Below, piece after piece: positions 1-35,337 of a stretch of DNA of 35,337 bases. The notes below the pieces were generated by a model. It saw nothing but the letters and a program-made list of their open reading frames with translations, had not been told where the DNA came from and did not search any database. The stretch comes from Oscillospiraceae bacterium. GTDB taxonomy: Bacteria > Bacillota > Clostridia > Oscillospirales > Oscillospiraceae. The translations under genes were made by a program, and so were the position numbers. Each line of letters opens with the position of its first letter. Position 1 is the stretch's first letter. Where the stretch lies: NCBI GenBank assembly GCA_031281195.1, contig JAITFS010000179.1, forward strand, positions 1 through 35,337, read 5' to 3'.

Positions 1-290
1 ATTATTGAACGCTTTAGATGTGCATCAGCGTTGTCCTCGTAACCATTGTGGTCATATTGCTCATGCGGTTTTTCAGGTGCAAGCTTTTCAAGCCATCGTT
101 CAAAATCCCGATGTAAACCGCTCTCATTATCATTGATGAACACACTTGCCGTTATGTTCATTGCATTAACGAGGCACAACCCTTCTCGTATTCCACTCTC
201 AGCAAGAGCGGCATCAACACTAGGTGTGATGTTTAAGTATGCTCTGCGTGTTTTTGTGCAAAATGTGAGTTCTTTTCTATATGTTTTCAT
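1..290 (-). CDS. yjbQ: YjbQ/UPF0047 family protein (secondary thiamine-phosphate synthase-like), 3' end truncated by window edge
   Basis: Reverse complement from ATG at 290 reads [96 protein letters not shown], open to the window edge; [26 protein letters not shown] and [10 protein letters not shown] are typical of this family. Absent from the ORF track because it is partial. Confidence 0.88.
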
Positions 291-330
291 GTAAAAACAA
301 TTCCTTTCAGTGATTGGAGTATATACATCC

Positions 331-1638
331 TTATGATGCTCTTGCTAGTTCTACTACTACTTCGACTGCTTTAACCATTGTTTCCAGTGTTATAAACTCA
401 TACAAGCCGTGATAATTGTGCATACCGGTAAAAATATTCGGAGTAGGCAAACCCATAAATGAGAGCCTGGCGCCGTCTGTGCCACCGCGTGTTTGTGCAG
501 TAACCGGCTCGACTCCGGCTGCGATAAACGCGGCTTTGGCATATTCGATAAGCCAATCGTCTATCTTTTCACTCATATTGTAGTATTGATCATTTAAATC
601 CAGAACTATTGTACCTGCACCATATTTAACGTTAAAATCATCAACCAATTTTTCGATAAATTGTTTGCGTTCTGCAAAATCATCAGTATCAAAGCTTCGA
701 ATTATCACTGACATTGTTGTCTTTTCAACATTGCCTGCAAGTGATAATAAATGATAATACCCCTCATATCCGCTCGTATTTTCAGGTGATTCATCACGAG
801 GAAGTGCAGATGCGAACTCTGCTGCTATTATAGCTGAGTTGACTAGGATTCCCTTTGCATATCCGGGGTGAATAGCTTTGCCGTTTACTTCAATAGAAGC
901 GGCGGCAGCGTTAAATGTTTCGTAAGTAAGATTACCAAGCGGACCGCTGTCTACGGTGAAAGCAAAATCTGCACCAAACGCTTCAACGTCAAAGTTTACT
1001 GTACCGCGTCCAATTTCCTCATCCGGTGTGAATGCAATTCTTATTTTTCCGTGTGGAATGTCCGGATTTTGAATTAAATATTCCATTGCTGTGAGTATTA
1101 TGGCAACTCCTGCTTTGTCATCTGCACCCAGTAATGTATCACCACTTGCTGTTATGATTGTTTGTCCAATGTAGTTTTCCATAACCGGGAACTCATTTGG
1201 AGATATAACAGTCCCGAAGTCTAATACAATATCTTCACCATCATAGTTTTCATGAATACGCGGGACAACACCACTACCGGATGCATCCGGTGCTGTATCT
1301 ATATGTGCTATGAAACCAATAACCGGAACTTCAACATTAATGTTCGCGGGCAGGGTTGCCATGATAATACCGTTATCGCAGAGAGTCACTTCTGTAAGTC
1401 CTATTGCTCTGCACTCAGCGGCAAGTATCTTCGCAAACTCTATTTGCGTATCTGTACTAGGTGATGTATCTGATGATGAGTCAGATTGTGTGTCATGAAT
1501 TACATAAGATAAAAAGCGTTCAAGAACACCGCTTTTTATATCGGTGTATGTCGTAAATTCGGTTTCTGCAGATTTAGCACATGATATACACATTAATATA
1601 AGTGCTGTCACCAGGAATGATGCTGTTATTCTTTTCAT
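331..1638 (-). CDS. pepT: Peptidase T-like M20 tripeptidase with N-terminal lipoprotein signal peptide
   Basis: Motifs [67 protein letters not shown]-terminus [32 protein letters not shown] upstream favours the ATG at 1638 over the ORF-track start at 1659. Confidence 0.9.
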
Positions 1639-1683
1639 TTTCATTTCCTCTCTTACCAATGGCTCGTGTTGTTAGAAGATTGG

Positions 1684-1724
1684 AGAACACTCTGTGTTCT
1701 CTTAGAGCTTTGCTACGCAAAGCT
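1684..1724. repeat. Two adjacent short perfect hairpins between tRNA-Leu and pepT
   Basis: AGAACAC-TCT-GTGTTCT (1684-1700) and AGCTTTGC-TAC-GCAAAGCT (1706-1724). Confidence 0.7.
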
Positions 1725-1725
1725 T

Positions 1726-1811
1726 TGGTACCGGTGGTCGGACTCGAACCGACACGGGATTGCTCCCAATGGATTTTGAATCCATCACGTCTACCATTCC
1801 ATCACACCGGC
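1726..1811 (-). tRNA. tRNA-Leu (anticodon CAA), CCA encoded
   Basis: Reverse complement GCCGGTGTGATGGAATGGTAGACGTGATGGATTCAAAATCCATTGGGAGCAATCCCGTGTCGGTTCGAGTCCGACCACCGGTACCA: acceptor GCCGGTG/CACCGGT, anticodon loop TTCAAAA, long variable arm, T-loop GTTCGAGTC. Confidence 0.93.
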
Positions 1812-1853
1812 ATTTTCCTTTTGTAGTATAGTACAGTTTCTAAAATATATCAA

Positions 1854-2022
1854 CAATGTCAATTTTTGACATTGTGCCAATTTTTAGCATTGTGCTAATT
1901 TTTTTGTATAATGCCAATTTTCAGCATTTTTTTAACAATTTTTTACACTTTTTTAAGTATCATTTACGACATTTTTTAAGTACCATAAAATGCCGATTTT
2001 TTTATTGACAAATGCTAATAAT
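1854..2022. repeat. AT-rich degenerate tandem array (about 18-bp unit) including a 9-bp-arm palindrome
   Basis: TTTTTGACATTGTGCCAA (1863-1880) and TTTTTAGCATTGTGCTAA (1881-1898), followed by increasingly degenerate units (TTTTTTTGTATAATGCCAA, TTTTCAGCATTTTTTTAACAA, ...). Palindrome CAATGTCAA-TTT-TTGACATTG at 1854-1874. Confidence 0.65.
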
Positions 2023-2113
2023 TATGCGAGAATGTCGTATTATGTGCTCGTCGCAAATACTTTGCTATTATCAAGTTTATTGTTAAGTAACTGTATGACG
2101 GCTGAGGAAAGGG

Positions 2114-4750
2114 TTGATTGTTATTGTGAACAAGAGAATGCAGCGGCTTTTAATCACATTGGTTGTAAGTCTGTTGTTCATAGTGCTGACAGTCAGTGTT
2201 ACTCTAACATTGATTAATAATCGCGACCACAGAATTATTCTTGAAGAAAGTGTGGAATCGAAGCTTATATCAATCTCTATAGCTGCACGAAATGTAATTG
2301 ATGTTGAAAGATTTGCAACCTACAACACTGAAGCGGATGTACGAGGTGATATTAACGCATATATAAGAACACTTGGTGAGCTGCGTAACCTGCAAAGAAT
2401 GGTTGGTGCTACTAACATTCGGGTATTAAGATATATTAATGGCAATTATTATATGGTATTTGACACTGATCCTTTTCCTCATCCCAATGATCCAACAAGG
2501 GATGACACTATTTTTGATGAGTTTGTAAATATTTCACAAGTACATCTTGATGCGTTTGACGGTAAAGCCTCAGCAGAAATCATGTACTTTGCAGACGATG
2601 AAAGATACTATAATATCGGAACTGTTCCGATTATGCTTGGCGGACAAGTTATTGGTATCATCGTAACTGACATTGAGGATAATTATATACAACAAAGCCA
2701 GCAAGCAGCTATCATCAATATTATTGTCCTTATAGCAATACTTACTCTTATAATGGGTGTCAACATCGTTATAATTCGCCGTATCGTTATAAATCCAATC
2801 AGCCGGCTCACTGAAAGTGTTGCAAAAGCCAATATTGATATTCACACAATATACGGAAGCGACAGAAGTGACGAAATCGGCGACCTTGCACGAAAAATAA
2901 AAGAATCGCTTGATGATGCTCAGGTTGCCAACAGAGCAAAGAGCGACTTCCTTGCGACAATGAGCCACGAGATCAGAACACCAATGAACGCAATTCTGGG
3001 AATAACAGAAATGCAGCTTCACAAAAAAGATCTTGATGAAGAGATTAGAAATGGATTCAAAAAAATATACACTTCCGGCGATATGTTGCTCGGTATCATT
3101 AATGATATACTCGATCTTTCCAAAATTGAAGCAGGTAAATTGGATTTAATTATAGAGGACTATGAAGTAGCAAGTCTTATCAGTAACATCGCACAGCTAA
3201 ATGTTATGCGTATCGGAAAAAAACCTATCGAGTTTGAGCTTTATGTTGATGAGGATCTGCCCACCAACCTTATAGGTGATGAGCTTCGTGTAAAACAGAT
3301 TCTTAATAATGTATTGTCCAATGCATTTAAGTATACAGATGAAGGTACTGTAACGTTTAGGGTTTCAGCAGAACCTATTGAGGGTAGCAACAATACAATA
3401 AACATACTATTCAGTGTTACCGATACAGGGCAAGGTATGAGTAAAGAGCAAGTGGATAAATTGTTCGAGGAATATTCGCAATTTAACACTGAAGCAAATC
3501 GCGAAACTGAGGGTACCGGTCTTGGTATGAGTATCACTCGCAACCTGGTGCAGCTAATAGGTGGTGGCATTGAGGTTGAGAGTGAACCCGGAGTTGGCTC
3601 AACATTTATCGTTCGACTGCCACAAGGTAAAGGTAGTGATGAAATATTAGGTAAAGAAATGGCTGATAATCTCCACAATTTCCGCACAAACAATCAGTTA
3701 TTAATGAAGCATACGCAAATAAAACACGAATATATGCCTTATGGTAATGTTTTGGTGGTGGATGATGTCGAGACAAATATTTTTGTTGCAACCGGTCTTA
3801 TGGCACCTTATGAGCTTAATGTTGACTCCGCAGATAGTGGATTCTTAGCGATAGAAAAAGTTGAAAGTGGCATAGTGTACGACATCATCTTCATGGATCA
3901 CATGATGCCGAAAATGGATGGTATGGAGACAACTAAACGTCTCCGCGATATGGGGTACAATGAACCTATTGTTGCGTTAACTGCAAACGCAGTTGCAGGG
4001 CAAGCAGAGGTTTTCCTAAAGAATGGTTTTGACGACTTTTTATCTAAACCAATAGATATACGCCGTCTTAATACAGTGCTGAACAAGCTTGTACGCGATA
4101 AGCAACCGCCGGAAGTCCTTGAAGCCGCCAGAAAACAAGCCGAAGAATGGGAAAAAGAAGAACAACAATCAGGAGAATCAAGTGATGTCGCTTCAAAACC
4201 GGCAATAGACCCACGTTTCGTTGAGATTTTCGTTCGAGATGCCGGTAAATCCCTTACAGCACTCATTGAGGTAGCAGGTGAAGGTGTACCAACCGGTGAA
4301 GAAGATATGCAAACCTACATGATTCATACACATGGTTTAAAAAGTGCATTAGCGAATTTTGGTAACAAAGAACTATCCGCTGTTGCAGGTAACTTGGAGC
4401 AAGCATGTCGCGATAATAACATTGATAAAATCGCAAGCGATACTCCTGCTTTTCTCTCTGATTTGCGTACCTTTATTGATACACTTGCACCACAGAAGGA
4501 AGAAGTAACTGTGGTTGTTGTCGATTTATCAGATGAGGATATACTATCACTCAAAGAAAAACTCACTTTAGTGAAAACCGCATGTGAGGAGTATGATGAA
4601 TCTGCTGCCGAAGAAGTATTAGAAGAATTAAGAGCCTCTCAATGGCCTGCTAATATAAAAGATTTACTCGATGAAACATCTAAAAAATTGCTCCACAGTG
4701 ATTTTATCGATGCAGCTACTGAAATAGATAATTTCTTACAAAATAATTAA
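2114..4750 (+). CDS. Membrane hybrid sensor histidine kinase (extracytoplasmic sensor, HisKA, HATPase, receiver, Hpt)
   Basis: Two hydrophobic segments flank the sensor region; HisKA DFLATMSHEIRTPMNAILGITE; HATPase DTGQGMS / GTGLGMSI; receiver IIFMDHMMPKMDGMETT; Hpt-like HTHGLKSALANFGNKELSAVAGNLEQAC. Start could be TTG 2114 or GTG 2126 (upstream GAGGAAAGG). Confidence 0.93.
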   Translation: MIVIVNKRMQRLLITLVVSLLFIVLTVSVTLTLINNRDHRIILEESVESKLISISIAARNVIDVERFATYNTEADVRGDINAYIRTLGELRNLQRMVGATNIRVLRYINGNYYMVFDTDPFPHPNDPTRDDTIFDEFVNISQVHLDAFDGKASAEIMYFADDERYYNIGTVPIMLGGQVIGIIVTDIEDNYIQQSQQAAIINIIVLIAILTLIMGVNIVIIRRIVINPISRLTESVAKANIDIHTIYGSDRSDEIGDLARKIKESLDDAQVANRAKSDFLATMSHEIRTPMNAILGITEMQLHKKDLDEEIRNGFKKIYTSGDMLLGIINDILDLSKIEAGKLDLIIEDYEVASLISNIAQLNVMRIGKKPIEFELYVDEDLPTNLIGDELRVKQILNNVLSNAFKYTDEGTVTFRVSAEPIEGSNNTINILFSVTDTGQGMSKEQVDKLFEEYSQFNTEANRETEGTGLGMSITRNLVQLIGGGIEVESEPGVGSTFIVRLPQGKGSDEILGKEMADNLHNFRTNNQLLMKHTQIKHEYMPYGNVLVVDDVETNIFVATGLMAPYELNVDSADSGFLAIEKVESGIVYDIIFMDHMMPKMDGMETTKRLRDMGYNEPIVALTANAVAGQAEVFLKNGFDDFLSKPIDIRRLNTVLNKLVRDKQPPEVLEAARKQAEEWEKEEQQSGESSDVASKPAIDPRFVEIFVRDAGKSLTALIEVAGEGVPTGEEDMQTYMIHTHGLKSALANFGNKELSAVAGNLEQACRDNNIDKIASDTPAFLSDLRTFIDTLAPQKEEVTVVVVDLSDEDILSLKEKLTLVKTACEEYDESAAEEVLEELRASQWPANIKDLLDETSKKLLHSDFIDAATEIDNFLQNN

Positions 4751-4922
4751 AAGCAATATTTTACTAATAAGCCGATTGTAAGGTGTTTTAAATGATTTTT
4801 TGACTAAATCTTTCAGACCTGGAAGAAAATCTGTCTGCGGACAGGGAGTGGCAAAAAATCAGAGAAAATAGCTTACATGAGGCGATTTTTTCTGCATAGA
4901 ATCATTATAATGCATAAATACA

Positions 4923-4951
4923 TTGACAATATGCTCAAGATATGCTATAAA
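4923..4951 (+). promoter_or_regulatory. Sigma-A-type promoter for the sugar-binding lipoprotein gene
   Basis: TTGACA (4923-4928), 17-nt spacer, TATAAA (4946-4951); about 100-nt leader before the ATG at 5062. Confidence 0.8.
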
Positions 4952-4964
4952 TGAAATGTTGAAG

Positions 4965-5015
4965 TCAGTCATGTAATTACTTATATCGTTCGTAATTAAG
5001 AGTTTTTATGACTGA
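4965..5015 (+). promoter_or_regulatory. Nested inverted repeat in 5' leader
   Basis: TCAGTCAT (4965-4972) with ATGACTGA (5008-5015), enclosing TAATTAC (4974-4980) with GTAATTA (4992-4998). Confidence 0.55.
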
Positions 5016-5061
5016 TTAAGAAAAATATTAAATTAACGGATGTATACCAGGAGGTAACAAA

Positions 5062-6138
5062 ATGAAGAAAACCCTTGCGATTTTAGTCACACTAACAATG
5101 GTATTGCTGCTACTTGCTGCATGTAACGGCGATTCCAAAGACGATGGTCCCCAGCTTGTAGGCATATCAATGCCCACGCAAACGAGCGAACGTTGGATTA
5201 TGGATGGAAATGCACTAAAAGACATACTTGTTGATAAAGGTTTTGAGGTGGATTTACAATTTGCCGGAGATGTCATCTCTACTCAACAGCAACAAATCAC
5301 TGATATGCTTGAAAGAGGTGCTCGAGTTCTCGTTATCGCAGCAGTTGACGGCTCGCGTCTTTCCAGTGTTTTGGAGCAAGCTGCAAGGGATGGAGTATAT
5401 ATCATTTCTTATGACCGCTTACTTGTTGATACCGAAGCTGTTTCATACTATGCAACCTTTGACAACGTTAAAGTCGGTGAACTCCAGGCACAATCACTCA
5501 TAGACGGTCTTAATGCCAAAAGAGGTGCTCCACCTTGGAATATCGAACTATTCGCAGGTTCACCGGATGATACTAACTCATTCTTCTTCTTTAGCGGTGC
5601 TATGAACATACTTCAACCATACATTGATAGAGGTGATATCGTCATTCCATCAGGATTAACTGATCAAAACGATGTTGGTACTCTACGTTGGGATGGAGAC
5701 CTTGCTAAAGCCCGTATGGAAAAAGAGCTTGCAGAGTTTTATAATGACGGTAAAGCATTGCATGGTGTGCTATCACCGTATGATGGACTTTCACGCGGAA
5801 TTATCACTGCTCTTAAAAACTTCGGTTTTGAACCCGGTACTGACAATTGGCCTGTTGTTACAGGGCAAGATGCCGAGTCTGAATCAATTGCACTCATAAG
5901 ATCCGGTGAACAATTTTCAACAATTCTTAAAGATACACGTGACCTTGCTGCAGTTGCTGCAAACATGGTTGTAGCAGTTCTACAAGGATTAGAGTTGGAA
6001 ATTAACGACACCACCACATACCACAATAACATCAAGTTTGTACCTTCGTATCTGCTTGTTCCTTATTCAGTTGATGCCAGCAACTATCGCCAACTGGTAA
6101 TAGAATCAGGTTATTTGTCAGAGGACGACATCGGATAG
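5062..6138 (+). CDS. Sugar-binding lipoprotein (periplasmic binding protein, ChvE/XylF-like)
   Basis: Lipobox LLLLAAC-NGD; PBP type 1 pattern VGISMPTQTSERWIMDGNALKDILVDKGFEVDLQFAGDV...QQQQITDMLERGARVLVIAAVDG...ISYDRLL. SD GGAGG upstream. Confidence 0.9.
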   Translation: MKKTLAILVTLTMVLLLLAACNGDSKDDGPQLVGISMPTQTSERWIMDGNALKDILVDKGFEVDLQFAGDVISTQQQQITDMLERGARVLVIAAVDGSRLSSVLEQAARDGVYIISYDRLLVDTEAVSYYATFDNVKVGELQAQSLIDGLNAKRGAPPWNIELFAGSPDDTNSFFFFSGAMNILQPYIDRGDIVIPSGLTDQNDVGTLRWDGDLAKARMEKELAEFYNDGKALHGVLSPYDGLSRGIITALKNFGFEPGTDNWPVVTGQDAESESIALIRSGEQFSTILKDTRDLAAVAANMVVAVLQGLELEINDTTTYHNNIKFVPSYLLVPYSVDASNYRQLVIESGYLSEDDIG

Positions 6139-6158
6139 AATCACAAGCTATATAAGCA

Positions 6159-6193
6159 TAAAACCCCTGCGATATTGATTCGCAGGGGTTTTT
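6159..6193 (+). terminator. Rho-independent terminator
   Basis: AAAACCCCTGCGA-tattgat-TCGCAGGGGTTTTT. The A-tract on the left may let it also serve the opposite strand. Confidence 0.9.
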
Positions 6194-6219
6194 CGTTATT
6201 CACCTAAAACGATATATAC

Positions 6220-9200
6220 CTATACAGAAACACTATTTCCATTATCAAGGAAATATATTACCTTTTCTTTTATCTCTCTACCGGTTATACGCTCCAGTGC
6301 TTTTGCATACATTGTTAGTTGTGGTGTGTATTGCTCTATCTTACTATGCATATTATTATTGATTTTATCAGATTTGAAGTCAACTAAAACCAGCTTATTA
6401 TCTTCCTCAAAGAAGCAGTCGATTATACCTTGTACTAATATTTTGTCTTTTACACCATTTTGATAGATTTCATTAGCAGGTGTTAAAATAGAAAACTTAA
6501 ACTCTCTATTTAGTGTTTTTGCAGCGGTCATACGAACACCTATCTGTGATTTAACAAAATTAACTATTTGCTTTATATCAATTATGTCTATGTCTACTTC
6601 ATTTAATATATTCATTTTGACTAGTTGTTGCAACTCTTTCCACGTTTCACTTTCTGATGAACACATTTTATAGTCTATATGCTGTAACACAAGATGCAAA
6701 AGTGTACCTTTCTTTGCACCTGATAGTATTTCTTTACCTGATATGAAGCGCGGTGGTTCGTTTATTGCTTTATTTGCCATATAATTATTTACCCAATCTG
6801 CTGTAGCTGTGTCTTCATCATTTAATTTTGTTATAGCTGTGATAGTTAATTTCGACGGCAAATCTATCGAATTTTTATGTTTATAGACAAAATCAAAATC
6901 CGGGATTTTACTTGCCGTTATATTTGAAACATTAGTTAATGCATCTTCACCGCACTCCATGCTTGTAGAGTGCATTTGCGGGTGTTTTAAAGCTCTATTC
7001 TCTGCATTTTCAATGCTTTGAGCTGATAAGGTGTTAACAATCAGATTATCGTTAGATTCATTCCTAATAGCAGCTAAAATCCACTCTCCGTGTGTTTGTA
7101 AGCTGCTGAGCAGTTCCGGTTGAGTACCGCAGATGTCAAATATAGCTAGTTTTTCCATAGTTTTTGCTATATCTCTGCTTGTAAAGGAAATAATAAGCTT
7201 TTCCTTAGCGCGTGTCATAGCAACATAGAGTATACGTAACTCCTCCGAGAGCGATTCTAATTTTATTCTGTCTTTAATAGCTTCTCTTGCTAGAGTTGAA
7301 TACTTAACTCTTCTATCTCTATCTATCAGAAATGCTCCTATTCCTAAGTCTTTGTGGAATACTAACGATTCCCTTAAATCTGCGAGATTATGCCTTTTTG
7401 CAGTGTTTACTAAAAATACTATAGGAAACTCAAGACCCTTTGACTTGTGTACAGTCATAATCTTTATTGACTTATCGGAACTCGTAATGCTTGTCTCTAC
7501 ACCATCAGTTGGGTCTTCACCACGCTCGATTGATGCTTGTACAAAGTTTAGAAATTCAAATAAACCTTTGTAGCCATTTTGCTCGCACATTCTTGCATAC
7601 TCGACTAGAAATAACAGGTTATTCCGTCTTATATCTCCATTCTTCATAGCTCCGTATATAGCCGGTAAACTAGTCTTGTTATACACATACCAGATGAACC
7701 TGTCTGATGTCATATCAGTTACAATAGATCGGTATAACTTAATGTCATTTAAGAATGTCCTGCATTTACTGTATGTTTCATCAGTCACTATTTCATGTTC
7801 TACAGACTGTTTCATTGCATCATAGAAATTATGCTCCTGAGTTACACATCTGATTTCAGCTAATGTGTCAGGAGAAAATCGATACAGCGGCCCTGTTAAT
7901 GTTGCTACTAGGGGAATATCCTGAATCGGGTTATCTATTACCTGCAAAAGTGAGAGAATATACGATATTTCGACTGTTTCATAAAACGAAACGCCACCCG
8001 GATAGTCAGCTTGAATACCTACATTACTAAGTGCATTAGCAAATCTCCATGAAACTCCCTTAACAGATCTTGATAATATTGCTATATCTGAACATTCAAT
8101 TGGTCTTTTACCGAGCTTTTCGTCAGGAATCATGTATGGAGCTTCAAGTAACTCTTTAATTCTTTGTGCTACATGTTTAGCTTCTATCTCTATAGCTTTT
8201 GGGTTTTCCTCATCTGGAATGTCCTCAAACGTAGCCATATCTATCAAATCTACTTCAACAGGCTTGTATAATTTGACTAACGTGTTTTCTTCATTATCTG
8301 CATTTGCCTCATTTTGGTAAGGTTTTCCTCGTTTTCCTTGTTTGCATTGTATTTCAACTCTTCCCGGTACAAGCTTTTCTGAATCTGTGTATTCAATCTC
8401 ACCTAGAGACTTTGACATAATGCTATCGAATACTAGATTGACTATATCTAATATGCCTGATTTTGAACGAAAGTTTTTAGAAAGGTGTATTTTTGTACCT
8501 ATTTCCAAATTACTGCTAACTTTACTATTACTTTGCTTCTTACTGTCATTTACATTGATATTACTAGCTTTATGTTGCTTATATGGCTTATATTTACTAT
8601 GTTTATTTAAGAATATTGTTGGGTCTGCAAGTCTAAAACGATAAATAGACTGCTTTACATCTCCAACCATAAATATGTTATTACCGTCAGCAGATAAAGC
8701 TGTAAATATACTCTCCTGCACCTCATTTACGTCTTGATACTCATCAATCATTATTTCTTTAAATCTTTTACCAAGATTCCTTGCAATTGCAGTCTTTTCG
8801 CTGGTGTTTTTAATGTAAAGCAGAGGTATTGTTAAATGCTCTAAATCTGAGAAATCAACAGCTCCCCTGCTTTTCTTCTCTGCTGAATACTCTTTGTCGA
8901 AATTGACGACAAGTTGTAACAATGTTTCGATTGTTAAAGATAGTTCTTTTGCGTCTTTTATGTGTTCTTGCGAACTCGTTTCCAGTTCTACAGCATTTTT
9001 TCGCAATTCATCTCTGCACCAGATGCGAATGTTCTTAAGTTCATCATAACCCGATATGCCTCCTGGGCGTGGGAACTCTATATTTCGGTGTTGATGAGCA
9101 TTATCCCAACCTATTTTTAATGATGTGAGGAGTATGTCAGTTTCTGCGATTGAGATGTCTATACTGCTCAAATACTTCTGTTCGAACTCAGGATAGGTTC

Positions 9201-9915
9201 GCATTACTTTTCTTAGATTTATCAGTGTATTGTAGCAGCAAGTAACTTTATTAATTAACCTATTTAAGTAATATTTACCATATTCTGTGTCAGTTATATT
9301 CTTAACATCAGTTAGATTAGAACTCTTGATATGGTCATCAATCCATGAATGTGGATCTTTGACACTCTGTAATTTGTCATAAATAGTGATAATCATCTCT
9401 GAAAGTCTTTTATCATCACGTCCATCAATGATATTATCTATGAGTTTTTTTAATTCTTTTTCATTCTGTACTTCTTCATAAAATGTATTTAATACTTTAT
9501 CTATAATTTCTAGCTTTATCATATTACTTTCGCTATCATCTAAGACACGAAAATCTGTTGGTAATCCTACTAAATGAGCATTTTCTCGCAATATAGTTGT
9601 ACAAAATGCGTGTATTGTATCTATGTACGAGCCTCTACAGAGCATAGACTGTCGTCTTATGCGTAAATTGCCGGGATTTTCTGCCAGACGCTCCTGAAAA
9701 GCTTCATAGATACGTTCACGTAGCTCATAAGCAGAAGCGCGGGTATATGTTATTACTAAAAACTCATCAATATTGTAGCCTTCATCTATGTAAGCGAGCA
9801 ATCGTTCTACCAGAACTTTTGTTTTACCTGATCCTGCAGCAGCAGAAACAAGTAAAGCTCCGTCTCTGTGTCTTATTGCGGCTTCTTGTTCAGGTGTGAA
9901 GTTAGTTTCTTTCAT
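6220..9915 (-). CDS. addA: ATP-dependent helicase/nuclease subunit A
   Basis: UvrD-type helicase: TPEQEAAIRHRDGALLVSAAAGSGKTKVLVERL, IDEYQDVNEVQ, VGDVKQSIYRFR, TVHKSKGLEFPIVFLV, LYVAMTRAKEKLIIS; C-terminal nuclease LVDFKSD. Start overlaps the addB stop by 4 nt. Confidence 0.96.
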   Translation of the reverse strand: MKETNFTPEQEAAIRHRDGALLVSAAAGSGKTKVLVERLLAYIDEGYNIDEFLVITYTRASAYELRERIYEAFQERLAENPGNLRIRRQSMLCRGSYIDTIHAFCTTILRENAHLVGLPTDFRVLDDSESNMIKLEIIDKVLNTFYEEVQNEKELKKLIDNIIDGRDDKRLSEMIITIYDKLQSVKDPHSWIDDHIKSSNLTDVKNITDTEYGKYYLNRLINKVTCCYNTLINLRKVMRTYPEFEQKYLSSIDISIAETDILLTSLKIGWDNAHQHRNIEFPRPGGISGYDELKNIRIWCRDELRKNAVELETSSQEHIKDAKELSLTIETLLQLVVNFDKEYSAEKKSRGAVDFSDLEHLTIPLLYIKNTSEKTAIARNLGKRFKEIMIDEYQDVNEVQESIFTALSADGNNIFMVGDVKQSIYRFRLADPTIFLNKHSKYKPYKQHKASNINVNDSKKQSNSKVSSNLEIGTKIHLSKNFRSKSGILDIVNLVFDSIMSKSLGEIEYTDSEKLVPGRVEIQCKQGKRGKPYQNEANADNEENTLVKLYKPVEVDLIDMATFEDIPDEENPKAIEIEAKHVAQRIKELLEAPYMIPDEKLGKRPIECSDIAILSRSVKGVSWRFANALSNVGIQADYPGGVSFYETVEISYILSLLQVIDNPIQDIPLVATLTGPLYRFSPDTLAEIRCVTQEHNFYDAMKQSVEHEIVTDETYSKCRTFLNDIKLYRSIVTDMTSDRFIWYVYNKTSLPAIYGAMKNGDIRRNNLLFLVEYARMCEQNGYKGLFEFLNFVQASIERGEDPTDGVETSITSSDKSIKIMTVHKSKGLEFPIVFLVNTAKRHNLADLRESLVFHKDLGIGAFLIDRDRRVKYSTLAREAIKDRIKLESLSEELRILYVAMTRAKEKLIISFTSRDIAKTMEKLAIFDICGTQPELLSSLQTHGEWILAAIRNESNDNLIVNTLSAQSIENAENRALKHPQMHSTSMECGEDALTNVSNITASKIPDFDFVYKHKNSIDLPSKLTITAITKLNDEDTATADWVNNYMANKAINEPPRFISGKEILSGAKKGTLLHLVLQHIDYKMCSSESETWKELQQLVKMNILNEVDIDIIDIKQIVNFVKSQIGVRMTAAKTLNREFKFSILTPANEIYQNGVKDKILVQGIIDCFFEEDNKLVLVDFKSDKINNNMHSKIEQYTPQLTMYAKALERITGREIKEKVIYFLDNGNSVSV

Positions 9916-12900
9916 AATATAATTTCACCCCACACTTCATCAGGTTTTTTCTTACTTACATACTTACGTCTATCGCCTAATTCTTCATCAAATGCACAAA
10001 TAGCGTGGTATTCGCAGTAAATACAAGCATTATTAGTCTCACTTCTATAGTACGGTTTGCAAGTATTATTACCATATAAAATATTTGTTTTTGCATTGTT
10101 TAACATCTTGTCAACATATATTTCCAATGCTTCTATCTGAGTTTTATTAACCAGACTATTTCCTGCATATATGCCGTCCTTATTAGTTTTAATTGGAAGA
10201 TATTTCTTGTTTTCTCCGTCTTCCATTGCATCAATAATCTGCACATCATCCAGCACTAAACCACTGCGCTGCATGTTTTTAGTGCGTATTTTGTCGACTT
10301 CTTCTTCTGTTGCATTGCGATCAATTGTTAATACATTGTCTCTTGCAGGCATGTATAATACAGCAGCAGGCTCAACACCCATGCTAAATTGTGCTTTTCC
10401 ATGCTTCTGCAGAGCAAATATGTATATGAGCATTTGCATATCCCTACCTGCAAGAATGTCTGATAAATCAAAGGTATACGCTGTTTTAGACGTTTTATAG
10501 TCAATAACACGTGTATAAAGCTTGTTCTCCTTAATAAATCCATCAACTCTGTCTATTGAACCTTGTAAATCGCTTGAAATCTTGGAAAGATTCATTTCAA
10601 ATGCCATTGGTTCAAACTGAGAGGATTTTAATTCTTCTACTATATCTTGCACAATATATGTAATATCATTTTTCAAACGGTTAAACAGGTAGATAAATCT
10701 TGAGTTTTTCCCTTGAAAATCATAGAGTTTTGCTCGTTTATAGTCTTCAACATAAAGATTTATGATATTCTCACACTCTGCTTCGGTTATATTTCTAATT
10801 CCTGCTCCACCTTTTATTGCATCGAAAACATTTGCGAGTATAAAATGCATAAAACTACCCGAGGAAGATGCATCAAACACTGCCGGTGTTCGTCGTTTAA
10901 GTCGCAAACCACTCTGAATGTAGTGTTTAAACGGACATGAGTAGTAAGTATCAACTCTTGATGCCGATAGTGTCATGCTTGTTCCATATAATTCAATAGC
11001 TGCTTTTTCTGAAAGCTTTTTACGGCTTGGTTGTATCAAATCCTTATCAAAACGTTTCATATACTCGTTATAAGGCTTTTCCGCTGCACTTACAAAGTCA
11101 AGAATATCAAGGGTTATAGGGGTAAGGTCAAACATCGACTCCAGTTTTTTTATGATAAATGACGGACGATTTCCACCGCTTGTTGTATACATCAACACTA
11201 ATTCTTCTGATGGTAGTGTAAGAGTTGAATATATCATGTTCATCTCACGGTATAATCGCTCCTCAAGTCCGGCTGGAATATTAACCTTTAGTTTTGATAG
11301 AGTCACACGCTCATTATCAGACAGTATACCTGTCTGTGAGCTTAAGCTTGGTATGCTTTTATCTGTTATTCCAAGCAATATCAAGGCTTTTAAATCTCTG
11401 CGGCGGCTCATTGTCATACTACCAAGAGCAATTCTATCAAGTGATATTGGTATAACTCCAACATCATTTTGCGAGAGAACTAACATAATTAACCTATAGA
11501 ACTCTTTAGCAGAGACTTCATTAGTAGCAATTATGTTATACATCTGATCCATAGCATTATATATTATATCTATAAGTTGTATGTACTCATCAGCTAATCT
11601 AAGATTACCATTTTCTCTAAGCTTTTCTGATTTGCTTACTAGGTTTTCCGCCATTCTTACATCAGTAAGGAATTCATAGAGAGCAAAAAGCTTAACTTCT
11701 GTTGTTGAGTCTCCTCTTATGTTCTTTTGTAATTTTTGTAAAGGAGTTATAATCTTAATTCGTATTTTATTGATTTTTTCGAGCAATTCTGTATCACCTT
11801 TTTGTGCATCTCTGTATCCTGATGGAGGCATCTTCCACTCGTTTAACCACATAGTACCTTTTATGTCCCACACCAGTACATAGTTCTCAATTACAGCGAT
11901 TTCTTCTGCTAATATATGAATTAGTCCGGTCTTTAAGTACCTAAACACTGACCTATAGTCGAACCCTGAAGCAGCTATGTTCAAGGCTGCATCTATTAGA
12001 GCCATAGGTGGCTTGCTAAGTATGTCTACCTTACCACTTGAGAAGTAAGGAATGTCATACTTTTCAAAAACGTTCTCACAGATTGATTCATACTCAGTCC
12101 AATCGCGAGACATAACCCCTATGTTTTGCCATCTGTAGCCGGCACGTATTAGCTCCCATATTTTCGCTGCGGCATACTCACATTCTGTGTATATACTTGG
12201 TGCAGCATAGATAGAAATCGCATCTGATTTTTTACTATATTTTATTATTTTGTCATCAAAAAGATATTTTTCTAAATGTTCAAGTTCTTTATTCTCTTTT
12301 TGTTTAACAATTAAATCAGATATGTTTGTCAAAATAACAGCACTATTATTTTCTTTTGCTAAACTCTCTAACTGTCTGATTGTTCTTTGCGGTATTTCAA
12401 ATATTTCAGTTTTATTATTATCATCACTTGTTAAACAAACTGTGATAGATGAATCCTTTGCTAAAAGTTTTTCTATTATACTTATTTCCTGAACTGTAAA
12501 GTCGTTAAAACCGTCGATATATATATGTCCTTTGTCACCAACTGAACTTTCGCTAATTTTTTCTGCAAGAAGGTTTAATCTGGATGACGTACTGTCTCCA
12601 TAAGTCTGTAACAGAGCTTTATATGAATCATAAATAAGAGCAATGTCAAAAAGCTTGTCACTTAATGGATTTGCTGTACTATCAACCATACCCATTAATT
12701 CTTCCGGTGTGATTTTTAATGTTTCAAACTCTGTAATTGCTTTTAATATATTTTCTAAAACTTCAGTTCTCGTTTTTTTAATACCAAACACTTTTAGATT
12801 ATGCGCTACAGACTCAATTGCACTGTACAGCAGCAATATTTGACCGCCTTTTTCAAGAAAACCTCGTGTTGCTCCGCCGGTTTCTGCAAAAACATGGTCG

Positions 12901-13106
12901 CATAAACGTGTAAAGCTGATAACCTCTGCGTGTAGAGAAAGTGCATCACCGCAAACTGTACACAGTGTACGCTCTGCGTCGTGTGAGTATTGCTCAGGTA
13001 CAATAAGCAGCATGTTGGTTTCACCTACGTCCATCCTGCGTTTTATCTCATTCATAATGTATTGAGTTTTTCCGCTGCCTGCCCGCCCTGTGATAATGTT
13101 TAACAA
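9912..13106 (-). CDS. addB: ATP-dependent helicase/nuclease subunit B
   Basis: N-terminal NIITGRAGSGKT; LLGITDKSIPS; VIDYKTSKT; cysteines YYSCPFKHY and CIYCEYHAIC. SD AGGAG precedes a TTG start at 13106; the ORF-track start at 13163 would overlap the divergent promoter. Confidence 0.92.
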   Translation of the reverse strand: MLNIITGRAGSGKTQYIMNEIKRRMDVGETNMLLIVPEQYSHDAERTLCTVCGDALSLHAEVISFTRLCDHVFAETGGATRGFLEKGGQILLLYSAIESVAHNLKVFGIKKTRTEVLENILKAITEFETLKITPEELMGMVDSTANPLSDKLFDIALIYDSYKALLQTYGDSTSSRLNLLAEKISESSVGDKGHIYIDGFNDFTVQEISIIEKLLAKDSSITVCLTSDDNNKTEIFEIPQRTIRQLESLAKENNSAVILTNISDLIVKQKENKELEHLEKYLFDDKIIKYSKKSDAISIYAAPSIYTECEYAAAKIWELIRAGYRWQNIGVMSRDWTEYESICENVFEKYDIPYFSSGKVDILSKPPMALIDAALNIAASGFDYRSVFRYLKTGLIHILAEEIAVIENYVLVWDIKGTMWLNEWKMPPSGYRDAQKGDTELLEKINKIRIKIITPLQKLQKNIRGDSTTEVKLFALYEFLTDVRMAENLVSKSEKLRENGNLRLADEYIQLIDIIYNAMDQMYNIIATNEVSAKEFYRLIMLVLSQNDVGVIPISLDRIALGSMTMSRRRDLKALILLGITDKSIPSLSSQTGILSDNERVTLSKLKVNIPAGLEERLYREMNMIYSTLTLPSEELVLMYTTSGGNRPSFIIKKLESMFDLTPITLDILDFVSAAEKPYNEYMKRFDKDLIQPSRKKLSEKAAIELYGTSMTLSASRVDTYYSCPFKHYIQSGLRLKRRTPAVFDASSSGSFMHFILANVFDAIKGGAGIRNITEAECENIINLYVEDYKRAKLYDFQGKNSRFIYLFNRLKNDITYIVQDIVEELKSSQFEPMAFEMNLSKISSDLQGSIDRVDGFIKENKLYTRVIDYKTSKTAYTFDLSDILAGRDMQMLIYIFALQKHGKAQFSMGVEPAAVLYMPARDNVLTIDRNATEEEVDKIRTKNMQRSGLVLDDVQIIDAMEDGENKKYLPIKTNKDGIYAGNSLVNKTQIEALEIYVDKMLNNAKTNILYGNNTCKPYYRSETNNACIYCEYHAICAFDEELGDRRKYVSKKKPDEVWGEIIL

Positions 13107-13128
13107 AATGTTTCTCCTATTAAAGTGC

Positions 13129-13157
13129 TTGATATTACTGGTTATATATGGTATAAT
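13129..13157 (+). promoter_or_regulatory. Promoter of deacetylase gene
   Basis: TTGATA (13129-13134), 17-nt spacer, TATAAT (13152-13157) with TGG extended -10. Confidence 0.8.
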
Positions 13158-13166
13158 ATCCAAGTT

Positions 13167-14423
13167 ATGAGAACTATTATAAAGAAATATAGTAAAATTG
13201 TATATATATTATCAGCAATTATTGTATGTGTTTTTCTAACTATTACATTCACAGCTTGTAGTAGTGCGGCTGACGAGCCTGACCCGTCACCCTCTGTCGA
13301 GCCGTCAACACCTACTCCTACTCCATCAACACCTACACCTACCCCGGTTCCACTTGAGCTTGTGCCTTGGAGTGGGCCGGTTGAGCATCTTTTTACACAT
13401 GAGGTTATTGCATGGCCTGAGCTTGCGTTTAACGGCAGAACACGTCAAGGTGGTTTTGATGCTGAGTTTATCACAGCTAATGAGTTTCGTGCAATACTTC
13501 AAAGCTTGTATGATAATAACTATATTTTAATTGACTTAAATGATGTTTGGTCAGAGTTTACTAATGAGTCTGATCAGCTAAGAATGATGCGTAATACTTT
13601 GATGATTCCCGAAGGAAAAAAACCTTTGGTTATTTCTTTTGATGATATGAACTTTTATGCGATTGATATTCCTTATGGTTTAATGTCAAAGTATATTATT
13701 GGGAGTGACGGGCAAATTTGGGCGGAAGGTTTCGACCCGACCGGTAACTATGTTGTTTCTCAGGATTTAGCAGCGGTGACAATTCTTGATAAGTTTGTCA
13801 GAGAAAACCCCGGGTTTTCGCATAATGGTGCAAAGGGTTGCATTGCTCTTACAGGCTTCGAAGGGATTTTAGGCTACCGGACACAAAATGACCCTAGTGA
13901 CACATCTCAAGCTTTTCGTTTAAATCGAATGGCTGAAACCGCTCGTGTAAAACCTGTTGTTGACAGATTAAAAGCTACAGGTTGGTATTTTGCTTCACAT
14001 AGCTACGGGCATATCGGTATAGCCAGTGCATCACTTGCACGAGTTCAAGCAGATGGTGAACGTTGGCTTGATGAGGTTGGTTCAATTGTTGGCGATACTA
14101 AGATTTTTATATATCCGTTTGGACAAAGGCTTGATGGTGCTGACCAAAATGTTCCGGGACCGGCATTAAGGTTTTATGCAGAAGAATTGGGTTTCCGTTT
14201 ATTTGCTTCTGTTGGACGTGAGCCATATACACAGATAAAAGATTCTATTCCGGCTGTAATTATGGATAGAATGTTAGTTGGTGGCAGAACACTTAGAAAC
14301 TCACGCGAAAGATACTTAAGATTCTTTGATGCAGCAGATGTTTTTGAAACCGCTGTACGTCCCGATGAGTATGGAACTGATTGGGGTAACAATGATGATA
14401 ATTACGGTGGCGATGACGATTAG
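13167..14423 (+). CDS. Polysaccharide deacetylase family lipoprotein
   Basis: Start MRTIIKKYSKIVYIL...FTACSSAADE lipobox; Pro/Thr linker; KPLVISFDDMNFY and WYFASHSYGHI match NodB-type motifs. Confidence 0.82.
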   Translation: MRTIIKKYSKIVYILSAIIVCVFLTITFTACSSAADEPDPSPSVEPSTPTPTPSTPTPTPVPLELVPWSGPVEHLFTHEVIAWPELAFNGRTRQGGFDAEFITANEFRAILQSLYDNNYILIDLNDVWSEFTNESDQLRMMRNTLMIPEGKKPLVISFDDMNFYAIDIPYGLMSKYIIGSDGQIWAEGFDPTGNYVVSQDLAAVTILDKFVRENPGFSHNGAKGCIALTGFEGILGYRTQNDPSDTSQAFRLNRMAETARVKPVVDRLKATGWYFASHSYGHIGIASASLARVQADGERWLDEVGSIVGDTKIFIYPFGQRLDGADQNVPGPALRFYAEELGFRLFASVGREPYTQIKDSIPAVIMDRMLVGGRTLRNSRERYLRFFDAADVFETAVRPDEYGTDWGNNDDNYGGDDD

Positions 14424-14468
14424 CCACTAACTATGTATGTTTGCAACTAAAAATTATGATAGCTACAG

Positions 14469-15002
14469 CTAATCATTCATCTTTAGTTCTCTTCTTTTTA
14501 TGTTACCAATTGATAATTTTCTAATATCGGTGACAGTCACAAATAAATGTTCGAATTCTCTTAGGATTTGTAATGTAACCGGTATGTCTTTTCTATGAAT
14601 TTTTAAGTTTATAGTTATTTTTTTGCCTTCTTTTCCTTCACATTCATAAGTTGTTACACCATATCCTAAGTTTCTTAATTTTGCTACAATAATGTTTGCT
14701 TCATCAACATCAGCAATGCAATCAATCTGCGATAATCCCAGTGCAAGCTTGTCTTCGATTAGTATACCAAAATATATACCTAATACAAATGCGAGACCAA
14801 ATGCAACAGCTCTAAATGGATCCTCGCTAAGCCCGAGCAGCACCGTACTGGTTACAATTATCCAAATTGTAATCTCAACGGCTGCCAATAAACTAGCTGC
14901 TATTCTGTTTCCTCTTGCTGTAAGAACGAGACGTACAGTTGCGATTGCAACCTCCAGAAGTTTTGCCAGGAAAATAACAACGTAAATAAGCATGTATGGC
15001 AT
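14469..15002 (-). CDS. UPF0316/DUF2179-like membrane protein
   Basis: MPYMLIYVVIFLAKLLEVAIATVRLVLTARGNRIAASLLAAVEITIWI...; SD TAGGAGG upstream. Confidence 0.8.
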   Translation of the reverse strand: MPYMLIYVVIFLAKLLEVAIATVRLVLTARGNRIAASLLAAVEITIWIIVTSTVLLGLSEDPFRAVAFGLAFVLGIYFGILIEDKLALGLSQIDCIADVDEANIIVAKLRNLGYGVTTYECEGKEGKKITINLKIHRKDIPVTLQILREFEHLFVTVTDIRKLSIGNIKRRELKMND

Positions 15003-15014
15003 AATGTCAACCTC

Positions 15015-15869
15015 CTAAATAGTTTCTGTTAAAAAACACTCCTTATAGCTTCCTCTAAGATGTGAATAAGCGTTTTGTGCTTTGTTTATTTCATCAAATA
15101 TCCCATAAACTGTAGGGCCTGACCCTGTCATTAACGCACTTAATGCACCATTATCGAGAAGTGTACCTTTTATTGTCTCAATTTCAATTTTCCCGCGAGT
15201 GATTATATCTTCAAAAACGTTATACATTCGTCTAGCTATACTTTTTAATTCACCTAGTTCTAATGCCTTTAAAATTCCATCTGTATCAGGCTTCATGCGG
15301 ATTTTTTTTACATCAACCTTGGAAAATACTTCCGGTGTAGATAAAGAAAACGGTGGTTTGCATACTACTACATAACAATGAGGTGTTGATGGTAAATCTG
15401 TAAGAATCTCTCCTCTACCTTCGGAGAGCTTTGTACCTCCACTTACACAAAAAGGTACATCAGAACCAACGCTTGCACCAATATCTTCTAATGTTTTTGT
15501 ACTTAGCTCTGTTTTGTGTAATATGTTTAAAATTCTCAAAACACAAGCTGCATCTGCACTTCCTCCACCAAGTCCTGCACATATAGGAATGTTTTTGCTT
15601 ATTTTTATATTGGTATGATAACCTGTAATTCCTGTATATTCATAAAATGCTTTTGTTGTTTTAACTGCAATATTTCTTTCATCATCAGGAATGTAAGGAA
15701 CATCTGTGTTAATTTTGATTCCTGCACCTTTTGTACATTTAATAGTTATATCATCATAAAGGTTTATCGATTGCATAATAGTTTTTAAGCTATGGTATCC
15801 ATTACTCATTTTTTCAATAATATCAAGTGATATGTTAATTTTTGCATAAGCCTTGTCCGAAAGAATCAT
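15015..15869 (-). CDS. ispE: 4-diphosphocytidyl-2-C-methyl-D-erythritol kinase
   Basis: AYAKINISLDI, PICAGLGGGSADAACVL, GSDVPFCVSGGT, LMTGSGPTVYGIF. SD GGAG upstream of the ATG at 15869. Confidence 0.95.
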   Translation of the reverse strand: MILSDKAYAKINISLDIIEKMSNGYHSLKTIMQSINLYDDITIKCTKGAGIKINTDVPYIPDDERNIAVKTTKAFYEYTGITGYHTNIKISKNIPICAGLGGGSADAACVLRILNILHKTELSTKTLEDIGASVGSDVPFCVSGGTKLSEGRGEILTDLPSTPHCYVVVCKPPFSLSTPEVFSKVDVKKIRMKPDTDGILKALELGELKSIARRMYNVFEDIITRGKIEIETIKGTLLDNGALSALMTGSGPTVYGIFDEINKAQNAYSHLRGSYKECFLTETI

Positions 15870-15896
15870 GACAAACTCCATTATTTTAGCTTCTTC

Positions 15897-17135
15897 TTAT
15901 TTATCAAACAATTTGTTTAATAGTTTTGTGCCATCTTTTATATACTCACCGTTACTAGCATCATGTTCATTAAAATGTAAGCCTGTGTTTAACTCTTTAC
16001 TACTGTCATATATTGTATAAGGTACTGCTCCGTTTGCATGGCTTCTTGTAGAAATTAATGTTCTATGGTCAGTCATCAGCAGGATTTTAAAATCTGTATC
16101 AGCGCTACTTAGTTTATCATATATTGGTGCAACAATGCGAGAGTCTATCCACTCAATTGCCTGTATTTTTCCTTTTAGATCTCCATTGTGTGTACATTCG
16201 TCCGGTGCTTCGACATGAACTGCTACAAAGTCGTGTGTTTTCAAGGCTTCGATGGCTGCTTCTACTTTTCCTTCATAGTTAGTATTTAGCTCTCCTGTTG
16301 CTCCTTTTACTATGATTTTTTCAAGACCGATAAGCACACCGATACCTTGACATAGTGGCACAGCGGAGATAACTGCTCCGGTTTTGTTATATTTGTCAGA
16401 AAACCTTGGTAATTCTTTTGCTTCACCCTCTGCCCAAAACCATATTCCGTTTGCAGGTAGTTTTCCTTTAGCTTTTCGTTCTATGTTTATTGGGTGTTTG
16501 TCGAGTATCTCATGCGCTTTTAGCATAAGTGTTCTTAGCATTTTAGCATTTTCTGTATTTTCTGTTGGTAACAGGTTTATATAAGGCTTGAACAAATTGT
16601 CGTGAGGTGGTGTAAGCTTTGTAAGGACTTGTTTTGTTTCTGTAGATGCTTCTCCTGTTTTTCCTGCACCTTGTATAGCTATATGTCTAAATGAATTCCC
16701 CGGATATATTTTTATTGATGCTTTTTCTGCGATTTCCTTTATTTCTGCATTATTAAATAGTTCTGTAATTAGGGAATCTGATATATCGCCTTCAATTGAG
16801 TCTGCAGAGTGTGAGATTATCCTGCCATCTTCGAATGTTACCATATTACAACGGTAAGCAATGTCGCCTTTACTCATTTTTATTCCCATTGCTGCGGCTT
16901 CCAGTGCTGCTCGTCCGCCATAACTGTCTTTTGGGTCATAGCCAAAAATAGATAATATTGCAGTGTCGCTCCCTGCTGTTAAATCATTTGGCACTGTCAG
17001 CACATTTCCAAAAACACCTAAACTTGCGAGCTTGTCCATAGTTGGTGTTTTTGCGTATTGTAAAGGTGTTTTGTTTTTAAGCTCCGAAACGAGGTCATCC
17101 GCCATTCCATCACCTATAATAAGTACATATTTCAT
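15897..17135 (-). CDS. apgM: Cofactor-independent phosphoglycerate mutase, archaeal type
   Basis: MKYVLIIGDGMADD, GVFGNVLTVPNDLTAGSDTAILSIFGYDP, GRAALEAAAMGI, HVEAPDECTHNGD, MTDHRTLISTRSHANGAVPYTIY. Confidence 0.93.
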   Translation of the reverse strand: MKYVLIIGDGMADDLVSELKNKTPLQYAKTPTMDKLASLGVFGNVLTVPNDLTAGSDTAILSIFGYDPKDSYGGRAALEAAAMGIKMSKGDIAYRCNMVTFEDGRIISHSADSIEGDISDSLITELFNNAEIKEIAEKASIKIYPGNSFRHIAIQGAGKTGEASTETKQVLTKLTPPHDNLFKPYINLLPTENTENAKMLRTLMLKAHEILDKHPINIERKAKGKLPANGIWFWAEGEAKELPRFSDKYNKTGAVISAVPLCQGIGVLIGLEKIIVKGATGELNTNYEGKVEAAIEALKTHDFVAVHVEAPDECTHNGDLKGKIQAIEWIDSRIVAPIYDKLSSADTDFKILLMTDHRTLISTRSHANGAVPYTIYDSSKELNTGLHFNEHDASNGEYIKDGTKLLNKLFDK

Positions 17136-18670
17136 GATTGTAGCACCTCTTTTAGCATGGTGCGATATTCGTTGGCGATGGTGATTTCATTTATAACAAT
17201 GCATTGTTGAATTCCTGCTGTTACTTCTGTTTCTAATTTTGTTTTGTTTCCTGTTCTTTCAAATTGCATTATTGCAATGTTTATCATTGCACTTGCGATT
17301 CTAACCGGGTCATTGCTTTTTTTGATTTGTTCAAGCCATAGTTCTTTACTTATTTCTGGTTTATCCATAAACTCATTGCATATTGCCAGAGAATTTGTTG
17401 CTCCGTCCCATACTTTATTGTTTTTTGATTTTTCTGCCAATTCTCTTGCAGCCAGTAGCTTTTCGTATGCTATTAAAAAGCTTCCAATTTGTAAAAACAT
17501 ATATCCTTCTTCATATAACAAGCTTGCTCTAAAGCTTTCATCATCTTTTTTGCAAATTTTTTCGGCTTGTTTTATTTTTTCGCTAAAAATTGTGATTTCA
17601 TTTAATTCTGATAATAATAATAAGTATCTTAATATGTGGCTTTTATATAAATCATAGTTTTTTTCACGGTTTTCAGGAATACAGAAAAAACCTTCTGTAA
17701 GCATAATATATTCGCGCATTTTTTCGTAATTGTGAGTTTTCGAGTAACAGTCTGCTAAAAAAGAGGCTACATTCGCTCTAATATAAGGTTTATCCATTGT
17801 CATTGCCAGAGCATGTACTGTGTTGAAGTACTCGATTGCATTTTTCATTTTATCATCATACATCGAGTATTCACCAAGCTTTGTTATTATATTTAGTTCT
17901 GAAACCATGTCATCAATTCTACATGCTACATCGAGTGCTTCAATAAGCTCTTCGACTGCTTTTGCGTAATTCATTTGTTGTGCGTATTCACTAGCTGTAG
18001 TCAAATAATGTTTTACCAGTTGTTTTTCATTACCGGGTTTTTTAAGTATGAGTTTTGCTTCATCCTTTAGTGTATTTATAGGTTCAGGTAGTTTATTTTC
18101 GCTTTTTTCAATGCTTTTCTTAGCTTGTATATTTGGCTTTTCCATTCCAATTCCCAAGGTTTTTTTTGCTAAATGTTTAATAACTTGTGTAAGCTTTTCA
18201 TTTTCGTTATCGTAACAACATGTAAATACCATGTATAAATCAATATTTACATCAAATAAACGCTCAAACAATCCAATAGTAAAATCGTCTGCCTTGTCTA
18301 TGTCATCAATAATAATTATTGCCGGATTTTTATATAAACATTCATATACTGTTTTTGCAAGGTTTTGTTTAGTATATTCCTCATCCTTGTTTAGTTCTTT
18401 GTTTATATATCTTGTGATAAAATCGATTAGTTTTGGGTTAAAGTTCTCCTTGTATGTGTTAATAAATTGCTCCAGTATTTCTCTGAGTGCATCACTTTTA
18501 GGGTTTATTGAGTAATATACATCGACGTTTTGGAGCTTATCCTTTAGTTCTTTTAGTAATGCTGTTTTGCCGGAGTTACGCTCTCCGTGTATGCAAACAC
18601 AGCGTTTGTCAGAAGCTCCACTTTGTACATCGCTATAATTATCAAGTATCTGCTGTAAAATAACACTCAC
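17132..18670 (-). CDS. P-loop ATPase with C-terminal TPR-like repeats (STAND/AAA_16-like)
   Basis: Walker A GERNSGKT, Walker B AIIIIDDIDKAD, then helical TPR-like repeats; no DNA-binding or effector domain recognised. GTG start; overlaps apgM by 4 nt. Confidence 0.75.
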   Translation of the reverse strand: MSVILQQILDNYSDVQSGASDKRCVCIHGERNSGKTALLKELKDKLQNVDVYYSINPKSDALREILEQFINTYKENFNPKLIDFITRYINKELNKDEEYTKQNLAKTVYECLYKNPAIIIIDDIDKADDFTIGLFERLFDVNIDLYMVFTCCYDNENEKLTQVIKHLAKKTLGIGMEKPNIQAKKSIEKSENKLPEPINTLKDEAKLILKKPGNEKQLVKHYLTTASEYAQQMNYAKAVEELIEALDVACRIDDMVSELNIITKLGEYSMYDDKMKNAIEYFNTVHALAMTMDKPYIRANVASFLADCYSKTHNYEKMREYIMLTEGFFCIPENREKNYDLYKSHILRYLLLLSELNEITIFSEKIKQAEKICKKDDESFRASLLYEEGYMFLQIGSFLIAYEKLLAARELAEKSKNNKVWDGATNSLAICNEFMDKPEISKELWLEQIKKSNDPVRIASAMINIAIMQFERTGNKTKLETEVTAGIQQCIVINEITIANEYRTMLKEVLQS

Positions 18671-18692
18671 CTCATGTTTAATATTAGCAATT

Positions 18693-18783
18693 GTAGATAC
18701 AACAGTAAGTTATTTTTAATTTGTCTCAAAGCAGCAAGCTAGCGAAATGAGACAAACAAAAAATAACCCACTGTCGCATCTAC
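18693..18783 (-). repeat. Long near-palindrome (two 35-bp arms, 21-bp centre)
   Basis: Left arm GTAGATACAACAGTAAGTTATTTTTAATTTGTCTC; reverse complement of right arm GTAGATGCGACAGTGGGTTATTTTTTGTTTGTCTC; 29/35 identical. Confidence 0.85.
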
Positions 18784-18800
18784 TGTTTCATTCATACTAT

Positions 18801-18809
18801 ATTATAACA
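18801..18809 (-). promoter_or_regulatory. Candidate extended -10 reading toward the ATPase gene
   Basis: Minus strand reads TGTTATAAT; a start about 7 nt downstream would place the palindrome at the 5' end of the transcript. No good -35 seen. Confidence 0.4.
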
Positions 18810-18833
18810 CACAATTATGTTAATATATATATT

Positions 18834-20447
18834 ATGCTTTTTACTTCATTTAACTTTTTAATTTTTCTTGCTGTTTTAGTTGCTTTATATGCAATTACAC
18901 CGCAGAGATTTCGTTGGTTTGTTTTGCTTGTAGGGTCAATGACTTTTTATGGTTTTGCCGGACTTCATTTTCTTATTTATATAAATGCAACTATTGTAAT
19001 TACTTATTTTTGTACAATAAAAATCAGACATCTTCGATTAATTCGTGATGTTGAGATTGAAAAATTTAATGATTTAGGATTATCACAAGAGAATATTAAA
19101 GAAGCAAGGCGGAGCTTACGAGATAAAACTAAGCGTAAAGCTAAAGGGTGGACAGCTTTGTGTTTAGTTTTGATTATTGGTATTCTCGCTGCGGTGAAGT
19201 ACACTGATTTTGCTATCGAAAACTTTAATACAATCCTTCGGCTTTTTAACGATTCACAGCAGTTTAGTCTGATAGGAATTGCTGTACCACTCGGAATATC
19301 TTTTTATACTTTTCAAACTGTTGGATATGTGATTGATGTTTATCGAGAGAAAGCTGAAATTGTAAGAAACCCATTAAAATTAGCTTTGTTTACATCTTTT
19401 TTCCCACAGGTAATTCAAGGCCCGATAAGCCGTTTTGAAAATCTTTCAAAAACTCTTTATAGTGGTTCACAGATTAACAGACATGGTTTAGCACGTGGTT
19501 CACAACGTATTCTTTGGGGGTTTTTCAAAAAGCTGGTTATAGCTGACAGGCTTTGGCCTGCTCTTGCTTTTCTCGCAATACATCCGGAGGAATATCAAGG
19601 AATCTATTACCTCTTTGCTATCGCATTGTATGCTATTGTTTTATATTGTGATTTTTCCGGTGGAATTGATATTGCAATAGGTGCTGCGGAGCTTTTTGGG
19701 GTTCGTTTACCCGAAAACTTTAACCGCCCATTTTATTCACGTTCGATACAGGAGTATTGGCAACGCTGGCATATTACAATGTATAGCTGGTTTCGTGATT
19801 ATGTGTTTTATCCGATGGCGGCAAGTAAAAGAATGTTACGTTTTTCTAAGGCTTCACGACGTGTAGTTGGCAATAATCTTGCAAAAAGATTACCTGTTCA
19901 TATATCGCTTATTTTCGTATGGTTTTTAACCGGTTTGTGGCATGGTGCAACTTGGAACTTTATAATGTGGGGTATGACAAATGGTATTGTTTTAATGATT
20001 TCATTGGAGCTAACTCCTTTGTATGAGCGGTTTAACAAACATTTCCCTACACTAACGGATAAATGGTTTTATCGTTCAATTCAGATTTTCCGTACTTTTT
20101 GGCTAATGAACTTTATACGTTCGTTTGATATTTATGACGGAGTAAGAAATACATTCCGTATGATGTGGAGTGTTGTAGCAAACTTTAGTTTTAATGAATT
20201 TCTTACTTCCGGTTTAAGTGAGCTTAAATTATCAACTGAGGAATATTTTAGTGCTTTAGCCGGTTTATTAATAGTCTTTTTTATCAGCTTTTTGGGTCGT
20301 GGAAATATTGATTTTAGAGATAGATTAGGCGGGGTAAAATGGCCACTTCGTTATACTTTAACAGGTGTAGTTTTGTTTATGACACTGGTATTAGGAGCTT
20401 ATGGACATGGGTTTGACGCGCGGCAGTTTATTTACAATATATTTTAA
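18834..20447 (+). CDS. MBOAT family O-acyltransferase (DltB/AlgI-like)
   Basis: Multi-TM; IQGPISRFE, CDFSGGIDIAIGAAELFGVRLPENFNRPFYSRSIQEYWQRWHITMYSWFRDYVFYPM, FLTGLWHGATWNFIMWG. The MLFTSFNFLIFL start at 18834 is preferred; the ORF-track start at 18747 lies inside the palindrome. Confidence 0.93.
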   Translation: MLFTSFNFLIFLAVLVALYAITPQRFRWFVLLVGSMTFYGFAGLHFLIYINATIVITYFCTIKIRHLRLIRDVEIEKFNDLGLSQENIKEARRSLRDKTKRKAKGWTALCLVLIIGILAAVKYTDFAIENFNTILRLFNDSQQFSLIGIAVPLGISFYTFQTVGYVIDVYREKAEIVRNPLKLALFTSFFPQVIQGPISRFENLSKTLYSGSQINRHGLARGSQRILWGFFKKLVIADRLWPALAFLAIHPEEYQGIYYLFAIALYAIVLYCDFSGGIDIAIGAAELFGVRLPENFNRPFYSRSIQEYWQRWHITMYSWFRDYVFYPMAASKRMLRFSKASRRVVGNNLAKRLPVHISLIFVWFLTGLWHGATWNFIMWGMTNGIVLMISLELTPLYERFNKHFPTLTDKWFYRSIQIFRTFWLMNFIRSFDIYDGVRNTFRMMWSVVANFSFNEFLTSGLSELKLSTEEYFSALAGLLIVFFISFLGRGNIDFRDRLGGVKWPLRYTLTGVVLFMTLVLGAYGHGFDARQFIYNIF

Positions 20448-21510
20448 GATTATTGTTGCAGTAATCGCTTTTGTTGTAGTGTTTTTCACATTACAACGAT
20501 TGCTTGTGCCAAAGTATGCTTCTACTGCAATTGAAGGTGGTCTTATACGTGAGTATTACAATAGTCCAATGAATCATGATGTGATTTTTCTTGGAGATTG
20601 TGAGGTTTATGCTAATTTTTCACCTATCACTCTTTGGGAGGAATATGGAATAACCTCATATATTCGCGGCAGCCCTCAGCAGCTTATATGGCATTCGTAT
20701 TATTTACTTGAGGATACCTTACGTTTTGCTGTAGAAAAGCCAAAAGTGGTTGTGCTTAGTGTTATGGCTATGCAATATGATGAACCTTTATATGAACCGT
20801 ACAACCGTTTAACAATTGATGGTATGCGGTTATCACCAACTAAGCTCCGTGCAATTCGTTCATCTCGTACAGAGGGTGAAGATTATTTATCATATATACT
20901 TCCGTTTTTCAGATTTAAAGACAACTGGCGAGATTTTAGCAGTGAGGATTTTCGCTATTTCTTTCAAAACCCTCAAGTTTCTATAAGTGGTTTTATGGTG
21001 CGTAGTGATGTGTTTCCTGTGGAGTTTATTCCTGACCCAATAAGGTTGCCGAATTATGAATTTGGCGAAAAGCCTATGTATTATTTAAACAAAATCACAA
21101 CTTTAGCAAAGGAAAATGATATAGAGCTTGTTTTAGTAAAAGCACCTGTTTTGTGGCCTTATTGGTTTGAGCAGTGGGCTATGCAGATTGATACTTTTGC
21201 TTATAATAATGGTTTAAAAAATGTGGATTTCACCATTGGTTTAAATAATGAAGGCTTGGACTATGTTGGATTGGATTTTTCTAAACATACTTTTAACGCA
21301 GGTTTACATTTAAATGTTTTTGGTGCTGAGCTATTATCAAGTTATTTTGGCGGTATTTTAAAAGAATTTTATGACCTGCCTGACAGGCGAAATGACCCTG
21401 TTACCGTTGAATATTGGGCAGAGCTGTCTAAGCAGTACAACCGTCTAATAGCAACACAACTCGAAGAAATAAGAGAAACCGGTCATATTCATACTTTCTT
21501 AATAAAATGA
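20407..21510 (+). CDS. SGNH-hydrolase-like / DltD-like membrane-anchored partner of MBOAT
   Basis: N-terminal TM, DVIFLGDCEVYANFSPITLWEEYGI, late AGLHLNVFGAELLS; SD AGGAG 9 nt before ATG 20407; overlaps the MBOAT gene by 41 nt. Confidence 0.78.
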   Translation: MGLTRGSLFTIYFKIIVAVIAFVVVFFTLQRLLVPKYASTAIEGGLIREYYNSPMNHDVIFLGDCEVYANFSPITLWEEYGITSYIRGSPQQLIWHSYYLLEDTLRFAVEKPKVVVLSVMAMQYDEPLYEPYNRLTIDGMRLSPTKLRAIRSSRTEGEDYLSYILPFFRFKDNWRDFSSEDFRYFFQNPQVSISGFMVRSDVFPVEFIPDPIRLPNYEFGEKPMYYLNKITTLAKENDIELVLVKAPVLWPYWFEQWAMQIDTFAYNNGLKNVDFTIGLNNEGLDYVGLDFSKHTFNAGLHLNVFGAELLSSYFGGILKEFYDLPDRRNDPVTVEYWAELSKQYNRLIATQLEEIRETGHIHTFLIK

Positions 21511-21526
21511 TGGTATAATGGAGATA

Positions 21527-22126
21527 ATGAAAAGATTTTTAATATTATCATGCATATTGATTTTACCGGTACTCGTTGCTTGTAATGATTCTGATGATTC
21601 TACTTCTGATGTTTCACCTACACCTGTTGTTACTGATGGTACTAATGGTAACAATGATTCAAATACTGATAATCCAAACAATGGGGACATTAACAACACC
21701 GATGACCCTAATGTTGATGATACACCGCTCTTTTCGCTTGCGGTTGGTGACTTTGTTATTGAAATGAATATGAATGTTGAGTATGCACTTGCTGCTTTAG
21801 GTGAACCTTTAGGAGTTTTTGAAGCTCCCAGTTGTGCTTTTGATGGAGTCGATCGAATATTTCAATATCAAAATTTTCAACTTTTAACATATCCTGTTGG
21901 GGACGATGATTTTATACATACGATTAGTTTTCGTAATGATTTGATTCGTACAACAGAGGGTATTCGTATAGGTAACAGCCTAAATGATATGCTGGAAGCG
22001 TATGGTGACGATTATGAATATGATCTTAGTTTATATAGATTTGTTCGGGAAAGAACATTTATAGAGTTTTTAATTGAGAATGATATTGTAGTTCAGATAA
22101 TTTATGGTTATACTATTAATAATTGA
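21527..22126 (+). CDS. Small lipoprotein with Asp/Asn-rich linker, possibly BamE/SmpA-like fold
   Basis: MKRFLILSCILILPVLVAC-NDSDDS lipobox; IRTTEGIRIGNSLNDMLEAYGDDY resembles the BamE-like helix-turn pattern. Confidence 0.65.
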   Translation: MKRFLILSCILILPVLVACNDSDDSTSDVSPTPVVTDGTNGNNDSNTDNPNNGDINNTDDPNVDDTPLFSLAVGDFVIEMNMNVEYALAALGEPLGVFEAPSCAFDGVDRIFQYQNFQLLTYPVGDDDFIHTISFRNDLIRTTEGIRIGNSLNDMLEAYGDDYEYDLSLYRFVRERTFIEFLIENDIVVQIIYGYTINN

Positions 22127-22152
22127 TTGTAACACAGGAGTAACACTGATAA

Positions 22153-24135
22153 ATGAAACTTTTTAGCAAACAAGGTAAACGCAGCATATCTTCAACAAAA
22201 CCACAGAAAACAAGAATAGTTAAAGATGTACCATCCTCTGATGTAACTACTTTAAACGAGAATATTGCAGTTGCTGTTTCATTAGAGCCTGAATTAAAGT
22301 CTGTTGAACCTGTACCTGTTATAACGCAACAAGTTGAGGTTGTAGTTTCTGAAGCAGTTGAACCTGTTGTAGTTGAACAACCTGCTGTTGCTGTGCCGCA
22401 AAATATTGTTCAACCTGTAGAATCTCAGAGTAAATACATTGTAAATTATCCTGATGTAGAGTTATCTGAAGCATCAAAGCGTGCAATTGAAACTGTTATA
22501 CACAAAGAGAATATTCTTGACGACAATCTTTATATTACGCAAGAGATTGTGCTAGACAGCACTTTTGAACACCTTGCTCCACCAAAGAAATCACCATTAA
22601 AGATTATTGGAATAATCCTTTTATGTATGATAGCCCTTGGTGCTATTAGTGCCGGCGGTTGGTATTATTGGATGGTTAGCCATGCTGCTTTTGATTTTAC
22701 ATTACAACCAATAGTTATTTTAAATGGAGAATCAATATTAGCTAGCGATTTTCTGTTAGATTCTGAGGATTTATCATCAACATCAGTTAGATTTTTAGAC
22801 CCTGATTATTACCCTGTCGAAGGACGCCATGAAGTGCCGATAATACTTTCAATGGGTTTACGTTCTGTTGAAACATGGGGAATTGTATATGTACTAAAGC
22901 CTATAAGTGGTATAACAGCCGAGTTCAGAGATGATCTATCCGGCTTGGTTGCTTCTGATTTTCTTGCAAATGCAAGCATTGCCAGAGGTGTTGAGTTTGA
23001 TGTCCGTTTTATTGAAGAGCCTTTACCTCTGGCTGAATATGATGTTGGTGAGTATATTTTGCACTTGTCATTAAATGGTGCTCCTTTTAGTGTGACATTA
23101 ACCATTGAAGACACAACACCTCCAACTGCAACACCTATAAGTGTACACAATCATATAATTGGTGAACCTATCACACCTGATGCTTTTCTGGTTGGAGTGT
23201 ATGACCCTTCGGGTGTTGTTTCCATTGAATTTGTAACAGAACCTGATGTTTTTGATAGAGAAGGACGTAATCAAATCGTTGAGATTATTGTGACTGATAC
23301 ATGGGGTAATAGTGAGGTTTTTCGCTCGGATTTAACAATATTAATGAATGAAACACCTCCGGTTCTTGAAGGTCCGACTCTCATTGAGAGTAAGGTCGGA
23401 AATCCTGTAATGTTTTTAAATGGTGTAACAGCGTTTGATAGCTTTGGAAGAGAGTTAGAGCTTGTTGTTGATTTATTAGGCTTCGACCAGGATATTGTTG
23501 GTGAATACAGCATTTTTATTTCTACCATTGACTTGACCGGGAATATTTCAAATATTGAAGTAATTATACGCATTATAGAGGTTGATCCTGATGAAGTTTA
23601 TGAGCTTGTAGATGCTGCACTTGAGAATGCTTATAGGGAGTTTTTACGTGGTGGTGGAGCTATGTCGCAAGAAGCACTAGATGCAGCAGTTGCAAATATG
23701 ACTCAAGTAGAACAAGCTCGTGCGATAATCATTGAGATAAGGCGACTTATAAGATATGCTGATACTCGTGGCGGTCCTCAGTCTATATATGAAGCTGCAT
23801 ACTCAGGTTTACGTGAGCGTAGTGGAAATTGTTTTAACTATTACGCACTTGGTGAACTTATGTTGACAAGAGCAGGTATTCCCAATATGATGATTGAACG
23901 CAGACGTGATATTGGTCATGGTACAAACCACAGATGGAGCTTAATAAACCCTGATAATGCCGGTTGGCATCACTTCGATTCTGTGCCTACAAGATACCTT
24001 GATTTAAACACTATTATGCATGCGATGACACAATCGCAAACAAAATTAATTGAAAATGCTCCTGTTATTTTTGAAAACCACGGTGGTTTGTTCTACGCTT
24101 TTGACCCATCGTTATACCCGGATATAGTACCGTAA
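22153..24135 (+). CDS. Single-pass membrane protein with Ig-like repeats and C-terminal transglutaminase-like domain
   Basis: Val/Pro/Glu-rich N-terminus, TM KIIGIILLCMIALGAISAGGWYYW, Ig-like segments, then Cys RSGNCFNYYAL, His TNHRWSLI, Asp HHFDSVP. Confidence 0.83.
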   Translation: MKLFSKQGKRSISSTKPQKTRIVKDVPSSDVTTLNENIAVAVSLEPELKSVEPVPVITQQVEVVVSEAVEPVVVEQPAVAVPQNIVQPVESQSKYIVNYPDVELSEASKRAIETVIHKENILDDNLYITQEIVLDSTFEHLAPPKKSPLKIIGIILLCMIALGAISAGGWYYWMVSHAAFDFTLQPIVILNGESILASDFLLDSEDLSSTSVRFLDPDYYPVEGRHEVPIILSMGLRSVETWGIVYVLKPISGITAEFRDDLSGLVASDFLANASIARGVEFDVRFIEEPLPLAEYDVGEYILHLSLNGAPFSVTLTIEDTTPPTATPISVHNHIIGEPITPDAFLVGVYDPSGVVSIEFVTEPDVFDREGRNQIVEIIVTDTWGNSEVFRSDLTILMNETPPVLEGPTLIESKVGNPVMFLNGVTAFDSFGRELELVVDLLGFDQDIVGEYSIFISTIDLTGNISNIEVIIRIIEVDPDEVYELVDAALENAYREFLRGGGAMSQEALDAAVANMTQVEQARAIIIEIRRLIRYADTRGGPQSIYEAAYSGLRERSGNCFNYYALGELMLTRAGIPNMMIERRRDIGHGTNHRWSLINPDNAGWHHFDSVPTRYLDLNTIMHAMTQSQTKLIENAPVIFENHGGLFYAFDPSLYPDIVP

Positions 24136-24152
24136 TACAGTGAGGTGTATTT

Positions 24153-24875
24153 ATGAAGGATGTGCTTAATAATGACCCTGCGTTTCTCACATTAATACGT
24201 CAAGAGGATGGTTATTCCAGTTCCTTGCTTGGTGTAATTGGTGGTATGGGAACAAGAGCTACTACATATTTCCACGATAAGCTTCATAGCCTGCAAGAGA
24301 TTTCAAAGGAACAGGATTTCACGGATGTCCTTATCTATAGTGTGCCAACTACACCTGACCGTACTGCTTATATAACCGGAAAAAGTAAAAACAGTCCTTT
24401 ACCAAAACTGCTTGATGCTGCAAAAACTCTGGAAATAGCAGGTGCTACCAAGCTTGCTATGCTGTGTATTACCTCTCATTACTTTTATGATAAAATTGTT
24501 GAAACTGTAAATATACCATTCTTAAACATGCCCGATGAAGTAGCACGTTATGCTGCTGAGTGCAGATATACAAAGGTTGGTTTACTTGCTACATCCGGTA
24601 CTATTGATGGTAAGTTTTTCCATACAGCATTTAAAAACTTCGGCATAAATGTCCTTACTTTATCACCGGAGTTACAAGATGATTTAATGAAGCTCATATA
24701 TGATGTAAAGCTTGGTATTGATATTATGCCTTGTGCTTTAATCCCAATGGTTGCAGAGCTTGATGATAGAGGTGTAGATGCTGTAATTCTAGGTTGTACA
24801 GAGCTTTGCGTTATAGGTGACATAAACACAAATTGTATTAACTCTTTGGATGTTTTAGCAGGAGCTTGTATTTAA
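24153..24875 (+). CDS. Aspartate/glutamate racemase family protein
   Basis: LGVIGGMGTRATTYFHDKL; first Cys motif MLCITSHYF; VGLLATSGTIDGKFF; second Cys motif VILGCTELC. Confidence 0.9.
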   Translation: MKDVLNNDPAFLTLIRQEDGYSSSLLGVIGGMGTRATTYFHDKLHSLQEISKEQDFTDVLIYSVPTTPDRTAYITGKSKNSPLPKLLDAAKTLEIAGATKLAMLCITSHYFYDKIVETVNIPFLNMPDEVARYAAECRYTKVGLLATSGTIDGKFFHTAFKNFGINVLTLSPELQDDLMKLIYDVKLGIDIMPCALIPMVAELDDRGVDAVILGCTELCVIGDINTNCINSLDVLAGACI

Positions 24876-24879
24876 TATT

Positions 24880-26451
24880 ATGATTAATGTTTTAGATTAT
24901 TTGGAAAATACAATAAAAACTATGAGCAACCCCGATAAACCTGCATTTATCGGGGAAAAATCATCTCTATCTTTTAATGAGCTATATATGAGAAGTCTCT
25001 CTTGTGGTAGTTATATTGCTTCAAAAGAGTTACAAAAACAACCGATTGTTGTATTCATGCAAAAAACACCTGCTATAATTGCTGCTTTCCTTGGTGTTGT
25101 TTATAGTGGTAACTATTACGTACCAATAGATTCAGAGATTACAACACTTCGTATTCGAATGATTTTGGAAGAGGTAAAATCTCCGCTTATTATATGTGAT
25201 GAGGTAACATCGAAGCTCCTTGATAAATGGAGTTCTGAGCGTGATTTGGATTGGGATTATGACTATAGTACCGTGTTGTTTAGCGATGCCGGCAGTTTTC
25301 TGATTGATTATAACAAGCTTACAGCTATTCGTAAAAGCACCATTGATGTTGACCCGTTGTATGTGGTATTTACTTCCGGTTCAACCGGTACTCCAAAAGG
25401 TGTAATAGCAACGCACCGCTCCGTCATTGACTATATAGAGAATCTGTCCGAGGTTTTGGCATTAGATTCTGATACTGTTTTTGGAAATCAATCCCCACTT
25501 TATCTTGATGCTTGTTTGAAGGAGGTTTTCCCCACATTAAAGTTTGGTGCTACTACTTATCTTATACCACCTTCACTTTTTATGTTTCCTGTAAAACTAA
25601 TAGAATATATAAATGAGCATAAAATCAACACAATTTGCTGGGTAGCTTCTGCTCTAAGTATGGTTGCAGGTCTTGGTGCTTTTTCCGTTGCAACTCCAAA
25701 ATCACTTAAAACCATCGCATTTGGCAGTGAGATTTTCCCGGTAAGACATTTTAATTTATGGAGAGATGTTTTACCAGATACTCGTTTTATACACCTTTAT
25801 GGGCCTACAGAGGCAACCGGTATGTCGTGTTTTTATGAAGTTTCAAATTCTTATGATTATAGTGGTTCAATTCCGATTGGTTCTGCATTTCCAAACACTG
25901 AGATAATTTTGCTTGATGACAATAATAATTTACCTCCGGATGGAAAGCCCGGTGAAATCTGTATTCGTGGCGCAGGGCTTAGTCTTGGTTATTTTGGTGA
26001 TAATGAGAAAACGAACTCTGCTTTTGTGCAAAATCCGCTCTCGATTTTCCCTGATATTATTTATAGAACCGGTGATATGGGTTACTATGGTTCAATTGAT
26101 TTAGAGCAGGGTGATTCCAATGATGTTCAGAGGGTTCTTTTCTATAAGGGTCGTAGAGATCATCAAATTAAGCACATGGGTTATAGGATTGAGCTTGCTG
26201 AGATAGAGCTTATGGCTGCTAGTTTTGACGGGGTGGGGCTTGCATGTGCGGTTTTTGATAATGAAAATAGTAGGATAATTCTTTATTATATGAGTGATAG
26301 TGTTGATAAATCTGATGTTAAGGCTTTTCTTAAGGCTAATCTTCCTCGTTATATGCTACCTCAAACAATTATTCATTGCGATAATATGCCTAAAACCGCA
26401 GGTGGCAAAATCGACAGAGTAAAGCTACTGGAGTTAGGAAGCAGAAAGTAA
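24880..26451 (+). CDS. Stand-alone amino-acid adenylation domain (DltA-like ligase)
   Basis: A3 YVVFTSGSTGTPKGVIATH, A4 LYLDACLKEVFPTL, A5 IHLYGPTEATG, YRTGDMG, A8 GRRDHQIKHMGYRIELAEIE, A10 TAGGKIDR. Confidence 0.9.
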   Translation: MINVLDYLENTIKTMSNPDKPAFIGEKSSLSFNELYMRSLSCGSYIASKELQKQPIVVFMQKTPAIIAAFLGVVYSGNYYVPIDSEITTLRIRMILEEVKSPLIICDEVTSKLLDKWSSERDLDWDYDYSTVLFSDAGSFLIDYNKLTAIRKSTIDVDPLYVVFTSGSTGTPKGVIATHRSVIDYIENLSEVLALDSDTVFGNQSPLYLDACLKEVFPTLKFGATTYLIPPSLFMFPVKLIEYINEHKINTICWVASALSMVAGLGAFSVATPKSLKTIAFGSEIFPVRHFNLWRDVLPDTRFIHLYGPTEATGMSCFYEVSNSYDYSGSIPIGSAFPNTEIILLDDNNNLPPDGKPGEICIRGAGLSLGYFGDNEKTNSAFVQNPLSIFPDIIYRTGDMGYYGSIDLEQGDSNDVQRVLFYKGRRDHQIKHMGYRIELAEIELMAASFDGVGLACAVFDNENSRIILYYMSDSVDKSDVKAFLKANLPRYMLPQTIIHCDNMPKTAGGKIDRVKLLELGSRK

Positions 26452-26457
26452 AGAGCT

Positions 26458-26685
26458 ATGGAAAAACTATTAGAGATTTTACAGGAAATGCATGAGGATA
26501 TAGATTTTTCTACTCATGTTTCGCTTATTGATGATAAAGTCATCGATTCTTTTGATATTATCACTCTTATTGCAGAGATTGATGATAGAATTGGTGTAAC
26601 AATTCCTCCTGAAGAGCTTATTCCTAAAAACTTCAACTCATTCTCCGCAATGGTGAATCTTATAAATAAACTTGAGAATGAGTAA
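26458..26685 (+). CDS. Acyl/peptidyl carrier protein (DltC-like)
   Basis: 75 aa with VIDSFDIITLIAEIDDRIGVTIPPEEL; DSF is the likely phosphopantetheine site. Confidence 0.85.
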   Translation: MEKLLEILQEMHEDIDFSTHVSLIDDKVIDSFDIITLIAEIDDRIGVTIPPEELIPKNFNSFSAMVNLINKLENE

Positions 26686-26690
26686 CTACT

Positions 26691-26751
26691 TGACAAATCA
26701 CCCTAAGTCAACTTTGTTGACTTTATCCTCATTTACTAAAGAGGGCATGGA
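26691..26751. repeat. Dispersed palindromic repeat, copy A
   Basis: TGACAAATCACCC-(AAGTCAAC-TTT-GTTGACTT)-...CCTC-ATTTACTAAAGAGGGCATGGA; shares ends with copy B at 27650-27738. Confidence 0.7.
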
Positions 26752-26753
26752 AT

Positions 26754-27590
26754 CTACACACTGCCGCTGTCGTAGGTGAAGCCTTGTCCGTGGACGTCTG
26801 CAACTGTGTCTGTTATCATAAATGCTTTTTTATCGTGATTGTCTACTACTGTGAGTAAGTCGCGATAATTTTTTGTGTCGAGTGTTACCATTATCATCTC
26901 GCGTGCTTCTCGCTGATAACCGCCAAGTACCGGTATCAGTGTAACTCCCCTGCCAATTTTATTCATAATATCATCAGTGATTTCCTGACTTTTGTTGCTA
27001 ATTATATAAACATTTTTACGTTTTCGCAGTCCGGTTTCTATGTAGGACATAATAATTGATATTATTATTACCGAAACTATTGCGTAGAAAAATGAATCAA
27101 CATTAAAGACAAATAATGTAAGGATTATTACTATTCCATCAGATAATAATAATCCGATTGATGGGCTGAGTTTAAAATATTTCTTTAGTATGAGCGGTGG
27201 TAAGCTTGTTCCTCCGCTTGATGCGTTATTTGCGTATAATGTCGATGCTGCAACTGCCATAAACATACAACCTACAAGCATTGAGAGCATCGGGTCTTCA
27301 ACGATTTCCATTTGTGGTATTAATCTTATTGCAACCGGCAGTAAAGCTGCTCCTAAAACTGTGTTAAAAAATGCTTCTTTTCCCAAAAATACTAGAGCAC
27401 ATGCAAGTATTATCAAGTTTGCGACAAATACTGTTATAGCTCTGTCAAATCCAAACCATGTTTCAAACACAATCGCAAGTCCTGTGATTCCTCCTGCTGC
27501 AATAGAGTGCGGTCCAAAAAAAAGGTTGACAGCTACAGCTATCAAACATATTGCGATGACAATAATTACAATCTTTTTTACATGCTTCAT
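26754..27590 (-). CDS. YitT family membrane protein (DUF161/DUF2179)
   Basis: FFGPHSIAAGGITGLAIVFE, NASSGGTSLPPLIL, C-terminal YIISNKSQEITDDIMNKIGRGVTLIPVLGGYQREAREMIMVTL. SD GGAGG upstream of the ATG at 27590. Confidence 0.92.
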   Translation of the reverse strand: MKHVKKIVIIVIAICLIAVAVNLFFGPHSIAAGGITGLAIVFETWFGFDRAITVFVANLIILACALVFLGKEAFFNTVLGAALLPVAIRLIPQMEIVEDPMLSMLVGCMFMAVAASTLYANNASSGGTSLPPLILKKYFKLSPSIGLLLSDGIVIILTLFVFNVDSFFYAIVSVIIISIIMSYIETGLRKRKNVYIISNKSQEITDDIMNKIGRGVTLIPVLGGYQREAREMIMVTLDTKNYRDLLTVVDNHDKKAFMITDTVADVHGQGFTYDSGSV

Positions 27591-27649
27591 ATATACCTCC
27601 AATATCTATTATAACTTTATTAATCTGTCAATGAAGTACTTTTGTCCTA

Positions 27650-27738
27650 TGACAAATCACCCGCCCTCTCGCAAATTGTCGAGATTCAAATCACCCGCCC
27701 TCTGCGGAGGGCACCCTCTTTGCTAAAGAGGGCATGGA
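27650..27738. repeat. Dispersed palindromic repeat, copy B
   Basis: TGACAAATCACCCGCCCTCT... CAAATCACCC-GCCCTC-TGCG-GAGGGC-ACCCTCTTT-GCT-AAAGAGGG-CATGGA. Confidence 0.75.
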
Positions 27739-27753
27739 CGTTCTACTATCCAT

Positions 27754-27790
27754 TCCCTATTCCCTATTCCCTAGTCCCTATTCCCTAGTC
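27754..27790. repeat. Heptamer tandem repeat TCCCTAT/G (5 units)
   Basis: TCCCTAT TCCCTAT TCCCTAG TCCCTAT TCCCTAG TC. Confidence 0.9.
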
Positions 27791-28452
27791 CTGTATTTTT
27801 CCATCATGGTTTTGAAGATTTCTGCTGTTGTTGGGGGTGTCCATGTTATTGCGTTTGCTCCTGCGTTTATTGTGTCCTCTATTGATTGATCACTTGGTCC
27901 TCCTGTTGCGATTATTGCTGCATTTGGAAACTCTTTTCTGATTTTTTCAACTACTTTTGGCGTGTTTACTGCTGCTGATACATTTAATATTGCTGCACCT
28001 GCTTCTATTCGACCTAAAATATCCTCGTTTTCACTTCCAACAGTAACGATAATTGGTATATCAATTACATCACGAACTTGTTTGATGGTGCTGTTTGGTG
28101 TTGGTGAGTTTAATACAATTCCAAATGCTCCTTGAAACTCTGCGTCTGTTGCTAGCTGGACTACACGTTTTCCCGTTGTAGTTCCACCACCAACTCCGCT
28201 TAGTACAGGTATGTCTGATGCTGTAATAATCGCATGTGTAATAATCGGCTGTGGTGTAAACGGGTAGACGGCAATAACAGCATCAGCATTGATGTTTCGG
28301 ATTATTGCTATATCGGTGCTGAATACGAGTGATTTTATTCGTCTGCCGAATATTCGTATTCCTCCACATTTACTGATTGATCTTGGTACTTCAATCATGT
28401 GGCTTCTAAGCACTCCGCTGTATTCAGGTATTATACGTTCTGTGTTTTCCAA
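27778..28452 (-). CDS. TIM-barrel protein of unassigned function (hydrolase-annotated family likely)
   Basis: Repeating beta/alpha pattern: DIPVLSGVGGGTTTGKRVVQLATDAEFQGAFGIVLNSPTPN, IPIIVTVGSENEDILGRIEAGAAILNVSAA, FPNAAIIATGGPSDQSIEDTINAGANAITWTPP. Start uncertain (TTG 28452 or downstream ATG). Confidence 0.7.
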   Translation of the reverse strand: MENTERIIPEYSGVLRSHMIEVPRSISKCGGIRIFGRRIKSLVFSTDIAIIRNINADAVIAVYPFTPQPIITHAIITASDIPVLSGVGGGTTTGKRVVQLATDAEFQGAFGIVLNSPTPNSTIKQVRDVIDIPIIVTVGSENEDILGRIEAGAAILNVSAAVNTPKVVEKIRKEFPNAAIIATGGPSDQSIEDTINAGANAITWTPPTTAEIFKTMMEKYRTRE

Positions 28453-28543
28453 TAGATTTTACCGTTTTTCTCATAATTATATTTTGTCCGTGCTTTTTTA
28501 CAAGATGGACATTATTCCTGTGATTAAATACTAATTTGCTTTA

Positions 28544-28870
28544 TTAGATTTTTATAAACTGGTCTATCGGCAGGACAAATACTGTTGCGCCACCGACTGT
28601 GACTTCAACAAGAGGTGCATTTATAAAGCCGCCAATAGCCGAGTTTGTAATTGATGGCATAGGCTGGCTGCGGCTTTTTGATTTATCACGAATGATGTCA
28701 ATGGCTTCATTGACTCTGTCATCGTCAACGCCAGTGATGATGGTGACGTTACCCGACATTAAAAATCCACCTGTTGTTGCAAGCTTTGTGATTGAGAATC
28801 CTGCTTGTGTCATGCTGCGTATGACTGACTGCGCGTCTTCACTGCTAACTATTGCCAGTACAAGCTTCAT
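28544..28870 (-). CDS. darA: Cyclic-di-AMP receptor (DarA/PstA-like, PII-like fold)
   Basis: MKLVLAIVSSEDAQSVIRSMTQAGFSITKLATTGGFLMSGNVTIITGVDDDRVNEAIDII; SD GGAGG upstream. Confidence 0.92.
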   Translation of the reverse strand: MKLVLAIVSSEDAQSVIRSMTQAGFSITKLATTGGFLMSGNVTIITGVDDDRVNEAIDIIRDKSKSRSQPMPSITNSAIGGFINAPLVEVTVGGATVFVLPIDQFIKI

Positions 28871-28913
28871 GTTGGAATCCTCCTCTTTTTCTATGTAATA
28901 AAGTTTATCATAG

Positions 28914-30665
28914 TTAAGTTTTCAATGCAACTACCAAACTGTTTATACCAAATGTCTCTTTATAATATACTTTTTTTGCTGATTCTGTTATATATTTTAT
29001 GCCTAAAACTTCAACGCTTTCGTCTATGTTTTCTGCTGTTTCCAGGCGTTGCTTGTAGTATTCGATTGGGTTAAAGCGTTTTCCTGAATTACGCAATCTT
29101 AATACAATATTCTCCTCAAACAAAGCAAGACGAACAGATACATCTCCTCCCTGTTCGTTGTTTTTTGTTATAAGAATAATCATTTCTTCTATAGCGAGAG
29201 CCAAGAGTAGTGTTTTCTTTTTATCCATTTTTTGTTGATTACAAAAAGTCTCCACAGCGGCTGATGCTTTACCTGCTTCATTTGAATCCCGGGCAACTGA
29301 AAATGAAAGAACTGCATCTTTTGTTTCGGTTGTATCAAGTAATAATGGAAATGACAGGTTTTTATTCTTTTTTCGTACAAACATTAGTATTAAAGGTAGA
29401 ATGATTAAAATTAAAGCCATTCCAATCGGCATGTATAACCAAAATACATCAACAAATAAAATAGCAAATATTGTCACTGATATAAGTGGAAGAATTAAAT
29501 CCTGACATAATACAAGTATGTTTGCGAGTTTTATAAAACGAAATGCTGTGTACCATGAGATAAAAAGTGAGCTGATAACATATATAAACGAGTAAATACA
29601 AAAGCATACTAATGCAAATAAAATACTGTCGGTAACTCCAAAAATACCTGCTACAAATCTATTAAAAACTAATAGTAATATTGTTGCAATTATCATAAAA
29701 ATACTACAAAAACGAAACATTTCCCGTGAGAGCTGACGTAGACTAATAATGTCTCGTTCTTCGTGTAAAATACTTGAAATTGGTATCTGTACTCCTGAAA
29801 TCCCGTTTGCAAGAGCAATAACAAAACGTTGTAACATGTTCAAAATGCTAAATATTGCAATTGCAGCTACTCCAACAAAGTTTAGCAATATTATGTTAAT
29901 AACAAACATTGCTGCAAAACGAAATAGTCTTACAAATGCCGGAGGGCTGCCTATTGATAAAACAGGTAATAAATCTTTACCAAAATTACGTGGAATACGC
30001 AATTTCATGCGATTTTTTGTGGTGTGAATCATAATAAAACCTAAAATTGTTGAAACCACCGCAGAGATTAACTGAGAAATAGCAAGTGCAATAATACCCA
30101 TGTTTAACACATATATAAATAACAGGACTAATACTACACTCATAATTGATTGAATAGTATTAAATATCAAAACAACCGGTGTTCTTCCTATTAACCTTGC
30201 CCAATACATAGGTACATATATTGTTATTATAATGCAGTTTGCAAGTATTATAGGTAAAAATAATAGTGAAGCATACCTGTATAACTCACCACTTCCGGCT
30301 ATCACTGACAATATCGTTTCTCTGAAAATCATACTCAAGATAAAAAGAGTTGTTGCACACAGTGTAGTTAAGATAATTGATAAAGTGTAGAGCTCATAAA
30401 CACGATTGTCATCATCTGCCGCTATATATTTTGCAGCAGTTGATGCTGCACCACTTGCTATTACCGTGCCAAAAAAACCTGTTAAAAAGAAAAATGGTGC
30501 AAATATACCAACAACTGCCAGACCAACCTCACCTAACACTAAACCGGCTACAGCTCCGCATACAATCGGTGCAACATGCGCAACAGATAATGCTGATACA
30601 CTGTAGACAGCATTTTTAAGAAAAACTTTTTTTACTAGCCCGCTATTATCTTCGTATAAATTCAT
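28914..30665 (-). CDS. MATE-like multidrug/solute exporter fused to C-terminal HATPase (RsbW-like) domain
   Basis: About 12 hydrophobic segments, then TKDAVLSFSVARDSNEAGKASAAVETFCNQQKMDKKKTLLLALAIEEMIILITKNNEQGGDVSVRLALFEENIVLRLRNSGKRFNP. MNLYED start at 30665 suggested; the ORF-track start at 30803 runs through a palindrome. Confidence 0.82.
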   Translation of the reverse strand: MNLYEDNSGLVKKVFLKNAVYSVSALSVAHVAPIVCGAVAGLVLGEVGLAVVGIFAPFFFLTGFFGTVIASGAASTAAKYIAADDDNRVYELYTLSIILTTLCATTLFILSMIFRETILSVIAGSGELYRYASLLFLPIILANCIIITIYVPMYWARLIGRTPVVLIFNTIQSIMSVVLVLLFIYVLNMGIIALAISQLISAVVSTILGFIMIHTTKNRMKLRIPRNFGKDLLPVLSIGSPPAFVRLFRFAAMFVINIILLNFVGVAAIAIFSILNMLQRFVIALANGISGVQIPISSILHEERDIISLRQLSREMFRFCSIFMIIATILLLVFNRFVAGIFGVTDSILFALVCFCIYSFIYVISSLFISWYTAFRFIKLANILVLCQDLILPLISVTIFAILFVDVFWLYMPIGMALILIILPLILMFVRKKNKNLSFPLLLDTTETKDAVLSFSVARDSNEAGKASAAVETFCNQQKMDKKKTLLLALAIEEMIILITKNNEQGGDVSVRLALFEENIVLRLRNSGKRFNPIEYYKQRLETAENIDESVEVLGIKYITESAKKVYYKETFGINSLVVALKT

Positions 30666-30733
30666 TAAGATGTACCACTTCTTACTTACTCTATTTGTTT
30701 TAATTAGTATATCATATAAACATATATTAGTAA

Positions 30734-30841
30734 TAATATTTCTATAATAGTCTCTTTTCCGAAACGCTGAGCCTCCATGCTCAGAGTTTCGGCGCTCCGC
30801 CATCCTTGGCTTCGCTTTCCGAGACCATTATAAGAATATTA
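30734..30841. repeat. Palindromic element with 21-bp imperfect arms and internal hairpins
   Basis: TAATATTTCTATAATAGTCTC (30734-30754) versus reverse complement of 30821-30841 TAATATTCTTATAATGGTCTC; internal CCGAAACgCTGAGC-ctccat-GCTCAGaGTTTCGG and GCCA-tcct-TGGC. Confidence 0.75.
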
Positions 30842-30864
30842 ATACATGAGACATTGGGATATGC

Positions 30865-30893
30865 TTGACTAAAAGAAACTTAGGTATTAGAAT
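30865..30893 (+). promoter_or_regulatory. Promoter of VanY-like gene
   Basis: TTGACT (30865-30870), 17-nt spacer, TAGAAT (30888-30893); ATG 6 nt later. Confidence 0.75.
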
Positions 30894-30899
30894 GGTTTT

Positions 30900-32153
30900 A
30901 TGTTGAAAAAACCAGTGATTTCTATATTTATAGCTTTTATCGTTCTTAGTACGGTTGTTAGTGTAACTATTGCAAGTGCAATTGATCCGGATGAGAATGA
31001 TGTTTATCCGCTATGTGTTTATGATGTTTTAAGCGAGTTAGAGATTGATTTCGCTGAGTATGTTGCATTACTAAAACCTCTTTCACACACAGGCGAGTAT
31101 CAGCATTTTTTAAGTGAAAACAAAACAAGATATGAGGCTTTTCAAAATGAAAATCCTGAAATGCCAAGAGATGTTGTGCTTGCGTATGTTAATGCAAATA
31201 TTGATTTGGAGTTTTTTAGAGATATTGTTGAAATACAAAACCCGGACAGTTTGTATGTTCTTGTTAATAAGAATCATATTCTTCCGAGAAACTGGTCACC
31301 TGATGATTTGTTTTTGATTGATTCATGGCGAAGAGTACGCAAGGAAGCTGCTTTTAATTTTCTTATGATGCAGGTTGAAATGGAAAATCATGATTTATCA
31401 ATAAATACTGTAAGTGCATATCGCTCTTTTGGGTCTCAAGCTATGTCACACGCTAATGCCTCTGAACTACAAGGATTAACGATAACAGACTCTGCAATTG
31501 CAAGACCCGGTCATTCTGAGCACCAGACAGGACTTGCTATCGATTTATTAAGCAGATCATCACGAGGTTCTTTAAGTGGTTCGCATTTTCAAGATTCTTA
31601 CGAGTTTGAATGGTTGTCACAAAATGCACATAAATACGGGTTTATACTCCGTTATCCGGAGGAGTATTCTGATGTACACGGTTATATTTTTGAGCCTTGG
31701 CACTGGCGTTATATCGGGGTTGAGATTGCAACTGTGATGTTTGATGAGGGTATCTCTTTATTTGAAGAGTTTTATGGAAGATATTTGGTGCTTGGTGTGT
31801 TGGAAAATGCAGTTGTTGCTATAAATACGATAAGAGAGCTTGAATTGCTTGCGATTTTTGAAGCGGAGGAAATTGCAAGACTTGAGGCAGAAGCGGAGGC
31901 AGAAGCCGAAGCACAAAGACTAGCTGAAGAAGCTCTGGCAAAGCTTGAAGCAGAGGAAGCGGAAAGACTTGGCGCTATGGAAATGCTAAAAAGCTCGGAA
32001 ATGGGAATAGAGGAGCAAGATAGTATAAACACAACCGAGATTGTTGATGAAACAAATCTCAGTGTGTTTACAGTTGTTATTTTACCTTTTTTATCATTAG
32101 GGTTTTGTGCTGTAGCTATTAAGGTTGCTACAGTAATAGTTAGCCGGAAGTAA
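30900..32153 (+). CDS. D-alanyl-D-alanine carboxypeptidase, M15B/VanY-like, with C-terminal coiled coil and TM anchor
   Basis: Signal-like N-terminus; VSAYRSFGSQ, RPGHSEHQTGLAIDLLS, YGFILRYPEEYSDVHGYIFEPWHWRYIG; EAEAEAEAQRLAEEALAKLEAEEAERL; C-terminal hydrophobic segment. Confidence 0.9.
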   Translation: MLKKPVISIFIAFIVLSTVVSVTIASAIDPDENDVYPLCVYDVLSELEIDFAEYVALLKPLSHTGEYQHFLSENKTRYEAFQNENPEMPRDVVLAYVNANIDLEFFRDIVEIQNPDSLYVLVNKNHILPRNWSPDDLFLIDSWRRVRKEAAFNFLMMQVEMENHDLSINTVSAYRSFGSQAMSHANASELQGLTITDSAIARPGHSEHQTGLAIDLLSRSSRGSLSGSHFQDSYEFEWLSQNAHKYGFILRYPEEYSDVHGYIFEPWHWRYIGVEIATVMFDEGISLFEEFYGRYLVLGVLENAVVAINTIRELELLAIFEAEEIARLEAEAEAEAEAQRLAEEALAKLEAEEAERLGAMEMLKSSEMGIEEQDSINTTEIVDETNLSVFTVVILPFLSLGFCAVAIKVATVIVSRK

Positions 32154-33141
32154 GCTTTGGCGGTAAGAGCAGCTCCATTAATTCTCTATCGACTTTAAAT
32201 CCATCTATAAGCTCATATTTTGTACCGGGTCTTCCGTGATTTACTATGCCAAAAGCTCCCGCAAAGTTCCATAAAGCAAAGCCCCATTTATACTCATTAT
32301 AAAGATTAATCAAGTCCTTAAACCAACGCATAGCTACGTCATTTGGTGTTTTATCATAACAGCCAAACTCTCCGATATGAACCTCAACACCCATGTCTTC
32401 AACCTCACGCCAAGGTCTATAATATTCTACCAGAGCTGATTTATCCCACATTTCATCTTCCATCACACCGGGATATACCGGTTTTATCCATTTATAACCA
32501 TCCTCAAGTGGTGCCCAGCTTGCTTTGTAGTGGGTCAATTGATATGGTGCATATCCCCGTCCACTGTGAATAACATCAGCATCAGCCAGTTCAGGAATTG
32601 CAATTCCACCACCTTCAATACCGTTTAACACAATCAAACGGCTTGGGTCAATGTCTCTGATAGCTTGTATTGTACGTCGCATAACCTTCTCGTGAATTTT
32701 GCGTGTAAAACCGTATTGTCCAATATCGGGCGGTTCATTAAGCAGGTCAAAGCTTAGATCTTTTGAAGATATACCTTTATATCTTTTGGCAAATGTTTCC
32801 CATAAAAATACATAAGCATCTTGTGCAATTTTGTCTTTCCAAAGGTTGTGCTTCTCAATATTATTGTTGTTAATGCAATATCCCGGAGCACGGTGCATGT
32901 TTAAGCTCATGTGCAAACCACGCTCTTGACATGCTTTTATATACGAGTCGATTTTTTCAAAAACTTTTTCATTTGGGTTTAAATAATCAAACTCGTTTGT
33001 CCAAAATCGGTAATCCATTGGTACACGAATGAAGTTAAACCCATGTTTTGCGATAAAATCCAATTGCTTTTTATCCGGTTTTTTTGCTTCTTTTCCATAA
33101 TATGAAAACATCCATATCATATTAAATCCATATTTTTTCAT
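32140..33141 (-). CDS. Glycoside hydrolase family 5-like (cellulase-type), no signal peptide
   Basis: FIRVPMDYRFW, HRAPGY, DLLNEPPD (acid/base Glu), VHIGEFGCYD (nucleophile Glu), GFALWNFAGAFGI. SD GGAG upstream of the ATG at 33141. Confidence 0.9.
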   Translation of the reverse strand: MKKYGFNMIWMFSYYGKEAKKPDKKQLDFIAKHGFNFIRVPMDYRFWTNEFDYLNPNEKVFEKIDSYIKACQERGLHMSLNMHRAPGYCINNNNIEKHNLWKDKIAQDAYVFLWETFAKRYKGISSKDLSFDLLNEPPDIGQYGFTRKIHEKVMRRTIQAIRDIDPSRLIVLNGIEGGGIAIPELADADVIHSGRGYAPYQLTHYKASWAPLEDGYKWIKPVYPGVMEDEMWDKSALVEYYRPWREVEDMGVEVHIGEFGCYDKTPNDVAMRWFKDLINLYNEYKWGFALWNFAGAFGIVNHGRPGTKYELIDGFKVDRELMELLLPPKLTSG

Positions 33142-33164
33142 AAATAAACTCCATTCCAATGATT

Positions 33165-34457
33165 TTATGTACTGCTCTCCATCATAACGTCTTTGTCATG
33201 CGGAACAAACTTGAAGATAATTGCTGCTGCTACAAACAACACAACAATACCTGCAATACCAAGATGTGGATGCCCTGTTAATACTGATATAATTCCAAAT
33301 AAAGTAGTACCCATGATTGAGGCTAATCGACCAAATATATTATAGAAGCCGAAGAACTCATTTGATTTATCCTTTGGTACAATTTTTCCGAAATATGCAC
33401 GGCTGAGTGCTTGTATTCCTCCTTGTGCTGTTCCAACGAGCATTGCAAGCCCCCAGAACAAAGCGGTCAAGAACTTAATATCACGCTCGGGACTCATTAA
33501 TAATGCTATCATACAAATCACTACATACGTACAAATACCGACATAAATCATGGTTTTTGTACCAAACTTATCCGCTAGTCTGCCATAGATGATTGCACAC
33601 GGACCTGCGACAAACTGTGTTGCCAGTAGTACAAGCAGCAGGTCAACTTGTCCGATACCAATTTCCATTCCGTATATTGTTGCCATGCTGATAATTGAGC
33701 TTACACCATCATAATATAAGAAAAACGCAAGTAGGAAGAGTAAAACCGATCTATGCTTGCATATTTCTTTAATCGTGAGCCAAACAGTTACGAAGCTTTT
33801 ACGCACATATTTTTCTTCGATCGGCTGACCATATTTTTGATTCACATTACGCCACATTGGAATCGTAAACAATAACCACCAAACAGCAGTTATTAAGAAA
33901 GCAATACGGTATGCTGTTACAAAAGATATGTTTATTATACCGAGTTCAATAAGTAAAATTGGTGCAATACTTGCAATAAATGGAGGAATACACCCAAGAT
34001 AACCCACTCCAAAAGCCAGTGTTGAAATCCTGTTCATACGGTCATTTGAGGTTACATCAACCAAAAATGCATTATATACTTTATTTGCACCCGAATACCC
34101 TATCATTGAGATAACATATACTATCAAAAGCATATACCACATTTTTTCCGGTACAATAGCAAGAGCAATTGTTGATGCAGCACCTATACCGACGAATATA
34201 TTAAATACAAATTTCTTTTTCCCAAGGTAACCTGTTAATGCTCCGATTATCGGTGCCAATGCACCGGTAAATAGCATAGAGGCAGCAGTAGCAAATGCCC
34301 AATAAGGACTTACTATATCACCATCTCCTAATGCTTCATTTGCTGACCAGAAAAAATACATTCCCATAATTGTTGCCATAACTGTAATTGTGTATGGCGA
34401 CTCTGCCAAATCGTATAATACCCACGCTCTTTCTTGTTTATTCAGCTTTTTAAACAT
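33165..34457 (-). CDS. MFS transporter, UMF1/Atg22-like family
   Basis: MFKKLNKQERAWVLYDLAESPYTITVMATIMGMYFFW, 11-12 TM segments, GTAQGGIQALSRAYFGKIVPKDKSNEFFGFYN. SD GGAG upstream of the ATG at 34457. Confidence 0.9.
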   Translation of the reverse strand: MFKKLNKQERAWVLYDLAESPYTITVMATIMGMYFFWSANEALGDGDIVSPYWAFATAASMLFTGALAPIIGALTGYLGKKKFVFNIFVGIGAASTIALAIVPEKMWYMLLIVYVISMIGYSGANKVYNAFLVDVTSNDRMNRISTLAFGVGYLGCIPPFIASIAPILLIELGIINISFVTAYRIAFLITAVWWLLFTIPMWRNVNQKYGQPIEEKYVRKSFVTVWLTIKEICKHRSVLLFLLAFFLYYDGVSSIISMATIYGMEIGIGQVDLLLVLLATQFVAGPCAIIYGRLADKFGTKTMIYVGICTYVVICMIALLMSPERDIKFLTALFWGLAMLVGTAQGGIQALSRAYFGKIVPKDKSNEFFGFYNIFGRLASIMGTTLFGIISVLTGHPHLGIAGIVVLFVAAAIIFKFVPHDKDVMMESST

Positions 34458-34524
34458 ATCAAACTCCATTTCAATTAAATAAATCTTACGGTGTTATTTG
34501 CACTTTTTCTGTAAGTTTTTCATC

Positions 34525-34552
34525 ATTATATAGGATATTTGAGAAAATGCAA
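34525..34552 (-). promoter_or_regulatory. Promoter of MFS-GH5 operon
   Basis: Minus strand TTGCAT (34552-34547), 16-nt spacer, TATAAT (34530-34525). Confidence 0.65.
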
Positions 34553-34588
34553 TTGTATTATTATTATGACTTGTGATATGGTAAATAC

Positions 34589-35337
34589 ATGGAGTATACT
34601 TATCAATTTTTTAGCGGTGGATATGAAGCAGGGGTTAAGGATTGTGCTGCTGATGTAGTTCTTGATAAGCTTTATCAAAAGTTTGGTTTTGGTGATGTTA
34701 TTATCGGGTGGAATACACAAGATAAATGTTATCAAAGAATTATTGAAGTTGCTCATAAAGCCGGGAAAAAGGTGTGGCTTTGGATGCCCGTTTTTTCAGA
34801 GTTACCTTCTTATGCAAAAGCTGACCCTGTGATTGATTACCAAAATAAACTACAGCAAGGTCTTGGTGTTTTGCCCGATGAGGATTTCCGTTTTGTTTGT
34901 CCTTCATCGCAAAATAATATTGATATTATTTTCAATTTATATCAAAAACACTTCGCTGATTTACCTTTTGACGGAGTTTTCTTAGATAAAATACGTCATT
35001 CTTCTTATGCTAATGGATTATCAGGTGGAATGGGTTGTTTTTGTAAAAATTGTACGAAAATATATCAAGAAGAAGGTGTAAACACACAAGAGGTGATTAA
35101 CAAAATAAACAAATCTCCTGCTAAACTTTTACCTTTATCACAAATTAATGGTAAATATATTTTTAAGGATCCACTTGTTGATAATTTTTATCAGGCAAAA
35201 GCGGATATTATAACTGAAAGTATTTTAAAGCTGGTTATAAGATTTGAAAATAGCGGATTATCTGTTGCTTTAGATCTATTTGCTCCTGTTTTAGCATATT
35301 TGGTAGGACAGGACATACCGGAGTTAAGCAAAAATGT
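34589..35337 (+). CDS. TIM-barrel glycosidase-like protein, 3' end truncated by window edge
   Basis: Open from ATG 34589: MEYTYQFFSGGYEAGVKDCAADVVLDKLYQKFGFGDVIIGWNTQDKCYQRIIEVAHKAGKKVWLWMPVFSELPSYAK...LPFDGVFLDKIRHSSYANGLSGGMGCFCKNCTKIY...; not in the ORF track because it is partial. Confidence 0.72.
   Translation, partial: MEYTYQFFSGGYEAGVKDCAADVVLDKLYQKFGFGDVIIGWNTQDKCYQRIIEVAHKAGKKVWLWMPVFSELPSYAKADPVIDYQNKLQQGLGVLPDEDFRFVCPSSQNNIDIIFNLYQKHFADLPFDGVFLDKIRHSSYANGLSGGMGCFCKNCTKIYQEEGVNTQEVINKINKSPAKLLPLSQINGKYIFKDPLVDNFYQAKADIITESILKLVIRFENSGLSVALDLFAPVLAYLVGQDIPELSKN

Follow-up and report, generated by a model that had tools for sequence, protein, structure and literature searches.

Does a locus that joins an MBOAT acyltransferase and an SGNH-fold protein to an adenylation domain (A-domain), a carrier protein and an amino-acid racemase represent a dlt operon with additional genes, or an envelope acylation system of another kind? 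The locus occupies positions 18834-26685 of the window, the whole 35,337-nt stretch of DNA that was analysed and on which all positions are numbered. As the sequence-only reading had stated, it contains seven consecutive genes on the + strand, all of which were found as contiguous open reading frames whose neighbours overlap or are spaced by 4-26 nt. In order, they encode an MBOAT acyltransferase of 537 aa (18834..20447; PF03062, E 1.4e-15), a membrane-anchored SGNH-fold transferase (20401..21510), a lipoprotein (LP; 21518..22126, lipobox LVAC), a membrane transglutaminase-like protein with extracellular Ig-like repeats (TGL; 22153..24135, C-terminal PF01841, E 4.9e-5), an enzyme of the Asp/Glu-racemase family (24153..24875; PF01177, 3.3e-31), a stand-alone amino-acid A-domain (24880..26451; PF00501, E 2.2e-64) and a carrier protein of 75 aa (26458..26685; PF00550, E 6.2e-5). 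The MBOAT start was taken as 18834 on homologue support; the longest open reading frame opens at 18747. Pfam and NCBIfam models back the MBOAT, transglutaminase-like, racemase, A-domain and carrier assignments, and the SGNH protein and lipoprotein of the window matched no family model of either collection. The Ig-like repeats noted earlier in TGL scored above the Pfam cut-off (PF16403) in the TGLs of relatives but below it in the window copy. Promoter and terminator scans of the locus gave no signal above shuffled sequence. Adjoining the locus is an AAA/TPR protein (17132-18670, - strand) with a weak NCBIfam anti-phage match (E 4e-4), which lies beside the locus only in the closest genome, G008. 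The window also encodes a lipoprotein-like protein (13125-14423, + strand) that matches polysaccharide deacetylase (PF01522) weakly, at a score under the cut-off.

The gene set recurs in the genus and in other Clostridia families and is therefore not a chance assembly. It is present in seven other genomes of the genus, some copies having an extra TGL, inserted genes or an uncalled carrier gene. Searching genome contigs with the SGNH alignment gathered 80 related loci that span Oscillospiraceae, Lachnospiraceae, Defluviitaleaceae, Eubacteriaceae and unclassified Clostridia and Bacilli. Synteny, on which the sequence-only reading had staked its proposal, thus holds in relatives across Clostridia. 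The annotated Clostridia loci share a constant TGL–MBOAT–SGNH–LP core, and it is the donor modules that vary. This reverses part of the original description: TGL and the lipoprotein, seen there as extras on a Dlt locus, belong to the constant core and accompany several donor types, and the A-domain, carrier and racemase form a variable donor module.

Donor modules were tallied over the 72 loci, including that of the window, whose MBOAT was usable. An A-domain was adjacent in 28 loci, nearly all with an adjoining carrier, and 18 of these 28 had the racemase too. The 44 loci lacking an adjacent A-domain comprise 40 without a donor module, which presumably use acyl-CoA, two FkbH/ACP loci, and L087 and L089, in whose genomes an A-domain sharing the pocket motif lies at another site. 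At the FkbH/ACP loci (L103, 270-2296; L108, 6371-8397), FkbH (TIGR01686, E 3e-77 and 2e-83) plus ACP replaces the A-domain beside the same MBOAT–SGNH–LP core, which suggests that a glyceryl-type group is transferred. A maximum-likelihood tree of the 72 MBOATs divided them, with a support of 100/100, into the 40 carrier-less copies and a clade of 32; the latter unites the 28 copies with an adjacent A-domain, the two FkbH/ACP copies and those of L087 and L089. The donor label needs only about two changes on this tree, indicating strong clustering but few independent events. Incomplete draft contigs as the sole reason why the carrier-less clade lacks A-domain genes were considered and rejected: only 4 of 27 genomes have a close A-domain, and in each of the four it sits inside a second full locus (the search leaving aside L087, L089, the FkbH locus L108 and L103 hits of other types). 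Some genomes (L147-L150 with L096, L102, L107 and L117) carry the entire system in carrier-less as well as carrier-fed form, which suggests two different acylations per cell.

The window MBOAT has both features of an MBOAT–SGNH pair, the catalytic His and the FXYXXF acyl-shuttle motif. Its nearest solved structure is DltB (6bug, E 2e-26), and its WHGATW aligns with the DltB WHG region that includes the catalytic His; His370 is invariant in 73 MBOAT copies. The C-terminus, FIYNIF, fits FXYXXF, and homologues end in an FIYxxF-type motif whose last residue is Ile or Tyr in two of them. The Tyr of FXYXXF, a motif that belongs to DltX in the Dlt system and to the C-terminus of the MBOAT in PatA, carries the acyl group, and a carrier protein is absent from MBOAT–SGNH pathways except Dlt (PMC12148441). 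The locus of the window has the fused motif and a carrier together. The fused FIYNIF motif is predicted to stand in for DltX. PatA/PatB peptidoglycan O-acetylation and other fused-motif MBOAT–SGNH pairs share with the locus the C-terminal FXYXXF, the catalytic His and a separate SGNH protein. The locus differs from them in its putative aminoacyl-carrier donor in place of acetyl-CoA, in the Cys instead of Ser of its SGNH protein, and in its TGL and LP partners.

Assignment of the second gene to the SGNH fold, which the family models did not reveal, is backed by structure prediction. An AlphaFold model derived from 56 homologues reached a pLDDT of 90.5, and Foldseek matched it to GDSL/SGNH enzymes, Enterococcus faecium DltD (6pfx) and PatB at a probability of 1.00; a PDB sequence-profile search with the SGNH alignment returned nothing useful, so that the matches come from fold comparison. 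Cys67 occupies the nucleophile position in all 56 aligned members (GDCEVY, once GDCEAY), a constancy that is in part by construction because the fetch pattern included GDCEVYA; GSPQQL[VI]W served as an additional, independent fetch pattern. Distant SGNH partners from a profile search carry Ser at this position (GSSHMY, GSSNTY, GDSESY, GNSDMY). The catalytic Ser of the SGNH-type partner is replaced by Cys here, and the proteins constitute a Cys subfamily whose members may still function as SGNH partners do. The general-base His (His303) is kept in 55 of the 56 members. In the window's clade, Asn (Asn299) replaces the Asp that lies four residues ahead of this His, which results in a Cys-His-Asn set and makes activity less than certain. 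Cys67 is probably the acyl-enzyme nucleophile, and a thioester relay through it is plausible. If true, such a Cys nucleophile would be mechanistically new for an SGNH transferase.

Residues of the TGL triad (Cys560, His593 and Asp609) are 92-97% conserved in 77 copies. In LP, the alignment identified Cys106, additional to the lipidated Cys, and Asp112 as invariant. The LP model, with a core pLDDT of 97-99, shows a duplicated BLIP/DUF4309-like beta domain; its Foldseek matches to YfeY, YjgB and a BLIP-like protein are weak, having probabilities of 0.93-1.00 but E > 0.01. LP Cys106 (window 21833-21835) lies in the motif SCAFxG and is possibly a thiol partner of SGNH Cys67. Given that TGL and LP occur with every donor type, an acceptor-side role is the most likely one for both. 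Matches to wall teichoic acid enzymes (PF04464) are unevenly spread over the genus and for the most part weak, and teichoic acid as the acceptor is neither backed nor contradicted.

We then consider the substrate. The A-domain pocket code, DAKCAGLGMK, with positions mapped by conserved motifs and not by structure, is identical in 23 of 27 family A-domains; Lys at GrsA position 239 is found in all 27 as well as in four further class loci. In Pls_A, Glu217, which our own alignment equates with position 239, forms a salt bridge with the side chain of the substrate Lys (PMC11253843), and Glu239 is recurrent in Arg-activating domains (PMC12283262). With these precedents for charged residues at position 239, Lys239 suggests an acidic side chain, and by this analogy the substrate is probably an acidic amino acid. 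DAKCAGLGMK matches none of the Asp codes that were found (the published DLTKVGHVGK has its Lys at 278), and the acid may be Asp, Glu or another. The phosphopantetheine site of the carrier, Ser31 (IDSFDI), is invariant in 28 copies together with Asp33.

The racemase scored 168.6 bits against TIGR00035 (cut-off 93.1) and 171.8 against the CuyB cysteate racemase model, just under the cut-off of 190. Its best solved structure is the Pyrococcus horikoshii aspartate racemase (1jfl, E 4e-36). Copies outside the closest species are 33-51% identical to that of the window. Alignment with 1jfl identified Arg70, Cys105, Lys186 and Cys215, all conserved in 39 of 39 copies. In 1jfl, we take Arg48 and Lys164 to bind the side-chain carboxylate and the two Cys to be catalytic. 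The locus enzyme is thus like 1jfl and TIGR00035 in its family, its catalytic Cys pair (Cys105/Cys215) and its carboxylate-binding Arg and Lys (Arg70/Lys186), and unlike them in scoring close to the cysteate racemase cut-off and in having a predicted substrate only. It appears to retain the aspartate-racemase active site, and Asp racemisation is predicted.

Co-occurrence was examined in 388 genomes sampled evenly across the class, using match thresholds (SGNH, E < 1e-130; A-domain, E < 1e-200; racemase, E < 1e-50) placed at gaps in the E-values after inspection. Strong SGNH matches were present in 49 genomes and A-domain matches in 39. The SGNH protein occurs in 38 of the 39 A-domain genomes, the 39th having a fragment only, and the racemase in 35 of the 39 compared with 55 of the 349 others (Fisher p 1.6e-41 for A-domain–SGNH and 5.9e-21 for A-domain–racemase, with shared ancestry ignored). 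The racemase was not detected in the four other A-domain class genomes, in L079 (a partial genome) or in the L087 genome. The place of its gene varies: between TGL and the A-domain, upstream of TGL (L055, L114), downstream of LP (L206) or at a separate site in the genome. Nine of ten A-domain loci without the racemase have one elsewhere in the genome; the L066 racemase lies beside TGL on another contig, an apparent assembly break. Of the 33 genomes reached through loci that lack an adjacent A-domain, four gave strong racemase matches and a fifth a weak one, and these four are exactly the genomes that hold a second complete TGL–racemase–A-domain–carrier–MBOAT–SGNH–LP locus. We consider it likely that the substrate is in the D form; D-Asp specifically is the leading candidate, at about even chances, with D-Glu next.

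The gene anatomy, active-site conservation, synteny, co-segregation of donor and MBOAT, and co-occurrence of racemase and A-domain were observed directly. Reading the catalytic steps, the substrate and its chirality, the acceptor and the Cys chemistry from the sequences, we propose the following mechanism. The racemase would convert the L form to an acidic D-amino acid, most likely D-Asp, which the A-domain would adenylate and load as a thioester on the carrier. From the carrier, the MBOAT would move the aminoacyl group onto the Tyr of FIYNIF, the extracellular motif at its own C-terminus; with the shuttle Tyr within the MBOAT itself, DltX would be unneeded. The SGNH protein would accept the group from this Tyr, forming a thioester on Cys67 and not an ester on Ser. 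The aminoacyl group would finally be passed to a surface acceptor as an ester or amide, with TGL and LP as acceptor-side parts. Carrier-fed MBOAT–SGNH aminoacylation is very likely, and the whole reading, in which a surface acceptor is so modified, probably with D-Asp, is the one that we favour with reasonable confidence. More tentative is the wider proposal of a D-aspartate decoration of a surface polymer or protein, widespread in clostridia, by a thiol MBOAT–SGNH relay (Tyr ester to Cys thioester), with TGL, SGNH protein and LP as a single acceptor machinery that would serve interchangeable donors, namely acyl-CoA, aminoacyl-carrier and FkbH-made glyceryl-carrier. Of the original proposal, aminoacylation by D-amino-acid supply, A-domain, carrier, MBOAT and SGNH protein stands, conserved in Clostridia and distinct from canonical dlt; the framing as Dlt plus extras does not. 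The DltX-type shuttle motif of the MBOAT, the SGNH Cys and the pocket that predicts an acidic substrate in place of D-Ala had escaped it.

Teichoic acid D-alanylation by a diverged dlt operon, with the remaining genes as chance neighbours, would account for the four functional parts shared with DltABCD (stand-alone A-domain, carrier, MBOAT and SGNH protein), and it would likewise employ a carrier-thioester donor and a D-amino acid, the latter predicted here. DltB is moreover the nearest solved MBOAT structure, and the A-domain matches the DltA model with an E of 4e-70. However, no locus protein reaches a dlt equivalog cut-off: the A-domain scored 236.7 bits against TIGR01734 (cut-off 559.85), the MBOAT 158.7 bits against TIGR04091 (cut-off 375) and the carrier 30.5 and 20.4 bits against the DltC equivalogs (cut-offs 68 and 52.35). 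DltD (PF04914) had no match in the window SGNH protein or in 19 genus genomes, whereas Bacillus subtilis and Lactococcus lactis controls matched, and the DltA cut-off was passed by no protein in these 19 genomes, ten of them near complete, or in the phylum sample. The pocket, with Lys239, also has Gly at the position that we take to correspond to DltA Cys269. This Cys is near the alpha carbon and selects the enantiomer (PMC4176424); as no canonical DltA sequence was found for pocket alignment, the comparison with DltA rests on that report and on motif positions. The locus further departs from Dlt (DltXABCD) in the shuttle motif fused to the MBOAT where Dlt has a separate DltX, in its SGNH Cys nucleophile, and in TGL, LP and its own racemase, which are conserved partners over several families. 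A plain dlt operon, which the sequence-only reading had left as the fallback, is therefore at odds with the synteny, the pocket and the 19 genus genomes without canonical DltA or DltD. We conclude that the locus is no dlt operon with added genes, and we regard a diverged dlt operon as improbable.

The donor module might instead load an acidic amino acid in its L form, or cysteate or another related acid, with the racemase serving another purpose. The racemase score near the CuyB model and the racemase missing from 4 of 39 A-domain class genomes fit this possibility, which we nevertheless hold to be unlikely since the racemase tracks the A-domain across genomes from differing gene positions and would be superfluous for L-Asp or L-Glu. 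NRPS loading modules likewise consist of an A-domain and a carrier, and the MBOAT core occurs without either in many related loci; the two could thus form a minimal NRPS for a small soluble or peptide product beside an MBOAT that separately uses acyl-CoA. The locus has no condensation or release enzyme, MBOAT phylogeny tracks donor type, the carrier of most A-domain loci beyond the clade of the window lies directly 5' of the MBOAT, and FkbH/ACP is a parallel carrier donor at the same place, all of which render a minimal NRPS very improbable.

The preferred reading, carrier-fed MBOAT–SGNH aminoacylation, suggests a second carrier-using MBOAT–SGNH kind beside Dlt, with a different substrate and its own racemase, in which donor modules are exchangeable on a constant acceptor-side core. 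The system is present in about a tenth of the sampled class genomes. No description of such a system was found in the searched open-access literature on D-aspartate, MBOAT, A-domain, TGL, SGNH, FkbH and envelope topics, and this real and conserved variant of carrier-fed MBOAT–SGNH envelope acylation is apparently undescribed. If true, D-Asp decoration would add a carboxylate, compared with D-Ala, which adds only positive charge, and the locus would be a candidate D-Asp source and sink in gut Clostridia.

Two related kinds of locus were also observed. One combines an A-domain, a GNAT-family protein, a carrier, an MBOAT with an FIYxxF-type end and a polysaccharide deacetylase domain fused to an N-terminus that appears SGNH-like by eye. 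It was found at L030 (2033-6149), L031-L033, L037 and L038, of the same genus and family, and also at L202; its pocket codes, for example DLKIIGLVDK, resemble published Glu codes. The other consists of an A-domain (DVKILSLCNK), a fold-III PLP decarboxylase-family protein (PF02784/PF00278), a carrier, an MBOAT and an SGNH protein whose Ser motif is GDSESY or similar, and was found at L198 (6866-12402), L199 (6975-12469) and L201 (6077-11567).
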